From contig NZ_CP132957.1 of assembly GCF_030863805.1 (NCBI RefSeq), positions 2,108,001 through 2,172,000 on the forward strand: DNA of 64,000 nt, written 5' to 3'. The notes below the pieces were generated by a model. That model searched no databases, was not told the origin of the DNA, and saw nothing but the letters and a program-made list of their open reading frames with translations. Origin of the DNA: Kineothrix sp. MB12-C1 (GTDB lineage Bacteria; Bacillota; Clostridia; Lachnospirales; Lachnospiraceae). Below are positions 1 to 64,000 of the stretch, in pieces; the first letter of the stretch is position 1; every line of letters starts with the position of its first letter. A program made the position numbers and the translations under genes.

Positions 1-274
1 TGACGATATCGCCAATATCGATGCTGGGATTGAGAGAGCCGGCAACGCCGGTATTGATAATATGGGTGACATGGAATAAATCTGCTAAGATTTGTACGCA
101 TATACCGGCATTTACTTTGCCGATACCGCTTCGTACGATTACTACTTCAACATCGTTCAAGCTTCCTTCATGGAAGTCCATAGAAGCTTTCTTAACGATA
201 TTATTTATCTTCATCTTTTCTTTTAAGGTCTCCACTTCGAGTTCCATGGCACCTATAATTCCGATTTTGTTCAT
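1..274 (-). CDS. mtnN: 5'-methylthioadenosine/S-adenosylhomocysteine nucleosidase (partial)
   Basis: Cytosolic enzyme that cleaves adenine from methylthioadenosine and S-adenosylhomocysteine, giving S-ribosylhomocysteine, the LuxS substrate. Only the first 91 codons are present; the C-terminal part runs off the left edge. The start is MNKIGIIGAMELEVE, followed by GSLNDVEVVIVRSGIGKVNAG and NTGVAGSL, the usual N-terminal signature of the Pfs/MtnN family (purine phosphorylase fold). An AAGGAC sequence about 13 nt upstream can serve as ribosome binding site. It lies 50 bp downstream of luxS on the same strand, so the two probably form one operon covering both steps from SAH to AI-2. Confidence 0.93.
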   Translation of the reverse strand, partial: MNKIGIIGAMELEVETLKEKMKINNIVKKASMDFHEGSLNDVEVVIVRSGIGKVNAGICVQILADLFHVTHIINTGVAGSLNPSIDIGDIV

Positions 275-324
275 TTGGCACAAAATGTCCTTTCTTAAAT
301 TGGTAAGAACGTCGTTTCAAAAGC

Positions 325-804
325 TTACTGCGGATAAACGAGGCGGCTGTCATCGATAACGTAAAGAACAGTATCGAGATATTTTTTGGCAAGGTATTTT
401 GCCATGTTTAAGTTCATGTCCAGATAATTACCGCAGTCTTTTGCGCTGGCACCGGGAATTTCACCCTCGAAGTCACGGATGAACTCATACATTTCCACCA
501 TTAAGGGAACAATATCCTTGGAAGAATAGTCGCCGTTCAAGAGAAGATAGAAGCCGGTACGGCATCCCATAGGGCCGAAATAGATGGTCTTCTCCTTATA
601 ATCCGCATGATTGCGCAGGAAGGTAGCTGCCAGATGCTCGATGGCATGCATTTCTGCGGTATTCATAACCGGTTCCTCGTTAGGGGAGGTCATCCGCAAA
701 TCAAAGGAGGTAATCGTATATTCTCCTACCGCATCTTTGCGAGATACATATACGCCGGGTTGTAATTTTATATGGTCGATGGTAAAGCTTGCTATTTTTT
801 CCAT
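325..804 (-). CDS. luxS: S-ribosylhomocysteine lyase (autoinducer-2 synthase)
   Basis: Converts S-ribosylhomocysteine to homocysteine and DPD, the AI-2 precursor. The 159-aa product has the HxxEH metal motif (HAIEH, residues 53-57), the GPMGCRTGFY segment with the catalytic cysteine near residue 81, and a later KDCGN cysteine that completes the metal site. An upstream in-frame ATG at 846 would add 14 residues, but the start at 804 has a well-placed AGGAG and gives the usual family length. The nucleosidase gene that makes its substrate follows directly. Confidence 0.96.
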   Translation of the reverse strand: MEKIASFTIDHIKLQPGVYVSRKDAVGEYTITSFDLRMTSPNEEPVMNTAEMHAIEHLAATFLRNHADYKEKTIYFGPMGCRTGFYLLLNGDYSSKDIVPLMVEMYEFIRDFEGEIPGASAKDCGNYLDMNLNMAKYLAKKYLDTVLYVIDDSRLVYPQ

Positions 805-1177
805 AGAATCTCCTTTTCTAAATAAATACAATTTGAATATAAGCAATAAGCTTAAGGTTCGATATTTTTTATTTTATATTTATTATATCATAAGGCAAGT
901 ACAAACTGAAAACAATATATTTTGTACTCCAAACTTTCATAATATTTTAAGATATTTGCAAAGACATCTGATGAGTTTCGTGTTATTGATGAAATATAGC
1001 ATAATGAGAGCGTTTCTGGTATTTAAATTCAATAGAAATTGTGAAATACAAACAGAAAATAGAAAGGATTCATGTTAAAATAGTAGAAAGCACTGTAACA
1101 ACTTGCTAAAAAATATAAGGATTAATATAATTAAATAGAAGTCATATGATGAATGCCATAATAATAGGAGCCTGAAT
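805..1177. promoter_or_regulatory. Divergent intergenic region between luxS and gntR-type gene
   Basis: 373 bp of very AT-rich non-coding DNA. On the minus strand a perfect TATAAT lies at 887-882, a likely luxS -10 box with a weak -35. A TAGGAG ribosome binding site for the regulator is at about 1165. I see no riboswitch-like structure or convincing dyad operator. Confidence 0.5.
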
Positions 1178-1888
1178 ATGCAAGAGTTCTCAAGCTATAA
1201 AGAAAAGCTGCTAACAGAGCAGATAGAGGAACAGATTCTCGATTATATTACAAAAGAGCAGATTGAATCGGGTAAGAAGCTTCCCAATGAATTCATTTTA
1301 GCAGAAAAGTTCGGTGTTGGAAGAAGCACCTTAAGAGAAGCGGTAAAACTATTGGTCGCCAGGGGAGTATTGGAAGTTCGCCACGGTTCGGGAACCTATG
1401 TGACGAGTTCCATGCCACTTGATAATGATCCGCTTCATTTACGTGAAATAGAGGATAAAATCTCTCTAGCAATGGATATTGTCAATGTCAGATTAATTCT
1501 GGAGCCGGAGATAGCAGCGCTTGCAGCCTTGAACGCTACGGAGGAAGATATTAAGAGGTTAAGAGAATTATGCAGTATGGTAGAAGATAAAATCATAAAT
1601 GATGAGCCGTATATAAAAGAAGATATAGAATTTCATGCATTTATCGCTAAGTGCTCCAAAAATGTGGTTATGGGGCAATTGATACCTATTATTGATACGG
1701 CGGTTTTGCTATTTGTAAACATAACTCATAAAGCCTTAAAAAGAGAGACAATAGAAACTCATAGAGCAATTACAGACGCGATACAAAAACGTGATTACAT
1801 TGGTGCAAAAACTGCTATGTTAATGCACATTATCTACAACCGGGATAAAATTAAAGAGATCAAAGATAGTAGGAATTCAGACAGATAA
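1178..1888 (+). CDS. GntR family transcriptional regulator, FadR/FCD type
   Basis: DNA-binding regulator of 236 aa. Residues about 12-76 form the winged helix (KLPNEFILAEKFGVGRSTLR, then RGVLEVRHGSGTYV), and about 85-225 an all-helical FCD ligand domain with conserved acidic and histidine metal positions (EFHAFIA, ETHRAI, LMHI). FCD regulators usually sense a carboxylate or sugar acid. The gene sits 17 bp before a dehydratase gene of the sugar-acid type, so a local role controlling that gene is likely. The ligand cannot be read from sequence. Confidence 0.92.
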   Translation: MQEFSSYKEKLLTEQIEEQILDYITKEQIESGKKLPNEFILAEKFGVGRSTLREAVKLLVARGVLEVRHGSGTYVTSSMPLDNDPLHLREIEDKISLAMDIVNVRLILEPEIAALAALNATEEDIKRLRELCSMVEDKIINDEPYIKEDIEFHAFIAKCSKNVVMGQLIPIIDTAVLLFVNITHKALKRETIETHRAITDAIQKRDYIGAKTAMLMHIIYNRDKIKEIKDSRNSDR

Positions 1889-1905
1889 AGAAAGAGGTCA
1901 TCCAT

Positions 1906-3690
1906 ATGTTAAAAAGTCAAGAAGTCAGAAAAATAGCACCGGAAATGGACCCGTTGAAAATGGGAATGGGATGGACGGTTGAAGAACTTGAAAAACCGCA
2001 GATCATAGTGGAAAGTACTTATGGAAACAGCCATCCCGGATCCACCCATCTGGATACTTTTATAGAAGAAACGGTGAAGGCTGTGAATACAAATGGCGGT
2101 AAGCCGGCCAGATATTTCGCCACAGATATGTGTGACGGAATGGCACAGGGACACGATGGAATAAACTATTCCCTGGCTCATAGAGAGGCTATTGCTAACT
2201 TAGTGGAAGCACAGGTCAATTCCGTTACCTTTGATGGCGGTGTCTTTATTGCAAGCTGTGATAAAGGGGTGCCGGCTATGCTTATGAGTATCGGCCGATT
2301 AAAAGATATGAGCGCTATTGTAGTGAGCGGCGGAGTTATGGAAGCAGCTATTATGCAAGAAGAATATATTGTAAATGATCCAAGCTGTGCCAGAAATGAA
2401 TTGCTGACGTTGGAACAAATAGGAAAGTTCTCGGCAATGCATGAACGGGGTGAGATTCCGGATGAGCAGCTTACCTTCTACAAGCATAATGCCTGTCCTA
2501 GCTGTGGGGCATGTTCCTTCATGGGAACGGCTGCTACGATGCAGGTAATGGCAGAAGCCTTGGGATTGATGCTTCCCGGTACGGCGGTTATGCCTGCTCT
2601 CGCTCCGGAATTAAAGCAGGCGGCTTATAATGCAGGTGTGCAGATTATGAAGCTTGTGGAGCAAAATATCACAGCCGGAGATATTGTTACAATGAAGAGC
2701 TTTGAAAATGCGATTATGGTACATGCGGCAATTTCAGGTTCCACGAATGCAGTTATGCATATTTCAGCGATTGCTCATGAGTTTGGCTTTGAAATAGATG
2801 CGGATACATTTGACCGTTTGCATAGGGGCGCACACTATCTTTTGAATGTAAGACCTTCGGGTGATTGGCCGGCACAATACTTCTATTATGCAGGAGGAGT
2901 TCCCCGCATCATGGAAGAAATTAAGGATATGCTTCATTTGGATGTTATGACCGTTACGGGTAAAACACTTGGTGAGAATCTGGAAGACTTAAAGAAGAAT
3001 GGTTTTTATGAGCATTGTGATAAATTATTGGAAGAAAAGGGGAAACCTCTGGGAAGAAAAATTGAGCGTACGGAAATTATACGTGATTTTAATCAGGCGA
3101 TTGGAATGGATGGAAGTATCGCTATTTTAAAAGGTAATTTGGCGCCGGAAGGAGCTGTTATTAAACATACAGCCTGCCCTAGAAATATGTTTCAGGCAAA
3201 ATTAAATGCCAGACCCTTTGACAGTGAAGAAGAAGCCATCGATGCTATCTTTAAAGGAGAGATTAAGCCAGGCGATGCGGTATTCATTCGTTATGAAGGA
3301 CCAAGAGGAAGCGGGATGCCGGAGATGTTCTATACGGGCGAAGCGATCTGTTCGAACCCGGAGTTGGCGGCAAGCGTTGCGCTCATTACAGACGGAAGGT
3401 TTTCAGGTGCGTCCAGAGGTCCTATTATCGGTCATGTATCTCCTGAAGCAGCATCAGGCGGACCTATTGCACTAGTGGAAGAAGGCGATCTTATTGAGTT
3501 GGATGTAGAAAGCCGTAAACTTAATATTGTCGGAGTAAAGGGGATAGAAAAGTCCCCGGAGGAAATGGAAGTTATATTGGATGAGAGAAGAAAATATTTA
3601 AAAGAATTCAAAAGTAAGTATACAAGAGGATTATTAAAGCTTTATGCCCAACATGCAACAAGCCCTATGAAGGGTGCATATATGGACTAA
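1906..3690 (+). CDS. IlvD/Edd family dehydratase (dihydroxy-acid or sugar-acid dehydratase)
   Basis: Iron-sulfur dehydratase of 594 aa, the usual family length. Cysteines fitting cluster ligation are C76 (DMCDG), C118 (SCDKG) and the C197/C200/C203 group (CPSCGACSFMGTAATM). The C-terminal ITDGRFSGASRGP and GHVSPEAA blocks are typical. The family includes IlvD (branched-chain amino acids), Edd (6-phosphogluconate) and aldonate dehydratases. No ilvB, ilvC or ilvE gene is nearby, and the partner is a FadR-type regulator 17 bp upstream, so I favour a sugar-acid (aldonate) dehydratase over valine/isoleucine synthesis. The exact substrate is open. Confidence 0.88.
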   Translation: MLKSQEVRKIAPEMDPLKMGMGWTVEELEKPQIIVESTYGNSHPGSTHLDTFIEETVKAVNTNGGKPARYFATDMCDGMAQGHDGINYSLAHREAIANLVEAQVNSVTFDGGVFIASCDKGVPAMLMSIGRLKDMSAIVVSGGVMEAAIMQEEYIVNDPSCARNELLTLEQIGKFSAMHERGEIPDEQLTFYKHNACPSCGACSFMGTAATMQVMAEALGLMLPGTAVMPALAPELKQAAYNAGVQIMKLVEQNITAGDIVTMKSFENAIMVHAAISGSTNAVMHISAIAHEFGFEIDADTFDRLHRGAHYLLNVRPSGDWPAQYFYYAGGVPRIMEEIKDMLHLDVMTVTGKTLGENLEDLKKNGFYEHCDKLLEEKGKPLGRKIERTEIIRDFNQAIGMDGSIAILKGNLAPEGAVIKHTACPRNMFQAKLNARPFDSEEEAIDAIFKGEIKPGDAVFIRYEGPRGSGMPEMFYTGEAICSNPELAASVALITDGRFSGASRGPIIGHVSPEAASGGPIALVEEGDLIELDVESRKLNIVGVKGIEKSPEEMEVILDERRKYLKEFKSKYTRGLLKLYAQHATSPMKGAYMD

Positions 3691-3832
3691 ATCACGAACC
3701 GGTAAGCTATTGCCTGTGGGCCCAGAGTCTTACGAAGGAAATGGTTGAGAAATTTGACGGGAATTGATTAGAAATACTAACGAAAGCGACAGCTGAAAAA
3801 ACTGGTAATATAGTTCGGCCTATAGTATAATT

Positions 3833-3901
3833 ACAGTAATATAATCCGATATTACTATGCAAAAGATGCGACTTGTTGCTGGCCACGGTGTGAACAGTAA
3901 C
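3833..3901. repeat. Two small hairpins, the second a degenerate GTTACTGTTCAC-family palindrome
   Basis: The first hairpin is AGTAATAT (from 3834) with ATATTACT (to about 3855). The second pairs GTTGCTGGCCAC (3875-3886) across a 3-nt loop with GTGAACAGTAAC (3890-3901); three positions mismatch. The right arm is identical to the arm found in the palindromes at 31319-31351, 37139-37152 and 41236-41260. It lies 30 bp before the next gene. Confidence 0.6.
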
Positions 3902-3931
3902 TGCGACTTGACCGCTTGACGAGGAAAACAT

Positions 3932-5158
3932 ATGCTTGTAACATTGATACCGCTGTTCGATGAGAATATGTCAGTACGGGCGTACTCCCTATTCTCCCAA
4001 AAGAATAATTTTTTATTGAATCCCAGTATGCTCGGAACCGGGCAAAACGATGGTGCCGCCAAAGTGGAAGGGCTGGAAGTCATCCGGAATATGGGAATAG
4101 AGACACTTCCTTCGGACAAAGAGGTTTTTGTAACTCTGAATAATATTTCCGTATTTTCCGATATAGATGCCCAATGCGATGCGCCTCACGGTAGAATTGT
4201 ATTGCTGATAGATGATACCTTTCCTCCTGTAGAAATGTATACTGGAAGACTGAAAGAATTGAAAGATAACGGATATAAATTGGCCATCCGTAAGCTGGCT
4301 GTCCACAATTTTGAAGACTATCGGGACATTTTGAAGTTAATGGATTATATCTTTATAAACTATAAAAAGATTCCTCTGGACAAAGCCAAATTATATTTTA
4401 ATAAGGTGTATCCGGCATTGAAATTGTGTGCGGGGAATATAGAGAGCCAGGAAGTCTTTGAAGAGGTGAAGGCCCTTACGGGATACGACCTGTTTGAAGG
4501 GGAGTTTTTCCGTGTGCCTGTTACTAAGGGACAAAATAAGGTAGCTCCTTTAAAAGTAAACTATATTGAGCTTTTAAATACGGTGAACAACAATAATTTT
4601 GAATTGGCGGAAGCGGCTGACATTATAGGCCGGGATCCGGCATTGGCCATTTCTTTATTAAAAATGGTGAACCGTATGACCATCAATTCTCAAATCACAT
4701 CCCTTCGCCATGCGACAGCTATGCTGGGTCAGAAGGAACTGAAAAAATGGATCAATACGGCGGTCGTACACGAGATGTATTCGGAACGCCCCAGTGAGAT
4801 GACCCGTTTATCCCTGATTCGAGCCAAGTTTGCTGAAAACCTTGCACCCGTATTTGGGCAGGAAGTCCAGGCGCAGGAACTCTTTTTGGTGGGACTGTTT
4901 TCTGTTTTGGATGTTATTATGGAAAAATCCATGAGTGAGGCTCTGAAGGTGATTAAGGTATCCAAGAACATCAGCGACGCCCTGATTGACAGGCAGGGCA
5001 ATATGGCTCTGGTTTTGGATTTTATGCTGCGGTATGAAAGTGCAGACTGGCAGGAAGTTTCCAGACAGATGATCTTGCAGAAAATTGATGTAGGACCTGT
5101 GTATGAAGCTTATATGGGAGCCCTGCTGTGGTACAGAAAGATTTCTCTGGATGAATAG
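3932..5158 (+). CDS. EAL-like/HDOD domain signalling protein (YuxH type)
   Basis: 408-aa cytosolic protein. Residues 1-205 resemble an EAL domain without the catalytic E-x-L motif (VTLIPLFDENMSVRAYSLFS at the start, later YDLFEGEFFR, which matches the EAL-family end motif GYxxQGYxF in degenerate form). Residues about 210-400 are an HDOD domain (NNFELAEAADIIGRDPALAI, ITSLRHATAMLGQKELKKW). Proteins of this layout are thought to be signalling or scaffold factors rather than c-di-GMP phosphodiesterases. GAGGAAAAC upstream of the ATG supports the start. The gene appears to stand alone. Confidence 0.88.
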   Translation: MLVTLIPLFDENMSVRAYSLFSQKNNFLLNPSMLGTGQNDGAAKVEGLEVIRNMGIETLPSDKEVFVTLNNISVFSDIDAQCDAPHGRIVLLIDDTFPPVEMYTGRLKELKDNGYKLAIRKLAVHNFEDYRDILKLMDYIFINYKKIPLDKAKLYFNKVYPALKLCAGNIESQEVFEEVKALTGYDLFEGEFFRVPVTKGQNKVAPLKVNYIELLNTVNNNNFELAEAADIIGRDPALAISLLKMVNRMTINSQITSLRHATAMLGQKELKKWINTAVVHEMYSERPSEMTRLSLIRAKFAENLAPVFGQEVQAQELFLVGLFSVLDVIMEKSMSEALKVIKVSKNISDALIDRQGNMALVLDFMLRYESADWQEVSRQMILQKIDVGPVYEAYMGALLWYRKISLDE

Positions 5159-5225
5159 GGAAAGAGATATGAACTTAACGTAGCGAATTTATAGATATGA
5201 TCAAAAAATAATAGGAGGTGGTATT

Positions 5226-5786
5226 TTGTCTGAGCATTTACAATTTACTTCGCGTGGTGAATTCAGGAATTGGTTAAAAACGAATGGTATGTCCGGCGAT
5301 GGTGTGTGGTTGTTGTTCGGAAAATCGGGCGGTCCGAAAACAATAAAGGCAAGCGAGGCTCTTGAAGAAGCTCTATGCTTTGGTTGGATTGACGGACAAA
5401 TGCAGAGCCTTGACGATAAGGCATATATCAAATATTTCTCGGAGCGCTGCAAAAACAGCAAGTGGTCAGAGAAGAATAAGGCCATTGTCCAGATACTTGA
5501 GACACAGGGTATGATGACTGATTATGGTAGAGCGAAAATCGAGGAAGCCAAGAACAATGGCCAATGGGACAAGCCCAAAGCTCCATCCATTACGGATGAA
5601 CAGATAGCGGTTTTGTCCGATGTATTGAAAGAATACGAACCGGCTTATACCAATTTTCAGGCAATGTCCCCATCTGTACAAAAGACTTATACACGGGCAT
5701 ACTATGATGCAAAAACCGATGCCGGCCGTGCTAACCGCATATCGTGGATGGTTGAAAGGCTGAATAAGAATCTTAAGCCGATGTAG
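5226..5786 (+). CDS. YdeI/OmpD-associated family protein
   Basis: 186-aa soluble protein with the family hallmarks: an N-terminal FRNWLKTNGMSGDGVWL block, then EALEEALCFGWIDGQ, SERCKNSKWSEKN and a C-terminal YYDAKTDAGRANRISWMVER. The family is annotated in databases as YdeI or 'bacteriocin-protection' proteins, but its biochemical role is poorly known. The start is TTG, supported by a strong AGGAGGTG 6 nt upstream; no better ATG exists before the conserved block. Confidence 0.9.
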   Translation: MSEHLQFTSRGEFRNWLKTNGMSGDGVWLLFGKSGGPKTIKASEALEEALCFGWIDGQMQSLDDKAYIKYFSERCKNSKWSEKNKAIVQILETQGMMTDYGRAKIEEAKNNGQWDKPKAPSITDEQIAVLSDVLKEYEPAYTNFQAMSPSVQKTYTRAYYDAKTDAGRANRISWMVERLNKNLKPM

Positions 5787-5808
5787 TTAATGTAATCAGT
5801 TCCCTCTT

Positions 5809-6366
5809 CTACCGGTGGATTCTATTCCATTCCTCCCGAAGCAACCGATATTCTACTCTGGTCTTCATTTTTCCGTCATGCCATTCCCAGTCTATATGCT
5901 CCGCTTCTTTGATAAAACCGCACTTTTTCATTACCTTTTCTGAACCGGTATTCTCCAAAAGGCATCCTGTAGTAATCCGATATACATCATTTTCGAGGAA
6001 GGCAAAGTTTAATATCTTTTTAAGAGCTTCTGTCACATAGCCATTATTCCAATACCGCGGATATGTGAAATAGCCTACATGAACTAATTTTCCCAGAGGA
6101 GTATTGTCCGTTACCGTATAGCCGATACTTCCTATTTGTTCATGGGAAGATTTTAATTCTATGTGTAAAAAATAAAACTTTCTGTTTTCGCTTTTTAAAT
6201 CCATTAGAGTATCTGCGAAATCTTTCTCTGCGTCTTCCGTAGATTGAAGTTTAATGTCCTGCAGATAATACATGGTCTCAGGGTCACTCTTCAACCGATA
6301 GTAGGCTTCTTTATCCGTTATTTCATAATCCCGAAGGATTAGACGTTTTGTTTCTAATAGGAGCAT
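5809..6366 (-). CDS. GNAT family N-acetyltransferase (RimJ-like)
   Basis: 185-aa acetyl-CoA-dependent acetyltransferase of the Acetyltransf_3 group: LLLETKRLILRDYEITD at the start, a central GSIGYTVTD strand, then YFTYPRYWNNGYVTEALKKI (acetyl-CoA binding) and ENTGSEKVMKKCGF near the C-terminus. This group modifies ribosomal proteins, amino acids or antibiotics; the substrate cannot be told. It converges on the YdeI-like gene. Confidence 0.92.
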   Translation of the reverse strand: MLLLETKRLILRDYEITDKEAYYRLKSDPETMYYLQDIKLQSTEDAEKDFADTLMDLKSENRKFYFLHIELKSSHEQIGSIGYTVTDNTPLGKLVHVGYFTYPRYWNNGYVTEALKKILNFAFLENDVYRITTGCLLENTGSEKVMKKCGFIKEAEHIDWEWHDGKMKTRVEYRLLREEWNRIHR

Positions 6367-6449
6367 ATTGATGATCCTGCCTTTCCCATAGCATACAGAA
6401 ATGTAGTTTTATACTATTACCTCTTATATGTGAAATATTTAATATTCTG

Positions 6450-7121
6450 TTACCAGATAAATGGAATAAGCCGATATCTGACCTTTTTCGTGTATTCTGT
6501 GTATCCGGTCAATCCTTCTTTTAATACAGTTTCTTCGTTTCTTATCCTTTTAGTCAGAAGAAATGGGTAAATGAAAAAGATAATGAAGGCATATGTAGAA
6601 CCTAAAATAAGGGGTATCGATAGGAAGAGAAATACGGTTGTAAAGTACATGGGATGCCTTACGATTCTGTATAGGCCGGTATCGATTACTTTTTGACCGT
6701 CTTGTACTTCGACTGTTCTGGATAAATAGACATTTTCTCTCATAACTTCTGCATATAGTCCATACGAAATTAAGAAGATAATCGCTGCTGCTATACTCAC
6801 CCAATCGGGGAGTTTGCTCCAATTATATCTGAAATCTAATGCGGAGATAATGAAACCGACTACAAATAGGATGAACGATAAGATGATGACTTGCTTTTGG
6901 GCGCGTTCATTTTCTCTCGTATTCAAACGCTTTGCGAGCAAATCGGGCGATTTTAATAAAAGAATGAGACCTGCCAGAAGCATAGGGATAAAGAGAACGC
7001 TAAGAAAGAGCCAGGCATTCCAATAATGTATTGAGCCTGCCGGTAAGAATAATAGCAGGCAAACTGTTATCAGACCCGTAAGAAGTTTAGTGGACGATTG
7101 AAATAATAATTTGATTGACAT
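6450..7121 (-). CDS. Isoprenylcysteine carboxyl methyltransferase-like membrane protein
   Basis: 223-aa integral membrane protein with about five hydrophobic segments. The second half carries the ICMT/PEMT-type block: LYRIVRHPMYFTTVFLFL, then FFIYPFLLTKRIRNEE and an EETVLKEGLTGYTEY segment, the SAM-binding region of the family. Bacterial members methylate unknown, probably lipid-like, substrates. The reading frame is open further upstream to 7187, but the ATG at 7121 has a purine-rich AAGGGGGAAC at the correct distance. The leader before it carries one copy of a 65-bp structured repeat. Confidence 0.85.
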   Translation of the reverse strand: MSIKLLFQSSTKLLTGLITVCLLLFLPAGSIHYWNAWLFLSVLFIPMLLAGLILLLKSPDLLAKRLNTRENERAQKQVIILSFILFVVGFIISALDFRYNWSKLPDWVSIAAAIIFLISYGLYAEVMRENVYLSRTVEVQDGQKVIDTGLYRIVRHPMYFTTVFLFLSIPLILGSTYAFIIFFIYPFLLTKRIRNEETVLKEGLTGYTEYTKKVRYRLIPFIW

Positions 7122-7148
7122 GATCTGTTCCCCCTTCATAAAAATATT

Positions 7149-7213
7149 ATACCTTAGCCGCAAGCGGCCACGGTATGTTTTTTGCACACTCGCTTTGCTC
7201 GGCGCAGTATAAT
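7149..7213 (-). repeat. 65-bp structured dispersed element, copy 1
   Basis: Read on the minus strand it starts ATTATACTGCGCCGAGCAAA and ends in a hairpin ATACC-(gtg)-GCCGC-tt-GCGGC-(taa)-GGTAT. The first 31 nt are identical to the copy at 18522-18586; overall 58 of 65 positions agree. Two pairs of differences in the hairpin are compensatory (C:G to T:A, and C:G to A:T), so base pairing is kept. It ends 27 bp before the start of the methyltransferase-like gene, in the same orientation. A TATAAT at about 7226-7231 (minus strand) could start a transcript that includes it. Confidence 0.8.
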
Positions 7214-7441
7214 ACTGTTTAAATATTATACCATATGACTTTTGTAATTGTTCAATATATTTTTTTGCAGGTTCGATTCTTCGGAGTATTCAGATGTAAC
7301 GGTGAAACATTGAACAGTTAAGAAAGAAAAAATCTTAGAATAGCATTTTAGTTGCAATTGAGGGCACTGTATTTGTAGGTCATGTTATCCTATCTTTAGT
7401 TTACTATGGTTTATGTTAAGATAGACATAAGGAGGCAGACG
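7214..7441. other. Divergent promoter region upstream of LytTR cassette
   Basis: 228 bp of AT-rich non-coding DNA between the dispersed element and the LytTR gene. It contains a minus-strand TATAAT-like box toward the methyltransferase gene, and a plus-strand TATGTTAAGAT box near 7410 close to the AGGAGG of the LytTR gene. No clear LytTR-type direct repeats were identified. Confidence 0.4.
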
Positions 7442-7885
7442 ATGGAACTGATAACAAAACAAGTGGATGGCAAGCCGTTAACGATAACAATCGAATATTC
7501 TGAATTAGATATGAAGATTAAAAAAGTTATACAAAGAATCAAATCACTGGATTTGATGATTAGCGCTAATAGTGACGGCAAAACTTTTTCATTGAATGTT
7601 TCAGAGATATATTATATTGAAACAGTAGGAAGAAAAGTATTTTTATATACTGAAGATGAAATTTATATGGTGGATAAAAAGTTATATGAGCTTGAAAAAC
7701 AGTTAGAAGATACAGGAATAATACGGATTAGTAAGTTCTGCTTGATGAATATGGATATGCTCTACAGTGTGAAACAGCTTATGAACAGCCAGCTTGAAGC
7801 AACTTTAATCAATGGTGAAAAACTGATTGTGGCAAGGACCTATTTGAAATGCATTAAAGATATTTTGAAGGAGGAAGTAAGGTGA
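7442..7885 (+). CDS. LytTR family DNA-binding regulator
   Basis: 147-aa transcription factor. The LytTR domain spans about residues 45-145 (SVSEIYYIET-like strand, VDKKLYELEKQLEDTGIIRI, then ISKFCLMNMDMLYSVK and ARTYLKCIKDIL). There is no receiver domain, so it is the short stand-alone type. The ATG at 7442 follows AAGGAGGCAGACG; the frame is open upstream to 7406 but without a ribosome binding site. It overlaps the DUF3021 gene by 4 bp, the standard LytTR-DUF3021 pairing in Firmicutes in which the membrane protein is thought to restrain the regulator. Confidence 0.92.
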   Translation: MELITKQVDGKPLTITIEYSELDMKIKKVIQRIKSLDLMISANSDGKTFSLNVSEIYYIETVGRKVFLYTEDEIYMVDKKLYELEKQLEDTGIIRISKFCLMNMDMLYSVKQLMNSQLEATLINGEKLIVARTYLKCIKDILKEEVR

Positions 7886-8289
7886 TAAAAGAATTTCTCA
7901 AAAGCACCCTTTTGTTTGCAGCAATAATCATTTTGACAGTATTTGCTGTGTCATATTTGTCAATAGGAACAACCCCGGAAATAGTGCTTGTATTTGAACT
8001 TTTCTTTTTATCTTTCTTGATTACGTTCATTCAACAGCTATTAAAACAAATGGAATGTAGTAATTTCTTGCTGAATATAGTCATCGAATACTTTTCTGTT
8101 TCCGTTGTAGTACTTTTATACGGATATTTCGTTCAATGGTTTTTCAAATCAAATTGGTGGATAGTTTTTGTATATGTAGCAATTGTATATGTTCCTGCAT
8201 ATTTTCTTGATGCAGCAATTGTAAAGAAAGATATTAACTATATCAATATTCAATTAGAACAGAGGCGTAAGAATGAAGAAAATATTTAA
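7882..8289 (+). CDS. DUF3021 family membrane protein
   Basis: 135-aa protein with four predicted transmembrane segments (near residues 8-27, 34-51, 63-88 and 92-114) and a charged C-terminal tail. It is the usual partner of a stand-alone LytTR regulator. The start is GTG, overlapping the regulator's stop codon by 4 bp (translational coupling), with AAGGAGGAAGTAAG upstream. The 3' end overlaps the next gene by 17 bp. Confidence 0.85.
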   Translation: MIKEFLKSTLLFAAIIILTVFAVSYLSIGTTPEIVLVFELFFLSFLITFIQQLLKQMECSNFLLNIVIEYFSVSVVVLLYGYFVQWFFKSNWWIVFVYVAIVYVPAYFLDAAIVKKDINYINIQLEQRRKNEENI

Positions 8290-9118
8290 AAGAGAAGACA
8301 AATTAGTCCTGTTTTTTGTGATTACGCTTATATGGACATGGAGTTTCGGCTTTATTCCCGTTATCATAGGAATAGAGGGTACGCCATTGGGAACTTTCTT
8401 ATTTTATTTCGGCGGCGGCGCGCCTTCTGTTACGGCGTTATTCCTCGTATTTTTCACTTACACGAAAGAGCAAAAAAAGGATTATTTTAAGCGGTGCTTC
8501 AGTTTCCGCCACATGGGGATAAAGTGGCTTCTTTTAACCATTCTGTTTTTTTCGGTAATTACAATAGCAGCACTTATAATAGGCGTATACTTGTTGGGAT
8601 ATGAGATGCCGGGAATGAATTATATTCATGCAATTATACAAAATCCTTTTTATATATGTGTCGTGTTGTTTCTGTCGGTTATTTCCGGACCATTGAATGA
8701 GGAATTCGGGTGGAGGGGATATGCGTTGGATCGGTTATTTACCAGATACGGATTTGTGGGAGCTACTTTGATTTTAGGTTTTATCTGGGGAATTTGGCAT
8801 ATGGCATGGTATTTTACCCCGGGGCAGGCTCAATACGATATGTTTCAGTTCTCGCCGTTCCATGCGATTATGTGGATTCCGTCTGTCACGATTTTTAACT
8901 TTTCTGTTTCCTATGTATATATTAAGACGAAAAAAAGTATTTTGGCAGGAGCATTGGTACATATGTTTTCAAACTTATTGGGAAGCCAGCTTCTTTCCCC
9001 CTATTCGGCAGAAATGAGTATGGTGCTCCGTTACACTACAATGTTCTTTTGCGGCTGCCTTGCATTATATTGTATTTTTTCGCCAAAGTTTAGAGAAGAA
9101 TTTGCCGCTGTATCATAA
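8273..9118 (+). CDS. CPBP family intramembrane glutamic endopeptidase
   Basis: 281-aa polytopic membrane protein of the CAAX-protease/Abi family. Visible motifs are NEEFGWRG (EExxxR, catalytic glutamates), FIWGIWHMAW (second histidine) and ALVHMFSN (third motif, HxxxN). In Firmicutes such proteins act in bacteriocin self-protection or membrane-protein processing. Co-transcription with the LytTR-DUF3021 pair suggests it is their target. A strong bidirectional terminator follows. Confidence 0.9.
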   Translation: MKKIFKREDKLVLFFVITLIWTWSFGFIPVIIGIEGTPLGTFLFYFGGGAPSVTALFLVFFTYTKEQKKDYFKRCFSFRHMGIKWLLLTILFFSVITIAALIIGVYLLGYEMPGMNYIHAIIQNPFYICVVLFLSVISGPLNEEFGWRGYALDRLFTRYGFVGATLILGFIWGIWHMAWYFTPGQAQYDMFQFSPFHAIMWIPSVTIFNFSVSYVYIKTKKSILAGALVHMFSNLLGSQLLSPYSAEMSMVLRYTTMFFCGCLALYCIFSPKFREEFAAVS

Positions 9119-9127
9119 TGCAATAAT

Positions 9128-9174
9128 TAACGCCCTGCAAGTGAAATCATATCAGACTTGTAGGGCGTTATTAT
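9128..9174. terminator. Bidirectional intrinsic terminator
   Basis: TAACGCCCTGCAAGT (9128-9142) pairs perfectly, apart from one central mismatch, with ACTTGTAGGGCGTTA (9156-9170), flanked by AT-rich tracts on both sides. It separates the convergent CPBP and rubrerythrin genes. Confidence 0.88.
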
Positions 9175-9210
9175 TATGTTATAGCTTGCAGCCAATTCAA
9201 CTTCGTTGAA

Positions 9211-9750
9211 TTAACTAAAGTAGCGTTTAAGTAGTCCTTCAAATGCTTTGCCATGTCTTGCTTCGTCTCTTGCCATTTCATGTACTGTATCGTGAATAGC
9301 ATCGAGGTTCTGTTCTTTTGCGCGTTTTGCAAGATCAAATTTACCCATAGTTGCGCCGTTTTCTGCATCAACTCTCATTTCGAGGTTTTTCTTTGTGGAA
9401 TCTGTCACAACTTCGCCGAGCAATTCAGCAAATTTTGCAGCATGTTCAGCTTCTTCCCATGCAGCCTTTTCCCAATATAAACCGATTTCAGGATAGCCTT
9501 CTCTGTGTGCAACTCTTGACATAGCAAGGTACATACCAACTTCTGTACATTCGCCTGTGAAGTTATCTCTTAAGTCTTTTAAGATATCTTCGCTAACACC
9601 CTGAGCAACTCCTACAACGTGTTCAGCAGCCCATGTTCTATCTGCGCTCTGCTGAGTGAATTTGGAACCAGGTGCACTACAAATGGGGCACTTTTCAGGT
9701 GCTGCATCTCCTTCGTGAACATAACCACATACTTGACATACAAATTTCAT
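9211..9750 (-). CDS. Reverse rubrerythrin (NADH-dependent peroxide reductase component)
   Basis: 179-aa oxygen/peroxide defence protein of anaerobes. It has an N-terminal rubredoxin domain (CQVCGY at residues 5-10 and CPICSAPG near 21) followed by the diiron four-helix bundle with its Glu/His ligands ([44 protein letters not shown]). The rubredoxin-first order defines reverse rubrerythrin. In clostridia such proteins accept electrons from NADH via a rubredoxin reductase and reduce H2O2 and O2. The gene lies 65 bp downstream of perR in the same direction. Confidence 0.95.
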
Positions 9751-9815
9751 AATCCTATTTCTCCTTTAAATATATTAAAATTTTATAACTGCCATGTTTA
9801 TTCTATAAAAGCCTA

Positions 9816-10208
9816 TTAAGAAAGCTGTTGTTGACAACAATCGCCACATAGCCCATGAAAATAAGTGACATGCCCATCGATACGCCCATTAAAATTCTTA
9901 GCAGCAGTATCTGTGATACTGTCTATACTTTCCATCTCTAAATCGATAACGCTACCACAACATTTACAGACAAAATGATTGTGAGGTGAGGTATCACAGT
10001 CGAAATGATCTACCCCATCTCCAACATCAACTTTCTGTATCTCGCCTCTTTCAGTAAGAAGGGTGAGGTTACGATATACGGTGCCAAGGCTAATATTAGG
10101 GTATTGCTGCCGAACATTAATATATACGATATCTGCGGTCGGGTGGTCTGTTCTTGTGCTAATGAACTCTTTAATAACCTCCCGTTGCCTACTATATTTA
10201 AGTGCCAT
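9816..10208 (-). CDS. perR: Fur family peroxide-responsive repressor
   Basis: 130-aa metalloregulator. The N-terminal wHTH contains NISLGTVYRNLTLLTERGEI; then VDHFDCDTSPHNHFVCKCCG gives the regulatory His/Asp site, and the two CxxC pairs (CKCCG, CGDC) bind structural zinc. The combination with an adjacent reverse rubrerythrin makes PerR much more likely than Fur or Zur. A near-palindrome AGTAATGATTACT lies 20 bp upstream of the start, fitting autoregulation. Confidence 0.88.
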   Translation of the reverse strand: MALKYSRQREVIKEFISTRTDHPTADIVYINVRQQYPNISLGTVYRNLTLLTERGEIQKVDVGDGVDHFDCDTSPHNHFVCKCCGSVIDLEMESIDSITDTAAKNFNGRIDGHVTYFHGLCGDCCQQQLS

Positions 10209-10226
10209 GCATTGCTCCTTTAAAAT

Positions 10227-10241
10227 TAGTAATGATTACTG
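10227..10241. promoter_or_regulatory. Predicted PerR operator upstream of perR
   Basis: AGTAATGATTACT (10228-10240) is a perfect 13-bp palindrome around a central G. It keeps the TAATNATTA core of the published PerR box (TTATAATNATTATAA). The same 13 bp occur upstream of the PFOR gene (27213-27225). Confidence 0.65.
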
Positions 10242-10413
10242 TTTTTATTATAACAAATATACGAAAAGTGTCAATAGTAAATCCAAAAATATTCAAAAAA
10301 ATATAATAAATCATTTTACAAAGATTTAATAAGTTTATTCCGTTCTTTTTATAATATTAACGCCTGTTTTGTGCTATAATCGTAATAATTAATAGAACAC
10401 AGGGGAAATGGAT

Positions 10414-11889
10414 ATGAAGTTTAAGACGAGATTGCTTGTTACCTTTTTGACAATTGTATTTTTGCCCCTGGCATTGACAGCGGCGGCATTTGTTAGTATT
10501 GGAGGATATTTGGCTAATGCCCAAAAAGAATTTGGAATAGTAAATATTAATTATACCATGATGTCAAGCCCTTCCGAGACATTTGAGAAGATCTCAGAGG
10601 AGGTTTTCAAGGAAGTTAAGCGGCAGATTATAGAGGATGAGACGAGGCTGGAAGAGTTAACCTATCTGCAGGATCTAAATAACGAGATTAAGAATAGGGC
10701 GTCTTATTTAATCGTTCGCAAGGGCGATGAAATATATTATACAGGCAATGAAGTTGCGTCTGCCAAGATATTTAAACTTTTACCGGCATATGGTTATGAG
10801 AATGAAAGTGAAGATTCAGGCTATTATTATAATAGTATGGAAAAGCTTGTGAAGCAGCTTGACTTTACCTTTTCGGATGGTTCAGAGGGCAGTTTCTTCA
10901 TCGTAACGCGGATGCACACCCTTATATCGAAGCAGCTGTTAGTGGATATGTTTATCGCTATTGTTTTAATACTGATATTTACCAGTCTGATGCTTACCAG
11001 ATTTATTCAACGCGGAGTATTTGAACCGGTGAATGCACTGAATCTGGCAATGAAGAATATTGCTGATGGCAACTTGGAATATATGCTCAATACGAATAAT
11101 AATGGCGAGATAGGGGAACTGTATAGAAATTATGAAGATATGCGTCTTCGTCTGAAAGAATCTACCGATGAGAAATTCGAACATGAGAAGCAGAATCGGG
11201 AATTGATCAGCAATATTTCTCATGATTTGAAGACACCCATTACCGCAATCAAAGGGTATGTGGAAGGTATTATGGATGGTGTGGCAGATACACCTGAGAA
11301 AATGGATAAGTATATTAAGACCATTTATAATAAGGCCAACGATATGGACCGGCTTATTAATGAATTGACAGTTTATTCCGGTATAGATTCTAATAGGGTA
11401 CCTTACCATTTCCATCGTATTAATGTAGCCGATTATTTCGGTGACTGTGTGGAGGAAGTAGGGCTTGAACTGGAATCTGAGAATATCGAACTGAATTATT
11501 TCAATCTGGTATCGCCCGATACGGTAATAATAGCAGATCCGGAGCAGCTTCGACGCGTTATTAGTAATATCATCGGCAACAGTGCGAAATATATGGATAA
11601 GGAAAAGGGAGTTATTGACATCCGCATACTGGATGAAGTAGATTCCATCCGTGTTGAGATAGAGGATAATGGAAAAGGTATTGCAGCTAAGGATTTGCCC
11701 AATGTTTTCGAACGGTTTTACCGTACGGATGCTTCCAGGAATTCTTCCAAAGGGGGAAGTGGAATTGGTCTTTCCATAGTTAAGAAAATTGTTGAAGACC
11801 ACGGCGGATATATATGGGCAACGAGTAAAGAGGATGAAGGTACCTGTTTGCATTTCGTATTTAGAAAGTATCGGGAAATGAAAGAGTAA
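10414..11889 (+). CDS. Two-component sensor histidine kinase
   Basis: About 491-aa inner-membrane kinase: TM1 near residues 8-31, an extracytoplasmic sensor region to about 168, TM2 (VDMFIAIVLILIFTSLML), HAMP, then the H-box SNISHDLKTPITAIKGY with the phosphorylated His, N-box NIIGNSAKY, G1 DNGKGI and G2 GGSGIGLSIVKK. Two in-frame ATGs (10408, 10414) exist; AGGGG sits at a better distance from the second. The partner response regulator follows 44 bp downstream. The signal is unknown. Confidence 0.95.
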   Translation: MKFKTRLLVTFLTIVFLPLALTAAAFVSIGGYLANAQKEFGIVNINYTMMSSPSETFEKISEEVFKEVKRQIIEDETRLEELTYLQDLNNEIKNRASYLIVRKGDEIYYTGNEVASAKIFKLLPAYGYENESEDSGYYYNSMEKLVKQLDFTFSDGSEGSFFIVTRMHTLISKQLLVDMFIAIVLILIFTSLMLTRFIQRGVFEPVNALNLAMKNIADGNLEYMLNTNNNGEIGELYRNYEDMRLRLKESTDEKFEHEKQNRELISNISHDLKTPITAIKGYVEGIMDGVADTPEKMDKYIKTIYNKANDMDRLINELTVYSGIDSNRVPYHFHRINVADYFGDCVEEVGLELESENIELNYFNLVSPDTVIIADPEQLRRVISNIIGNSAKYMDKEKGVIDIRILDEVDSIRVEIEDNGKGIAAKDLPNVFERFYRTDASRNSSKGGSGIGLSIVKKIVEDHGGYIWATSKEDEGTCLHFVFRKYREMKE

Positions 11890-11933
11890 TGGGTAATATA
11901 AATATATAATCATATAGAAAGGTGTTGTTTATT

Positions 11934-12623
11934 ATGAGTAAAATATTAATTGTAGAAGACGAAGAAGCAATTGCTGACTTAGAGAAGGATTATCTTGAAT
12001 TGAGTGATTTTGAAGTGGAAATAGAGCATTCCGGGGATCGCGGATTGGAAAGAGCCTTAGCCGGGGACTTCGATTTGATTATTTTAGATTTGATGCTTCC
12101 GGGAATAGATGGTTTCGAAGTATGCAAAAGAATTCGGGAAGAGAAGAATATACCTATTCTTATGGTTTCTGCGAAAAAGGATGACATCGATAAAATCAGA
12201 GGACTTGGGCTTGGTGCGGATGATTATATGACGAAACCTTTCAGCCCCAGTGAATTAGTAGCGCGAGTAAAAGCACATATGGCGAGATATGACAGACTTG
12301 TCGGTTCTAATCAGAAGACTAACGATATAGTAGAAATCAGAGGAATCCGCATCGATAAGACAGCCCGCAGGGTGTATATCGATAATGAGGAGAGGACCTT
12401 TACGACGAAAGAGTTCGATTTACTCACCTTCCTGGCGGAGAATCCCAATCATGTATTTACTAAGGAAGAACTGTTTCGTGAAATCTGGGATATGGACTCT
12501 ATCGGCGATATCGCTACGGTAACCGTTCATATTAAGAAGATTCGCGAGAAAATTGAATTCGATACGGCAAAGCCCCAATATATTGAGACAATCTGGGGAG
12601 TTGGATACCGTTTTAAGGTGTAA
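11934..12623 (+). CDS. OmpR/PhoB family response regulator
   Basis: 229-aa regulator: receiver domain (ILIVEDEEAI, phosphoacceptor Asp in LIILDLMLPG, Lys in YMTKPFSP) and a C-terminal winged helix (KEFDLLTFLAENPNHVFTKE, TVTVHIKKIREKIE, IWGVGYRF). The ATG at 11934 is preceded by GAAAGGTG. It forms a two-component pair with the kinase just upstream; note the kinase-first order. A terminator follows directly. Confidence 0.95.
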   Translation: MSKILIVEDEEAIADLEKDYLELSDFEVEIEHSGDRGLERALAGDFDLIILDLMLPGIDGFEVCKRIREEKNIPILMVSAKKDDIDKIRGLGLGADDYMTKPFSPSELVARVKAHMARYDRLVGSNQKTNDIVEIRGIRIDKTARRVYIDNEERTFTTKEFDLLTFLAENPNHVFTKEELFREIWDMDSIGDIATVTVHIKKIREKIEFDTAKPQYIETIWGVGYRFKV

Positions 12624-12629
12624 CATACG

Positions 12630-12677
12630 AAAAGAATCTGCATGGTGATAATATATCACTGGGCAGATTCTTTTTTA
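12630..12677 (+). terminator. Intrinsic terminator after the two-component pair
   Basis: AAAAGAATCTGC (12630-12641) pairs with GCAGATTCTTTT (12663-12674) around an inner TGGTGATA/TATCACT stem, followed by T residues. Confidence 0.88.
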
Positions 12678-12715
12678 TTTAGCATGAGAGACCTTGCTAC
12701 ACTTTTTTCCAAATA

Positions 12716-13414
12716 TCACATCCAGTTGTATAGCAAATTTCTGCGGCAAAGTACGAATTTAGTAAGAATAAGATAATCTATATCGACATTTTTAGCGGCT
12801 AGTCCATCCTTAGAATAACGGTCGCCGACCATCAATATATTTTGGGGCGCTTCATTAAGCTTCTCCATAATCGTATACATCGCCTTTGGATCCGGTTTCA
12901 TACAATTGATTTCCTCGTCGAAGGCACAGAATACATAATCGGATGAAATATTGAGAGCCATTAATTTGTCTGTAGCGGGATAATCTGAATAAACAGCAAT
13001 GGTAGTTCCTTTTTCCTGCAGGGCCATGATAAGTTCGATTAACTTGCGGTCTCTATATTTTACAATTAGACTAAGCGGCTGGGTATGAAGCCAATATAAG
13101 ACAAGTTCCTTGACATGGGAAGGAGAAGTATTCATTTGCTGTGCCACATATGTATACTGAAGTTCCTCTATAGAAGAGGAATTATCCGAATCATCTATAG
13201 CAAGGGTATCCCAATGCTCTCTTACTGAGCGGTATCTTTTTATAATGAATATATCCTTGATATGAAGAGGATGGCAAAGGTAGTGCTTGAGCAAATCGAA
13301 TATCATGCCAAACCGCAAAGAAGGCTGGCTGTAAAGGGTGCCATCCACATCGAGGATGATGGCATGATAATCTGTCAATTCTTTGCGCATAGAAATAAGA
13401 TTCTTCTTTCCCAT
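12716..13414 (-). CDS. HAD family hydrolase (predicted phosphatase of the UbiA cassette)
   Basis: 232-aa HAD-superfamily protein. The DxD nucleophile motif is LDVDGTLY (D22, D24), motif II is YSDYPATDK, then KPDP and GDRYSKDG complete the active site; a helical cap lies between residues 40 and 120. ATG 13414 has TAGGAG upstream; an in-frame TTG 6 nt earlier is possible. It starts 13 bp after the UbiA-type gene. In other bacteria DPPR-synthase-like UbiA enzymes are paired or fused with a HAD phosphatase, so the likely role (inference) is dephosphorylating polyprenyl-phosphoribose-5-phosphate. Confidence 0.83.
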   Translation of the reverse strand: MGKKNLISMRKELTDYHAIILDVDGTLYSQPSLRFGMIFDLLKHYLCHPLHIKDIFIIKRYRSVREHWDTLAIDDSDNSSSIEELQYTYVAQQMNTSPSHVKELVLYWLHTQPLSLIVKYRDRKLIELIMALQEKGTTIAVYSDYPATDKLMALNISSDYVFCAFDEEINCMKPDPKAMYTIMEKLNEAPQNILMVGDRYSKDGLAAKNVDIDYLILTKFVLCRRNLLYNWM

Positions 13415-13426
13415 AGCCAATTTCTC

Positions 13427-14347
13427 CTATAGTTTCTGAATTCTAAAATATTCGCCCATAATGGGGATGTCAATAAACGTCAAAATAAATAAGATAACTA
13501 TAAAGGCCAGAAGATAAAATAATAAAGATTTCTCTTTATATAGTTTTTCCGGCTTCTGCACTACGGAATCTTCTTTGAAAGAAAGATAAAAGTATAATAC
13601 GAAAAGCCCAATAAGCATAGGAAGTGCCAGCACATATTCAATCCTGTATTCAATAATGAAAATAGAGGTGAAAACGGTAGCGGACATACTATAAAAAAGA
13701 GAGGAGCAAAGCAGAGATTGTTCCGTATAATGACGGAAGGATTTTCTATATAATCCTGCAATCTCCGGATTATTAATCATCCTATATTCGGCATATCTTT
13801 TCACCGACATAAGGAAAGCACCGCACATCCAGTATCCGATCAATATACTGATCGGAGGAAAATAGTGATCCGTAATAATGAACCATCCCAGTAAAAGGCG
13901 GATAATATTATTGATAGATTCGGAAAGTACATCCAGATAAGGAATATCTTTTGTACGGAAAGGCCGCACATTATATAAAAGTCCCATCACTAACAGCCAT
14001 ATTTCAACTAATACAAAATAGGGATTAATAAAGAGGGATAGGACCAATCCTAACAAAGTGAGTATAGCATATTCCGCCATTACATAAGTAAATTTCAAAT
14101 GGCTTGTTACTACCGGCCGGTTTTTTTTCACGGGATGGTATTTATCGAAATCAGCATCCAGCCATTCGTTAATTACATAGTTAGCGGAAGAAATAAAGCA
14201 GGTAGCAAGAAATCCGAGAAAAAAGTCTATCCCGCGAACATTGTCCAGATCCCTGCCGAAGACAAGAAGTGCAACAATAATGCCGGGTATAATAAATAAG
14301 TTTTTAATCCAATGGTCGGGGCGTGCTATTTTTATATATTGTTTCAT
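13427..14347 (-). CDS. UbiA family polyprenyl-phosphate phosphoribosyltransferase (DPPR synthase-like)
   Basis: 306-aa membrane enzyme with about nine TM helices. It carries the features that set decaprenyl-phosphate phosphoribosyltransferases apart from other UbiA members: RPDHWIKN (residues 9-16), NEWLDADFDKYHPVKKNRP (60-78; acidic Mg/PRPP motif with the HPxKxxRP tail), DV..R around 139-150, and KRYAE (183-187). Known members transfer 5-phosphoribose from PRPP to a polyprenyl phosphate. The neighbours, a HAD phosphatase and a DUF6044 membrane protein, fit a pathway that makes and uses a lipid-linked pentofuranose. Confidence 0.85.
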   Translation of the reverse strand: MKQYIKIARPDHWIKNLFIIPGIIVALLVFGRDLDNVRGIDFFLGFLATCFISSANYVINEWLDADFDKYHPVKKNRPVVTSHLKFTYVMAEYAILTLLGLVLSLFINPYFVLVEIWLLVMGLLYNVRPFRTKDIPYLDVLSESINNIIRLLLGWFIITDHYFPPISILIGYWMCGAFLMSVKRYAEYRMINNPEIAGLYRKSFRHYTEQSLLCSSLFYSMSATVFTSIFIIEYRIEYVLALPMLIGLFVLYFYLSFKEDSVVQKPEKLYKEKSLLFYLLAFIVILFILTFIDIPIMGEYFRIQKL

Positions 14348-14364
14348 AATAGATAGTAGTCCTT

Positions 14365-16116
14365 TCAGGTTATCTCTGGAGGGGACGCCTCATAAAGATA
14401 AATTGTGTATGGTGAGGAGGAATCGGTGTAGGTGTTGCGTAGGTTAAGCTTTAGCTCGTCCGCATTTGTTATTTTCAGCCGGGAGAAAATATAAGTTCCT
14501 CCCATCCGGCGAAAAGCATCCGCATCGATATATAAATTGGTATCCGATATCTCCAGGTTTCTTACGGGATCGTAGACGTTCTCGTCCACACCGGCAAATA
14601 GATAGGCCCTGGCACCCCAATCGTCATAGTAGATACGGAAGCTCTCCACCCGGTCAAGAGCCGGGGCTATAATAGTACGGAATTGCTCTTTATATTCCTG
14701 AGGATAATAGCTTAGGCATCCGTCGAGTGTAAAGATACCGTTATACTCCAGAACTGCAGGATGCATGCCGTATGCCACTGATTTTTCCCCAGAATAGCCG
14801 ATGTCGGACATAATGCTGCGGAATAAGTCTTCCGAGTAGAATTCCTTGTAGGTTAGACTATTGGAAGGCTGTTGTTTGATAATTCGATAAGCATAGTTAA
14901 AAGCGGTATTATATAAATCATTATATTTAGAGCCGGTAAGAAGAATAAAGGCAATACTGACAAGTACAATAATATGAGCAATTTTCTGTCTGTGATTCTC
15001 ATAGAGCCTTTTTAAAATGATAAATAGGGCGAGGTACCAAAGGAACGGATTGAAGAAAACCGTTCGAGAGAACTGGAAACCTTTCAGCGGCGGGAGGAGT
15101 ATTTCTATAAAATTTCTAAACTGCTCCTGATAATATAAACCATAAATGACACAGTTAAAGAAAAGAAAGACAATAATCCAATTGAAAATATCAGTTCTCA
15201 TTCCCTTATAATTATTCTTTGTCATGTAACGGTAATTTAAACGAATAAAATATATCACACAAATTGGAAGTACGAACCATGTATGAATAGACTCCGCATG
15301 AAAGACACCGATAACGAAGGTCTCTGCTATAGCAGCCAGTATTTCCCTAGAGCTCATACTTCCCTGTACCATTGTTTCCCGTATGGTAAGCGTGGAATCG
15401 AATAGCATGATACTAAATAAACGATATTCCCAAAGTACAAAGCCGGCAGTTAATACGGCAAGACCGCCGATAAGGGAATATGACAGCTTTTTATCTTTTA
15501 TCCAAAGAATAACGATAGCTAGTACCAAATATGCCAGAATGAAGAATCCGAAAAAGGTAAAATAGGATAGCAACGGATATAAAAACAATAAAAGGTAGGT
15601 AATAAAACATGGCTTCCGATAAATCCTTCTGAGTAAAAGAATGACAAAAGGCAGGGATACAAAAGGAAAAGAAAATGTAGGATATAAGGGAAGTACTCCG
15701 TAAGCGAAACCGCATAATACCACAATTGGTTCATATTGTCCATAGTTTTGCCCTAAGATATCCTTAGCCAAAAGAACGGAGGATACTATTGCAATTATAG
15801 TTTTTAATAAATAGCCAGTTACATATGCAGCCGATGTCGGGAGTAGGATATAGAGCCAGCTATAAAGGGAGAATTCTGACGCAAAATAATCCCTGCTTAT
15901 CCCATTTAAAAGAGGAAGTTCTACATTATGCGAAAAGAAAGTACCGGTATAGGAAAGAATATGATAATCGGCAACATGTAAATCCAGATTATCGTGCATA
16001 CTGACATAAATATTTTCCCCCAGAATAAGGAATAAGATAGCCTCTCCTGCTAGAAATAGGAAAATAAGCATATAATACCAAGGCATAGAAAAAGAATATA
16101 ACTTTGGGAATTTCAT
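14365..16116 (-). CDS. DUF6044 family polytopic membrane protein (GT-C-like)
   Basis: 583-aa protein with about 10-12 TM helices in the first 440 residues and a hydrophilic C-terminal domain. An acidic cluster SMHDNLDLHVAD sits just after TM1, the place where GT-C glycosyltransferases keep catalytic acids. It resembles B. subtilis YkoS (DUF6044), which is paired with a polyprenyl-phosphate glycosyltransferase gene. Its 3' end lies 17 bp before the UbiA-type gene, so the three genes probably form one transcript. Use of a lipid-linked sugar to modify an envelope polymer is inference. Confidence 0.72.
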   Translation of the reverse strand: MKFPKLYSFSMPWYYMLIFLFLAGEAILFLILGENIYVSMHDNLDLHVADYHILSYTGTFFSHNVELPLLNGISRDYFASEFSLYSWLYILLPTSAAYVTGYLLKTIIAIVSSVLLAKDILGQNYGQYEPIVVLCGFAYGVLPLYPTFSFPFVSLPFVILLLRRIYRKPCFITYLLLFLYPLLSYFTFFGFFILAYLVLAIVILWIKDKKLSYSLIGGLAVLTAGFVLWEYRLFSIMLFDSTLTIRETMVQGSMSSREILAAIAETFVIGVFHAESIHTWFVLPICVIYFIRLNYRYMTKNNYKGMRTDIFNWIIVFLFFNCVIYGLYYQEQFRNFIEILLPPLKGFQFSRTVFFNPFLWYLALFIILKRLYENHRQKIAHIIVLVSIAFILLTGSKYNDLYNTAFNYAYRIIKQQPSNSLTYKEFYSEDLFRSIMSDIGYSGEKSVAYGMHPAVLEYNGIFTLDGCLSYYPQEYKEQFRTIIAPALDRVESFRIYYDDWGARAYLFAGVDENVYDPVRNLEISDTNLYIDADAFRRMGGTYIFSRLKITNADELKLNLRNTYTDSSSPYTIYLYEASPPEIT

Positions 16117-16560
16117 GTTTTGATATCTCCGGAATTCTGAAAAAACAGATGGGTATAAGAAGAAAATGCCTTGTAAAAAGCACCATCTTCTTTTGGTTGT
16201 AAAGTTTCAAATTTAAAAATTAATGTCACGAACAAAATAGCAATTCACATTTCTTTTCATAGCGGATATAGGTTATCGAAATAATGATTTCCAAATGGTA
16301 ACCGATAGTCGCCCTAAAAGCTTTTACCCTGTATGCCTCAAAGACCACAAAGCTGTAAATAAAATCTTCCACGAACAAAATTCACTTAACTACTATCTTA
16401 GCATTGACTATATATAGCGTCAATATAACAAACATAAATATTTTCTTAATATTTCTCGGAAGCCAAGAATCATCTCTGAAAATAAATAGACAGGATAGGA
16501 AGATTCATGTAAAATAATCGGGTATCACAATTGATGCATAGAAAGGGATACGGTTATAAA
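16117..16560. other. Divergent intergenic region
   Basis: 444 bp of AT-rich DNA between the DUF6044 gene and rluA-like gene. It contains an inverted repeat ATTGAC (16403-16408) / GTCAAT (16419-16424) around a TATATATA core, possibly an operator or part of a promoter. I see no small gene and no recognisable structured RNA. Confidence 0.4.
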
Positions 16561-17292
16561 ATGGTTCTGAAAGAAGATAATATTATATATGAAGATGAGC
16601 AGATTCTCGTATGTCATAAGCCTTCCGGTATTGCAACACAGACGGCGAAGCTCGGATGCCCGGATATGGAAAGTTGTATAAAGAATTATTTAAAAAGTCC
16701 TTATCTAGGCGTAGTACACCGCCTTGACCAACCTGTGGAGGGAATTCTCGTATTCGGTAAAACGAAAGAAGCGGCGGCGAAGTTAAGCACACAAAGTATG
16801 GAGAAACATTATTATGCGGTGGTGCTTACCGATTCACTGAGATTCAGCATAGAGGATGGGAAAACGGTAGGAATAGAGCATACATTGGTAGACTACTTGG
16901 TAAGGGATGGAAAAAGCAACACTTCAAGAATTGCAAAAAAGAATGAGAAAGATGCAAAACGAGCGGAACTGGTATACTGTATTCTCGAGGAAAAGAAAAA
17001 AGATGAAGGGGATGAAATGTCTTGTTTACTTGTGGATATTCTATTGAAAACGGGCAGACATCATCAGATTAGAGTACAGATGGCTCACGCGGGAATGCCG
17101 CTGTATGGAGATATCAAATATGGAAGTGAATCTTCGGTGAAGCAGAGCATTAAGAGCAATAAAAAAGAAGTTGCACTATGTGCATACAGTCTTTCTTTTT
17201 TACATCCCAAAACAGGAAAACGTATGGAGTTTTCTATTTTACCGAAGGCAGATATATTCCAAGACTTTCATCCGGTCGGAAAGGATATATGA
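16561..17292 (+). CDS. RluA family pseudouridine synthase
   Basis: 243-aa RNA-modifying enzyme. The catalytic motif is VVHRLDQPVEG with the nucleophilic Asp; the family's N-terminal YEDEQILVCHKPSGIATQ and C-terminal KTGRHHQIRVQMAHAG and YGDIKYG blocks are present. There is no N-terminal S4 domain, so it is the short form, like RluE/YqcB-type enzymes acting on rRNA or tRNA. Upstream in-frame TTG 16531 and ATG 16534 would lengthen it, but AAAGGGAT fits the ATG at 16561 better. Confidence 0.9.
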   Translation: MVLKEDNIIYEDEQILVCHKPSGIATQTAKLGCPDMESCIKNYLKSPYLGVVHRLDQPVEGILVFGKTKEAAAKLSTQSMEKHYYAVVLTDSLRFSIEDGKTVGIEHTLVDYLVRDGKSNTSRIAKKNEKDAKRAELVYCILEEKKKDEGDEMSCLLVDILLKTGRHHQIRVQMAHAGMPLYGDIKYGSESSVKQSIKSNKKEVALCAYSLSFLHPKTGKRMEFSILPKADIFQDFHPVGKDI

Positions 17293-17401
17293 ATGATGCG
17301 AAGCACATTTGTGTTCCCAAAGAATCCCTGAAAACAATAGCTATAATTTGCATAAAATTATCTATACTAATTCCCAGAATAGAAGATAGGGGGATTTGGC
17401 T

Positions 17402-18475
17402 ATGGATAAAAAAGTAGTTCTAAAAACAAAAGAATATTTAATATTGGCGGCAGTCATATTAGGAGTATATATCGGGTTTAAATATTTAAGCCCGCTTATT
17501 ACTCCTTTTCTTTTTGCCTTCGCCTTTGTTAAAATTCTACATCCTTTTTTAGAAAGAGTTCAGAGAAGTTTCCGGATTAAGAAGGGATTTCTTACGGCCG
17601 GAATCCTGCTTATCTTATTTATAACAATGGGATTGGTACTATGGGGAATTGCAATGGTCATTTTCCATAAGGTAGGGGGAATATTAGGAAATGTGGATTT
17701 ATTTGAGGAGAAGTTCTATGTCTTTATAAGCGGATGCTGTGATGGAATAGGAAAGAGATTCGGTTTGGATGGTGATGGAATAGAAATATATATTGTAGAG
17801 AGAGTTAACATTTTTATTAATAACTTCCAGGTGCAGGTAGTCCCCAAGATGATGGATCAATCTCTAGGCTATGTGAAAAATGCAGCAAGTGTCGTTGGTT
17901 TTTTTGGAATTATGATTATTGCAGCTATTCTTTTGGCAAAAGATTATTCCATGGTTATGAACAAGCTTCGCGACCATGAGGAGTTGCAAGGAGTTCTTGA
18001 AATAGGAAAAAAGGTCTTTTGTCATGTGGCTGTATTTATAAAGACTCAGCTTATTATATTGGGCATTATAAGCCTGCTTTGTACAGTTACGTTGTTATGT
18101 GCGGGAATAGAGGGGGGAATTTTTCTCGGTATGTTCACCGGATTTATGGATATGCTCCCCTTTATAGGTACAGGTATGGTGCTTATGCCCCTCGCCTTTT
18201 GGCAGATTCTCAATGGATATTATGCCAAGGCGGTAGTATGCGTGATCCTTTATGTGGCCTGTGTGATTATAAGGGAATTTCTGGAACCGAAACTTGTTGG
18301 AGAACAAGTAGGAATTCTTCCGGTATGCATATTATTTGCAGTTTATACAGGAGTTAAAGTGTTTGGAATTTTCGGAATTATTAAAGGTCCTTTGGCTTTA
18401 ATCACAATTTACGAAGTGTATTTATATTTGAGAAAAAGTAAGGAAAAAGATAGTAAAAAGACCGCGGAGGCTTGA
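17402..18475 (+). CDS. AI-2E family transporter (YtvI/TqsA-like)
   Basis: 357-aa polytopic membrane protein with about 8 TM helices. The family signature GFMDMLPFIGTGMVLMPLA is present near residue 250, followed by REFLEPKLVGEQVGILP and a FGIFGIIKGPLALI C-terminal helix. Members include AI-2 exporters, the sporulation protein YtvI and cation antiporters, so the substrate is open. The strain has luxS in this window. AGGGGG lies 9 nt before the ATG. Confidence 0.9.
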   Translation: MDKKVVLKTKEYLILAAVILGVYIGFKYLSPLITPFLFAFAFVKILHPFLERVQRSFRIKKGFLTAGILLILFITMGLVLWGIAMVIFHKVGGILGNVDLFEEKFYVFISGCCDGIGKRFGLDGDGIEIYIVERVNIFINNFQVQVVPKMMDQSLGYVKNAASVVGFFGIMIIAAILLAKDYSMVMNKLRDHEELQGVLEIGKKVFCHVAVFIKTQLIILGIISLLCTVTLLCAGIEGGIFLGMFTGFMDMLPFIGTGMVLMPLAFWQILNGYYAKAVVCVILYVACVIIREFLEPKLVGEQVGILPVCILFAVYTGVKVFGIFGIIKGPLALITIYEVYLYLRKSKEKDSKKTAEA

Positions 18476-18521
18476 AAATAAATGTTCAGGAAGCTTCTGA
18501 CCATGCAATAGGATAGGTGGA

Positions 18522-18586
18522 ATTATACTGCGCCGAGCAAAGCGAGTGTGCATAAAATATACTTTGGACGCTTGCGTCTAAAGTAT
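18522..18586 (+). repeat. 65-bp structured dispersed element, copy 2
   Basis: Same 65-bp length as the copy at 7149-7213 and 89% identical; the first 31 nt are the same. The hairpin here is ATACT-(ttg)-GACGC-tt-GCGTC-(taa)-AGTAT, with two compensatory changes against copy 1. It lies 46 bp after the AI-2E gene and 60 bp before the O-antigen-ligase-like gene, in the direction of transcription. Confidence 0.8.
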
Positions 18587-18646
18587 GATAAACTATGATA
18601 ATAGGATAAAAGAAGTGAAAAACGAACTGAAAAGGGGAAAAGTAAG

Positions 18647-20290
18647 GTGCAGGTAGAAAAAGAAGAAAAGTTTAATATATTATCATTTTGTGAGGAGGCT
18701 GTTTCTTTATTGTTGATGGCCTATTTATTTATTATTTTCTTTTTCTATCCATTTTATATGCAGAATGGATATGTGGAAATAGGAAGCTCGAAGTTCTTCT
18801 TCTACCAGATGATTACAACAGGGGCCTTATTTGTTATAGTTCCTCTTGCAGCTCTTTGTATGTTGCTTCGGTTAAAGAACGTGGGAACTTTGTCTTATAT
18901 AAGGTTATCGTTTACCGATTGCTCATTTTTACTTTATGGAGTTGCTGTAATGCTTTCTTATTTCTGTTCACAGTTTAGAAGGGAAGCGCTCTGGGGTGAA
19001 AAGGGCTGGTATATGGGGCTTATTATTCAATTGTTTTTTATTGTCTTTTATTTTCTGATTTCTCGTTTTTGGGAATATGAAGAAAAGATATTGATAGCAT
19101 TTGCCGTCTCATCGGCGGGTGTCTTTTTACTCGGTTTATTGAATCGGTTTTCCATTTATCCGGTTATAATAGAAGGAGCAAACCGGGAGTTCTTATCAAC
19201 AATGGGAAATATCAACTGGTATTGCGGATATTTTTCCGTACTTTTTCCGGTGGGATTCGTATTATATTGGCTTACCGATAAGAGGTGGATAAAGATAGCT
19301 TCTGCTCTATATACTGCGATAGGGATTGCTACAGGTGTCACTCAAGGAAGTAATAGCGCTTTTATTGTTTTGGCAGGATTGTATGTAGTTCTCTTTTGCC
19401 TTTCTTTCCGCAGTTTAGGGAGAATGAAACGTTTCTTTGAACTGGCATTTATATTCTGTATTACTTGTCAGGGGCTGCGGCTTTGGCGTCTCACGTATCC
19501 GGAAAGTTTTGATTATTATGATGGGACGCTGGCTGATTGGATGAGCATGACGCGTATTACTCTCTATGCTATCGTTCCTCTGGCAATGGTTTATGTGCTT
19601 CTCCTTCTCGCAGGGAGGAAGAAAGATATGGACATGGGAAGGTATAAGATGCTCCGGCAGATAACGCTTCTCGTACTTACGATAATCATAGGAGTCTATG
19701 CTATGCTCTTAATCCTCAATACACGTGCGCAAGATGGCATTCGCTTTATGGGAGATCAGCGAATTCTTATCTTCAGTGAATATTGGGGAAGTTCCAGAGG
19801 CGGAACATGGACAGCAGGCGCAAATATATTCGGAGAAATGCCCCTTAGCAATAAGTTGATAGGGGTAGGACCGGACAGCTTTGCTTCTTACCTCTATATG
19901 CTGCCGGAAGTTACGGAGAAAGTGGTGGATCAATTCGGCACATCGAGATTAACCAATGCCCATAACGAATGGCTCACTGTGTTGGTGAATCATGGAATAA
20001 TAGGTCTTATAGGATATGCCGGGATATTTGTTAGCGTATGGATTAGATTTATATATCGGGCAGAAAGAATAACTGTCAGCCTAAAAGAAAAAAGAGAAGG
20101 GGATAAAAGACAGCTATATTTATACATATTTGCAATTAGTGCATTTTCCTATACCATACATAATATCGTGAGCTTCCAACAGATTCTGAGTACACCCTTC
20201 GTATTTCTTCTAATAGGAATGGGTGAGAGCCTGATGCGGGAAGGAAAGAAGGAGAAGAAGGGAGAATTTCAATCACTCGATCGACCTTAA
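18647..20290 (+). CDS. O-antigen ligase family (Wzy_C) membrane protein
   Basis: 547-aa polytopic membrane protein with about 12 TM helices. It shows the PF04932 arrangement: a large extracytoplasmic loop between residues about 350 and 420 carrying LIGVGPDSFASYLYMLPE and RLTNAHNEWLTVLVNHGIIG (the conserved H-N-x-W/L block). Gram-positive members ligate or polymerise surface polysaccharide repeats. The start is GTG preceded by an AAAAGGGGAAAAG tract. The leader contains the 65-bp dispersed element. Confidence 0.83.
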   Translation: MQVEKEEKFNILSFCEEAVSLLLMAYLFIIFFFYPFYMQNGYVEIGSSKFFFYQMITTGALFVIVPLAALCMLLRLKNVGTLSYIRLSFTDCSFLLYGVAVMLSYFCSQFRREALWGEKGWYMGLIIQLFFIVFYFLISRFWEYEEKILIAFAVSSAGVFLLGLLNRFSIYPVIIEGANREFLSTMGNINWYCGYFSVLFPVGFVLYWLTDKRWIKIASALYTAIGIATGVTQGSNSAFIVLAGLYVVLFCLSFRSLGRMKRFFELAFIFCITCQGLRLWRLTYPESFDYYDGTLADWMSMTRITLYAIVPLAMVYVLLLLAGRKKDMDMGRYKMLRQITLLVLTIIIGVYAMLLILNTRAQDGIRFMGDQRILIFSEYWGSSRGGTWTAGANIFGEMPLSNKLIGVGPDSFASYLYMLPEVTEKVVDQFGTSRLTNAHNEWLTVLVNHGIIGLIGYAGIFVSVWIRFIYRAERITVSLKEKREGDKRQLYLYIFAISAFSYTIHNIVSFQQILSTPFVFLLIGMGESLMREGKKEKKGEFQSLDRP

Positions 20291-20351
20291 CTAATAATGG
20301 ACATATTTAATGATTAGCGTTAAATTATTATCTATAAATATAATAAATATA

Positions 20352-20382
20352 TTGACATATGATAACTCGTAGCATATGATAA
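20352..20382 (+). promoter_or_regulatory. Promoter with direct repeats upstream of DUF2975-XRE pair
   Basis: TTGACA (20352-20357), 17-bp spacer, TATGAT (20375-20380). The 9-mer ATATGATAA occurs twice, at 20357-20365 and 20374-20382, one copy at each end of the spacer, a plausible operator for the XRE regulator encoded in this operon. Confidence 0.6.
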
Positions 20383-20457
20383 GAATATAAAGTTGAGGTA
20401 TATTTCCGTGAGTATGTGAAACTGTAATTTTCTATCTTATGTTAATGGGGGATTGAG

Positions 20458-21048
20458 ATGATGCGGGCGAATCGAGGAAGTAAAAGAAATTTTTGGATAT
20501 CTTTCTTATTTTATTTATTCTTTTTAAATTTTATCCTGGAGGTTGTTATAGGAATTATCAGTATTGGGCAAAGTCTACTATCTCCTGATATGATATCTAT
20601 AATGAATACCGGATATTCCTACAGATATAATATGTTAATCGGATATGGGGAAGTTAAGTTTGAAGATATGCCCTTTTACCATACCATCGAGAATAATGCC
20701 ATTTTCGTTCTATCGGCAGGAGTAAGTTATATTATTAGCAATTCTATTCCCTTTCTTGCTATTATGATTTATGGGCGGAAGATACTTAGAATAATTAATA
20801 ACTTTTATACTCCTTTTTCTCCCGATATGCCGGCTTATATTAGAAACATCGGTATTATATTCATATTGATGGGATTTTTCGGGAAATTAATCAGGCAATT
20901 ACTTCTGGGATTTTTCAACTTCCATAAGTTATATTTTCACAATCCTTTGGAGCTGCAGTGGATATTTATTGGTTTGCTTATTATTGTATTAAGCGATATC
21001 TTTAGGAGAGGCGTAGAATTGCAGCGAAATGAAGACGAAACATTATAA
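20458..21048 (+). CDS. DUF2975 domain membrane protein
   Basis: 196-aa protein with four TM segments (about residues 14-38, 83-105, 127-150 and 163-180) and a short charged C-tail, the layout of DUF2975. The next gene, 21 bp downstream, encodes a short Cro/C1-type regulator; this pairing (YoaS-YozG in Bacillus) is very common. The membrane partner probably modulates the regulator. GGGGGATTGAG precedes the double ATG. Confidence 0.82.
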   Translation: MMRANRGSKRNFWISFLFYLFFLNFILEVVIGIISIGQSLLSPDMISIMNTGYSYRYNMLIGYGEVKFEDMPFYHTIENNAIFVLSAGVSYIISNSIPFLAIMIYGRKILRIINNFYTPFSPDMPAYIRNIGIIFILMGFFGKLIRQLLLGFFNFHKLYFHNPLELQWIFIGLLIIVLSDIFRRGVELQRNEDETL

Positions 21049-21069
21049 ATTGGATAAGGGGTATGATAG

Positions 21070-21285
21070 ATGGCTATTATCTTAAGATTAGATCGCGTAA
21101 TGGCGGACCGTAAAATATCCTTAAATGAGTTGGCAGATAAGGTAGGTATTTCCAATGTTAATTTATCTAAAATTAAAACAGGGAAAATAAGTGCGATTCG
21201 ATTTTCAACGCTCGATGCAATCTGTAGGGTTCTGAATTGCCAACCCGGGGATATTTTAGAATATAAGGAAACGGAAGAAGAATAG
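21070..21285 (+). CDS. Cro/C1-type HTH regulator (YozG-like)
   Basis: 71-aa protein consisting of little more than an HTH domain: RLDRVMADRKISLNELADKV, then GISNVNLSKIKTGKISAI as recognition region, and LDAICRVLNCQPGDILEY, the standard end of the HTH_26 group. Paired with the DUF2975 gene. Its stop codon overlaps the first base of an AraC-family remnant. Confidence 0.92.
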   Translation: MAIILRLDRVMADRKISLNELADKVGISNVNLSKIKTGKISAIRFSTLDAICRVLNCQPGDILEYKETEEE

Positions 21286-21407
21286 CAGAGGCAGTAGGGA
21301 TACCGGACGCATATTATTTTAGTAACTGTTTTAAGAAGTATACAGGTAAGTCTATAAGAGATTATAAGAAACAGTTGACAAATTCTTATTTTTCTCCTAA
21401 AATCTAA
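21285..21407 (+). pseudogene. AraC/XylS-type regulator C-terminal remnant
   Basis: A 40-codon open stretch ending in TAA encodes AEAVGIPDAYYFSNCFKKYT followed by GKSIRDYKKQ, which matches the second helix-turn-helix of AraC-type regulators (VAxxVGfxdxxYFsrxFKkxxGxSpxxYR). It has no start codon or ribosome binding site and the rest of the domain is missing. It looks like the tail of a deleted AraC-type response regulator. Confidence 0.8.
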
Positions 21408-21411
21408 ATCA

Positions 21412-21680
21412 CAAATAGGAAGCAGCGAAGAAGAGGAATAGTACGGATTAGCGAGCGTATCAGAGAGAGAGCCATTTGGTGTGAGGTTCTTACGAAAGTA
21501 TCCCGAACCGGCCTTGGAGCTCCGTATGAATAAAAAATACGGCGTAACACCGGCGTTAACGGTAGGATAAGAGGAATGCAATAAGATGCGGGCATAGATT
21601 ACTTGTGACGCATAGCATTAATAAGGGTGGTAACGCCGAGATTTCGGTCCCTATTGGGGACAGAAGGCTCGGCTTTTTTT
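21412..21680 (+). promoter_or_regulatory. T-box riboswitch, predicted proline-specific
   Basis: The stem I AGTA element (21440-21443), a GGTGTGAG distal segment (21479-21486), the T-box AAGGGTGGTAACGCC (21623-21637) and a terminator stem GCCGAG (21635-21640) / CTCGGC (21668-21673) with seven T residues are all visible. In the specifier loop, CGAA is followed by CCG (21508-21510), a proline codon, lining up with the GGC specifier of glyQS-type T-boxes. Uncharged tRNA-Pro would stabilise the antiterminator and allow proS expression. Confidence 0.9.
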
Positions 21681-21848
21681 GTGTAATAGGAAAGACCTTG
21701 TTACATTAAAGTGTAAAACTGCTAATCCTATAAAATAAAAGTACCCTGTGCAGGAGGTGCAGCTAAGCGCACCAAGCAAAAGCTGTGCTGCCAAGATATT
21801 TGACCGCGAGAGTGGGAGCAATAAGGAGTAAAGAAAAAGGAGAAAGAA

Positions 21849-23279
21849 ATGGCTGATAAGAAATTAGTAGAAGCGATAACGTCTATGGAAGAAGACTTCG
21901 CACAATGGTATACCGATGTTGTGAAGAAAGCGGAGTTAATCGATTACTCCAATGTAAAAGGTTGTATGGTATTCAAGCCGGCAGGCTATGCAATCTGGGA
22001 ATTGGTTCAAAGGCAGCTCGATGATATGTTCAAGGCGACAGGGGTGGAGAATGTATATATGCCCATGTTTATTCCTGAAAGCCTTTTAGAGAAGGAAAAA
22101 GACCATGTGGAAGGTTTTGCACCTGAGGTGGCATGGGTAACTCATGGCGGTTTGAATCCTTTACAGGAAAGAATGTGTGTAAGACCGACGTCTGAAACGC
22201 TTTTCTGTGATTTTTATAAAGGAGATATCCACTCCTATAGAGATTTGCCGAGAGTTTATAACCAGTGGTGCAGCGTAGTTCGTTGGGAGAAAGAAACGAG
22301 ACCATTCCTGCGCTCCAGAGAGTTCTTATGGCAGGAAGGCCATACGGCTCACAGTACAGCAGAGGAAGCACAGGAAAGAACGGAACAGATGCTCGATGTA
22401 TATGCGCAGTTCTGTGCAGATGTATTGGCAATTCCTGTGGTAAAGGGACGCAAGACTGAGAAGGAGAAGTTCGCAGGAGCGGAATCAACCTATACGATTG
22501 AGGCACTGATGCACGATGGTAAGGCTCTGCAGTCAGGAACGAGCCATAACTTTGGAGATGGATTCGCTAAGGCATTCGGCATTCAATTCACAGATAAGGA
22601 TAATACGTTGAAATATGTACACCAGACATCCTGGGGAATGTCCACAAGAATCATCGGTGCTATTATCATGGTACACGGAGATAACTCTGGTCTGGTATTA
22701 CCTCCTAAGGTGGCACCTACACAGGTGATGATTATTCCTATTCAGCAGAAGAAGGAGGGTGTCCTCGATAAGGCTTATGAACTGAAAGCAAGGCTCGGAA
22801 ACTTCCGTGTGAAGGTGGATGATTCCGATAAGAGTCCCGGTTGGAAGTTCTCGGAGCAGGAGATGAGAGGTATTCCGATTCGAATTGAAATTGGGCCGAA
22901 GGATATTGAAGCCGGTAAATGTATAATCTGCCGCCGTGATAATGGAGAAAAGGTGGAAGTTAATCTGGACGATTTGGAAAAAGCAGTAGAGGATATTCTT
23001 AAAAGCGTTCAGGAGAGTATGTACTACAAAGCGAAAGCACATTTGGCATCTCATACCTATGAAGCGAGAACGAAGGAAGCGTTTATAGAAACTTTTTCAG
23101 AAAAAACTGGATTTGTAAAAGCGATGTGGTGTGGAGAAAGGGAATGTGAAGAAAAGATAAAAGAAGATATGAGCGTTACCAGCCGCTGTATGCCTTATGA
23201 GCAGGAATGCTTATCGGATACGTGTGTATACTGTGGAAAGCCTGCAAAGAAAATGGTTTACTGGGGAAAAGCATATTAA
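21849..23279 (+). CDS. proS: Prolyl-tRNA synthetase, archaeal/eukaryote-type (ProS3)
   Basis: 476-aa class II aminoacyl-tRNA synthetase. Class II motifs are visible: motif 2 [20 protein letters not shown] and motif 3 in [14 protein letters not shown]. It lacks the ybaK-like editing insertion of the bacterial long form. The C-terminal zinc-binding domain has [10 protein letters not shown], then [20 protein letters not shown], and the protein ends in tyrosine (WGKAY), as is typical. A strong AAAAAGGAGAAAG precedes the ATG. Expression should be set by the upstream T-box. Confidence 0.97.
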
Positions 23280-23295
23280 AATTGATAGATGTAAA

Positions 23296-23336
23296 AAACT
23301 GCCGGGAGCAATTATCGTTCCCGGCAGTTTCTTTTT
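23296..23336. terminator. Intrinsic terminator between proS and rubredoxin genes
   Basis: AAACTGCCGGGA (23296-23307) pairs perfectly with TCCCGGCAGTTT (23319-23330), followed by CTTTTT; A residues on the other side make it able to act in both directions for the convergent genes. Confidence 0.9.
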
Positions 23337-23350
23337 ACAATTTACAATTT

Positions 23351-23509
23351 TTATGCTTCTTCAAAAGCATCTTTTCCGAGGCCGCAAAGAGGGCATACCC
23401 ACTCGTCCGGAAGCGCATCAAAAGGTGTGCCGGGAGCGATATCTCCATCGGAGTCGCCAATTTCTGGGTCATAGATATAACCGCACGCTGTACATACATA
23501 TTTTTTCAT
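23351..23509 (-). CDS. Rubredoxin
   Basis: A 52-aa iron electron carrier. The sequence has the two CxxC-G knuckles: [18 protein letters not shown] at the start and [16 protein letters not shown] at the end, with the conserved [17 protein letters not shown] between. The start ATG is preceded by AAAGGATAT. It probably passes electrons to the rubrerythrin or other oxygen-defence proteins. It lies downstream of the PFOR gene on the same strand, about 110 bp away. Confidence 0.96.
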
Positions 23510-23617
23510 AATTCATATATCCTTTCTTTAAAATATTATAATAATTAGTTACCTAATTATTTATGACCAGTTGTTTTATAAACAGCTACTTCGCAACTTT
23601 AACGATAAAAAGGCTAT

Positions 23618-26600
23618 TTATTCAGCTTCCTCTACACTGTGTAACTTCACGAGTCTGCTCAAATATTCAAATCGTTCTTTTGCATCCTTAGCTGCAGCGC
23701 TGAATAATTCATCCGCTTTCTCAGGGTTAGAACGTCTAAGCATATCATATCTGTTCTCGCCAGCTAAGAACTCTTCATAAGCGATGGTAGGTTCTTTGCT
23801 ATCTAAGGTAAACGGATTCTTACCTTCATCCTTAAGAGCCGGATTGTAGCGGAATAAGTGCCAATATCCAGATGCAACAGCCTTAGCTTCTTCCTGCTGT
23901 GAGCTTCCCATACCGGAACGGATTCCGTGACTGATACAAGGTGCATAAGCAATAATCAAGGAAGGTCCGTCATATGCTTCTGCTTCTGCGATAACCTTAA
24001 CGGTCTGGTTGTAGTCTGCTCCCATGGCAATCTGTGCTACGTATACATAACCATAGCTCATAGCGATGCTTGCAAGGTCTTTCTTCTTCACAAGCTTACC
24101 ACCGGATGCGAACTTAGCGATAGAACCGGTAGGTGTAGCCTTGGAGGACTGTCCGCCCGTATTGGAATACACCTCTGTATCCATTACCATGATATTGATA
24201 TCCTGCCCGCTTGCCAATACATGGTCGAGACCTCCGAAGCCAATATCATAAGCCCATCCGTCACCACCGAAGATCCACTGAGACTTCTTGGAGAAGAAAT
24301 CCTTCTCTTTTAATAATTCTTTTGATTCGGCAGCCTGACTGTTTTCGAGGGCAGCAATTAGTTTATCGGTAGCTGTTCCGTTCAATGCTCCATTGTAGAA
24401 GGTGTCTACCCATCCTTTAGCAGCATCTGCAAGCTCGCCGCCTGCACTATCTGCAAGTGCTTCGATTTCTTCTTTCAGACGTCCGCGAATCGCTCTTTGA
24501 GCGAGAAGCATTCCGTAACCGAATTCAGCAGCATCCTCGAAGAGAGAGTTAGACCAAGCAGGTCCCTGCCCTAATGCGTTGGTTGTATAAGGTGTCGAAG
24601 GAGAGGAGTTGCCCCAAATAGAAGAACAGCCGGTAGCGTTAGCGATATACATTCTCTCTCCGAATAATTGTGTAACTAATCTCGCGTAAGGGGTCTCGCC
24701 ACAGCCGGCACATGCTCCGGAGAATTCTAACAGAGGACGTTTGAACTGGCTTCCCTTTACGGTTGTTTCTTTGAATTTCTCCACAGCTTCTGTCTTAACA
24801 GGAAGAGACTTCGCATAATCGAAATACTGCTGTCTTTCTTCGTGCTCATTGATCGGGCACATAACAAGGGCTTTCTGTCCTTGTTTACCCGGGCATACGC
24901 TCGCACAGGAGCCGCATCCGGTACAATCCACCTCGGATACATTGATGGAGAATACATATCCAGGCATGCCGAGCATAGGCAGGAATTCCATACCTTCCGG
25001 TGCATTTGCCTTTTCTTCTTCTGTCATAGCCGCAGGGCGGATAACAGCGTGAGGACATACGAATGCACAGCGGTTACACTGAATACAATTTTCCGGAATC
25101 CACTCAGGAACTTCTGTTGTTACATTTCTTCTTTCGTGGGCCGCGCTTCCCGAGGGAGTAGAACCATCTGCATATTTAGTGAAAGCAGACACAGGGAGAG
25201 AGTTACCTTCCTGAGCATTTACAAGCTTCTGAATGTGTTCCACGAAGTCGAGAACCTCCGGACGGTCAGGAAGCAGTGAAGCATCTAATGGTTCATAATC
25301 TGCATTTTTCCATTCATCCGGTACATTAACTTTTACAACACCATCGATACCCCTATCAATAGCATCGAAGTTCATCTGAACGATTTTATCACCCTTTTTG
25401 CGATAGCTCACTTCAGCAGCATCCTTCATAAGCTGGCGAACTTCCTCAATCGGAATGATGTTGGCAAGGCGGAAGAACGCCGCCTGTAAGATCGTACTGA
25501 TCTTATCATTTAATCCTATTTCTTTACCGATTTCTATCGCATCGATAATATAGAAGTTAATATTGTGTTCTGCAATATAGCGTTTTACCTGACCGGGAAT
25601 ATACTCATCCAATTCTTTCTCTTTCCAATAGCAGTTAAGAAGGAAAGTACCTCCATCCTTCAGGTCCTGTACCATATTGTACTTGTGAAGGTAAGTCGGG
25701 TTATGGCAGGCAACGAAATTCGCACGGTCTACCAGATAAGTGGAACGAATCGGAACATCGCCGAATCTTAAATGAGATACGGTAATACCTCTGGACTTTT
25801 TCGAGTCATAGTCGAAATATGCCTGAACATATTTGTCGGTATGGTTACCGATAATCTTAATGGAGCTCTTATTTGCGCTGACTGTTCCGTCACCGCCCAG
25901 GCCCCAGAATTTACAGCCGATGGTACTTTCGGGTTCAGCATGAACCTTTTCTGTAATATCCAAAGATAAATGAGTAACATCATCAACGATACCTATGGTA
26001 AATACTTTCTTGCCGTTCTCAGGAGTATTCTGGAATACTGCATTGATCTGGCTGGGAGTTGTATTCTTGGAACTGAGTCCATATCTGCCGGAGAGAACCG
26101 GAGTGTTGTGGAACTTCGTATCGCGCAGTGCTGCAATAACATCAAGATAAAGAGGCTCGCCGATAGCACCGGGTTCTTTGGTACGGTCAAGTACGGTAAT
26201 CTGACCTACAGAATCAGGAATCACATTGAGCAAGTGTTCTGCGCTGAAAGGACGGTAAAGATGAACTTCAACAAGACCTGTCTTTTGTCCGCTTTTATTC
26301 AAGTGATCAATCGTCTCTTTAATTGTTTCGCATACGGAACCCATGGCAATAATGATATGAGTAGCATCCTCAGCGCCATAATAATTGAACAGGCCGTAGT
26401 TAGTGCCGAGCTTTTCATTGATTTTGCCCATGTAGGATTCTACCATGGCAGGTAACGCATTATAATAGCTATTGCTTGCTTCTCTTGCCTGGAAGTAGAT
26501 ATCCGGGTTCTGTGCGGAACCCATAATTCTTGCATGATTTGGATTCAGTGCATTTCTTCTGAATGCCATAACAGCATCCATGTCCAGAAGGCTCTTCAAA

Positions 26601-27169
26601 TCTTCATAATCCCATACTTCGACCTTCTGCATTTCATGAGAGGTGCGGAAACCATCGAAAAAGTTAATGAAAGGAACTTTTCCCGTAATTGCGGTAAGGT
26701 GTGCTATGGGGGTTAAATCCATAACTTCCTGCACGCTGCCGCTGGCAAGTATTGCTACACCGGTCTGACGAGCAGAATATATGTCGGAATGGTCTCCGAA
26801 TATGGAGAGCGCATGAGTTGCTATGGTTCTTGCCGCAACATTAAAAACACCGGGTAAGAGTTCGCCGGCAATTTTATACAGGTTGGGGATCATAAGCAAA
26901 AGTCCCTGTGAAGCAGTGAAGGTAGTTGTCAGCGCACCTGCAGCGAGGGAACCGTGAACGGCACCAGCAGCACCGGCTTCTGATTGCATCTCCGTCACCT
27001 TAACGGTCTGACCGAAGATATTCTTCCGACCTTCAGTAGCCCATTCGTCCGTCACCTCCGCCATAGTGGAGGAAGGGGTAATTGGGTAAATCGCAGCTAC
27101 ATCACTATATGCATAAGACACATGTGCGGCAGCTTGATTACCATCCATTGTTTTCTTTGTTCGTGCCAT
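23618..27169 (-). CDS. nifJ: Pyruvate:ferredoxin (flavodoxin) oxidoreductase
   Basis: 1183-aa single-chain enzyme that converts pyruvate and CoA to acetyl-CoA, CO2 and reduced ferredoxin. Domains in order: the N-terminal pyrimidine-binding part (AAAHVSYAYSDVAAIYPITP), the gamma domain, a two-cluster ferredoxin domain (CIQCNRCAFVCPHAVIRPA; CTGCGSCASVCPG), and the C-terminal TPP domain (FGGDGWAYDIGFGGLDH, DTEVYSNTGGQSSKATP). The frame is open to 27202, but ATG 27169 follows AAAGGAGG. A perfect 17-bp palindrome shared with the perR promoter lies upstream, suggesting redox control. Confidence 0.97.
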   Translation of the reverse strand: MARTKKTMDGNQAAAHVSYAYSDVAAIYPITPSSTMAEVTDEWATEGRKNIFGQTVKVTEMQSEAGAAGAVHGSLAAGALTTTFTASQGLLLMIPNLYKIAGELLPGVFNVAARTIATHALSIFGDHSDIYSARQTGVAILASGSVQEVMDLTPIAHLTAITGKVPFINFFDGFRTSHEMQKVEVWDYEDLKSLLDMDAVMAFRRNALNPNHARIMGSAQNPDIYFQAREASNSYYNALPAMVESYMGKINEKLGTNYGLFNYYGAEDATHIIIAMGSVCETIKETIDHLNKSGQKTGLVEVHLYRPFSAEHLLNVIPDSVGQITVLDRTKEPGAIGEPLYLDVIAALRDTKFHNTPVLSGRYGLSSKNTTPSQINAVFQNTPENGKKVFTIGIVDDVTHLSLDITEKVHAEPESTIGCKFWGLGGDGTVSANKSSIKIIGNHTDKYVQAYFDYDSKKSRGITVSHLRFGDVPIRSTYLVDRANFVACHNPTYLHKYNMVQDLKDGGTFLLNCYWKEKELDEYIPGQVKRYIAEHNINFYIIDAIEIGKEIGLNDKISTILQAAFFRLANIIPIEEVRQLMKDAAEVSYRKKGDKIVQMNFDAIDRGIDGVVKVNVPDEWKNADYEPLDASLLPDRPEVLDFVEHIQKLVNAQEGNSLPVSAFTKYADGSTPSGSAAHERRNVTTEVPEWIPENCIQCNRCAFVCPHAVIRPAAMTEEEKANAPEGMEFLPMLGMPGYVFSINVSEVDCTGCGSCASVCPGKQGQKALVMCPINEHEERQQYFDYAKSLPVKTEAVEKFKETTVKGSQFKRPLLEFSGACAGCGETPYARLVTQLFGERMYIANATGCSSIWGNSSPSTPYTTNALGQGPAWSNSLFEDAAEFGYGMLLAQRAIRGRLKEEIEALADSAGGELADAAKGWVDTFYNGALNGTATDKLIAALENSQAAESKELLKEKDFFSKKSQWIFGGDGWAYDIGFGGLDHVLASGQDINIMVMDTEVYSNTGGQSSKATPTGSIAKFASGGKLVKKKDLASIAMSYGYVYVAQIAMGADYNQTVKVIAEAEAYDGPSLIIAYAPCISHGIRSGMGSSQQEEAKAVASGYWHLFRYNPALKDEGKNPFTLDSKEPTIAYEEFLAGENRYDMLRRSNPEKADELFSAAAKDAKERFEYLSRLVKLHSVEEAE

Positions 27170-27210
27170 GTTGGAACCTCCTTTTGTTTGTCCAAAAAGC
27201 AATCACTAAA

Positions 27211-27227
27211 ATAGTAATGATTACTAT
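27211..27227. promoter_or_regulatory. Predicted PerR-type operator upstream of PFOR gene
   Basis: ATAGTAATGATTACTAT is a perfect 17-bp palindrome centred on 27219, 42 bp from the start codon. Its central 13 bp are identical to the palindrome in front of perR. Confidence 0.65.
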
Positions 27228-27632
27228 CTTTATATAGTACCATATTAGGATTCTTATTACTAGTAGGATTTTTTACACTTTTTGTACTTTTTATTATATA
27301 AATTATAAAACAAATTCGAGTAGAAATAAAGGATTATCATTGTGAAAGATATAACGAGAAATATATATTAAATTTGGATGTAAATAGGTGATTACGAACC
27401 AGATAAGTTGTAAAAATCTTTCCCACGATTCTTTCTACTTCTAATTTTATGAATTATATATAAAATTATGAAAGTTAATGAATTTCGTAATTACTTATTT
27501 GGATATAAAGTTAGAAAGGAAATTAGTTGGTAATGCTTGAATGAAAATATGATTTTTCGTATAATAAAATGAATATCTAAGGATATTGTTTACAAAAATT
27601 TATATAGAAAGCGGAAAAAAAAGGAGAAACGT
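27228..27632. other. Divergent promoter region between PFOR and ackA genes
   Basis: About 400 bp of very AT-rich non-coding sequence separating two highly expressed fermentation genes. It should hold the PFOR promoter (TATATAAAG-like box just outside the palindrome) and the ackA promoter (several TATAAT-like boxes before AAAAAAGGAGAAAC). No ORF or clear hairpin is seen. Confidence 0.4.
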
Positions 27633-28826
27633 ATGAATATACTAGTTATTAATTGTGGAAGTTCATCTTTAAAATATCAATTGATTAATAGTAAAAGTGA
27701 AGAAGTATTGGCGAAAGGCCTTTGTGAGAGAATTGGAATAAATGGTGGGGCTATTATCCATCAGCCGGCAGATGGCGAGAAGATTCGCTGGGAAAAGGAC
27801 ATGCCGGATCATACAGCAGCAGTGAAGTTAATGATCGAGAGCCTAATGGACGAGCAGACAGGGGTGATTCACTCTCTTGAGGAAATCGATGCAGTAGGGC
27901 ACCGTATCGTTCATGGTGGAGAGAAGTTCTCCTCTTCCGTTCTTATTACAGATGAGGTGCAGCGGGAAGTGGAGGAATGTTGTGACCTTGCGCCTTTGCA
28001 TAATCCGGCTAACCTGATCGGTATCCGCTCTTGTAAGGAAGTAATGCCGAATGTACCTATGGTGGGTGTGTTCGATACTGCTTTTCATCAGACGATGCCG
28101 AAAAAGGCGTATATGTATGGTCTTCCCTACGAATATTACGAAAAACATAAGGTGCGCCGCTATGGTTTCCATGGAACGAGCCATGACTTTGTATCCGCAA
28201 GGGCAGCTCAGATTCTCGGTAAAGATAGGAAGGATCTAAAGATTATTGTCTGTCACTTGGGCAATGGAGCGAGCGTATCGGCTGTGAAAAATGGAGAATC
28301 GGTGGATACTTCTATGGGCTTGACCCCATTGGAAGGACTGATTATGGGAACGAGAAGCGGGGATATGGACCCAGCCATTATCTCATTCATTAGTAAGAAG
28401 GAACAGATATCTGCAGAAGAAGTAATCGATATCTGCAATAAGAAATCGGGTGTGCTTGGGCTGTCCGGAGGATTGTCCAGTGATTTTAGGGATCTGGCAG
28501 AGTCAGCAGAGGCCGGAAATGAAAGTGCGAAGATCGCTCTGGACACCTATGCTTATCGGGTGGGAAAATATATTGGAGCTTATGCAGCAGCCATGAATGG
28601 TGTGGATGCCATCGTTTTTACTGCAGGTGCAGGAGAAAATAACTCCCAAGTGCGTCAGCTTATCGGACAGTATATTGGTTTTCTCGGAACTAATATCGAT
28701 GAAGAGAAGAATAAACTGCGCGGTCAAGAAGTCATTCTCTCCAACGAGGGTTCTAAAGTAGTAACTATGATAGTGCCTACCGATGAGGAGATGGCCATCG
28801 CCAGGGAGACGGAGCGGTTAGTGTAA
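27633..28826 (+). CDS. ackA: Acetate kinase
   Basis: 397-aa cytosolic kinase converting acetyl phosphate and ADP to acetate and ATP. Family motifs: NILVINCGSSSLKYQL at the start, the VGHRIVHGGEKF block, DTAFHQTMPKKAYMYGLP, RRYGFHGTSHDFVS, ICHLGNGAS-like VCHLGNGASV, and VFTAGAGENN. It sits divergently from PFOR; phosphotransacetylase is not in the window. The start has AAAAAGGAGAAACGT. Confidence 0.98.
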   Translation: MNILVINCGSSSLKYQLINSKSEEVLAKGLCERIGINGGAIIHQPADGEKIRWEKDMPDHTAAVKLMIESLMDEQTGVIHSLEEIDAVGHRIVHGGEKFSSSVLITDEVQREVEECCDLAPLHNPANLIGIRSCKEVMPNVPMVGVFDTAFHQTMPKKAYMYGLPYEYYEKHKVRRYGFHGTSHDFVSARAAQILGKDRKDLKIIVCHLGNGASVSAVKNGESVDTSMGLTPLEGLIMGTRSGDMDPAIISFISKKEQISAEEVIDICNKKSGVLGLSGGLSSDFRDLAESAEAGNESAKIALDTYAYRVGKYIGAYAAAMNGVDAIVFTAGAGENNSQVRQLIGQYIGFLGTNIDEEKNKLRGQEVILSNEGSKVVTMIVPTDEEMAIARETERLV

Positions 28827-28874
28827 GGGATATAGTGAACATCCCATCACCGTAGGAAAGGGCTGACTATTTGT

Positions 28875-30212
28875 ATGATAATTGAACTGCCGGAAAAGGT
28901 GAAAGAGATAATAACGGTCATAGAGAATGCGGGATATGAGGCATATGCGGTGGGCGGCTGTGTGAGGGATTCCCTCCTGAGACGCCTGCCGGATGATTGG
29001 GATATTACGACTTCGGCTAAGCCGGAAAAGATAAAAGAACTATTCAGGAGAACTGTGGATACCGGACTGCAGCATGGAACGATAACTGTTCTTATGGATA
29101 AAGAAAGCTTCGAGGTGACCACCTACCGGATTGATGGAGAGTATGAGGACAGCAGGCATCCGAAGGAGGTCACTTTTACCTCTGATATCGAAGAGGACCT
29201 GCGAAGAAGAGACTTTACCATTAATGCTATGGCATATAATGATAGATATGGGCTGGTCGATGTATTTAGTGGCATGGAAGATATAGAAAGAGGGCTGATT
29301 CGCTGTGTGGGCGACCCGAGGGAGCGTTTTACTGAGGATGCGCTTCGTATGATGAGGGCAGTGCGATTCTCAGCCCAGCTTGGCTATGCCATCGATGATG
29401 ATACGAAGAAAGCGATAGAAGAGATGGCGGAGAATCTAATCCATATCAGTGCGGAACGAATCCGGACAGAATTGATAAAGCTGTTGGTTTCTGAGCATCC
29501 GGATGACCTTCGGACATGCTATGAAACAGGGATTACGAAGATTGTCCTGCCCGAATTCGATCGCTGTATGGAGACGGAACAGAATAACCCTCATCATAGC
29601 TATTCAGTTGGTGAGCATACGTTATATTCTATGAAGATGGTGGAAGCCGATAAGGTATTGCGGCTTGCTATGCTGTTCCATGATATGGGGAAGCCGGAGA
29701 CGAGAACTACGGATTCCGACGGTATTGATCATTTCTACCGCCATGTGCCGGCGAGTGAACGAATTACGAAAGAAGTGCTTCACCGCCTGAAATTTGATAA
29801 TGATACGATGGATAAGGTAGTGAAGCTTGTACGCTACCATGATTATGATATACCGGTATCTCCCCGGGAAGTTAGAAGGGCTATCAATAAGATGGGAGAA
29901 GATATCTTCCCAGGTTATATTGCCGTAAAGCGTGCCGATATCCTGGCACAGAGCAGTTATAAAAGAGATGAGAAGTTAAATCACCTTACCCTTCTGGAAG
30001 GAATCTATACGGATGTGCGGATGGCAGGAGAGTGTGTTTGTCTTAAGACTCTGGCTGTAACGGGAAGGGACTTGATAGAAGCGGGCATGAAGCCGGGAAA
30101 AGAGTTGGGTGAAGTGCTGAATCAATTGCTGGAAGCGGTATTGGAGGAGCCGGAACTTAACACGAAGGAGAAGCTTTTGGAATATGCGGTTACTATGAGG
30201 CTGATAGGTTGA
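28875..30212 (+). CDS. cca: CCA tRNA nucleotidyltransferase, HD-domain type
   Basis: 445-aa enzyme that adds or repairs the 3' CCA of tRNAs. The nucleotidyltransferase head has AVGGCVRDSLLRRLPDDWDI with the DxD metal site, then RRDFTINAMAYN and RCVGDPRERFTEDALRMMRA, followed by an HD domain (AMLFHDMGKPETR) near residue 270. It fits need: neither tRNA gene in this window encodes CCA. Confidence 0.96.
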   Translation: MIIELPEKVKEIITVIENAGYEAYAVGGCVRDSLLRRLPDDWDITTSAKPEKIKELFRRTVDTGLQHGTITVLMDKESFEVTTYRIDGEYEDSRHPKEVTFTSDIEEDLRRRDFTINAMAYNDRYGLVDVFSGMEDIERGLIRCVGDPRERFTEDALRMMRAVRFSAQLGYAIDDDTKKAIEEMAENLIHISAERIRTELIKLLVSEHPDDLRTCYETGITKIVLPEFDRCMETEQNNPHHSYSVGEHTLYSMKMVEADKVLRLAMLFHDMGKPETRTTDSDGIDHFYRHVPASERITKEVLHRLKFDNDTMDKVVKLVRYHDYDIPVSPREVRRAINKMGEDIFPGYIAVKRADILAQSSYKRDEKLNHLTLLEGIYTDVRMAGECVCLKTLAVTGRDLIEAGMKPGKELGEVLNQLLEAVLEEPELNTKEKLLEYAVTMRLIG

Positions 30213-30272
30213 ATGGTAACAATATGTGAATACTTTACCCCATTATCTCATAAGATAGGATAGAACTACGAT

Positions 30273-31310
30273 ATGGGGGGTATTCATGTGAATGACAGGG
30301 CAGTCAGTGTGCTTGAAAATTATGAGATAGATGTGCTTCGTACTTGGAAGGGGCGGGGAGCAATTTTATGTGAATCCGATAAGGGGTTGCTTATTCTGAA
30401 AGAATATGCAGGGCCGAAGGATAAGATTATGTTTCAGGATGCACTGCTTACCGTAATAAAAGAGCAGGGTTTTCAGATGGTGGAATCTATCCTGAAATCC
30501 AAAGAAGGGGAACTGATTGTCTACGATCAAGACAAAATACCTTACATATTAAAAACATATTTTGAAGGAAGGGAATGTAACATTCGCGATACGAGGGAAT
30601 GTATACAAGCTGTCAAGACACTTGCCCACCTTCATAATGCTTCTGATATGCCTGTCTTTGAAGGAAGTTATGATGATGTGGGCTTTTGTATTAATAAGGA
30701 GTATGAGAAGCATAACAAAGAACTTCGTAAGGTCAGGAAGTTTCTGCGGGATAAAAGTCAAAAGAGTAATTTTGAGATTTTCCTGTTAAAGCATTACGAT
30801 TATTTCTTCGACCTTGCCTTACAGGTGACGGAAGAGGCGCGTTTCTATTTGCAAGAAACTCCTCAGGCGGCCAAAGTGAAATCCCGCATCGTGTGCCACG
30901 GTGATTATCAATATCATAATATTCTTTCTTTGAATGAGAAAAGTTCTGACTTTGCCATTATTAACTTTGAAAAGTGCGTCCGCGATAATCCCGTTCGCGA
31001 TTTGTACCTGTTCATGCGTAAACTATTGGAAAAGAGCGGCTGGTCCGCGGAGCTTGGAAGCGCCTTGCTAGATGCTTATAACAGTGAGCGAAGAATGACG
31101 AGGGAAGATTATATGTTGCTTTATTACCGCCTTATTTATCCGGAGAAGTTCTGGAAAATAGTAAACTTTTATTATAATTCAGGCAAAGCGTGGATTCCCG
31201 GACGCAATTTAGAAAAATTGGAGAAGCTTCTTTTGCAGGAACCCGATAAAGTAAGCTTTTTGGAAAATTATAAAAATACTTATGGAAGCTTTTCTTTTGA
31301 AGTATCTTAG
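30273..31310 (+). CDS. CotS-like spore coat protein (kinase fold)
   Basis: 345-aa protein of the CotS/YutH group, which have an aminoglycoside-phosphotransferase-like kinase fold and act in the spore coat. Visible blocks are GAILCESDKGLLILKEY (ATP-lysine region), ILKTYFEGRECNIRD, HGDYQYHNILSL (HGD catalytic-loop equivalent) and FAIINFEKCVRDNPVRDLYL (the DFE-type metal motif, here NFE). A GTG at 30288 with GGGGGG before it is an alternative start. It is expected in a spore former. Confidence 0.83.
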   Translation: MGGIHVNDRAVSVLENYEIDVLRTWKGRGAILCESDKGLLILKEYAGPKDKIMFQDALLTVIKEQGFQMVESILKSKEGELIVYDQDKIPYILKTYFEGRECNIRDTRECIQAVKTLAHLHNASDMPVFEGSYDDVGFCINKEYEKHNKELRKVRKFLRDKSQKSNFEIFLLKHYDYFFDLALQVTEEARFYLQETPQAAKVKSRIVCHGDYQYHNILSLNEKSSDFAIINFEKCVRDNPVRDLYLFMRKLLEKSGWSAELGSALLDAYNSERRMTREDYMLLYYRLIYPEKFWKIVNFYYNSGKAWIPGRNLEKLEKLLLQEPDKVSFLENYKNTYGSFSFEVS

Positions 31311-31318
31311 TATATAAT

Positions 31319-31351
31319 GTTACTGTTCATAAGTGTATCATGAACAGTAAC
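31319..31351. repeat. GTTACTGTTCAC-family palindrome (best-preserved copy)
   Basis: GTTACTGTTCAT (31319-31330), 9-nt loop, ATGAACAGTAAC (31340-31351): a perfect 12-bp inverted repeat, extended by flanking TATATAAT/TATATAATA. It lies just after the CotS-like gene and, lacking a T-run, is not a canonical terminator. Confidence 0.85.
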
Positions 31352-31388
31352 TATATAATAACCACAACATACGAATGAGGAGGTATCC

Positions 31389-32816
31389 ATGGGCAGCACT
31401 TTTTTTAAGAGAATCATAAAGAGCAAGCCTGTAATTTTTACAGGTGCAGTGATTTTATTACTGACTGCAGGTGTTGTCGTAGCTGGAGGTATATCGGTGG
31501 ATGGCAGCGTAGGTATGGCAAGGGAGGCTGCATATGAAAGCTATGACTCCGGATTCGTTATAGCGTCGCCTGGAACCTATGATTCGGTAGATACGGCACT
31601 TATAGAGACGTTGAATACCGAAGAAAATAATATTACATTTTTAAATATTGAGACAGGAAGAAGCTATACGTTGTCCTTTGATGGGACGACAGTGATTTTA
31701 GATAAATATGGAAGTGCCATGGCGATGTCGCAGATGAAGGAAGGCGATATTGTAGATGTAACTTTCTTGAAAGCCAAAAAGAGACTGACACAGATGAAAT
31801 TGTCGGAAAGTGCATGGATTTTCGATCAGGTGGAGAAATATAATTTCGACGTATTGAATAGAAGTGCGGAGATTGGCAGCAATGTTTATAACCTTCGAAG
31901 AGATGTGATCGTTATCTCGGAAGGGAAAGAAGCACAGATAGAGGATATTATAAAGGGCGATGTTGTTACAATAAGCGGCATTGGCAATACAGTATACAGT
32001 GTGACTGTGGAAAAGGGGCATGGCTATCTTCGATTAAGCAATGAAGAATATTTGAAGGGCGGCTGGATAGAGGTTGGGCAGAGCGTGATTTCACAGATAC
32101 AGGAGGATATGCTTCTGGCGGTGCCGGAAGGAACCTACGATGTACATTTGACAGCGAGCGGTATCGATGAAATCAAGAGAGTGACCATCTACCGGAATCA
32201 GGAAATTACTTTGGATGTAAGTGATGTGAAGGCTCAGGCTCCGAAGGTGGGCAAGATTATTTTCGCCATAACGCCGGGAGAAGCTTCTGTCTATATCGAC
32301 GGGCAAGAGGTGGATATTAGTGGACCGGTGGAGATAGAATACGGCGTACACCAGATGATTGCGAAAGCGGAAGGTTATGATTCCATCACTCAATACATTA
32401 AGGTTGGTCAGGAACTGGCGAGTATAAGCGTAACCTTAGAGGAAGCGGAAGCGGAGGCTGGAGATAAGAAGGATTCCTCCAGCGTATCCGGCAATGAGCT
32501 GACGAGTTCCTATAGAGTATATATCGATTCTCCTTCCGATGTGGAAGTATATCTGGATGGCGTTTATGTGGGAATGTCTCCTGTTAACTTCAAGAAGGAA
32601 GCAGGCACACATATGATCACGCTTAGAAAAGAAGGCTATGTGACGAAGAGTTATACGATATCCATAGACGAAGAAGAAAAAGATGTGACCTACTCGTTTA
32701 CTGATCTTGTAAAAGAAGATAGCGTTACGGTAAGTGGGAATGCGGTACCCGGCAATCCATCGAATTCGGTAAGCGGTAATGCAACCACAAGCGGTAATTC
32801 AGTAAGTGGGAATTAG
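31389..32816 (+). CDS. PEGA domain membrane-anchored protein with SGN-rich tail
   Basis: 475-aa protein. A single TM/signal anchor lies at about residues 15-36 (VIFTGAVILLLTAGVVVAGG). A beta-rich region follows, then two PEGA-type domains: one around SVYIDGQEVDISGPVEIEYG with HQMIAKAEGYDS, and one around VEVYLDGVYVGMSPVNFKKE with HMITLRKEGYV. The C-terminus is a low-complexity tail with repeated SGN units (VSGNAV, VSGNAT, TSGNSVSGN). PEGA proteins are cell-surface or S-layer associated. Specific function unknown. Confidence 0.85.
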   Translation: MGSTFFKRIIKSKPVIFTGAVILLLTAGVVVAGGISVDGSVGMAREAAYESYDSGFVIASPGTYDSVDTALIETLNTEENNITFLNIETGRSYTLSFDGTTVILDKYGSAMAMSQMKEGDIVDVTFLKAKKRLTQMKLSESAWIFDQVEKYNFDVLNRSAEIGSNVYNLRRDVIVISEGKEAQIEDIIKGDVVTISGIGNTVYSVTVEKGHGYLRLSNEEYLKGGWIEVGQSVISQIQEDMLLAVPEGTYDVHLTASGIDEIKRVTIYRNQEITLDVSDVKAQAPKVGKIIFAITPGEASVYIDGQEVDISGPVEIEYGVHQMIAKAEGYDSITQYIKVGQELASISVTLEEAEAEAGDKKDSSSVSGNELTSSYRVYIDSPSDVEVYLDGVYVGMSPVNFKKEAGTHMITLRKEGYVTKSYTISIDEEEKDVTYSFTDLVKEDSVTVSGNAVPGNPSNSVSGNATTSGNSVSGN

Positions 32817-32817
32817 G

Positions 32818-32846
32818 GTAACTATTCAGCAGGTCTGAACAGTTAC
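32818..32846. repeat. GTTACTGTTCAC-family palindrome
   Basis: GTAACTATTCAG (32818-32829), 5-nt loop, CTGAACAGTTAC (32835-32846), one mismatch. It begins 2 bp after the PEGA gene stop codon and ends 17 bp before mazG. Confidence 0.78.
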
Positions 32847-32862
32847 GAATTAGGAGTTAAGT

Positions 32863-33591
32863 ATGGCTATTAAAATGGATAGAAAGTATTCATTGGATGA
32901 TTTTATAAATATAGTAGAGGCTTTAAGGAGCGAGAACGGCTGCCCATGGGATAGGGTGCAGACTCATGGGAGCTTAAAGCCCTGTATGATGGAGGAGGCA
33001 GCAGAGCTGCTAGCCTCCATTCGTATTTATGATAAAACAGGGAATGCGGAGAATATGCGTGAGGAGTTGGGGGATATTCTTTTGCAGGTAGTGATGCATG
33101 CGCAGATCGCGAAGGAAGAGAAGCTTTTCACCCTGGAAGATGTGATTCATGAAATTAGCGAGAAGATGGTACGGCGTCATCCACATGTATTTGGCGATAT
33201 GGAGGCAAATGACCATAATGAGATTAGGGATAATTGGGAGGAAATTAAGAAGAAAGAAAAGGAAGGAAAGGATTGGATTGAATCCCCTCTTAGGGAGATT
33301 CCAAGAGAACTTCCTTCCTTAGTAAGGGCTTCTAAGGTTCTGAAAAAGATGGACAAGCTCTATGGTATTAGCACAGATTATAGTATAAATATAGATAATA
33401 TGCGTGAAAACATTGAAAAATTGGCGAAATATAATCCCGGCGAAAAGGCTGAGGGGATAGATGAAATCATTGGCGATATTATGCTCCAGATAGCCGATAT
33501 TTCACGACAATATAAAGTCAATGCAGAGCAGCTTTTGAATGATCGGATTGAAGATATGATAGATAAATGTGAATCAATAGAAAAACCTTGA
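32863..33591 (+). CDS. mazG: Nucleoside triphosphate pyrophosphohydrolase
   Basis: 242-aa all-alpha NTP pyrophosphatase that hydrolyses non-canonical or excess NTPs to NMPs. The first MazG domain has LRSENGCPWDRVQTHGSL, EEAAELLASI and REELGDILLQVVMHAQIA with the ExxE and ExxD metal residues; a second, degenerate domain follows (DEIIGDIMLQIADISRQY). It lacks the N-terminal tetrapyrrole-methylase domain fused to it in B. subtilis YabN. It heads the mazG-hup-rqcP-yabPQ-divIC cluster. Confidence 0.95.
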   Translation: MAIKMDRKYSLDDFINIVEALRSENGCPWDRVQTHGSLKPCMMEEAAELLASIRIYDKTGNAENMREELGDILLQVVMHAQIAKEEKLFTLEDVIHEISEKMVRRHPHVFGDMEANDHNEIRDNWEEIKKKEKEGKDWIESPLREIPRELPSLVRASKVLKKMDKLYGISTDYSINIDNMRENIEKLAKYNPGEKAEGIDEIIGDIMLQIADISRQYKVNAEQLLNDRIEDMIDKCESIEKP

Positions 33592-33619
33592 AAAATAGGG
33601 CAAAAAAGCCAGATTTTCC

Positions 33620-33663
33620 TTGACAAACAGAGGGAAAACGTCTATAAATATTTATAGGCGTTT
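33620..33663 (+). promoter_or_regulatory. hup promoter overlapped by a 28-bp palindrome
   Basis: TTGACA (33620-33625), 17-bp spacer, TATAAA (33643-33648). The region 33636-33663 (AAACG-t-CTATAAAT/ATTTATAG-g-CGTTT) is a palindrome with one mismatched pair that covers the -10 box and the expected transcription start, so it can be an operator or form a 5' hairpin. Confidence 0.75.
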
Positions 33664-33724
33664 CCTATGGGAAGGTTCTAACAAGAATAATATGAAAACT
33701 CATAAATAATAGGAGGAGTTCAAA

Positions 33725-34000
33725 ATGAACAAAACAGAATTGGTTGCAGCTATCGCTGAGCAGGCCGAATTATCAAAGAAGGATGCAGAAAAGGCTCTGA
33801 AAGCTTTTACGGATGTTGTAGCAGAAGAATTAAAGAAAGATGGTAAAGTGCAGTTAGTTGGTTTCGGCACATTTGAAGTTTCCAAGAGAGCAGCAAGAGA
33901 AGGTAGAAATCCTCAGAGCGGCGAAGTTATGAAGATTGCAGCTTCCAAGGCTCCTAAGTTTAAAGCTGGTAAGGCTTTAAAGGATATGGTTAACGCATAA
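33725..34000 (+). CDS. hup: HU family DNA-binding protein
   Basis: 91-aa nucleoid protein: MNKTELVAAIAEQAELSKKD, the beta-arm region VQLVGFGTFEVSKRAAREGR with NPQSGEVMKI, and FKAGKALKDMVN at the end. AGGAGG precedes the ATG. It has its own strong promoter and terminator, so it is a separate high-level transcript within the cluster. Confidence 0.97.
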   Translation: MNKTELVAAIAEQAELSKKDAEKALKAFTDVVAEELKKDGKVQLVGFGTFEVSKRAAREGRNPQSGEVMKIAASKAPKFKAGKALKDMVNA

Positions 34001-34018
34001 TAATAAGCGAACTTTTAT

Positions 34019-34047
34019 GAGAACCTGTTAGCAGGTTCTCTTTGTTT
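34019..34047 (+). terminator. hup terminator
   Basis: GAGAACCTG (34019-34027), TTAG loop, CAGGTTCTC (34032-34040), then TTTGTTTT. Confidence 0.9.
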
Positions 34048-34062
34048 TAAGGAGGTATTTCT

Positions 34063-34302
34063 ATGCGGCTTGATAAATATTTAAAGGTCTCTCGCCTGAT
34101 TAAGAGGCGTACGGTGGCGAATGAAGCATGTGATGCCGGGAGAGTGCTTATTAACGATAAACCGGCGAAGGCTTCCACTAATGTGAAGCAGGGTGATATT
34201 ATCGCTATTCAATTCGGTAATAAGGAAGTTAAGGTAGAAGTGCTTGATGTACAAGAGACTGTGAAAAAGGATGAAGCGAAAGAACTGTTTCGGTATATGT
34301 AA
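34063..34302 (+). CDS. rqcP: S4-domain RNA-binding protein, ribosome quality control factor
   Basis: 79-aa protein that is a single S4 domain (MRLDKYLKVSRLIKRRTVAN, EACDAGRVLINDKPAKAST, VKQGDIIAIQFGNKEV). It is the YabO/RqcP type, which in B. subtilis helps RqcH add alanine tails on stalled 50S subunits. Position between hup/mazG and yabP matches the B. subtilis order. AAGGAGG precedes the start. The stop codon lies inside a palindromic repeat. Confidence 0.92.
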   Translation: MRLDKYLKVSRLIKRRTVANEACDAGRVLINDKPAKASTNVKQGDIIAIQFGNKEVKVEVLDVQETVKKDEAKELFRYM

Positions 34303-34328
34303 CTATCCAGTAGGTACTAAATAGTTAC
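34299..34328. repeat. GTTACTGTTCAC-family palindrome overlapping rqcP stop
   Basis: GTAACTATCCAG (34299-34310) with CTAAATAGTTAC (34317-34328), two mismatches. The TAA stop of rqcP is formed by the left arm. Confidence 0.72.
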
Positions 34329-34344
34329 TGGTATATTTAAAAAG

Positions 34345-34393
34345 AACCCCTCATATAATCTATAAGAGAAATATGAGGTAGGAGGGGTTTTTC
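34345..34393 (+). promoter_or_regulatory. Hairpin burying the yabP ribosome binding site
   Basis: AACCCCTCATAT (34345-34356) can pair with ATATGAGG (34371-34378) and the GGGGTT that follows (34384-34389). The yabP ribosome binding site TAGGAGGGG is within the 3' arm, and a short T-run follows. It could act as a terminator for the upstream transcript, or limit yabP translation. Confidence 0.6.
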
Positions 34394-34395
34394 TT

Positions 34396-34686
34396 ATGGA
34401 AGATTTAAGTACCGCAAAACAGCGTACTCATAAATTAATGCTTACTAACAGGCGGACATGTACTATCAGTGGAGTAAGCGATGTACTTTCCTTCGATATC
34501 AAAGAGGTATTGCTGGAAACCGACCAGGGAATGCTCATGATAAAGGGCGGAGACTTACATGTAAGCCGTTTGACGCTGGATAAAGGAGAAGTGGATATCG
34601 ATGGAAAAATAGACAGCTTCACTTATTCTGAAGTGACGGGATACGGCAGCAAGGGAGAATCCCTTATTTCCAGATTGTTTAAATAG
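34396..34686 (+). CDS. yabP: Sporulation protein YabP
   Basis: 96-aa protein of the YabP/YqfC family: RTHKLMLTNRRTCTISGVSD, then VLSFDIKEVLLETDQGMLMI and GGDLHVSRLTLDKGEVDIDG, the beta-rich family core. It is required for spore formation in B. subtilis as part of the yabP-yabQ operon. yabQ follows 7 bp downstream. Confidence 0.94.
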   Translation: MEDLSTAKQRTHKLMLTNRRTCTISGVSDVLSFDIKEVLLETDQGMLMIKGGDLHVSRLTLDKGEVDIDGKIDSFTYSEVTGYGSKGESLISRLFK

Positions 34687-34693
34687 GTGGAGT

Positions 34694-35188
34694 ATGAGTC
34701 TGAGCCAGGATATTATTAATGAAGTGTACTTTCTATTCAGTTCCATTCTTATGGGAATTATTATCACCTTCGCATATGACTTCCTGCTCATAATAAGAAG
34801 GATTGTCAGGCACAATCTTTTCTTCATATCGCTGGAGGATCTTATTTTCTGGATGGTATGCGCTATTACTGTTTTCTATATGCTATATAAGGAGAATAAC
34901 GGAATTCTCAGATGGTTTGCTGTTTTTGGCGCGGCACTTGGAATGCTGCTCTACAAAAAGACGGTAGGAAATCATTTCGTACATATTGTATCAGTCTGCA
35001 TTCAAAAGGAGATCGAACTTCTGGGAAAAATAGTAGGTTTTATCTGGAGACCGGTGAAAAGGCTGCTGCAGCGGATAGGGAAACTGGTAGGTGCTTTTAT
35101 CAGGAAACAGAAGAAGCTGGCAAGATATGCGAAAAAGAAGTTGACGATTCTGATAAAAATGCTTAAAATGACAGTATGTAAGCATTGA
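34694..35188 (+). CDS. yabQ: Spore cortex biosynthesis protein YabQ
   Basis: 164-aa membrane protein with about four TM segments in the first 100 residues (INEVYFLFSSILMGIIITFA; DLIFWMVCAITVFYMLYKEN; RWFAVFGAALGMLLYKK), then a basic C-terminal region. This is the YabQ pattern; the protein sits in the forespore membrane and is needed for cortex formation. Confidence 0.92.
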   Translation: MSLSQDIINEVYFLFSSILMGIIITFAYDFLLIIRRIVRHNLFFISLEDLIFWMVCAITVFYMLYKENNGILRWFAVFGAALGMLLYKKTVGNHFVHIVSVCIQKEIELLGKIVGFIWRPVKRLLQRIGKLVGAFIRKQKKLARYAKKKLTILIKMLKMTVCKH

Positions 35189-35239
35189 GTGTGGAGTAAC
35201 CTGGAGTTGTATTCAGACAGGAAGGGTATGGGAATTATT

Positions 35240-35545
35240 ATGGCGAGGCGGGTAGCTTACCGGAAGAAAAATCAGAATAGGTTTGGTATGTTTCTGGTTA
35301 CCACGGTAATCGTTATGATGCTTGTCGTAGTAGCGATTAACAGTATCGAACTGAAGCAGAAGCTTGCGATGTATAAGGCGAAAGAGCAGATGCTTACGGA
35401 ACAGATTGCAGAAGAAGAGAAGCGTACAGAGGAGATTGCGGAATACGAGAAATATACGCAGACTAAGAAATACGTCGAGGAAGTAGCCAAAGATAAGCTG
35501 GGACTAGTGCACGAAGGCGAGATTATCTTTAAGAATGAAGAGTGA
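35240..35545 (+). CDS. divIC: Septum formation initiator (DivIC/FtsB-like)
   Basis: 101-aa bitopic cell-division protein: basic N-terminus (MARRVAYRKKNQNRFG), one TM helix (MFLVTTVIVMMLVVVAI), a coiled coil rich in Glu/Lys (residues about 40-75) and the conserved end TKKYVEEVAKDKLGLVHEGE. The frame is open upstream to 35189, but the basic MARR start gives a normal family length. Location after yabQ matches B. subtilis. Confidence 0.9.
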   Translation: MARRVAYRKKNQNRFGMFLVTTVIVMMLVVVAINSIELKQKLAMYKAKEQMLTEQIAEEEKRTEEIAEYEKYTQTKKYVEEVAKDKLGLVHEGEIIFKNEE

Positions 35546-35585
35546 ATGCAGATAACCGAAAAGAAGCGGTGTCTGCATTTTTTGT
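35545..35585 (+). terminator. Terminator after divIC
   Basis: AATGCAGA (35545-35552) pairs with TCTGCATT (35572-35579), with inner ACCG/CGGT, followed by TTTTT. It overlaps the last base of the divIC stop codon. Confidence 0.85.
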
Positions 35586-35699
35586 CGCAATAAAAAATGA
35601 TTTCACATACCCGTTTTGACAAATACGGCATATGGCATCTTGTATAATATTCCCTTACAGGAACAACGTGTAATGGATATTATGATGGAGGGATGCGTA

Positions 35700-36899
35700 A
35701 TGAAAAAACAGCTTGTAAATGGGGAGGCGCCCTTTGACAGTGTATTACCTGAATATGGAAAAAGGAAACTTTTGATGTATGCAGATTCTTTTCGGGATCT
35801 GGCGACTACATTTAGCGATATGCAAAGTGAAGAAAAAGAACAAACGGAGAATGCAGATGACAGGCAGGAAGTCTTATGGAGAAGGAGGCTTGTGGAGAAT
35901 CGGGATTTGATGGCCGGGCATTTAAATGAAATGGCACAGATTATGACTCAGGTGGCGCAGGAATCCTATAAAGTGATTCCAATGAATGAGCGTAAAATAA
36001 AACAGCTCTCACATGCGCTAAAAGAAGAGGATGTATTGTTAAAGGATGTATATATGCTGGAAAAGGAGGACAGGCATAAGGTACTGAGTCTTACGATGCG
36101 CGCGGCCAAAGGAGCGGCACCTTCGGTGGAAGAAATAGGGAATCTATTATCGGTTCTTCTTAACTTTCGATTTATACCGGCAAAGAATTGCCCCATATTC
36201 GTGAGTAGGGATTGGAATAGTTACCAATATGTGGAGGAGCCTGGATTTCACATTTTGACAGGGGTTGCCCGGGCGGTGAAGGAGACGGAGAGCATATCCG
36301 GGGATAATTATGCCTTTGTAGAGGTGAGAGAAGGGATTTCAACCGCGATATTGTCCGATGGAATGGGTTCCGGCGAGAAAGCGTGCAAGGATAGCGAGTT
36401 TGTCGTGGATTTGATTGAGAAGTTCCTGGAGGCAGGATTCAGCAAAGAAACTGCCGTGCAGATGATCAATGGTTCTCTGATTGCAGGCGGTGAGGCACAG
36501 AATATGTCTACATTGGATTTGTGTCAGATCGATCTTTATACAGGGGTGTGTGAATTCATTAAGATTGGCTCCGCTCCGTCTTATATTAAAAGAGAGCACT
36601 TGGTAGATCAGATTTCTGCCAGAAACCTGCCCCTTGGAGTATTCTATGAAATGGATATGGAGACGACGAGGCGTCGCTTGGTAGATGGAGATTACATTAT
36701 TATGTTATCAGACGGCATTCTGGATGCGCTCTCTCAAGGAATGGGAGAAGAGATACTTCCGGAGGTGATCGGGAAGGCAGAATTAAAGAATCCGGGGGAA
36801 ATGGCTAATTATATTCTGAACTTCTGTATACATCAGAGCCGGGGGAGAATCCGTGATGATATGACAGTGATGGTGACGGGAATCTGGGAGAATTTATGA
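35700..36899 (+). CDS. spoIIE: SpoIIE family protein phosphatase, short form without membrane domain
   Basis: 399-aa PPM-type serine phosphatase that in sporulation dephosphorylates SpoIIAA and activates sigma-F. The C-terminal catalytic domain shows TAILSDGMGSGEKA, DYIIMLSDGILDAL and RDDMTVMV with the metal-binding Asp residues; residues 30-150 are the helical linker (YADSFRDLATTFSDM). The roughly ten-TM N-terminal region of B. subtilis SpoIIE is absent, and the 155 bp upstream have no room for it. ATG 35700 has GGAGGGATG before it. The position between divIC and tilS is the standard spoIIE locus. Confidence 0.88.
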   Translation: MKKQLVNGEAPFDSVLPEYGKRKLLMYADSFRDLATTFSDMQSEEKEQTENADDRQEVLWRRRLVENRDLMAGHLNEMAQIMTQVAQESYKVIPMNERKIKQLSHALKEEDVLLKDVYMLEKEDRHKVLSLTMRAAKGAAPSVEEIGNLLSVLLNFRFIPAKNCPIFVSRDWNSYQYVEEPGFHILTGVARAVKETESISGDNYAFVEVREGISTAILSDGMGSGEKACKDSEFVVDLIEKFLEAGFSKETAVQMINGSLIAGGEAQNMSTLDLCQIDLYTGVCEFIKIGSAPSYIKREHLVDQISARNLPLGVFYEMDMETTRRRLVDGDYIIMLSDGILDALSQGMGEEILPEVIGKAELKNPGEMANYILNFCIHQSRGRIRDDMTVMVTGIWENL

Positions 36900-37164
36900 T
36901 AGGCGTTGCTTTTTTGTAATAAATTGACTAATATAGAGAGTAATATGTAACTGTGAGGGTACTGAGCCGTTACAGTAATTAATATAGTAGAAACAGCAGC
37001 ATACAGGAAGTTACTGTTCACAGGTACTATTCCGCGAGGTGTTTTGTGCACGATGTGCACAAAATCCCGAGTTTAGCAGACGCCAAATTGCATGTTCTTT
37101 ATGCAATTTGTGTGATATTGTTACTGTGAGCACCATAGGTGTGAACAGTAACTACAGGAAGAAA
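36900..37164. repeat. Repeat-rich intergenic region with 143-bp MITE-like unit
   Basis: 265 bp without a gene. A degenerate palindrome lies at 36947-36977. From 37010 to 37152 a unit is bounded by inverted ends GTTACTGTTCAC (37010-37021) and GTGAACAGTAAC (37141-37152). Inside it are three further hairpins: TTTTGTGCAC (37042-37051) / GTGCACAAAA (37055-37064), AAATTGCAT (37085-37093) / ATGCAATTT (37101-37109), and GTTACTGTGAGCAC (37120-37133) / GTGTGAACAGTAAC (37139-37152). Confidence 0.8.
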
Positions 37165-38643
37165 ATGAACGGAAGAATCTTTTCAAAAGTAAAAGCATAT
37201 ATGAAGAAGTATGAGATGTTAGTGCCGGATGACACTGTTGTAGCAGGGGTGTCAGGCGGCGCTGATTCTGTATGCCTTTTGCTTATGCTCTGTGAAATAG
37301 CGAAGGAAGTACCGATACATCTAGTTGTTGTTCATGTAAATCATGGATTCCGGGAAGAAGCAAAGAGGGATGCAGATTATGTAGGGCAGTTGTGTAAGGA
37401 ACGAGGCCTTCCTTTTTTTCTGGTTGAGGAAGATGTAAGAGCATATGCGAAACGAGAGAAGTTATCCGAAGAAGAAGCCGGACGGAAAGTGAGATATTTT
37501 GCCTTTGCTAAGGTATTGAAGGAGCAAACAAAAGGCAAAGGTAAAATTGCAGTGGCCCATAATGCGGGAGACCGGGTGGAAACCATGCTGTTTCATCTGT
37601 TCAGGGGGACCGGGCTTGCAGGAGCCAGTGGAATAAAACCGGTGAGAGAGAATGTTATACGCCCGCTGTTATGCCTGCATAGAGAGGAAATCGAAGAGTA
37701 CCTGGCGGAAAAAGGAGTTCCTTTCTGTATAGACAGGACGAACCTGGAGGATACTTATACAAGGAACCGGATACGTAACCACATACTTCCTTTTGCGGAA
37801 AGGGAAATCTGTAAGGGGGCATCGGAACATATGTGGGAAGCTGCCGATATGCTTCTGGAAACGGAAGAATATATTCGGAAACAAGCGGAAAAAATATATG
37901 AATCCTGTAAAGTGACGATAGAAGGAACCGAACAAAAGGAAGAGGCCAGAGAAGTAATTAATAGTAAGGCAGACGCAATTGTGCTTCGGGCAGATGTGTT
38001 GACGCTGCAAGAACCTTTTATGCAAAAGCAAGTGCTCCTTCGCTGCTTAGAAGAATTGACGGGGCATAGAAGAGACATTACTTCCGTTCATATCGAAGAT
38101 ATCAGAAAATTGTTAAACAGACAGGGCAGCAAACAAATATCCCTGCCCTACGGACTGATAGCGACAAAGGAATACGGCAGTCTTACGATAGGAACGTCTA
38201 TAGCTGGAAATGGTCATTGTAAGGCGAAGGAAAAAGGACCGGCTCTTGCAATATCTATTCCCGGAACGGTACAGGTACCGGGACTGGGAGAGGTGGAATT
38301 TTCTGTATTTTCTTATGAAAAAACTCAAATTATTCCTGAAAAATCATATACGAAATGGTTCGACTATGATAGAATAACTAGGTCTTTAGCGTTTCGCCAA
38401 AGAGAAACTGGGGACTATCTTACAATCAATGAAGATTTGTCGAAGAAAACCTTAAAGAATTATATGATAGGGGAGAAAATCCCCAAAAGCCAAAGAGGGG
38501 AACTTTATGTGCTGACGGAGGGCAGTCATGTGTTGTGGGTGCCCGGCTACCGCATTAGCCAATACTATAAAGTAACAGAATATACAAAAAGTATCTTAGA
38601 GGTACGATTAAGAGGAGGACTTTTTAAATGTCAGAAAGAGTAA
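37165..38643 (+). CDS. tilS: tRNA(Ile)-lysidine synthase
   Basis: 492-aa ATP-dependent enzyme that puts lysidine at C34 of tRNA-Ile(CAU). The PP-loop is VAGVSGGADSVCLLLML near residues 25-40; LVVVHVNHGFREEA, VAHNAGDRVETMLFHLFRGT and RPLLCLHREEIEEYL follow, and the C-terminal domain contains GDYLTINEDLSKKTLKNYMI. The frame is open to 37039, but that extension lies wholly in repeat DNA, and ATG 37165 follows AGGAAG. The 3' end overlaps hpt by 16 bp. Confidence 0.96.
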   Translation: MNGRIFSKVKAYMKKYEMLVPDDTVVAGVSGGADSVCLLLMLCEIAKEVPIHLVVVHVNHGFREEAKRDADYVGQLCKERGLPFFLVEEDVRAYAKREKLSEEEAGRKVRYFAFAKVLKEQTKGKGKIAVAHNAGDRVETMLFHLFRGTGLAGASGIKPVRENVIRPLLCLHREEIEEYLAEKGVPFCIDRTNLEDTYTRNRIRNHILPFAEREICKGASEHMWEAADMLLETEEYIRKQAEKIYESCKVTIEGTEQKEEAREVINSKADAIVLRADVLTLQEPFMQKQVLLRCLEELTGHRRDITSVHIEDIRKLLNRQGSKQISLPYGLIATKEYGSLTIGTSIAGNGHCKAKEKGPALAISIPGTVQVPGLGEVEFSVFSYEKTQIIPEKSYTKWFDYDRITRSLAFRQRETGDYLTINEDLSKKTLKNYMIGEKIPKSQRGELYVLTEGSHVLWVPGYRISQYYKVTEYTKSILEVRLRGGLFKCQKE

Positions 38644-39152
38644 GAGTTATGCTGTCGGAAGAAGCAGTAGATAAGAGAATCCAGGAGATCGGTGAGCAGA
38701 TTAGCAGAGATTATGCAGGGAAGCAAGTACATCTTGTGTGTGTTCTGAAGGGCGGAAGCTTCTTTATGTGCGAGCTGGCTAAGAGAATTACAGTGCCGGT
38801 ATCCCTCGATTTCATGTCGGTATCCAGTTATGGAAGCGAGACGAAATCCAGCGGTGTTGTAAGAATCGTGAAGGATTTGGATGAACCTCTGGAGAATAAA
38901 GATGTACTCGTAGTGGAGGATATTATCGATTCCGGAAGAACATTAAGCTACCTTCTCGAGATGCTTAAAGATAGGGGACCGAAGAGTCTTAAGCTCTGTA
39001 CGCTGCTCGATAAGCCCGAGCGCAGAGTTGTGGAAGTGGATGTGGATTATACCTGTTTCCAGATTCCGGATGAATTCGTGGTAGGATATGGACTCGACTA
39101 TGATCAGAGATATCGGAATCTTCCCTATATCGGCGTAGTCGAGCTTGATTGA
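38628..39152 (+). CDS. hpt: Hypoxanthine phosphoribosyltransferase
   Basis: 174-aa purine-salvage enzyme that joins hypoxanthine or guanine to PRPP. The PRPP loop is VLVVEDIIDSGRTLSYL, with LVCVLKGGSFFMCELA and SVSSYGSETKSSG upstream and FVVGYGLDYDQRYRNLPYIG at the C-terminus. AGGAGGAC precedes the ATG; translation is probably coupled to tilS. The tilS-hpt-ftsH order is conserved in Firmicutes. Confidence 0.97.
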   Translation: MSERVRVMLSEEAVDKRIQEIGEQISRDYAGKQVHLVCVLKGGSFFMCELAKRITVPVSLDFMSVSSYGSETKSSGVVRIVKDLDEPLENKDVLVVEDIIDSGRTLSYLLEMLKDRGPKSLKLCTLLDKPERRVVEVDVDYTCFQIPDEFVVGYGLDYDQRYRNLPYIGVVELD

Positions 39153-39240
39153 TACAAGAGATATTATTTCGGTTGTAAAATGTCTGCATGAAAATCGGGC
39201 ATACCGGACAGGATGACCGAATGTAGACAGGAGGTTGATT

Positions 39241-41046
39241 TTGAATAATAAGAAGAATTTAAATACGTATTTTTTAGTTATCCTAAGCCTTCTTTTTCTG
39301 GCGGCGTGGATGTTTAGAAGCTTAAATGGGCAGGAAACTGATTATACCAGAGGGGAATTGACGAAGGATCTGGAAGAGGGTTCCATTCTGGAGGCGATGA
39401 TTCAGCCGAACAAGGAGACGCCCACCGGTATTATCAGGGTAGCTCTAAGCAATGGTGAAGAAAGAACGCTATATGCGACGGATGTAAATGAAATAGAGAA
39501 AGTGCTCGTATCCTATGGACTGGACCCGGAAGTAAAGGATATCCCGAGGGATAATTGGTTTATGACAAGCATGTTTCCTCTGCTTCTTGTGCTGGTAGTG
39601 GGAGTTTTCTTTTTCGTTATGATGAATTCCCAGAATGCGAACAGCGGCAGCGGCGGAAAGATGATGAACTTCGGCAAGAGCCGTGCCAGACTTTCCTTGA
39701 ATAATAAGATTACATTAAAAGATGTGGCAGGGCTTCAGGAAGAGAAAGAGGAGTTGGAAGAAATTATCAACTTTTTAAAAGAACCGGGCAAGTTCACAAA
39801 GGTTGGCGCGAGAATTCCTAAGGGTGTGCTTCTTGAAGGCGCGCCGGGAACCGGTAAAACCTTGCTTGCAAAAGCCATTGCCGGAGAAGCAAATGTACCG
39901 TTTTTCAGCATTTCCGGTTCTGATTTCGTGGAAATGTTCGTAGGTGTCGGTGCATCCAGAGTGCGTGATTTGTTCGCAGATGCGAAAAAGTCCTCTCCTT
40001 GTATTGTATTTATTGATGAGATCGATGCGGTGGCGAGAAGGCGTGGTACCGGTATGGGCGGAGGCCACGATGAAAGAGAGCAGACGCTGAATCAATTGTT
40101 GGTGGAAATGGACGGTTTCGGTGCTAACGAAGGTATTATCGTTATGGCGGCGACGAACCGTGTGGATATTTTAGATCCGGCTATTTTAAGACCGGGACGT
40201 TTTGACAGAAAGATTACGGTTAGCGCACCTGATGTACGCGGAAGAAAAGAAATTCTGAAGGTACATTCCAGAAATAAGCCTCTTGCAGAAGATGTCAACC
40301 TGGAGCAGATTGCGCAGACGACGGCAGGGTTTACCGGTGCTGATTTGGAAAACCTTATGAATGAAGCTGCGATTACCGCAGCTATGGAAAATCGTGCATT
40401 CGTAAAACAAGAAGATATTAAGAAATCCTTCATTAAGGTAGGTATTGGTGCCGAGAAACGCAGCCGTATCATATCCGATAAGGAAAAGAAGATCACTGCA
40501 TATCATGAGGCAGGCCACGCGATTCTATTCCATGTGCTGCCGGATGTGGGCCCGGTATATACCGTATCGATTATCCCTACAGGGCTTGGGGCAGCAGGTT
40601 ATACAATGCCTCTTCCGGAAAAGGATGAGATGTTCTGGACTAAAGGCAGGATGATGCAAGATATTATGGTATCACTGGGCGGACGTATTGCGGAAGAGAT
40701 TATTTTCGATGATATTACAACGGGAGCTTCCAGCGACATTAAGAAAGCGACTAAAGTGGCCAGAAAAATGGTGACAAGATATGGTATGTCCGATAATATA
40801 GGTGTGATTAACTATGATGATGACGATGATGAAGTATTCATTGGACGTGATCTTGCTCATGCGAAGAGTCATAGTGAGTTGGTTTCGGGAGAGATTGACA
40901 GGGAAGTGAAGGGAATCATAAGTGATTGCTATGATAAGGCGAAGGCTATTATTGCAGAAAATATAACGATCCTTCATAAGTGCGCAGAGTTACTTCTGGA
41001 AAAAGAAAAGATTTCTCGTGAAGAGTTTGAAGCATTATTTGATTGA
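39241..41046 (+). CDS. ftsH: ATP-dependent zinc metalloprotease FtsH
   Basis: 601-aa membrane-anchored AAA+ protease for quality control of membrane and regulatory proteins. TM1 is near residues 7-25, TM2 near 103-123; Walker A GAPGTGKT is at about 200-207, Walker [11 protein letters not shown] follows, then the SRH arginines ([14 protein letters not shown]) and the zinc motif HEAGH at about 422. AGGAGG sits 6 nt before the TTG at 39241; an in-frame TTG 6 nt earlier is less well placed. Confidence 0.97.
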
Positions 41047-41237
41047 TTGTAAAAAATACACAAAAATAGAAAGTCATTTTTGTAATATTTGTGAATCCTT
41101 GGCATTTACGCAAAACGTAGGCTATGCTATTATACTACTTGTAACCCCCCCAATACATTATATAGTTTTTTGCTATACCCCATAAGAAAGAAATACCTTC
41201 TCTAAAAAAGGCAGCGGATCGAAAGGCTGCCTTTTTT
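41047..41237 (+). ncRNA. Candidate short RNA (about 41140-41237) or ftsH 3' region with terminator
   Basis: A promoter-like TTTACG (41105-41110), 17-bp spacer, TATTAT (41128-41133) lies after ftsH. About 100 bp later comes a strong terminator: AAAAAAGGCAG (41204-41214) with CTGCCTTTTTT (41227-41237). Between them is a C-rich stretch near 41143 and no ORF. The simplest reading is a long ftsH 3' UTR; a roughly 98-nt independent RNA is an alternative. Confidence 0.35.
41204..41237 (+). terminator. Intrinsic terminator downstream of ftsH
   Basis: AAAAAAGGCAG (41204-41214), 12-nt loop, CTGCCTTTTTT (41227-41237). Confidence 0.92.
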
Positions 41238-41260
41238 ACTGTTCACGAAGTGAACAGTAA
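41236..41260. repeat. GTTACTGTTCAC-family palindrome, 3-nt loop
   Basis: TTACTGTTCAC (41236-41246), GAA loop, GTGAACAGTAA (41250-41260): perfect 11-bp inverted repeat fused to the T-run of the preceding terminator. Confidence 0.85.
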
Positions 41261-41369
41261 CGGAATTAAGGGTGTATAGAATTGCTTGAATGTCCGTAAT
41301 ATATAGTATAAAATAAATTGTGGATGATTTTCATCTGTGAAATATGATTTGGAACTTAGGAGAATAAAT

Positions 41370-43499
41370 ATGGATATTGATGGGTTTTCCAGGGCTGAAT
41401 ATAATCAGCATTATATATCGAGGATGCGCCCCATTTTTAATATGAAAGCTTTGTTTAGTGATATGACAGAGGATTATGTGTCGCCGGCAGAACCGAGTGC
41501 TTATGGAGAAGTAACCATAAGGATCAGGACTAAGAGAAATAATGTGGATAAGGTGTTTTTCGTATGTGATAATGAGAATCATCTCATGATGAAATCGGAA
41601 TCGGATGATTATTTTGACTACTATTCCCATACCGTGCAGTTGGAGAATAGGGAGATTTCTTATTATTTTGAAATCCATGCGGGTAAGATTATTTGTTATT
41701 ATAATTATGGCGGCGCCTCTAAGAGCGTAAGCAAAGAATTGGATTTCCGGCTTATTCCGGGCTATAAGACTCCTGATTGGGCAAAGGGAGCGGTTATGTA
41801 TCAAATCTATGTGGACCGTTTCTGTAACGGAGATCCTTCGAATGATGTTCTGACCAATGAATACCGCTATATAGGAGAAAATACGGTAAAGGTAGAAGAT
41901 TGGGATAAGCACCCGGCAGCAATAGGCATAAGGGAATTCTATGGCGGTGATTTGCAGGGTGTCTTGGATAAGATGGACTATTTACAGGATTTAGGGGTAG
42001 ATGTTATTTACTTCAACCCTTTATTTGTATCCCCTTCTAATCATAAATATGATATTCAGGATTATGATTATATCGATCCCCATTTCGGGAAGATTGTAGA
42101 GGATAAAGGAGAACTCCTGACACCGGGGGTGGAGAATCGTTTCGCATCCAAATACATCAACAGAGTAACGAATAAGGCTAATTTGGAGGCGAGCAATCAA
42201 CTCTTCATTAAAGTAGTGGAGGAAGCCCATCGCAGAGGAATGAAGGTTATATTAGATGGAGTATTCAATCACTGCGGCTCCTTCAATAAATGGATGGATA
42301 GAGAGAGAATCTATGAGAATGCAGAGGGCTACGAAAAAGGTGCTTATGTGGATAGGAACAGCCCTTATCATAACTATTTCATCTTTCATGATAAGTATGC
42401 CTGGCCTTATAATGGAACTTATGATGGATGGTGGGGACATGATACCCTCCCGAAGCTGAATTTCGAAGGCTCTAAGGAATTATTTGATTATGTGATGTGC
42501 ATCGCTAAGAAATGGGTATCCGCGCCTTACAACGCAGATGGATGGCGTCTTGATGTGGCGGCTGATCTCGGGCATTCTCAGGAATATAATCATTACTTTT
42601 GGAAGCAATTCTATCAATCCGTCAAGGAAGCGAATCCTAATGCGATAGTGCTGGCTGAGCATTATGGTAATCCGAGAGATTGGCTTCATGGCGATGAATG
42701 GGATACCATTATGAATTATGATGCTTTTATGGAACCGCTTACGTGGTTCCTGACAGGAATGCAGAAGCATAGTGATGATTATAGAGAAGATATGTATGGG
42801 AATGTGGAAAGTTTCTGGGGAGCTATGATATATAATAGCGTAAATATGACGATGCCTTCTATGTATATCTCTATGAATGAGCTATCTAACCACGATCACT
42901 CCCGTTTCCTGACAAGAACGAACCAAAAGGTAGGCAGAACGAATACTATAGGCTCTCATGCTGCGGATGAGGGTGTGAATAAAGCTGTTCTACGAGAGGC
43001 CGTTGTGGTACAGATGACCTGGCCGGGAGCGCCTACGATATATTACGGTGATGAAGCCGGTGTTAAGGGATTTACTGATCCTGATAACCGGAGAACTTAC
43101 CCGTGGGGCAAGGAAGATAAGGAATTAATTGACTTCCACAAAGCAATCATTCAGATACATAAGAGAAATAAGGAGTTCCTTACCGGATCTGTGAAGTGGT
43201 ACAAGGAAACTCCCAGACATGTTCTGGCATATGGGCGCTTCAACAAAGAGGAACAATCGTTAGTTGTAGTTAATAATAGCGATGTTGAGATAATGCAAGA
43301 GATTCAGGTATGGTATCTAGGAACACCGAGGGAAGGGGTAATGAATCAATTGATCTTCACGGGAGAATGCGGCTATAATACGGAAATGAAGGAATACCCC
43401 ATCGTTTCCGGCAAGGTCAGTCTGACGCTTCCGCCTACATCGGCAGTTATCTTAAAATATAAGAAGAAACAGACAAAAAATTTCTTGCAATTTAAATAG
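41370..43499 (+). CDS. GH13 alpha-amylase family enzyme (neopullulanase/maltogenic amylase-like)
   Basis: 709-aa cytosolic glycoside hydrolase; no signal peptide. An N-terminal beta domain (residues about 1-125) precedes the TIM barrel (AVMYQIYVDRFCNGDPSND). The catalytic set is visible: nucleophile Asp in GWRLDVAADLG, acid/base Glu in IVLAEHYGNP, and transition-state Asp in ELSNHDHSRF; a C-terminal beta domain ends the protein. The layout fits GH13 cyclomaltodextrinase/neopullulanase enzymes acting on imported maltodextrins or pullulan fragments. ATG 41370 follows AGGAGAATAAAT. Confidence 0.92.
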   Translation: MDIDGFSRAEYNQHYISRMRPIFNMKALFSDMTEDYVSPAEPSAYGEVTIRIRTKRNNVDKVFFVCDNENHLMMKSESDDYFDYYSHTVQLENREISYYFEIHAGKIICYYNYGGASKSVSKELDFRLIPGYKTPDWAKGAVMYQIYVDRFCNGDPSNDVLTNEYRYIGENTVKVEDWDKHPAAIGIREFYGGDLQGVLDKMDYLQDLGVDVIYFNPLFVSPSNHKYDIQDYDYIDPHFGKIVEDKGELLTPGVENRFASKYINRVTNKANLEASNQLFIKVVEEAHRRGMKVILDGVFNHCGSFNKWMDRERIYENAEGYEKGAYVDRNSPYHNYFIFHDKYAWPYNGTYDGWWGHDTLPKLNFEGSKELFDYVMCIAKKWVSAPYNADGWRLDVAADLGHSQEYNHYFWKQFYQSVKEANPNAIVLAEHYGNPRDWLHGDEWDTIMNYDAFMEPLTWFLTGMQKHSDDYREDMYGNVESFWGAMIYNSVNMTMPSMYISMNELSNHDHSRFLTRTNQKVGRTNTIGSHAADEGVNKAVLREAVVVQMTWPGAPTIYYGDEAGVKGFTDPDNRRTYPWGKEDKELIDFHKAIIQIHKRNKEFLTGSVKWYKETPRHVLAYGRFNKEEQSLVVVNNSDVEIMQEIQVWYLGTPREGVMNQLIFTGECGYNTEMKEYPIVSGKVSLTLPPTSAVILKYKKKQTKNFLQFK

Positions 43500-43539
43500 C
43501 GATATGATATAAATGTATATTGTCAGGTATCTCTGATAT

Positions 43540-43621
43540 GGATGGATTCCCGAGTGGCCAAAGGGGACAGACTGTAAATCTGCTGCAAATTGCTTCGGTG
43601 GTTCGAATCCACCTCCATCCA
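43540..43621 (+). tRNA. tRNA-Tyr (GTA)
   Basis: 82-nt class II tRNA: acceptor GGATGGA pairs with TCCATCC, followed by discriminator A at 43621. Anticodon GTA at 43574-43576 in the loop of CAGA-CTGTAAA-TCTG. A long variable arm (TGCAAATTGCTT region) and GGTGGTTCGAATCCACC T-arm are present. CCA is not encoded. Confidence 0.96.
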
Positions 43622-43670
43622 TTTATTAGGATCAAAATACCTTTTGACCCTAATATCATATTATTCATAT

Positions 43671-43754
43671 GCTGGTGTGGCGGAATAGGCAGACGCAAAG
43701 GACTTAAAATCCTTCGGGAGCGATCCCGTACCGGTTCAAGTCCGGTCACCAGCA
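43671..43754 (+). tRNA. tRNA-Leu (TAA)
   Basis: 84-nt class II tRNA: acceptor GCTGGTG pairs with CACCAGC, discriminator A at 43754. Anticodon stem-loop AAGGA-CTTAAAA-TCCTT puts anticodon TAA at 43705-43707; the variable arm CGGGAGCGATCCCG and T-arm ACCGGTTCAAGTCCGGT are clear. CCA is not encoded. The phage integrase gene ends 30 bp further on, so this tRNA is the probable attachment target. Confidence 0.97.
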
Positions 43755-43758
43755 GTAC

Positions 43759-43787
43759 AAGATGTCGATTATATCGGCATCTTTTTA
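43759..43787 (+). terminator. Terminator after tRNA-Leu
   Basis: AAGATG-t-CGAT (43759-43769), TAT loop, ATCG-g-CATCTT (43773-43783), then TTTTA. It separates the tRNA transcript from the converging integrase gene. Confidence 0.85.
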
Positions 43788-44858
43788 TTTTGTGTTGCAT
43801 TTCGTGTTGCATAGCGAAGAAAAATAGTTATTTGCAAGGGTATTCATTTCCTTGCTTCGGTCAGATATTGTATGCCGATATACTTCTTTTAATGTGCCAT
43901 CATTCCCCCAACCGCCGCGCTGCATTATGTAACTATCTGGAATTCCAAGGGCGTGCTGTATACTTGCAGAATAATGGCGTAAGTCATGGAATCTGAAATG
44001 TGTAAGCCCTGCATCTTTAAGTATCTGCTTAAACGTTCTTGTAATATCATTTGGGCTTAACTTAACAATCCTTCCTTCTATACCTTTCCATTTATCAGAA
44101 ACAAAATCAGGATAATCTATATAGCGATCCCCGGCGTAGCTCTTCGGAGACTTTATAACCCACTGCCTGTCAGAGTTAATAACCATGTTTTTACAAACAT
44201 GAACAATATTACCGGATATATCTTTTGATTCAAGAGCGCATATTTCTCCCCGTCTCATAGGACCAAAAGCAGCTAAAAGGATAGGGAGTTCCATATCGGT
44301 ATTTACTACAAAAGCAAGCAATGCCTTTATTTCTGTTTCGGAAGGCACATATATATCAGGTCTTACTTTTTGCGGAAAGGTTGTTTTGAGAGCAAAGTTC
44401 GGTCTATATATACTTAATACTGCAGAAACTAAACCGTGACTGTTTCGCACCGTTTTAGGTGATCGTGTTTGTGCATCAACGTTTACAGCTCCTTGTATCT
44501 CTTCTTGGGTAATGAGAGGTATTTTTATACCCATAATACTTTGCAATTCCTTGTTCCGAATCCGTTTATAATCTGTAATAGTTCGTGGAGAGAGTATGGA
44601 TTCGCGCGCCTTTACATAACGGTCAATTCCCTCTCCGAGCGTTATATCATCTATTCGATTTGCGCTTTCCTTTTCAGCGGCCCAGGAGGAAGCGGCTTGT
44701 TCTGCGAGACGTTTTCCCTTATTTGTGGGGATATCACTAGTAAATGATTTGTAGACTCGTTTCTTTTTAATAGTCCCATCACTTTGCACAATATCTTCAG
44801 TATGACTGTACACTTGGCATCTCCATGAGCCGGAAGGTAATTTTCTTGCTGTTGGCAT
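43785..44858 (-). CDS. Phage tyrosine-type site-specific integrase
   Basis: 357-aa recombinase. An N-terminal arm-binding region contains RVYKSFTSDIPTNKGKRLAE; a SAM-like core-binding domain spans about 65-160; the catalytic domain has the first Arg in MRRGEICALES, HFRFHDLRHYSASIQ (HxxR), a GGWGND block (third motif) and the Tyr nucleophile in VYRHTISD. The end of the protein is a short repeat (CNTKCNTK) encoded by tandem TGTTGCAT units next to the tRNA. AAGGAGATTATAGTT precedes the start. Confidence 0.95.
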   Translation of the reverse strand: MPTARKLPSGSWRCQVYSHTEDIVQSDGTIKKKRVYKSFTSDIPTNKGKRLAEQAASSWAAEKESANRIDDITLGEGIDRYVKARESILSPRTITDYKRIRNKELQSIMGIKIPLITQEEIQGAVNVDAQTRSPKTVRNSHGLVSAVLSIYRPNFALKTTFPQKVRPDIYVPSETEIKALLAFVVNTDMELPILLAAFGPMRRGEICALESKDISGNIVHVCKNMVINSDRQWVIKSPKSYAGDRYIDYPDFVSDKWKGIEGRIVKLSPNDITRTFKQILKDAGLTHFRFHDLRHYSASIQHALGIPDSYIMQRGGWGNDGTLKEVYRHTISDRSKEMNTLANNYFSSLCNTKCNTK

Positions 44859-44946
44859 AACTATAATCTCCTTATTTTTGGGTATAAAAAATACACCCTA
44901 CTTGATGGATGCACCAAAATATGCTATATTATCATTTGTTAGGGAT

Positions 44947-44965
44947 ATTATAGCGGATACATCCG
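44947..44965 (-). promoter_or_regulatory. Predicted integrase promoter with small palindrome
   Basis: On the minus strand a TATAAT lies at 44952-44947, and immediately upstream in the spacer region is the palindrome CGGAT-AC-ATCCG (44954/44955-44966), about 90 bp ahead of the integrase start. It may be the integrase promoter and an operator. Confidence 0.5.
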
Positions 44966-45023
44966 TTTATGGTATCTAGTTGCCCTGGTGTTGGTAGCAC
45001 TAGGGCGATTTTTATGTTATATA
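44958..45023. repeat. Lysogeny-arm intergenic element, copy A
   Basis: 66 bp beginning TACATCCGTT and ending TTATATA, with a central hairpin GCCCTGGTG (44982-44990) / CACTAGGGC (44998-45006) followed by GATTTTT. The same frame (TACATCCGTT, hairpin with TTGTTAGCRC-like loop, T-run, TTATATA) recurs at 46001-46065. Each copy lies upstream of a leftward gene. Confidence 0.6.
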
Positions 45024-45039
45024 CTGTTGGTTATAACGA

Positions 45040-45068
45040 AAGAAACCCCGCATTGTGCGAGGTTTCTT
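45040..45068. terminator. Terminator at the 3' side of the MazF-like gene
   Basis: AAGAAACC-cc-GC (45040-45051), ATTGT loop, GC-ga-GGTTTCTT (45057-45068). Read on the minus strand it ends transcription of the MazF-like gene; T residues flank it. Confidence 0.8.
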
Positions 45069-45169
45069 GATAATAACTTCAGTCTTTTTTAATGCCCTAT
45101 AGGCACAGTTTATAGATGAATTACTCCATCTGACATTGTTATTATAGAACATAATATGCTCGCGGTCAA

Positions 45170-45979
45170 TCAAAATATGTATAATTCTTTAATTTTTTCG
45201 TTGATTTTGTTCATTGCAGTATCAGAAAAACGTATTCCGGCAAGAACATCAGCACTTTTTCGAGGGTCAAATATGCGTTGTTTACTAATAGTAGTTATTT
45301 GCTCAATTTTTGCAATACTGCCGTCTTTCATTCTGTGAAGTTCTAATTTAATTTTTTTCAAATCGTTCTCTTTTTCTTGGAGCAAACTTAAAGCTTCACT
45401 CTGTGCATCTATTAATTCTTGTGCTTGTAAAATAAGCTGTTTAAATGAGCCGGCATCCTCCTGTGTATCGCGAGAAATGTCTAATAATGTAGTGAGAATC
45501 GCATTCGCTCTTTTCATCGACTCATTACGGTCAGAACGTTCTTTTGATAATTCATCAACGAAAGAATCATATTTTGCTTTTAATCGATTATATAATTCGC
45601 GTCCTAAGTCGATATCTCTTTCATATATTGCCTTTTCTTCTTTTTGAGAGGTGAGAGGAACTATTGTAATAGTTTTCGAGTTATGCTTATTGTTTTTATC
45701 TAATACTATCGCATAACGAAGACCGCCTTGTTCGCTTCCAACATTGAAACCAAGATTTACTTTAATTACATCCCCTCGCTTATAGGATTTAATTTTTGAA
45801 GCATTAAATGTTTTCTCTTGTGAGATGTAATATTGAAAGTCTTTAAGCCAATAACTGATTAAATCAGCACGCTTAAGGTCTGAGGGTGTTTCTATCATAG
45901 TATCTAAAAAGGATGAAAAATTATTGATGCTTTTGTTTTTGTGGATAATTATATCCTCTTTTGTTTTTGGCTTACTCAT
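45170..45979 (-). CDS. PemK/MazF family toxin-like protein with coiled-coil insertion
   Basis: 269-aa protein. Residues 66-112 are the first half of a MazF fold (YKRGDVIKVNLGFNVGSEQG, then RYAIVLDKNN and TITIVPLTSQ). Residues about 113-213 are a charged helical, coiled-coil segment. Residues 214-269 look like the second half of the fold (MKDGSIAKIEQITTISKQRI). An N-terminal helical extension of 65 residues precedes. MazF enzymes are ribosome-independent mRNA endoribonucleases. No antitoxin-like gene is adjacent. AGGGGATTA precedes the ATG. In a lysogeny arm it may serve stability or phage exclusion (inference). Confidence 0.78.
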   Translation of the reverse strand: MSKPKTKEDIIIHKNKSINNFSSFLDTMIETPSDLKRADLISYWLKDFQYYISQEKTFNASKIKSYKRGDVIKVNLGFNVGSEQGGLRYAIVLDKNNKHNSKTITIVPLTSQKEEKAIYERDIDLGRELYNRLKAKYDSFVDELSKERSDRNESMKRANAILTTLLDISRDTQEDAGSFKQLILQAQELIDAQSEALSLLQEKENDLKKIKLELHRMKDGSIAKIEQITTISKQRIFDPRKSADVLAGIRFSDTAMNKINEKIKELYIF

Positions 45980-46000
45980 TAATCCCCTTCTCTCATTCGT

Positions 46001-46065
46001 TACATCCGTTAATAGTTGCTTGTGTGAACCGTCCTTGTTAGCGCAGGGGCGGTTTTTGTTATATA
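46001..46065. repeat. Lysogeny-arm intergenic element, copy B
   Basis: 65 bp starting TACATCCGTT and ending TTATATA, with hairpin ACCGTCCT (46028-46035) / AGGGGCGGT (46045-46053) and a TTTTT run. It matches copy A at 44958-45023 in both ends and layout, but the hairpin arms differ. It lies 22 bp upstream of the MazF-like gene (leftward). Confidence 0.6.
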
Positions 46066-46066
46066 A

Positions 46067-46501
46067 TTATACTTTCCAGCTATGTCCACAACTTTGGCAT
46101 ACTGCCATTGTTCTATTAAAGCTCTTACTTGCGGAAATAGTGTGTCCATCCGCAGCCTTAGTGCTTTTCTTTCTAAAAAATAGTGATAATCCACATGTAC
46201 ACAAAAACTTTAACATTTCCCACATTAGTTTAAAAATCCATACCCACCATCCGAATAATAGCCAGTACAAGCATCCATGACCGGATGTCCTGTTTATTTT
46301 ATGTATACCACCACCAATACTGGTATTTTGTTCCCTTTGATAATTGATATTCTTGCTATTACATTTGGGACATTTCCTAGCATTGATATCGGTGTCTTCA
46401 TGTTCAGTATTACTATTGTTAAGAGCAAATCCACAATGTGGACATGAAGCAGCTTGATCAGATACTTTATTTTCACATTCAGGACAATTAATTAAAGCCA
46501 T
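46067..46501 (-). CDS. Zinc-ribbon membrane-associated protein
   Basis: 144-aa prophage protein. It begins with a zinc ribbon (CPECENKVSDQAASCPHCG, residues 6-24), has a second pair CPKC near 45 that may pair with the terminal CQSCGHSW, and a hydrophobic stretch around residues 75-105 (CLYWLLFGWWVWIFKLMWEM) that could insert in the membrane. Function unknown; position in the lysogeny arm between the MazF-like gene and immA suggests a lysogenic-conversion or exclusion role. AAAGGGGAAACAAA precedes the start. Confidence 0.7.
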   Translation of the reverse strand: MALINCPECENKVSDQAASCPHCGFALNNSNTEHEDTDINARKCPKCNSKNINYQREQNTSIGGGIHKINRTSGHGCLYWLLFGWWVWIFKLMWEMLKFLCTCGLSLFFRKKSTKAADGHTISASKSFNRTMAVCQSCGHSWKV

Positions 46502-46563
46502 TTTGTTTCCCCTTTCTTATAATATTTTCATTTATATCAAATCCATGATGGATAGATACCTGA

Positions 46564-47004
46564 TTAAATTTGCTGGTACGTTTCCAGTCTTAGTTCCACC
46601 AATTGTTCATCGTATCCTAATATTTTTGAAAACTGGGAAACCGTGTAATTATAGTTTTCAAAAATAATCTCATTCGGAATAAGTAATTCTGCAGCGAATA
46701 AATTAGCTTCTTTTTCAACTTTCGAATTCAACAGCAATGTTTTATTTCTAATAAAGTAACAATTGTTCTTACGATGCAATACGGCGTGTCCTAGTTCATG
46801 AGCCATCACCATACGCATTTCTGAATCTGGTAAATCTCTTCTTATAAATATGTATCTGTGATTCTTGAGGAACATATAACATCCTTCAAAATCAATATCG
46901 CAGATTTGATATATTATCCCAAGATTATCGGCGATTTCGAAAGGATTGTTTGTATTAAATTTCTTTATGTAATAAGACACAAGTCCTCTAATATTATTAT
47001 GCAA
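46564..47004 (-). CDS. ImmA/IrrE family metallo-endopeptidase
   Basis: 146-aa zinc protease with the motif MAHELGHAVLH (HExxH, near residue 69) and a downstream EANLFAAELLIP block with the third metal ligand. In ICEBs1 and many phages ImmA cleaves the adjacent repressor to trigger induction. The repressor gene lies directly upstream, 11 bp apart, so that role is likely here. The start appears to be TTG. Confidence 0.9.
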   Translation of the reverse strand: MHNNIRGLVSYYIKKFNTNNPFEIADNLGIIYQICDIDFEGCYMFLKNHRYIFIRRDLPDSEMRMVMAHELGHAVLHRKNNCYFIRNKTLLLNSKVEKEANLFAAELLIPNEIIFENYNYTVSQFSKILGYDEQLVELRLETYQQI

Positions 47005-47015
47005 AGTTGCGATAC

Positions 47016-47429
47016 CTACTTTTTATTCTTGTTTGGGTTGTATTTTTCCTTGTTAATCAATTTTAATCTGCGTAAGGCAATTTCTAATTCGTCTTTGAAA
47101 AGCTCCATCGATTCATCTGACAAAGGACTTCCATCATAGAGAGCAGGTCCATCTTCGGAATCGGATAGCTTTCGAATGATATTGTCAACATCTTTTGCTA
47201 TATCTCGCTCATCATGTGGCGTTAAAATTTGAGTTTCTTCTTTCCCAGTCATTAAATATCCAATTGGTTTACCAAAAAAATCAGCTATCTTTTGCAGTTT
47301 TTCTGGTTTGGGGTTGCTGCGTCCGCTTTTCCAATCGGAAAAAGTAGATTTCGTAATTCCTGTAGCACGTACCACATCAGCATCTTTTACGCCTAAATCA
47401 TCCCTTAACTTGCAATAAATTTCATACAT
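47016..47429 (-). CDS. Phage repressor, Cro/C1-type HTH
   Basis: 137-aa regulator: HTH at residues 1-65 with KSTFSDWKSGRSNPKPEKLQ, then an acidic linker and a C-terminal helix (DESMELFKDELEIALRRLKL). It lacks a LexA-type autocleavage domain, fitting ImmA-dependent inactivation. AAGGAG lies before ATG 47429; the frame is open to 47477 without support. Its N-terminal half is similar to the divergent Cro-like protein, including the recognition segment TKSTF(S/T)DWK(S/N)GRS. Confidence 0.92.
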   Translation of the reverse strand: MYEIYCKLRDDLGVKDADVVRATGITKSTFSDWKSGRSNPKPEKLQKIADFFGKPIGYLMTGKEETQILTPHDERDIAKDVDNIIRKLSDSEDGPALYDGSPLSDESMELFKDELEIALRRLKLINKEKYNPNKNKK

Positions 47430-47470
47430 AAAATACTCCTTAAAAAGTTTTAAAATCCGTACAAAAAGTA

Positions 47471-47608
47471 TTGACAAGTTCTGATATCCGTGCTAGTATA
47501 AAACTACAAAGTTCGGAAATCAAAACAGCCATTGTTTTTTGTTTTAATATATCTGGTAAATGTATTATAACTGATTTCCGAACTAATGGCAATAGAAAAG
47601 TTCGGAAA
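47471..47608. promoter_or_regulatory. Lysogeny/lytic switch region with four TTCGGAA-type operators
   Basis: Rightward promoter: TTGACA (47471-47476), 17 bp, TAGTAT (47494-47499). A leftward promoter TTGATT-17-TATACT overlaps it. Operator-like sites: AGTTCTGATATCCG (47477-47490, degenerate), AGTTCGGAAATCA (47510-47522), its inverse TGATTTCCGAACT (47572-47584), and AGTTCGGAAA (47599-47608). The third is an exact reverse complement of the second. Positions over both promoters fit control by the repressor and Cro-like protein. Confidence 0.82.
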
Positions 47609-47625
47609 GGAGGTAAAATTTTTAT

Positions 47626-47844
47626 ATGTATGAAAAATACGTAAAATTACGGGATGAAAGAGGTTTTACTGATTATGGTGTAGCAATTGGGTCTGACGTC
47701 ACTAAATCTACGTTTACAGATTGGAAAAATGGGCGGAGTGAACCAAAGCTTGACAAGCTTATAAAAATAGCCAATTTTCTCGGTGTGACAATCGATTACT
47801 TTTTAGAAACTACAGCGGAACAGAATAAGAAAGGTGGTGAGTAA
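47626..47844 (+). CDS. Cro-like HTH regulator
   Basis: 72-aa protein that is almost only an HTH domain (YEKYVKLRDERGFTDYGVAI, KSTFTDWKNGRSEPKLDKLI). It is transcribed away from the repressor and is a close paralogue of the repressor N-terminus. AAAGGAGG lies upstream of the ATG. Expected to repress the repressor promoter during lytic growth. The last codons and stop lie in the first copy of a 25-bp direct repeat. Confidence 0.9.
   Translation: MYEKYVKLRDERGFTDYGVAIGSDVTKSTFTDWKNGRSEPKLDKLIKIANFLGVTIDYFLETTAEQNKKGGE
47819..47843 (+). repeat. 25-bp direct repeat, left copy
   Basis: AACAGAATAAGAAAGGTGGT plus GAGTA, identical to 48384-48408. It contains the 3' end of the Cro-like gene and the ribosome binding site of the next gene. 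Confidence 0.9.
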
Positions 47845-48030
47845 GTGAAGAAAGATGTAGTGGTATACGTTGAGCGGAATCTAACCGCGTATGAGAGGAA
47901 GAACTTTAAAAAAGAACATCCAGGAAAACGGCTTTGTTTTAGGCTGCGCTTCCCTGATCTCCCACTATTTATTTCAGTAATTTCATTATTGCTTGTATTA
48001 GCAAAAATATTTCTTCCCGGTATGCACTGA
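47845..48030 (+). CDS. Small single-span membrane protein (prophage)
   Basis: 61-aa protein starting with GTG right after the Cro-like stop codon; AAAGGTGG serves as ribosome binding site. Basic first half (NLTAYERKNFKKEHPGKR), then one TM helix (LFISVISLLLVLAKIF). Function unknown. It lies inside the segment bounded by the 25-bp repeats, and its end overlaps the converging gene by 62 bp. Confidence 0.65.
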   Translation: MKKDVVVYVERNLTAYERKNFKKEHPGKRLCFRLRFPDLPLFISVISLLLVLAKIFLPGMH

Positions 48031-48322
48031 TAGCCGCGAAAATTGATATTGTAGTGGGAATAAACCAATGCCGATTTTCTCTTCTTCGTTCTGACAATAC
48101 GGCACGACCGAGAGCGGTAATTTCGTAAACAATAATACTTGTGTATGATTCAGTTTCTTTATCATGCTGTTCCCTGTAACTTAAATATTTTTTCTCTATA
48201 AGATGGGTGAGATTTTCGCTAAGTTCTTTGGGAAGTGGCGTAGAATTTCGACCGACGACAACCTTAAATTTTTTTAATCGTTTAATTTTTTTGAGAAGCT
48301 TAACTTGTTTTGGGTCAATCAT
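47969..48322 (-). CDS. Hypothetical prophage protein, winged-helix-like with C-terminal TM segment
   Basis: 117-aa protein running against its neighbours. Residues 30-85 look like a small winged helix (KELSENLTHLIEKKYLSYRE, VYEITALGRAVLSER), and 87-115 are hydrophobic (WFIPTTISIFAAISA). A run of nine G residues (minus strand) replaces a normal ribosome binding site 7 nt before the ATG. Opposite orientation and overlap suggest a moron gene added to the phage. Confidence 0.65.
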   Translation of the reverse strand: MIDPKQVKLLKKIKRLKKFKVVVGRNSTPLPKELSENLTHLIEKKYLSYREQHDKETESYTSIIVYEITALGRAVLSERRRENRHWFIPTTISIFAAISAYREEIFLLIQAIMKLLK

Positions 48323-48329
48323 TAAAATA

Positions 48330-48338
48330 CCCCCCCCC
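48330..48338 (-). repeat. Nine-base G tract (C on plus strand) at a ribosome binding site
   Basis: Homopolymer of nine C on the plus strand, followed by TAGG. On the minus strand it stands exactly where the Shine-Dalgarno sequence of the 117-aa gene should be. Confidence 0.85.
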
Positions 48339-48383
48339 TAGGTTTAATTTGTAGAATTATACCATGAAATGAAAAAATGAACA

Positions 48384-48408
48384 AACAGAATAAGAAAGGT
48401 GGTGAGTA
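48384..48408 (+). repeat. 25-bp direct repeat, right copy
   Basis: Exact copy of 47819-47843; provides the ribosome binding site (AAAGGTGG) of the gene starting at 48411. Confidence 0.9.
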
Positions 48409-48410
48409 GA

Positions 48411-48797
48411 GTGGCAAGGGTTAATAAAGGCGATAGAGAAATAGTTATAGTCTCAAATGGTAGACAGACAGAAGTTTATTTAGATGGGGAACTTTACGGA
48501 CACAAGGCGGAACGAGTTATATTTGACCATGCGGCGGGAAGGGAAGCGAACCTACAGATAATACAAGGAGATTCAGGAGGCAAACCGACTGACTTAGAAA
48601 AATTTAAGGCGTGGTTTGATTTCGTAATCGACAAAGAAGAAACCAAGCAAGAATCTATCAACGTACATGTAGAGTCTAACGTTGATGAAGTAAAACGTGA
48701 GATAACAGAGCTTCGGGACTTATTAAAAGAAGCCAACTCATTGTTGGATGAATTGGCTTCCAAAGAAGATGTTTTAAAAATAATTGCTACCTTGTAA
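48411..48797 (+). CDS. Hypothetical prophage protein
   Basis: 128-aa protein with a GTG start. The first half is beta-rich (REIVIVSNGRQTEVYLDGEL), the second helical and probably coiled coil (DEVKREITELRDLLKEANSL). No family recognised. Its last 24 bp overlap the converging zinc-ribbon gene. Confidence 0.7.
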   Translation: MARVNKGDREIVIVSNGRQTEVYLDGELYGHKAERVIFDHAAGREANLQIIQGDSGGKPTDLEKFKAWFDFVIDKEETKQESINVHVESNVDEVKREITELRDLLKEANSLLDELASKEDVLKIIATL

Positions 48798-49007
48798 TGG
48801 AGCATTGCAAAACGGGCAGAACATGGAATCGGCCATAATACCAAGGTCTTTGTGGCAATTAGGGCATTTGTCGGGATATATTACACCATTCCCGCTTGAC
48901 TCCAATTTTCCAATGTAATCCGCTTGTATGTCTGATACTTTTTTCTCCATATCCCTGAATAATTTTTTCATATCAGACTTTTTGCTAATATCATATTTTT
49001 TACTCAT
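48774..49007 (-). CDS. Small zinc-ribbon protein (prophage)
   Basis: 77-aa protein with helical N-terminal half and a C-terminal zinc ribbon: CPNCHKDLG and MFCPFCNAPLQ. AGGGGAATCTACT before the ATG at 49007 supports this start over a longer frame. It runs against the early operon, like the 117-aa gene at 47969, so it may be a second independently expressed lysogenic gene. Function unknown. Confidence 0.7.
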   Translation of the reverse strand: MSKKYDISKKSDMKKLFRDMEKKVSDIQADYIGKLESSGNGVIYPDKCPNCHKDLGIMADSMFCPFCNAPLQGSNYF

Positions 49008-49108
49008 AGTAGATTCCCCTTTCATATGTACTCGGCTACTGCAATAGCCTGTACTTAAAGTATAAGAGGGAAAGCAGAATAAATCAATAAAAGAAAGGAG
49101 TTGAAACA

Positions 49109-49366
49109 ATGCCAAAAGTAAAAGCACTTGGCCTGTATGCAGAAAAAGACATTGAATTTGCTCGGGCAATTGAAGGATGTGCAAAACGAAAAGGAAAGCG
49201 CCCAGGAGATTTGATGAATAAAGCAGATATAGCCAAGACCACATATTATAAGCGTTTGAAAGAACCTGGAAGCATGACATTGAGGGAGTTGCGAATTTTT
49301 ATTAATGAAGCAAATATCCCGGAAGAAGATGTGCTGAACGCACTTTATTTAAGGAGAGAAGCATGA
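49109..49366 (+). CDS. Phage HTH-like protein
   Basis: 85-aa protein with a helix-turn-helix-like central part (LMNKADIAKTTYYKRLKEPG) and a following helix (LRELRIFINEANIPEEDVLN), similar in layout to small phage Cro/XRE regulators. AAAGGAGTTGAAACA precedes the ATG. It overlaps the next start by 4 bp. A role as early regulator or excisionase-like factor is possible but unproven. Confidence 0.72.
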   Translation: MPKVKALGLYAEKDIEFARAIEGCAKRKGKRPGDLMNKADIAKTTYYKRLKEPGSMTLRELRIFINEANIPEEDVLNALYLRREA

Positions 49367-49539
49367 CATTCACAAAACTTTTAAGTAATACCGGATTCTG
49401 CTGTTGCTTACTTGGTATTGGTGGAATCGGTGGTGCACTTGAATTTGGGACAGGCTTAATAACATCTTCAACGCTATTTGTCATTGGAATCATATGCTTC
49501 TACTTCTATATAAAGGAGGGCGGAGCCTATGAAGAATAA
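49363..49539 (+). CDS. Small membrane protein (prophage)
   Basis: 58-aa product MTFTKLLSNTGFCCC followed by glycine-rich hydrophobic sequence (LLGIGGIGGALEFG) and a TM helix (TLFVIGIICFYFYI). Coupled to the upstream gene by ATGA overlap; AAGGAGAGAAGC ribosome binding site. Ends 11 bp inside the 3D-domain gene. Confidence 0.65.
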   Translation: MTFTKLLSNTGFCCCLLGIGGIGGALEFGTGLITSSTLFVIGIICFYFYIKEGGAYEE

Positions 49540-49963
49540 AAGGGAAACTTTCCTATGGGTATCAATGGCGATATTACTCTTTATCATTACCGTAATATTA
49601 CCAATACTGTGTGTTATCTATGATAAGCCGCTTGTGGCCAGAGCAGAGGACAACCCTTACGGAACACCCTTTCAAATCGAATCCACTGCCTATTGTTACG
49701 GCGAAATTACAGCAAGTGGACAAGCAGTAAGAGAAGGTATCGCTGCAGGGCGTAAGGAATGGATAGGATTAACAGCTATTGTTTATACGGATGATAGCGG
49801 AGAGGTTGGGGAACTGATAGGTATTTATGAGATTTTAGATACAGGAGGTGATGAGAGGATACAGGACGGTAGATGTATTGATATTTACATTCCTGATTAC
49901 AAAGAAGCTATAAGTTATGGAAGAAAAACTGTTTGGATGCAGCTAGTGGATGCCAAAGGTTAG
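49529..49963 (+). CDS. 3D-domain protein with N-terminal membrane anchor
   Basis: 144-aa protein. TM anchor at about residues 10-31 (VSMAILLFIITVILPILCVI), then a 3D domain named for three conserved Asp residues: ESTAYCYGEITASGQAVREG, LTAIVYTDD, YEILDTGGDERIQDGRCIDI, ISYGRKTVWMQL. 3D domains occur in cell-wall lytic transglycosylases such as YocH and YabE. A phage copy in the early region, not the lysis module, is unusual. AAAGGAGGGCGGAGCCT is the ribosome binding site. Confidence 0.82.
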   Translation: MKNKRETFLWVSMAILLFIITVILPILCVIYDKPLVARAEDNPYGTPFQIESTAYCYGEITASGQAVREGIAAGRKEWIGLTAIVYTDDSGEVGELIGIYEILDTGGDERIQDGRCIDIYIPDYKEAISYGRKTVWMQLVDAKG

Positions 49964-49978
49964 AAAGGAGGACAAGCC

Positions 49979-50086
49979 GTGTACATAAATCCATTTTGGG
50001 TTGGAGTAGTTGCTACGATATTAGCGGAAATAGCGTTTACTGTTATTGCAATGGTTATATTCGCATTCAATAACAAAAAGAAATAG
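49979..50086 (+). CDS. Tiny membrane protein (prophage)
   Basis: 35-aa product with GTG start and AAAGGAGGACAAGCC upstream; almost entirely one TM helix (FWVGVVATILAEIAFTVIAM) ending in NNKKK. Function unknown; third membrane protein in a row. Confidence 0.6.
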   Translation: MYINPFWVGVVATILAEIAFTVIAMVIFAFNNKKK

Positions 50087-50165
50087 GTCCTGATATGCTT
50101 TGGACGGCATCAGAACCTAAAGAATAACACTCGTAATGTTATACCTATGTTTAATTTAGCATAGG
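50086..50165 (+). other. Three consecutive hairpins between early genes
   Basis: GGTCCTGAT (50086-50094) / ATCAGAACC (50109-50117); ATAACA (50124-50129) / TGTTAT (50137-50142); CCTATG (50144-50149) / CATAGG (50160-50165). No T-runs follow, so they are not terminators. Confidence 0.5.
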
Positions 50166-50180
50166 GGAAGGAAAAAATCA

Positions 50181-50348
50181 ATGATTATATGTAAGAGATG
50201 CAAAGCAAACTGTGACAACGGTGAGATAATCGGCGGCACATGCCTTGATTGCCGAGAAGAAGAGAAGCAAGAGCAACTTCGCTCTGATACCGTTGTGAAA
50301 ATAATGAATAGCCCATCTTATCAGATGGAATTGGAGGTAGTGAAATGA
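50181..50348 (+). CDS. Small zinc-finger protein (prophage)
   Basis: 55-aa product: MIICKRCKANCDNGE followed by GGTCLDCREEEK (CxxC..C..CxxC pattern) and a helical tail. GGGGAAGG upstream. Its ATGA stop/start overlap couples it to the ATPase gene. Function unknown; similar small Zn proteins precede recombination genes in many Clostridia phages. Confidence 0.65.
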   Translation: MIICKRCKANCDNGEIIGGTCLDCREEEKQEQLRSDTVVKIMNSPSYQMELEVVK

Positions 50349-51775
50349 ATATAACAAAAATAAGGATAAGAAATCTCTTCGGAATAACGGAATACGAAGG
50401 GGATGGGAGCAGTATTGAATTATCCGGCAAGAATGGAACAGGGAAAACCTCAGTTCTTGATGCCATTAAATATGCTCTTAAAAACAAGTCAGACCGTAAG
50501 TACATAGTAAAGAATGGTGCATTGGAGGGGGAAATCCTTATAGAAACGGATACCGGATTGAGGATTAACCGAAAGGCTCGCACTAATCAGGCTGATTACA
50601 AGTCGGTGAAGAATAACGGGGCAGAAGTTGGAAGTCCTGAAACATTTCTCAAGGATGTTTTTACGGATCTTCAGTTAAATCCGGTAGAATTTATGGGAAT
50701 GACAGAGAAGCAACAGAATGCAATTATTTTAGATATGATTGAGTATCCGTGGGATATGAAGAAAATCAAAGAATGGTTTGGCGAAATCCCATCATGGGTA
50801 AGTTACGACCAAAATATTTTATGCGTCTTAAACGATATCCAGTCAGAGAATGGGGAGTATTTCCGTAATCGTACGGATATCAGCAGGGATATCCGTAATA
50901 AAAAGGCATTCATACAGGAAATTGCAGATAATATCCCTCCTAATTATGATGTGAACACTTGGGAAACTGCCAATATAGGCGAACTGTACCAAAAAATTGA
51001 GCGAATTCGGAAGGATAACGAAACGATAACAAAGGCAAAAACATTGCTTGATAGCCGGGATAGCAAGGTGCGTAAATTTGAAGCAGACAGAGAAATTAAA
51101 GCGGCTGCTCTGAACAGAGAATTTGAAAACCGTAAGGTGCAGATAGAGAAAGATATTATCCGGTACCAGGAACAAATCAAAGCATGGGAACTTGAAAAAG
51201 ATGGTCTTTTGGATAAGCAATCGGATAAAATGGCCGTTATCGAAAAGGAGTATGAAGCTAATGTGGCTCAATATGACGCTGAGGTAGAAGCGTATAAGGA
51301 ATTTAAGGATAAAGAAGTTGAAGATGTATCGGAGCTGGTTTCGCAGGCAGAAGAGATGGAAAAAATGAAAGCCCATATTAATGAATATCACCGGATGATT
51401 CATCTTCAAAATGAAGTGGAAGAACTTGCATATAAAACACAAAACCTCACAAATCTCATTGAAAAAGCACGTTCTCTTCCGGGGGAGATTCTTGCAAACT
51501 GTAACATTCCCATTGAAGGTCTTACGGTAAATGATGGTACACCGCTTATTAATGGTCTGCCTATATCAAATCTTTCAGATGGTGAAAAACTCGATCTTTG
51601 CATTGATGTAGCAATACAAAATCCGAAAGGGCTGCAGATTATTCTCATTGATGGAGTAGAACGACTTTCCACAGAATGGAAAGAACGGCTTTATGAAAAA
51701 TGTAAGAATAAAGGCTTGCAGTTTATTGCCACAAGGACAACAGATGATGAAGATTTAACAGTTGTTGAACTGTAG
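50345..51775 (+). CDS. Phage AAA ATPase, SMC/RecF/SbcC-like recombination protein
   Basis: 476-aa ABC-type ATPase. Walker A is SGKNGTGKTSVLDAI near residue 30; residues about 170-370 form a coiled coil (REFENRKVQIEKDIIRYQEQ); the ABC signature appears as ISNLSDGEKLDL, and Walker B as LQIILIDGVERL with the final TTDDEDLTV region. It heads the recombination block, next to a RecT-like and a nuclease gene, where such ATPases assist DNA end processing or strand annealing. Confidence 0.88.
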   Translation: MNITKIRIRNLFGITEYEGDGSSIELSGKNGTGKTSVLDAIKYALKNKSDRKYIVKNGALEGEILIETDTGLRINRKARTNQADYKSVKNNGAEVGSPETFLKDVFTDLQLNPVEFMGMTEKQQNAIILDMIEYPWDMKKIKEWFGEIPSWVSYDQNILCVLNDIQSENGEYFRNRTDISRDIRNKKAFIQEIADNIPPNYDVNTWETANIGELYQKIERIRKDNETITKAKTLLDSRDSKVRKFEADREIKAAALNREFENRKVQIEKDIIRYQEQIKAWELEKDGLLDKQSDKMAVIEKEYEANVAQYDAEVEAYKEFKDKEVEDVSELVSQAEEMEKMKAHINEYHRMIHLQNEVEELAYKTQNLTNLIEKARSLPGEILANCNIPIEGLTVNDGTPLINGLPISNLSDGEKLDLCIDVAIQNPKGLQIILIDGVERLSTEWKERLYEKCKNKGLQFIATRTTDDEDLTVVEL

Positions 51776-51783
51776 GAGGGTAT

Positions 51784-52422
51784 ATGGATAATACAGATTT
51801 AGTTTTACAAGAACAAAAACACGAGTTATCAAACGGTGTTTTTTCTACTATAGAAAATTTTAAAGATATGTATGATATTGGAAAAATGTTTGCATCGTCT
51901 ACCCTAGTTCCGCAAGCATATCAAGGAAAACCTATGGATTGTACCATTGCCGTAGATATGGCAAATAGAATGGGAGTTAGCCCTATGATGGTAATGCAAA
52001 ATTTATATGTAGTGCAGGGTAAGCCGTCATGGAGCGGACAGGCTTGTATGTCACTTATTATTGCAAGTGGAAAATACAGAAATGTGAAACCTGTCTATTT
52101 TGGGGAAAAGAATTCAGATGAAAGAGGATGCAGAATAGAAGCTATCAGCATGGATACAGGAGAAATTATCACTGGAACAGATATAACTATAAAAATGGCA
52201 AAAGAGGAAGGCTGGCACGGTAAAAGCGGAAGTAAGTGGAAAACAATGCCGGAACAGATGTTGGCATACAGAGCAGCCACATTTTTTGCAAGAGTATATA
52301 TTCCAAATGCACTGATGGGTGTTTACGTTGAAGGAGAGGTTGAGGATATATCGAAACCACAGCGATTAGATACGGCAGAGCCATTAAAGATCATGCAGGA
52401 AACGGAGGAAATATTTAAATGA
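51784..52422 (+). CDS. RecT-like single-strand annealing protein
   Basis: 212-aa protein. The central region (STLVPQAYQGKPMDCTIAVD, RMGVSPMMVMQNLYVVQGKP) and later GSKWKTMPEQMLAYRAATFF with ARVYIPNALMG match RecT/Bet-type phage annealases, which pair complementary single strands during recombination. It lies between the SMC-like ATPase and a PD-(D/E)XK nuclease, which is the expected exonuclease-annealase pairing. AGGAGGGTAT precedes the ATG. Confidence 0.75.
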   Translation: MDNTDLVLQEQKHELSNGVFSTIENFKDMYDIGKMFASSTLVPQAYQGKPMDCTIAVDMANRMGVSPMMVMQNLYVVQGKPSWSGQACMSLIIASGKYRNVKPVYFGEKNSDERGCRIEAISMDTGEIITGTDITIKMAKEEGWHGKSGSKWKTMPEQMLAYRAATFFARVYIPNALMGVYVEGEVEDISKPQRLDTAEPLKIMQETEEIFK

Positions 52423-53222
52423 AATTAACTGCGGAAAATTATTTTTCGAAGGAAGCGGATAGGGAATACCTTTCCGTTTCCCAATATAAAAGGTTTGTTG
52501 GTTGCCTAGGAAGAGTAGGGTGCGAAGCAAAGGCGATGGCAGAGTTAAGCAATGAATGGATGGATGGTAAGAGTACAGCTCTTATGGTTGGCTCCTATGT
52601 AGATGCTCATTTCGAGGGGACTCTTGATTTATTCCGTGCACAAAATCCAGATATTTTTACACAGAAAGGAACTTTGAAAGCTGAATATAGACGGGCAGAG
52701 GAGGTAATAAACCGAATTGAACGTGATGAATATTTTATGGCACATATGGCAGGAGAAAAACAAATTATTATGAGCGGTGAGTTGTTTGGAGCAAAATGGA
52801 AGATAAAAATGGATTCCTATTTTCCAGATACATTGATTGTTGATTTAAAGACGATGAAGTCTTTGGGTGAGCGCTTTTACTCTGCAGATTTTGGATATAT
52901 GGATTTTATCCGCAATTGGGGTTACGACATACAGGGTGCAATATACCAGAAAGTTGTTGAAATCAATACCGGAAAGAAACTCCCTTTCAAAATTGCTGCT
53001 GTCTCTAAAGAAGAGTTTCCTGATATTGATATTATACAGGTTGAACAGTCGCTTATGGATGCTGCACTTTCAGAGGTAGAAAAAAATGTTCCATCTATTT
53101 TAGCAGTTAAAGAGGGTGAATATGCCCCGGTACGATGTGAAAGACGAGATTGTAACTATTGCAAACATACAAAGGTGCTAACACATTCTATCTGGTCGGA
53201 TGAACTGATGGTGAACATATGA
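52419..53222 (+). CDS. PD-(D/E)XK nuclease-like protein (RecE/DUF3799 type)
   Basis: 267-aa predicted exonuclease. Near residues 128-142 it has KMDSYFPDTLIVDLKTMK, the D-x(n)-D-x-K active site of the PD-(D/E)XK fold, and later a Gln-Tyr helix (YDIQGAIYQKVVE) typical of Cas4/AddB/lambda-type nucleases. Four cysteines near the C-terminus (CERRDCNYC) may bind metal or an Fe-S cluster. It overlaps the RecT-like gene by 4 bp. Confidence 0.83.
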   Translation: MKLTAENYFSKEADREYLSVSQYKRFVGCLGRVGCEAKAMAELSNEWMDGKSTALMVGSYVDAHFEGTLDLFRAQNPDIFTQKGTLKAEYRRAEEVINRIERDEYFMAHMAGEKQIIMSGELFGAKWKIKMDSYFPDTLIVDLKTMKSLGERFYSADFGYMDFIRNWGYDIQGAIYQKVVEINTGKKLPFKIAAVSKEEFPDIDIIQVEQSLMDAALSEVEKNVPSILAVKEGEYAPVRCERRDCNYCKHTKVLTHSIWSDELMVNI

Positions 53223-53542
53223 GTAAGTCAACTGTAGTACAGGATGCGTACAAAGACTACTGCTTTTTCTGTGGAACGGCAAATATAAGTGGTGAGCATC
53301 ATTTGATATTCGGTAACGGTCGAAGAAAATTAGCGGAAGAAGATGGGCTAAAAGCACCTATTTGCGGCAAATGCCATACAATGGGCGAGAAAGTGGGCAG
53401 GGTGCATGATAACTCTATGGCGGAGAAACTGTCAAAGATGTTAGGACAGGCTATTTATGAGAGGAACGAATGTACAAAGGGGGTGTCACTGGATGATGCA
53501 AGAGAAAATTTCAGGAAACGATACAATGTGTCATTCTGGTAG
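53219..53542 (+). CDS. HNH-like zinc-binding protein (prophage)
   Basis: 107-aa protein with CFFCG (residues 15-19), GEHHLIFGNGRRKLAEEDG and ICGKCHTMGEKVG: a Cys4 zinc site and a His-His pair as in HNH endonucleases such as Ref-type phage nucleases. Overlaps the nuclease gene by 4 bp and the rusA gene by 50 bp. Endonuclease activity is inferred. Confidence 0.68.
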   Translation: MSKSTVVQDAYKDYCFFCGTANISGEHHLIFGNGRRKLAEEDGLKAPICGKCHTMGEKVGRVHDNSMAEKLSKMLGQAIYERNECTKGVSLDDARENFRKRYNVSFW

Positions 53543-53936
53543 GGTGTCCTTTACAATCCGGGGAGCTTTTTGCGGAGACAAGACGCTCCCCAGCCTTAAC
53601 CAGTATCTTGAAGCAATCGGATGTAATCCACGTGCCGGAGGAAGATATAAGAAACAGTATGTCATGGTTATTATAAACGCGATAAGGCGTGATTTGAAGC
53701 GTTATAAGACCACAAGTCCGGTCATACTGCATTACACTTTCGCAGAGCCGAGAAAAGGCGCAAAGAGAGATCGAGGAAATATATTTTCTTTAGCAGATAA
53801 ATTTATAGAGGATGCGCTTCGGGACTGCCAGGTAATTCCAGATGATAGCCCTAAATACGTCCGAAACTTTACCCATGAGTTTATTTACACTGACGGAGAG
53901 CCGTATATCAGAGTGGAAATAGAAGAAATAGAATAG
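53493..53936 (+). CDS. rusA: RusA family Holliday junction resolvase
   Basis: About 147-aa endonuclease resolving branched DNA. The RusA pattern is visible: SFTIRGAFCGDKTLPSLNQY at the start and KRDRGNIFSLADKFIEDALR with the metal-binding D..N..D set, then CQVIPDDSPKYV and VRVEIEEIE-like end. The start is uncertain; ATG 53493 follows GGGGGTGTCACTGG. It overlaps the HNH-like gene in another frame. Confidence 0.82.
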   Translation: MMQEKISGNDTMCHSGRVSFTIRGAFCGDKTLPSLNQYLEAIGCNPRAGGRYKKQYVMVIINAIRRDLKRYKTTSPVILHYTFAEPRKGAKRDRGNIFSLADKFIEDALRDCQVIPDDSPKYVRNFTHEFIYTDGEPYIRVEIEEIE

Positions 53937-53955
53937 GCGGTGATGATGAGACGAT

Positions 53956-54738
53956 ATGCAGGATGGAAACTACATAAAAATCAATCGTTCTATCCTTGAT
54001 TGGGAGTGGTACAAGAACATAAATACCAAGGTTTTATTTTTACACATGCTGCTGAAAGCGAACTGGAAGGATGGTAAATTTGAAGGAAAAGTTATACCGC
54101 GTGGTTCTTTTGTTTCATCCATTCGCAGCCTGTCAGATGAAACCATGCTTACAGAAAGGGAAATAAGAACCGCAATTTCTCACTTAAAAACGACAGGCGA
54201 AGTGACAAGCAAAGGACACAACAAATACAGCGTATTTACGGTAGTTAACTACAATTCATATCAAGCAAACGACACACAGAACGTCAATCAAGAGACAGGC
54301 AACCGACATTCTAACGACAAACTAACGACAACAATAGAAGAAGGGAAGAAAGAAAGAAGGGAAGAATATATATCCCCCAAACCCCCTTTGAGTCCTTTGG
54401 TGCGGTTTGAAGAATTTTATACCTGCTATCCGCTTGATGATAATAAGTGCGCTACTGAAAGGGCGTATGTGGATGTGATGCGGACGGGAAATTATACTGA
54501 GGATGATTTGATTACCGCGGCAAAGAACTATGCGGAGTATTGTAAAATCCTTAACCGACAAGATCAGTTCATCAAAACGCCTTCCCGGTGGTTGTCGGAG
54601 GCAGTATTTGAAAAATATCTTCCGGAGAAATATAAAAAGCCGAATCCACCAGCGAAAAAGGAAAATGAATTTAACAAGTTCCAGCAACATGATTACGACT
54701 TCGATTCCTTGGAAAAAGAACTTTTGAAGATACGATGA
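53956..54738 (+). CDS. Phage replication initiation protein (DnaD-like/helix-turn-helix)
   Basis: 260-aa protein. The N-terminal region (GNYIKINRSILDWEWYKNIN, LKANWKDGKFEGKVIPRGSF, LSDETMLTEREIRTAISHLK) is the winged-helix replisome-organiser domain of Firmicute phages. Residues 150-225 form a helical DnaD/DnaC-like part (RFEEFYTCYPLDDNK...FIKTPSRWLSE). It is expected to load the host helicase at the phage origin. No separate DnaC-like loader is seen in the window. Confidence 0.8.
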   Translation: MQDGNYIKINRSILDWEWYKNINTKVLFLHMLLKANWKDGKFEGKVIPRGSFVSSIRSLSDETMLTEREIRTAISHLKTTGEVTSKGHNKYSVFTVVNYNSYQANDTQNVNQETGNRHSNDKLTTTIEEGKKERREEYISPKPPLSPLVRFEEFYTCYPLDDNKCATERAYVDVMRTGNYTEDDLITAAKNYAEYCKILNRQDQFIKTPSRWLSEAVFEKYLPEKYKKPNPPAKKENEFNKFQQHDYDFDSLEKELLKIR

Positions 54739-54751
54739 TTGGAGGGTAGGA

Positions 54752-54907
54752 ATGTACAGGGATAATTCCAGCATTCAAAAAAGACATATAAAAAAATCAG
54801 CTACGGACCGCAGTTATGATCAGATGGAAAAAGGCGCATCCGATTATGCCAAGAAGGTCAACAAGCGCAAGCCATTCTATATGGCGGGAAAGGAGCAAAC
54901 ACAATGA
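54752..54907 (+). CDS. Small basic protein (prophage)
   Basis: 51-aa product rich in Lys/Arg (IQKRHIKKSATDRSY, YAKKVNKRKPFYMAG). GGAGGGTAGG precedes the ATG; ATGA overlap with the next gene. No family recognised. Confidence 0.6.
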   Translation: MYRDNSSIQKRHIKKSATDRSYDQMEKGASDYAKKVNKRKPFYMAGKEQTQ

Positions 54908-55299
54908 AAAAAATTATATTACTTGTTTTATTAATGGCAGTTATGACGATGGTATTAACCGGGTGCGAAACGGAAGCTCAAAGAGTTTCCTACAATCTAT
55001 CGCAGGAGGCGGATAATTTCAACGTGGTACGGCAGCTCACTGTTATTAATTGCATCGAGGGAGATGTTTTATTCCAAATGACGGGGAAAATGTCCATAAC
55101 AGCAGATACCGCAGATAATCAGCTTGAAATCATCGTGGAAGATGAAAACAAGAATTATAAAAAGCATTTTGTTGGACTAAGTGATAACGTGACGTACATC
55201 GTAGAGGATTTGGATATCAACGACGTTTCGCAATATAAATACACGCTGAATTTCAATCCTAAAATGTGGATTCCGGTTGAAATAGGGACTATCGATTAA
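54904..55299 (+). CDS. Phage-encoded lipoprotein
   Basis: 131-aa secreted lipoprotein: signal peptide MKKIILLVLLMAVMTMVLTG with lipobox LTGC (Cys near residue 21), then a beta-rich domain (NCIEGDVLFQMTGKMSITAD, YKYTLNFNPKMWIPVEIG). Similar beta-sandwich lipoproteins in phages have been suggested to act in superinfection exclusion, but here that is only analogy. Confidence 0.75.
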   Translation: MKKIILLVLLMAVMTMVLTGCETEAQRVSYNLSQEADNFNVVRQLTVINCIEGDVLFQMTGKMSITADTADNQLEIIVEDENKNYKKHFVGLSDNVTYIVEDLDINDVSQYKYTLNFNPKMWIPVEIGTID

Positions 55300-55308
55300 G
55301 GAGAAATG

Positions 55309-55542
55309 ATGGAATATAAATGCATTAAAGAAATTTGGCTAGAAAAATACGATGAACATTGTTTCTCTACCGGAGAATATAATTGCGTACCGATTGGCTC
55401 AACATGGATGCGTGAGGACGATAGTAACTTACTCGGCGGAGAGGTTCATCTTGAATGCGTCGGCGGTGCTGATGGCTTTGGGTGGATTGAGGTTACTGAG
55501 GAAGATTTGAGACAGCATTTTGAAGTAGTGGAGGATGAATAA
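55309..55542 (+). CDS. Hypothetical prophage protein
   Basis: 77-aa acidic protein (YKCIKEIWLEKYDEHCFSTG, GGADGFGWIEVTEEDLRQHF). AGGAGAAATG puts the ATG at 55309 at better spacing than the one at 55306. Stop and next start overlap by one base. No known domain. Confidence 0.65.
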   Translation: MEYKCIKEIWLEKYDEHCFSTGEYNCVPIGSTWMREDDSNLLGGEVHLECVGGADGFGWIEVTEEDLRQHFEVVEDE

Positions 55543-55805
55543 TGGCAAGTTATAAAATGGAAATCAAGGATGGAATATTATCCAAAACATTAACCTTTAT
55601 GGGCATGGAATTTACCGAGGTATGGGAAGAGCGGAATACTCACTGTGCCGACTCCCTCGAGGGGCAAGTATTACGCGCGCTTCCAGACCTTGAAGAAAGC
55701 GAAAAGGAGATTCTTGAGGAATTGACGGCTATGGATGAAGATGAGCTTCTTGACGCGATATATGCCCTCACAGTATATGAGAAATCGCAAGGAGAAATAT
55801 CATGA
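55542..55805 (+). CDS. Hypothetical prophage protein
   Basis: 87-aa acidic protein (SKTLTFMGMEFTEVWEERNT, LEESEKEILEELTAMDEDEL). Tightly packed in the accessory operon; overlaps its neighbours by 1 and 4 bp. No recognised family. Confidence 0.65.
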   Translation: MASYKMEIKDGILSKTLTFMGMEFTEVWEERNTHCADSLEGQVLRALPDLEESEKEILEELTAMDEDELLDAIYALTVYEKSQGEIS

Positions 55806-55900
55806 TACTTCTCGCAACGGTAACAACAATAGCAATCATCCTCGCCTACGCGGTTGCGAATGCGATTTATGAAGCGGGGAAACACATGGATGATGAGTAA
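55802..55900 (+). CDS. Tiny membrane protein (prophage)
   Basis: 32-aa product: one TM helix (ILLATVTTIAIILAYAVAN) and an acidic end (HMDDE). Coupled by ATGA overlap to the upstream gene, with AAGGAGAAATATC before it. Function unknown. Confidence 0.6.
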   Translation: MILLATVTTIAIILAYAVANAIYEAGKHMDDE

Positions 55901-55952
55901 ATTAGAAGTTAACTGATTATTTCATAACGTGAACGAGACGGGAAAAAATAGA

Positions 55953-56210
55953 ATGAAAAAGCTGAAAAAATATGCAATTAAAGTAGATGGTAAATATCTT
56001 AAGGAGTTTATTGAAAATGAGAGTTATTGCAAAAGCGGTAGGAGCATTGGATACGCACTGCATGCCGAAAGCGAATTTGACCCTGTATTTCAGAATGAAA
56101 TGAAAGTATTTGATTCAACGACTTGCAAAGGGTATCTATCTTGCTTAATAGAGTGTATCCGATGGAACGGAGCGGACATTAAAAATTTCGAAGTGGAGGT
56201 AATCGAATAG
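55953..56210 (+). CDS. Hypothetical prophage protein
   Basis: 85-aa protein (KYAIKVDGKYLKEFIENESY, FEVEVIE end). A GTG at 55929 is an alternative start; neither has a strong ribosome binding site. No family recognised. Confidence 0.6.
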   Translation: MKKLKKYAIKVDGKYLKEFIENESYCKSGRSIGYALHAESEFDPVFQNEMKVFDSTTCKGYLSCLIECIRWNGADIKNFEVEVIE

Positions 56211-56359
56211 TGACAGTGCTGGTGTGTTTTGTAATAGGAGTAATTTTAAATTTGTTAATAGCAAGACCTATAAGCGTTTATAAAGCGAGAGAATACTGTA
56301 AAAGTAAAGGGCTCGAAAAAAACTTGCCAAAATTAAAGTGGTATGAGTGGTGGTTATAA
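56210..56359 (+). CDS. Small membrane protein (prophage)
   Basis: 49-aa product with GTG start overlapping the previous stop by one base; GGAGGT 8 nt upstream. One TM helix (LVCFVIGVILNLLIARPI), then a basic tail ending WYEWWL. Function unknown. Confidence 0.58.
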   Translation: MTVLVCFVIGVILNLLIARPISVYKAREYCKSKGLEKNLPKLKWYEWWL

Positions 56360-56399
56360 AATTATGTAACTTAACCTGAGAGTTGAAGGAGAAAGCAAG

Positions 56400-56672
56400 A
56401 TGGCTAAGATTTTATTTAAGAAAGAGATATATAGTTTCGAAAAAGATTGTGCGGATGAATTTGGTGAATATCACTGGTATTTTAGAATATATAGATGTTT
56501 TTCAATAAACGGAATTAGTTATTCAGTAGAAACATCTGATATGTTTACCAATCAAAAGAAACTCAGAGATTGTTTAGATACGGCTATTGAACACTTAGAA
56601 CGTAAAAACCCTAGGTATTATCGACTAAAGGAAAATGTCGTGAACAAAGGACTGTTCAATAAGCTGTGGTGA
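56400..56672 (+). CDS. Hypothetical prophage protein
   Basis: 90-aa protein (KILFKKEIYSFEKDCADEFG, KLRDCLDTAIEHLERKNPRY). AAGGAGAAAGCAAG precedes the ATG. No recognised family. It is the last gene before an internal promoter region. Confidence 0.62.
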   Translation: MAKILFKKEIYSFEKDCADEFGEYHWYFRIYRCFSINGISYSVETSDMFTNQKKLRDCLDTAIEHLERKNPRYYRLKENVVNKGLFNKLW

Positions 56673-56747
56673 TTTACTAAACTGAAATTTAGCCAACATA
56701 TTGCACATTGAAAACTTAATATTAGTCAGTGGTAACTCGTTTTGAGT

Positions 56748-56802
56748 AAAATAATATATTACTATAAAAAGTATTGACAAAAATAATATATTGCTCTATA
56801 AT
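56748..56802 (+). promoter_or_regulatory. Internal prophage promoter with duplicated 13-mer
   Basis: TTGACA (56774-56779), 17-bp spacer, TATAAT (56797-56802): full consensus. AAAATAATATATT occurs at 56748-56760 and again at 56780-56792 inside the spacer, 32 bp apart (three helix turns), a likely operator pair. The promoter drives the gene at 56845 and those after it. Confidence 0.82.
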
Positions 56803-56844
56803 AAGATTATAAATCAGAACACAACTCAAAGGGAGGAACTAAGA

Positions 56845-57009
56845 ATGAAAAAATTACACACAGCATTATGTCAGGGATATGTATCAGTTAAAAGTGAAGG
56901 GATTAAAGAGGAATATAATGGTCGTTTCGGAAAAGGATATACAATCAAAACACATAACCCTAACAGCACCCGGTATTGTTTTATAACTTATTACGTGGAG
57001 GTGGCTTAA
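56845..57009 (+). CDS. Hypothetical prophage protein
   Basis: 54-aa protein (KKLHTALCQGYVSVKSEGIK, STRYCFITYYVEVA), beta-rich. GGGAGGAACTAAGA precedes the ATG. First gene after the consensus promoter, so it should be well expressed if the promoter is not repressed. No family recognised. Confidence 0.6.
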   Translation: MKKLHTALCQGYVSVKSEGIKEEYNGRFGKGYTIKTHNPNSTRYCFITYYVEVA

Positions 57010-57011
57010 AT

Positions 57012-57449
57012 ATGAATAAGGTAATCGAAGGCAAGAGGTACGACACTGAAACGGCGAAATATTTGGGAGCTGCTTACAGCAACCTCTCTCCAACTGATTT
57101 TGGATACTGGGAAGAAGAGTTGTATAGAACCAAGAGCGGAAATTACTTTCTACATGGGGCGGGAGGCCCGATGAGTCAATATGCGGTTCATGCAGGTAAT
57201 TCGTCTTCGGGTGGAGCTGTTATAAAACCTTATACCATAGCACAGGCACAAAGGTGGGCAGAGGATAATCTTACGGCAGATGAATACGAATCTATATTCG
57301 GAAAAGTTGATGAAGAAAAGGTGAAAATTTCAGCGGACATATCACCAGCAGCAAAAGATACCTTAGATAAGATGAAGAACTCAAAGATGAAATCGAATGG
57401 GGATGTAATCGAATATTTGCTGACCTTGGCAGGACAAAAAAATGGATAA
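57012..57449 (+). CDS. Conserved phage/ICE protein with C-terminal RHH-like segment
   Basis: 145-aa protein. The N-terminal part (KVIEGKRYDTETAKYLGAAY, FGYWEEELYRTKSGNYFLHG, GGPMSQYAVH, AQAQRWAEDNLTADEYESIF) is a pattern often seen in phages and conjugative elements of Firmicutes. The C-terminus (ISPAAKDTLDKMKNSKMKSN, GDVIEYLLTLAG) resembles a ribbon-helix-helix. Exact function unknown. GGAGGTGG lies upstream. Confidence 0.68.
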   Translation: MNKVIEGKRYDTETAKYLGAAYSNLSPTDFGYWEEELYRTKSGNYFLHGAGGPMSQYAVHAGNSSSGGAVIKPYTIAQAQRWAEDNLTADEYESIFGKVDEEKVKISADISPAAKDTLDKMKNSKMKSNGDVIEYLLTLAGQKNG

Positions 57450-58038
57450 TTACTCACTGGGAATACTATGGGGATGCGGAAACTTTTCGGAAAACAGAAT
57501 GATTATCCGACATTCTGAAAAGTATTTCCTAGAAAAGATACAAGAGATTGTAGGGAGAACTATTTATGAGCAGGTAGGTACAAGTGACAGGAAACAATAT
57601 GTACTTAAGTTTCGAATGGAAGAAAGTGAGCTGCGGGAAATGGGATGGTCTCCCCGGAATGCGGACGAACGTCACATACCTGTATCTGCCGATGCCGAGT
57701 TCCTTCGAGCATACTTAGAAATGCATTCTTCTGTGGATTGGCAAACAGCATACTATGGGAGGAATAGAAGTAGGAAATATAAAAAGGTAAGACTGAGGGT
57801 TTTCGGAAACATATACTTGATTGATGAGTTGAACGAGCTAATATCAAGAGTGTGTGGTACAACAATAAAAACGCCACAGAGAACGGTTGGAAAAACTACG
57901 ATGTATCTATCAATCTGTAATCAGGAGGAGATAGCGCAAATTTACGATATGTTATGTAAACATCCATGCTATGAGCCATATTGGGAAAAATATTTTAATA
58001 TGATGCAGGAATATGCAAGAAGTAAAAAAATCTACTGA
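57442..58038 (+). CDS. LAGLIDADG-like protein with lost catalytic acids (probable)
   Basis: 198-aa protein that can be read as two LAGLIDADG-type half repeats: SLGILWGCGNFSENRMIIRH with SEKYFLEKIQEIVGRTIYEQ, and FLRAYLEMHSSVDWQTAYYG with YLIDELNELISRVCG and NQEEIAQIYDMLC. The motif positions that normally end in a catalytic acid (GDGS, DGDGS) read GCGN and EMHSS, so cleavage activity is doubtful. It may be a domesticated DNA-binding protein. The assignment is by eye. Confidence 0.5.
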   Translation: MDNYSLGILWGCGNFSENRMIIRHSEKYFLEKIQEIVGRTIYEQVGTSDRKQYVLKFRMEESELREMGWSPRNADERHIPVSADAEFLRAYLEMHSSVDWQTAYYGRNRSRKYKKVRLRVFGNIYLIDELNELISRVCGTTIKTPQRTVGKTTMYLSICNQEEIAQIYDMLCKHPCYEPYWEKYFNMMQEYARSKKIY

Positions 58039-58062
58039 CTAATTTAAGTTGGTAGATTTTTT
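58025..58062 (+). terminator. Intrinsic terminator inside the accessory block
   Basis: AAAAAATCTAC (58025-58035) pairs with GTAGATTTTTT (58052-58062). It overlaps the stop codon of the LAGLIDADG-like gene and would end the transcript from the 56774 promoter. Confidence 0.8.
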
Positions 58063-58105
58063 GTTGCAGTAACTTAAAATTTAACTAAGAAAGGATATGA
58101 TTTAT

Positions 58106-58348
58106 ATGAAAAGAGTAAAAGAAAAAGAGCGTAAAATAAGAGGTATTTTAGAAAAATTTGTTACATACGGTTATAAAATCAAAGGAAAAGACGGACATGA
58201 ATATATCTTTTGGGGAAAGCTTATGGCTGATGCCTGCGAAAGAGCATATAAAATCACGGGAGAAACAAATATCTATGAGAATGAAAAAAAGTTTGTTAGA
58301 CCTTATGACAAAAAGTCAGGCAAGCAACACATTAGACCTAATTGGTAA
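58106..58348 (+). CDS. Hypothetical prophage protein
   Basis: 80-aa basic protein (KRVKEKERKIRGILEKFVTY, GKDGHEYIFWGKLMADACER). GAAAGGAT precedes the start. No family recognised. An out-of-frame ORF overlaps its end and runs to 58445. Confidence 0.6.
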   Translation: MKRVKEKERKIRGILEKFVTYGYKIKGKDGHEYIFWGKLMADACERAYKITGETNIYENEKKFVRPYDKKSGKQHIRPNW

Positions 58349-58441
58349 TTTGGCAGGGTGTATCGCGTATAACAAAACTGAGATTTTAGAAAGGAGCAAG
58401 AGTTTTGTCCGGACACAAAAGCGCTTTTATTCCAAAATGAT

Positions 58442-58879
58442 ATGAGAAAATCAACAGAAGAAATTTTAAAGAAAATGCGTTCTATGTACGAAGCAGGAAC
58501 GCCAATTGAAGAAATAGCAAGTGAATTAGACTATAAGGTGGATAGCGTAAAGACCATGCTTAGAAAAGCCGGCGTCTTCCGTAGAAGGAATATAGACGAT
58601 TATCTACAGCAAATGATACAGATGCGTCTCGAGGGCAAGAAATTAGGTGAGATTAGCAGAGCCACAGATTTCTCAATACCGAGGATTTGCGAGAAGTTGA
58701 AAGAAGCCGGATGTGGAAAAAATTCCATGCGTGATACCTATGCGGAGTCGGAAATTGACGAAAGCAAGCTGACCTATGCCGCGCCGAGGAAAGCGCCGGA
58801 AAGGGTGGAAATGAGTGGCAAGAGATACGTGGATGTTATAGACGCGGTGTTTGATACGCCGGATATTATGAGTTTATAG
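58442..58879 (+). CDS. Phage protein with two helix-turn-helix units
   Basis: 145-aa protein with two resolvase/sigma-like HTH repeats: AGTPIEEIASELDYKVDSVK (residues about 18-45) and LEGKKLGEISRATDFSIPRI (about 60-85), then an acidic linker and a C-terminal conserved-looking GKRYVDVIDAVF. Likely a DNA-binding regulator. The nearest AAGGAG is 47 nt upstream, so initiation may depend on coupling. Confidence 0.72.
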   Translation: MRKSTEEILKKMRSMYEAGTPIEEIASELDYKVDSVKTMLRKAGVFRRRNIDDYLQQMIQMRLEGKKLGEISRATDFSIPRICEKLKEAGCGKNSMRDTYAESEIDESKLTYAAPRKAPERVEMSGKRYVDVIDAVFDTPDIMSL

Positions 58880-58891
58880 GAGGGATGAAGT

Positions 58892-59473
58892 TTGAAAGCA
58901 ATATTAGACGCAAAGGATTTTAAGAGGCTCATTGATAATACAAAAAGATTTACAAGGAGTTCATGCAATACCGTTAATAAATTGATGCAATACATACATG
59001 TGGTAGTTGATGCAGAAGCAATGGAAATTAGGGCGGAGGCATTGGACGGTCATCGAATATCAATTGAATATGGAAAGCTGATGGAAGCGGATGAGTCTTT
59101 CCAATGCTATATATCTCCGAAGATTCCGATCATAGCAAAAAACTCTGATAATGCGGAACTGGAACTTGTAGAAGGGAAATTATTGATACGGATAGGAGAA
59201 TTCATAGTAGGGTGTGTGCAGCCGGAAGGTGAGTATTACAAGGTTGGAGAACTATTAGAAGATATGCAAAAAGATGCTCCTATAAGGACGATAGGTCTTA
59301 ATGCCGCTTATTTGGAAGATGTTATGAAGGCGGCGAAAAATACCGTAGTGAATTGGAGATCAATTGTAGAAATCGATATAAGAAACCCTGATAAACCCGT
59401 AATCATCAGAACGGGAAGAAGGAAAGAAAAGCAAAATATAAAGGTTATTCTTCCAATGAATAATATCAGTTAA
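58892..59473 (+). CDS. Phage beta-clamp-like protein (DNA polymerase III beta homologue)
   Basis: 193-aa protein. It resembles a shortened DnaN: MKAILDAKDFKRLIDNTKRF, RAEALDGHRISIEYGKLM, VGCVQPEGEYYKVGELL, and the typical end block NPDKPVIIRTGR...KVILPMNNIS, matching the last strand and C-terminal 'MPMR' of beta clamps. About 190 residues allow two clamp domains rather than three. It may serve as a phage processivity factor or a decoy. TTG start with AGGAGGGATGAAG. Confidence 0.65.
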   Translation: MKAILDAKDFKRLIDNTKRFTRSSCNTVNKLMQYIHVVVDAEAMEIRAEALDGHRISIEYGKLMEADESFQCYISPKIPIIAKNSDNAELELVEGKLLIRIGEFIVGCVQPEGEYYKVGELLEDMQKDAPIRTIGLNAAYLEDVMKAAKNTVVNWRSIVEIDIRNPDKPVIIRTGRRKEKQNIKVILPMNNIS

Positions 59474-59541
59474 TAATTTTAGAAAGGGAAGCAAAAACTC
59501 CTGCAGGATTAGAACGTTCGGTTTTCCCATAGGTAATAAAT

Positions 59542-59727
59542 ATGTACATGGCAGTAACAACAGATGAATACGAATTGCCACTAGCGGTTGAAGATACTGC
59601 CAGTGCATTAGCAAAGCATTTCGATATGACAAGCAATGATGTATACTCCGCGATCAGTAAAGGATTAAGCGGTAAAGCAAAGGGATTTAGGTTTATAAAG
59701 GTGGTGGTTGATGATGAGTGCTTTTGA
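59542..59727 (+). CDS. Conserved small phage protein
   Basis: 61-aa protein (MYMAVTTDEYELPLAVEDTA, SALAKHFDMTSNDVYSAISK). The central part looks like a small HTH, as in short phage proteins that begin the same way. It overlaps the next gene by about 14 bp. Confidence 0.68.
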   Translation: MYMAVTTDEYELPLAVEDTASALAKHFDMTSNDVYSAISKGLSGKAKGFRFIKVVVDDECF

Positions 59728-60340
59728 TTACATATGTGATGGACAAATTAGTATGTTTGATATTGTATGCCAGCCAGATGAACAAAAAATACCTCCCATA
59801 TTGTTAAATGTCGGACAGGTTATATACCGAGTACGGCGCGGAGATATCATAAAATACAATGTATATGATGAAAAATCATGGTTATGTGGTGATGGTGATA
59901 GAGGGTATCGGCTGAAAATAAAAGATGGATGCTATGGTGTCGCATTAAATAGTCGCCTAAGTGTTGATATTTTTACAGAATATAAGGTTGCTTTAGAAGT
60001 TGCAGAAGCCTATATAAATAGTCATGAGGTGATACTAGGGGAAAATATCAAAGCCGATGAAGTGATTGCATATCGCTATATCAGAGAGTGCGATAATCGA
60101 GAATTAAAAGCCTTTTATGCTCGTATTGGGAATGGGTTGCTGTACGTGAAAGAATTTATGACATATGAACACATAGTTGAAGATAACGCGAAGAATATAA
60201 AGAAATTCATGGAACAACAAGAATTCAAGTATGGACCGCCAGAGCAATTTGAATACATGCCAAAATTTAAGAATATGTACCCATGTCGCAAGGATGTTGG
60301 CTGGTTATATGCGGAATCTAGTTATAGCGGTTGCATTTGA
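59714..60340 (+). CDS. Hypothetical prophage protein
   Basis: 208-aa protein; starts MSAFDYICDGQISMFDI, a phage-type opening also seen in short DNA-modification or host-takeover proteins, then YRVRRGDIIKYNVYDEKSWL and a C-terminal CRKDVGWLYAESSYSGC. AAAGGTGGTGG upstream; in-frame ATG 59711 and TTG 59708 are alternatives. No family recognised with confidence. Confidence 0.6.
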   Translation: MSAFDYICDGQISMFDIVCQPDEQKIPPILLNVGQVIYRVRRGDIIKYNVYDEKSWLCGDGDRGYRLKIKDGCYGVALNSRLSVDIFTEYKVALEVAEAYINSHEVILGENIKADEVIAYRYIRECDNRELKAFYARIGNGLLYVKEFMTYEHIVEDNAKNIKKFMEQQEFKYGPPEQFEYMPKFKNMYPCRKDVGWLYAESSYSGCI

Positions 60341-60399
60341 TTTTTAACCCACCGTACCTCGCCTAACCAGTGTGGGTGGTGGAGATAGGAGGATGAAAA

Positions 60400-60663
60400 A
60401 TGGATATAAAGGATACCGACATTATCGGGTACGCAGATTTAATAAAAATTATTTTTGGAGATAAATGTATTGAAGAGTTTCTTGTAGGAAGAGAGTGTGA
60501 TTATACATTTGCAGAAGTGATGCAGACTGCAAAGGAAAATGGCTATGATGAGAGTGGAATTATTACTTTGATAGCAGAAAGTCCTCTCGCTGGAAAAGTC
60601 TTTCAATATGGAAACTATGGGAAGTATTGGGTTGAGCATGGAGGCACAATAGGATATGCGTAG
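60400..60663 (+). CDS. Hypothetical prophage protein
   Basis: 87-aa acidic protein (DTDIIGYADLIKIIFGDKCI, EVMQTAKENGYDESGIITLI). AGGAGGATGAAAA precedes the ATG. A small hairpin (CCCACC/GGGTGG, 60345-60378) lies in the gap before it. No family recognised. Confidence 0.6.
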   Translation: MDIKDTDIIGYADLIKIIFGDKCIEEFLVGRECDYTFAEVMQTAKENGYDESGIITLIAESPLAGKVFQYGNYGKYWVEHGGTIGYA

Positions 60664-60680
60664 ATATAGGAGGATGAGGT

Positions 60681-61103
60681 ATGCAGGAAGCATTTGAAAA
60701 AATGATAAAAGAATTAAGGGAATTGAAAGTCAAAATTACAGCTGAATCGCGAAAGGTGTCAGAGGTCGGCGCAGACTGTATTTTTGATAAATCCGATATT
60801 TTGGACGAAAGAGCCGCGGGAGTTGCGGACGCGTTGAAAGTTGTTCGCAGAGTTTTGAGGGAATATAACAACGGTTGGATTCCGTGTGGCAAGCGGTTAC
60901 CGGCCGGAAAAGAATGGGAAATTACTGACGAGGACGGAGATACACTGCACAAGCATGTACTCTGCTACACAGACAATCGTGACGTGCCCGTATCAGTGGC
61001 ATTTTATCAAGAGGGCGTATGGTTTACGGCAGATACATATGACACCATAAATGTTATCGCATGGCAGCCATTACCTCAGCCTTACAAGCCGAAGGAGGAC
61101 TAA
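60681..61103 (+). CDS. DUF551 domain phage protein
   Basis: 140-aa protein with an N-terminal helical segment (residues 1-55) and a C-terminal DUF551 domain: NGWIPCGKRLPAGKEWEITD, VLCYTDNRDVPVSVAFYQEG and VIAWQPLPQPYK. DUF551 is frequent in phage accessory regions; function unknown. Confidence 0.82.
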   Translation: MQEAFEKMIKELRELKVKITAESRKVSEVGADCIFDKSDILDERAAGVADALKVVRRVLREYNNGWIPCGKRLPAGKEWEITDEDGDTLHKHVLCYTDNRDVPVSVAFYQEGVWFTADTYDTINVIAWQPLPQPYKPKED

Positions 61104-61105
61104 TG

Positions 61106-61294
61106 ATGACCGAGGAAACAAAACAATCCCTACAACTTGCCTTCGAGGTACTCCGCAGGACGCTTATAGACAATAACTGCTCCGTAGCGTTGAGCAAGTC
61201 AGGCATAAGCATGTTTGACACAGCGATATATATGCAGACGGGGAAATTTGACGGAATTACGGTTGATATTAATAGTTTAGTAAGGGAGGATTGA
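61106..61294 (+). CDS. Small conserved phage protein
   Basis: 62-aa protein (TEETKQSLQLAFEVLRRTLI, DTAIYMQTGKFDGI). GAAGGAGGACTA lies before a double ATG; the second (61106) has the better distance. No family name assigned. Confidence 0.63.
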   Translation: MTEETKQSLQLAFEVLRRTLIDNNCSVALSKSGISMFDTAIYMQTGKFDGITVDINSLVRED

Positions 61295-61297
61295 GGG

Positions 61298-61696
61298 ATG
61301 GAAGATAGATATTTATACAAAGCAAAGAGAGTGGATAACGGGGAATGGGTAGCAGGAAACCGTATAGATGATGGCGTGACCGGACAGGTCTTTATCCACG
61401 CGGTAGGAAATAGTGTAAATGAAAGCGATAAAGTCGGAGAAGAAGGTTGTGTGAGATTTTTAGCGCTCGAGATAGACCCTGCGACACTCTGCCAGTGTAC
61501 CGGGGAAACTGGATTATACGAGCATGATATATTCCATCTTGGAGATGAAAAAATCCTTTATGAAGTGGTATGGCGCGATACAGGATTCATGGGAAAACAA
61601 TTAAAATCAAGTAGCTATGCCGGATTGAGTTATTGGCACGATAGGATTGTAAAAATGGGAAACCGGATTGATAATCCGGAATTGTTGGAGGTGTAG
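61298..61696 (+). CDS. YopX family phage protein
   Basis: 132-aa protein with the YopX pattern: YLYKAKRVDNGEWVAGNRID, EIDPATLCQCTGETGLYEHD and IFHLGDEKILYEVVWRD. YopX (phage SPbeta) proteins are widespread in Firmicute phages; function unknown. AGGGAGGATTGAGGG precedes the start. Confidence 0.9.
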   Translation: MEDRYLYKAKRVDNGEWVAGNRIDDGVTGQVFIHAVGNSVNESDKVGEEGCVRFLALEIDPATLCQCTGETGLYEHDIFHLGDEKILYEVVWRDTGFMGKQLKSSSYAGLSYWHDRIVKMGNRIDNPELLEV

Positions 61697-61698
61697 GT

Positions 61699-62130
61699 AT
61701 GGATAGATTAACAATAGAATATGCCGGTCAATATGTGCCAAAAAAGATATGTACCGTAAATCGGTCCGGAGAGGCGGATGATTGCGCATCCTGCGAAGAA
61801 GAGTGCGAAAACGACTGTGAAAATTGCGCCATACAGGAGTGTTTTAATGCATTGGGCGTATATGAAAACCTCGAAGTCACTCCTGAGCGGATAAGGGAGA
61901 TAGACAAGCTATATGCCGAGAAGTGCAGGGAATTGGAGGAGTTGAAAAAGAATCATGGTGATAAAATGCTCTTTACGAAAGACGAGGTTGAAAATTTGCC
62001 AATCGCCTATGACGTGGATAAGGTCGTCAAACGGATAGATAATCTCTTTCCGCTTCAAACCACTGCCGGAGAATTTGTGAGTAAAAATGATGTTACCAAC
62101 TTAGTGAAAGGCGGTGGAGTGGATGGATGA
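61699..62130 (+). CDS. Cysteine-rich hypothetical phage protein
   Basis: 143-aa protein with a dense cysteine cluster (CASCEEECENDCENCAIQEC, residues 29-48) that probably binds metal, then a helical region (RIREIDKLYAEKCRELEELK). Overlaps the next gene by 8 bp. No family recognised. Confidence 0.63.
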   Translation: MDRLTIEYAGQYVPKKICTVNRSGEADDCASCEEECENDCENCAIQECFNALGVYENLEVTPERIREIDKLYAEKCRELEELKKNHGDKMLFTKDEVENLPIAYDVDKVVKRIDNLFPLQTTAGEFVSKNDVTNLVKGGGVDG

Positions 62131-62263
62131 AGTATGTGGAACATGTATTTATATAACGCGCATAAAAAGCGAATGGACGTGTGGCAATGAGGAATCCGAA
62201 ATGTGCGGGATTGAAACGGAATATGACTATTATTGCGCAGAATGGGAGGGTAAAAATGAGTAG
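62123..62263 (+). CDS. Small cysteine-rich protein (prophage)
   Basis: 46-aa product MDEVCGTCIYITRIK, then WTCGNEESEMCG and YYCAEWEGKNE; five cysteines suggest a zinc-binding fold. GGTGGAGTGG before the ATG. Overlaps the following gene by 8 bp. Confidence 0.6.
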   Translation: MDEVCGTCIYITRIKSEWTCGNEESEMCGIETEYDYYCAEWEGKNE

Positions 62264-62873
62264 AATATTACCAATATTATTCAATACAGAAATGACGAAA
62301 GCAATACTGGGCGGGAGAAAGACAGTTACGCGAAGATTAATTAAGCCGCAACCCTACGGATTCTTTGAAGTTAATGAAAACCCGGCATATCTATACGACT
62401 TTGACCCAATAAGAGAGAGAATATATCCGCAGTATCAAATGGGCGATATCCTTTATGTGAGAGAAACATGGGGAAATTACTCGGATGACAACCCGGAAAG
62501 CAACGCCACGTATTACCTCTATCGCGCAGATTATCCGAATGGTGCCAAGAGTTATATGCACAGCGACGGAATACACGAATGTGATTTTCCTAGATGGCGC
62601 CCCTCAATCCACATGCCAAAAGAAGCCGCCCGTATATGGCTTAAGGTTACAGATGTAAGAGCGGAATGTATGCGCGATATGACGATAGAGGACATGATTA
62701 GAGAGGGGATTGATACGACCGGGATAATTACGACGAGTGGACCGATAAACTATCGTGTTGTAAACCGTTTTGAAGAGTTGTGGGATTCTACGGTAAAAGA
62801 GGACTGGCAGAAATTTGCATCGAATCCGTGGGTTTGGGTATATGAATTTGAGAGGTGCGAGAAGCCAGATTAA
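62256..62873 (+). CDS. ASCH/PUA-like phage protein
   Basis: 205-aa protein. The opening block ILFNTEMTKAILGGRKTVTR with RLIKPQP, then YQMGDILYVRETW and ARIWLKVTDVRAECMRDMTI, is the pattern of ASCH-domain (PUA-like, RNA- or modified-base-binding) phage proteins. C-terminal NRFEELWDSTVKEDWQKFAS and NPWVWVYEFE. ATG 62256 follows GGGAGGGTAAAA; the frame is open further upstream without support. Confidence 0.8.
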   Translation: MSRILPILFNTEMTKAILGGRKTVTRRLIKPQPYGFFEVNENPAYLYDFDPIRERIYPQYQMGDILYVRETWGNYSDDNPESNATYYLYRADYPNGAKSYMHSDGIHECDFPRWRPSIHMPKEAARIWLKVTDVRAECMRDMTIEDMIREGIDTTGIITTSGPINYRVVNRFEELWDSTVKEDWQKFASNPWVWVYEFERCEKPD

Positions 62874-62922
62874 GGCAGGGTATTGCATATTTGGGTGGTG
62901 GTAATTTAATAATGCTTTTTAT

Positions 62923-62951
62923 TTGACACCAACATAACCATAAGTTATAAT
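62923..62951 (+). promoter_or_regulatory. Consensus promoter upstream of terS
   Basis: TTGACA (62923-62928), exactly 17 bp, TATAAT (62946-62951). Both hexamers are perfect sigma-A consensus. Confidence 0.9.
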
Positions 62952-62957
62952 ATACCT

Positions 62958-63027
62958 ATAACAACATAACAGAAATAGAGCCAATGAGCCAATATGTAGA
63001 GCAATCTGCATGCTGGCTCTTTTTATT
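62958..63027 (+). ncRNA. Candidate phage small RNA with its own promoter and terminator
   Basis: Transcription from the consensus promoter should start near 62958. After about 55 nt comes a terminator-like hairpin: AGAGCCA (62977-62983) or GAGCC (62986-62990) with TGGCTCT (63014-63020), inner AGCA/TGCT, followed by TTTTATTTT. The product would be about 65-70 nt with no ORF. Alternatively it is an attenuator in the terS leader. Confidence 0.55.
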
Positions 63028-63046
63028 TTATAAAGGTGGTGTAAAT

Positions 63047-63526
63047 GTGGCGATAGGTAAGTATCATAAGTGGCTTGAGCCGGACAATTTAATATTGTTG
63101 GAAGCATGGGCCAGGGATGGTCTTACTGATGAGCAGATAGCTTCCAATATGGGAATTACAGCTAAGACCTTATATGAATGGAAAAAGAAATACAGTGAGA
63201 TATGTGAGTCCTTAAAAAGGGGCAAGGAAGTAGTTGATATACAGGTGGAAAATGCTCTGCTAAAAAGAGCGCTGGGGTATGAGTATACCGAAACTGCAAC
63301 AACAGTTAGTGAAAAAGACGGTAAGAAGGTGACAGTTACAGTAAAGCAAGTAGTACCTGACACTACAGCGCAAATATTTTGGTTGAAGAATCGCAGGCCC
63401 GATCAGTGGAGAGATAAAAGAGAATTTGGAGGAAAGGTAGAATTTGAATCAGACGGATTCCTTGAAGCATTGAAAGGACAGGCAGCCGAAACCTTCAAAA
63501 ATATAGAAGGTGTAATAGATGAGTAA
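63047..63526 (+). CDS. terS: Phage terminase small subunit
   Basis: 159-aa DNA-recognition subunit of the packaging motor. An HTH near residues 15-45 (LEAWARDGLTDEQIASNMGI, TAKTLYEWKKKY) is followed by the central VENALLKRALGYEYTET and the C-terminal VVPDTTAQIFWLKNRRPDQW motif common to Firmicute phage TerS. GTG 63047 with AAAGGTGGT is the best start; an ATG 63 bp upstream would run through the hairpin. Overlaps terL by 8 bp. Confidence 0.92.
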   Translation: MAIGKYHKWLEPDNLILLEAWARDGLTDEQIASNMGITAKTLYEWKKKYSEICESLKRGKEVVDIQVENALLKRALGYEYTETATTVSEKDGKKVTVTVKQVVPDTTAQIFWLKNRRPDQWRDKREFGGKVEFESDGFLEALKGQAAETFKNIEGVIDE

Positions 63527-64000
63527 GAAGAAAAATGCACCGTTTAAGTTTTCCCCCTTTTCCTTAAAACAAAAGGCAGTGCTTGAATGGTGGATGGATG
63601 GTAGCCCATATCAGGATAAGGACGGAATCATTGCAGATGGATCTATCCGTTCCGGTAAGACAACGGTTATGTCGTTCTCTTTTGTCATGTGGGCGATGGA
63701 AACTTTTGAGGATGAGAATTTCGCACTATGCGGAAAGACGATTCAGTCTCTGCAGCGTAACGTAATTAAGCAACTTAAGAAAATCCTTAAGTCGCGAGGG
63801 TATGAAGTCGAAGAACACCGAAGTGATAGTTATATGATTGTCCGAAAGGGTGATATAGAAAATACCTTTTATTACTTTGGCGGTAAAGACGAAGGTTCTC
63901 AGGACTTAATACAGGGAATTACCCTGGCCGGAGTATTCTTCGATGAAGTAGCTTTGATGCCGGAATCCTTTGTAAATCAGGCAACCGGGCGTTGTTCTGT
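63519..64000 (+). CDS. terL: Phage terminase large subunit (partial, PBSX type)
   Basis: First 160 codons of the packaging ATPase/nuclease. Walker A is GSIRSGKTTVMSF, the conserved CGKTIQSLQRNVIKQLKK and YYFGGKDEGSQDLIQGITLA blocks of PBSX-type terminases follow, and Walker B is GVFFDEVALMPESF. The nuclease domain lies beyond the right edge. It marks the start of the late genes. Confidence 0.95.
   Translation, partial: MSKKKNAPFKFSPFSLKQKAVLEWWMDGSPYQDKDGIIADGSIRSGKTTVMSFSFVMWAMETFEDENFALCGKTIQSLQRNVIKQLKKILKSRGYEVEEHRSDSYMIVRKGDIENTFYYFGGKDEGSQDLIQGITLAGVFFDEVALMPESFVNQATGRCS

What the first reader, a model, noticed from the sequence alone, without database searches (positions are those of the whole stretch)
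7149..7213. 65-bp dispersed element whose two copies differ by compensatory base-pair changes
Seen directly: this element (minus strand) and 18522-18586 (plus strand) are both 65 bp and agree at 58 positions, with 31 identical bases at the 5' side. Of the seven differences, four form two compensatory pairs in the 3' hairpin: ATACC/GGTAT versus ATACT/AGTAT, and GCCGC/GCGGC versus GACGC/GCGTC. Conserved primary sequence on one side and conserved pairing with changing bases on the other is what a functional structured RNA or a protein-recognised hairpin looks like, not a decaying repeat. I know of no named family that it matches.
Basis: partly seen in the sequence, partly recalled or inferred. 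Interest (0 to 1): 0.72.

Follow-up and report, generated by a model that had tools for sequence, protein, structure and literature searches.

The report
Dispersed hairpin repeat in Lachnospiraceae
The two look-alike 65-base stretches belong to a multi-hairpin DNA repeat that has spread, alone and in head-to-tail arrays, through this bacterium's chromosome and occurs in a number of relatives; its folded shape is kept while many of its letters change, and what moves it is unknown.

Summary
They are two of at least 81 copies in a single-contig genome, at 52 sites, 14 of them head-to-tail arrays of 2-7 units with a 77-80-bp period. The full unit has hairpins H1 and H4 around a near-frozen core; other species often add a small hairpin H3. 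Covariation in H1 and H4 exceeds shuffles and slid controls. A model of the unit matches 27 of 299 genomes of the family, the own genome included, several with an unrelated middle hairpin. At four of five sites tested, congeners lack the element (the fifth was not resolvable). No Rfam match, RAYT-type partner, target duplication or regulon was found in the searches made. Best reading: an undescribed family of small non-autonomous interspersed elements, working like REP/BOX repeats, whose conserved object is a folded single strand. Loop types in relatives lean to ssDNA; the window's own copies do not.

The parts
7149..7231 (-). complete unit A: H1 + core hairpin + A-rich linker + H4
   Evidence: CM R1 gives 74.5 bits for 7149-7233 (this unit is one of those the model was built from)
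7207..7231 (-). H1, AT-rich hairpin GTATAAT...ATTATAC
7184..7205 (-). core hairpin GCGCC-GA-GC-AAA-GC-GA-G-T-GTGC, near invariant in 81 copies
   Evidence: formed in the RNA fold, not in the DNA fold
7149..7176 (-). H4, 3' hairpin ATACC...GGTAT with compensatory changes; right end of the element
18522..18586 (+). unit B, lacks the 5' arm of H1 (starts ATTATAC)
   Evidence: CM R1 gives 52.1 bits for 18509-18586
18530..18551 (+). core hairpin of unit B
18559..18586 (+). H4 of unit B
18594..18599 (+). TATGAT, -10-like hexamer of the downstream gene; in three congeners without the element it lies 17 bp after TTGACG, so unit B appears to sit between -35 and -10 (hexamers read by eye)
6453..7139 (-). 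co-directional reading frame downstream of unit A (229 aa from the ATG at 7139)
18647..20290 (+). co-directional reading frame downstream of unit B (547 aa)

Best explanation
A family of small, non-coding, non-autonomous interspersed elements resident in Lachnospiraceae chromosomes. Each unit is a chain of hairpins (H1, a middle hairpin, often a small H3, then H4). SHOWN: many near-identical copies in one genome; head-to-tail arrays joined at GG|TAT; presence/absence at four orthologous sites; a right end (H4, ...GGTAT) that is almost always complete while the left end varies; base pairing kept in H1 and H4 while letters change. INFERRED: the copies were gained by insertion; a trans-acting activity recognises the folded single strand, uses GGTAT at the right end as a fixed joining point and the nearest upstream GGTAT (normally that of H1) as the left limit, which makes arrays and left-shortened copies; the strand is somewhat more likely ssDNA (for example the lagging-strand template) than RNA. 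The enzyme is not identified. Neighbouring promoters are affected only by the accident of insertion.
For: 81 copies within 3 mismatches of the 21-nt core, 70 exact, 0 for the reversed control pattern; one more copy with an inserted base. 52 clusters, 38 single, 14 arrays of 2-7. Sites without the element in congeners: 18522 (G007, G009, G014), 2305350 (G007, G009, G014, G010), 1267684 (G007, G014; G009 is rearranged there), 2917521 (G007, G009, G014). By a rule-based sorting H4 is complete in 51 of 52 clusters; H1 is full in 36, loopless in 4, 3' arm only in 7, absent in 5. Pairs changed on both sides: 10 of 22 in A1, 18 of 25 in A2, 25 of 31 in the cross-genus A4 (fitted to the model). In relatives loops follow the GNA/GNNA rule of very stable DNA mini-hairpins: of 48 H1 loops found, 41 are tetraloops, 34 of them GNNA, with a pyrimidine at the third place in 33 and a purine (RNA GNRA) in 1; of 63 H4 loops, 45 are triloops, 35 of them GNA; the rule is from passages of PMC4686876. 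Two arrays without H1 (L109, L126) start their unit at a GGTAT of what looks like host sequence. No regulon.
Against: No mobilising gene was found. The Y1 transposase family does not track the element: 13 of 16 genomes of the genus have it, 2 of these 16 carry the element, and 5 of 16 carrier genomes have it. The two IS200 types of this genome have different ends, though two of the four IS200 genes lie about 2.3 and 3.9 kb from a copy. The window's own copies fold better against shuffles as RNA (z -3.5, -3.0) than as DNA (z -1.7, -1.8); their core loop is AAA and their H4 loop CTTG, outside the GNA rule. In two relatives (L122, L104) the best fold, as DNA and as RNA, pairs the core with the H3 strand instead of making two hairpins, so the core and H3 helices are not secure there. 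G.T exceeds A.C only mildly (94 against 60 cells). Loop counts share ancestry. No transposition event was watched; the site comparison is between species, not strains.
Confidence: 0.55

Rival explanations
1. RNA-mediated spread: the unit is transcribed (H1 begins with an extended -10-like TATGGTATAAT), folded, and reverse-transcribed into the target in trans, leaving a fixed 3' end and variable 5' ends.
For: Fixed right end and variable left end; pairs covary and G.T is tolerated; about 13-15 nt of flank are repeated on both sides of the insert in L109 and L126 (read by eye); own copies fold well as RNA.
Against: H1 tetraloops in relatives are GNYA, not GNRA (33 against 1); left starts do not fall at one position; no repeated flank in the 18 of 52 own clusters that could be tested. 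No RT gene was looked for as a partner.
Confidence: 0.18
2. Cis-regulatory or structured RNA element kept upstream of genes for its effect on them.
For: Downstream gene co-directional at 36 of 52 sites (p 0.008) and at 22 of 30 where both neighbours point the same way (p 0.016) (simple gene calls); strong covariation; L142 and L149, records of two species, carry a copy in nearly the same flank.
Against: No Pfam family in more than 2 of 33 downstream proteins; 16 of 52 sites are not co-directional, and where the downstream gene is on the lagging strand the element follows it at only 6 of 11 sites; positions are not shared with congeners at four sites; arrays of up to 7. The bias is also a leading-sense bias (35 of 52) and the two are confounded.
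Confidence: 0.12
3. A MITE moved by an ordinary DDE transposase of the host.
For: Short, AT-rich ends, palindromic, non-coding; the empty sites are AT-rich by eye.
Against: The ends are direct, not inverted, copies of GGTAT; no target-site duplication stood out (best z 3.4 among 1560 offset and length combinations, 18 of 52 clusters); arrays; fixed right end with varied left end. Resident IS other than IS200 were not compared.
Confidence: 0.09
4. A chromosome-organising or protein-binding site multiplied by recombination and selected in place.
For: No exact match of core or H1 patterns in viral contigs and no blastn match of the 7149 copy in plasmid and phage records at E <= 1e-3; leading-sense bias 35 of 52.
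Against: Patchy: 2 of 16 genomes of the genus carry it; the middle hairpin is unrelated in several other genera, which a sequence-specific protein would hardly tolerate.
Confidence: 0.06

Closest known systems
REP / REPIN-BIME elements with TnpAREP (RAYT)
   Same: Short structured hairpins, intergenic, singles and clusters, many copies, mobilised in trans (features from passages of PMC6006769).
   Different: No GT[AG]G foot, no tnpAREP-type gene found beside copies, Y1 family does not track the element; arrays are head to tail, not inverted doublets; three or four hairpins per unit.
BOX elements of Streptococcus pneumoniae
   Same: Firmicute, modular, structured, proposed non-autonomous mobile repeat with tandem modules (passages of PMC3049150).
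   Different: Sequence kinship was not tested. Here the whole unit is tandem (not an inner boxB) and the middle hairpin differs between genera. BOX is over-represented between convergent genes; here 7 of 52 sites are convergent by the first gene calls (no expected number was computed).
IS200/IS605-group ends
   Same: Subterminal hairpins acting as ssDNA (passages of PMC6006769); no target-site duplication (recalled).
   Different: The two resident IS200 types have unrelated ends; no tnpA in cis.
MITEs
   Same: Small non-autonomous inserts with secondary structure.
   Different: No target-site duplication found in the clusters tested; ends are direct repeats.

Membership tests
REP/REPIN with RAYT | GT[AG]G tetranucleotide 5' to the hairpin foot | tested here: not met
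   Left of TATAAT in 88 left ends the commonest letters are A[AT]GG; before H4 lies an A-rich linker in own copies or H3 in others
REP/REPIN with RAYT | partner tnpAREP (Y1) gene with flanking copies | tested here: not met
   4 Y1 genes in the genome; no core-like sequence within about 1.5 kb of any, nearest copies about 2.3 and 3.9 kb away; two of the four read, both short IS200-type frames; no co-occurrence
REP/REPIN with RAYT | dispersed, structured, many copies, mostly between genes | tested here: met
   intergenic position judged from simple ORF calls
MITE (DDE type) | target-site duplication | tested here: inconclusive
   none seen, but only 18 of 52 clusters were usable; L109 and L126 show about 13-15 nt repeated flank by eye
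MITE (DDE type) | terminal inverted repeats shared with an IS of the host | not tested
   only the IS200 ends were compared; other IS of the genome were not listed
BOX element | boxA-boxB(n)-boxC modules | not tested
   no BOX models were run; architecture compared from passages of PMC3049150
Any Rfam family | match at the gathering score | tested here: not met
   (window, then 8, 15 and 20 loci)
Riboswitch / cis-regulatory RNA | association with a gene class and consistent sense orientation | tested here: not met
IS200/IS605 non-autonomous derivative | ends recognised by a resident TnpA | tested here: inconclusive
   end sequences of the two resident IS200 types differ from the element; recognition itself cannot be tested here

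The most novel reading that the evidence does not exclude
A natural mobile element selected as folded single-stranded DNA: it is built from DNA-type mini-hairpins (C-GNA-G triloops, C-GNYA-G tetraloops, tandem GA with GCGAAGC in the core), its middle hairpin is interchangeable between genera, and it is moved by an ssDNA-joining activity outside the Y1/RAYT family acting at GGTAT.
Probability: 0.25. Interest if true: 0.76.

Novelty: new variant of a known kind. Interest (0 to 1): 0.52.

Why it matters
Small interspersed repeats with a known mover are, as far as I recall, mostly REP/RAYT systems of proteobacteria; here is a covarying, multi-hairpin family in a number of Lachnospiraceae genera with no mover found. 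It gives a testable case of selection on nucleic-acid shape with sequence largely free, and a way to look for an unknown ssDNA- or RNA-processing activity. It also places promoter-like and hairpin sequence beside genes in these bacteria, and its presence/absence differences could serve for typing.

Tried and rejected
RAYT/IS200 partner: not supported. Shared neighbouring mobile gene: among reading frames of 90 aa or more in 104 loci (some of them overlapping or duplicate), none stood out in the 40 largest clusters printed; the largest looked by eye like ABC transporters, histidine kinases and response regulators. Strict insertion into -10 boxes: suggested by GTATAAT and by the 18522 and 2305350 sites, dropped as a rule because the 1267684 and 2917521 empty sites do not look like -10 boxes and the -35 signal is weak (at the 17-bp spacing 8 of 88 left ends match TTGACA at 4 or more places, mean 3.6 at the 28 other offsets, and one other offset also has 8). 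Independent spread of H4: 5 solo H4 all abut a full copy, so they look like array remnants; but only 455 kb chosen around copies were searched. Target duplication: none seen. Site of the 7149 copy: flanks too little conserved. Viruses, phages, plasmids: no match. Papers: ten searches (listings only, plus passages of three papers) showed no description of this family in the library held; most subscription papers are not in it. Order-wide search with R1: only the own genome among 295 (E <= 1e-4, 129 genera), which sits oddly with 27 of 299 in the family sample (E <= 1e-3, one genome per genus); the samples differ, so I treat the frequency as unsettled. Both searches used stricter filters and scored at most 15 candidates a genome.

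Limits of counts. The genome-contig scan used an exact core pattern, so core invariance in A2 is by construction. L145 (core beside a tRNA-like sequence, no hairpins seen) is probably chance. Picking units dropped L145, L157, rows with N and exact duplicates; own copies more than 95.5% alike were dropped and own copies capped at 45 of 81, which left out every copy in L057-L069. A1 has these 45 plus 7 of G014. A2 has 42 of 54 picked other-species units; I left out by hand both units of L109 and of L126, one further unit each of L115 and L134, and those of L110, L120, L129, L139, L147 and L153. Several of these lack H1 or H4, so A2's pairing percentage is favoured by the choice (L106, L116, L118 and L119, without H1, stayed in). 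A3 is 35 units picked by hand. The sorting of left ends is rule-based: 1643859, 3636423 and 3193708 were put in reduced classes though a 5' arm is visible, 3755991 looks loopless, and 2442329 and 3287046 were counted full though shortened by eye. Gene calls are simple ORF calls.

Full report
Observation. The two elements are as described: 65 bp, 58 identical, 31 leading identical, two compensatory pairs, and not chance. The 7149 copy is longer than reported: it carries an upstream hairpin H1 (GTATAATATTTAAACAGTATTATAC), whose 3' arm ATTATAC is the start of the reported 65 bp. The 18522 copy lacks the 5' arm of H1.

Copies in the genome. The window is 2108001-2172000 of a single 3,935,490-bp contig. 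The core 21-mer occurs 81 times within 3 mismatches, 40 forward and 41 reverse, 70 exact, and the reversed pattern 0 times. One further copy has an extra base in the core. The 81 copies lie at 52 sites: 38 single, 6 of two, 5 of three, and one each of four, five and seven, head to tail with a 77-80-bp period. Non-consensus letters are 12 of 1701 (0.7%) in the core and 9.2% in H4 (80 of 81 copies measured). The core was the search key, but only one copy has more than one mismatch, so the limit of three hardly shaped this.

Other genomes. Of 61 genomes (own, 15 of the genus, 21 of the family, 24 of the order) two have the core within 3 mismatches of 25 nt: the own genome and G014 with 8 copies. 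A scan of the 84,980-species collection with the exact pattern CCGAGCRRAGCGAGTGTGCA found 56 stretches, 50 of them titled Lachnospiraceae, Lachnoclostridium or Kineothrix. There the unit is typically H1 (GGTATAATRTCGNNAGAYATTATACC), core, a small H3 (CGC-GAA-GCG, with variants such as GCC-GAA-GGC and GGAAC-AAG-GTTCC) and H4 (TACCATGTC...GACATGGTA). A covariance model R1 then matched 27 of 299 genomes of the family at E <= 1e-3, the own genome included. I read one locus each of 26 genomes: several have a quite different middle hairpin between similar H1 and H4, for example GGCCGAATGGCC, or long branched ones, and the coordinates show arrays with other periods, about 69 to 112 bp. In a broader sample of 295 genomes of the order only the own genome matched at E <= 1e-4.

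Structure. With the structure stated by me from the sequences, 10 of 22 pairs in 52 own/Kineothrix units, 18 of 25 in 42 units of other species and 14 of 31 in a mixed set of 35 have changes on both sides. The covariation score is reached by 0 of 500 shuffles in each and is well above every slid control; in the mixed set one of the five measures, further pair types, is reached by 54 of 500. In A1 one inner pair of H4 is unpaired in 36 of 52 rows and another in 24. The cross-genus set A4 gives 25 of 31 pairs and 173 cells against 41.8 in shuffles, but it is fitted to the model and includes weak and opposite-strand hits. The core stem (GCGCC-GA-GC-RAA-GC-GA-G-T-GTGC) hardly varies, so covariation says nothing about it within this subfamily. 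RNAalifold predicts it in both A1 and A2 and the RNA folds of the two window units form it; but for L122 and L104 the best fold, as RNA and as DNA, pairs the core with the H3 strand instead, the DNA folds of the window units do not form it, and without the 5' arm of H1 the 7149 sequence folds as RNA into a long stem closed by the two ends. A similar tandem-GA, two-pair stem and triloop design recurs in some unrelated middle hairpins (L180, L185, L195; read).

DNA or RNA. Units of relatives (58 core-type and 26) gave 48 H1 loops, of which 41 are tetraloops, 34 of them GNNA, with a pyrimidine at the third place in 33 and a purine, as in RNA GNRA loops, in 1; and 63 H4 loops, of which 45 are triloops, 35 of them GNA. 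Passages of PMC4686876 state that GNA or GNNA loops with at least two G-C pairs make extraordinarily stable mini-hairpin DNA, name GCGAAGC (Tm 78 C) and use CGCGAAGCG, the H3 sequence of many relatives. This leans towards ssDNA. Against it: the window's own lineage has core loop AAA and H4 loop CTTG; its units fold better against shuffles as RNA (z -3.5 and -3.0) than as DNA (z -1.7 and -1.8); the excess of G.T over A.C is small (94 against 60 cells); and related sequences are not independent. Four relatives fold well both ways (z -5.1 to -7.0 as RNA, -6.2 to -6.8 as DNA). That CTTG closed by G-C is also a stable DNA loop is recalled and from no call.

Insertion. The gene pair around 18522 is matched in 16 of 16 genomes of the genus. 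In G007, G009 and G014 the site has no element and reads TTGACG-17 bp-TATGAT, so unit B appears to lie between the -35 and -10 of a promoter (hexamers read by eye). A reversed copy at 2305350 is missing in G007, G009, G014 and G010; G009 and G014 have an extended -10-like sequence there. The copy at 1267684 is missing in G007 and G014, whose site is AT-rich and does not look like a -10 box; G009 is rearranged there. The copy at 2917521 is missing in G007, G009 and G014, where the two genes are separated by a short spacer. The site at 7149 could not be judged. The four resolvable sites are gains here or losses elsewhere; gain is the simpler reading.

Ends. By a rule-based sorting H4 is complete in 51 of 52 clusters; H1 is full in 36, loopless in 4, reduced to its 3' arm in 7, and absent in 5 (misfits listed under Tried and rejected). 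No target-site duplication stands out in the 18 clusters that the rule could place. In two other species arrays lack H1, and the repeated unit starts instead at a GGTAT in what looks like host sequence: in L109 both units lie inside one open reading frame of 245 aa, in L126 just after the end of a 231-aa frame. No empty site was fetched for these two, so the host origin is inferred. Array joints are thus GG|TAT whether or not H1 is there. I infer a joining reaction at GGTAT with a fixed right end; slippage or template switching at this short homology is a weaker form of the same idea.

Partner. Y1 transposases exist in the genome as four genes; the two that were read are short IS200-type frames, and pairwise comparison gives two IS types with ends unlike the element. 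No core-like sequence lies within about 1.5 kb of them, though two lie about 2.3 and 3.9 kb from a copy. In the genus 13 of 16 genomes have Y1 while 2 of 16 carry the element; 5 of 16 carrier genomes have Y1, and most of these are MAGs whose completeness the call did not give. No neighbouring mobile gene recurs among the clusters printed. No exact match to core or H1 patterns was found in viral contigs and no blastn match in plasmid and phage records.

Gene context. The next gene is co-directional at 36 of 52 sites (p 0.008) and the element is leading-sense at 35 of 52 (p 0.018), taking the G-rich strand as leading with GC skew switching between 1.97 and 2.02 Mb. The two biases are confounded: the element follows the downstream gene at 30 of 41 sites where that gene is leading and at 6 of 11 where it is lagging. 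No Pfam family is hit by more than 2 of 33 downstream proteins (33 of the 35 candidates that a separate rule gave). A regulon is therefore not supported.

Verdict. A real, structured, dispersed element; by behaviour a REP/BOX-like non-autonomous repeat; not a member of the REP/RAYT class by the two features tested and not met; no described family found in Rfam or in the paper searches made. The folding of H1 and H4 is the conserved property; ssDNA is my guess over RNA, at somewhat better than even odds.

Noticed in passing
L037:2564-2719 (query 265-420): A second dispersed repeat of about 155 bp with several further copies in G000, G009 and G014 (about 71-82% identity in the rows listed), apparently unrelated to the hairpin element.
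   Followed up: no
own genome near 2574434 and 2917521 (L040, L045): Another short hairpin-like repeat, GTAACAGTGAGG...CTGTTAC, lies beside element copies; at 2917521 about 20 nt resembling it sit directly left of the element.
   Followed up: no
L142, L149, L158, L188, L190 downstream of the element: A further repeat beginning TATAATGTTC and containing CAATGAGCAG follows H4 in several species, as if different repeats were linked at the same TATAAT.
   Followed up: no
L109:1357-1530: A two-unit array without H1 lies inside an open reading frame of 245 aa (1015-1752).
   Followed up: partly
L118, L119, L139 (SUG999): Core plus H4 preceded by a longer conserved flank in place of H1, with another GAGCGAAGCGAGTT-like hairpin further upstream: a composite repeat.
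   Followed up: no
window 21419-21655 (+): T-box leader (97.4 bits, RF00230).
   Followed up: no
L070-L073 (G000 2971586, 3227971, 832266, 3729857): Two IS200-type insertion sequences, two near-identical copies each.
   Followed up: partly
L121 and L037: Five homologous genes are shared by the two loci (trmL-like and mutS2-like by eye), and each species has element copies in a different gap of that block.
   Followed up: partly
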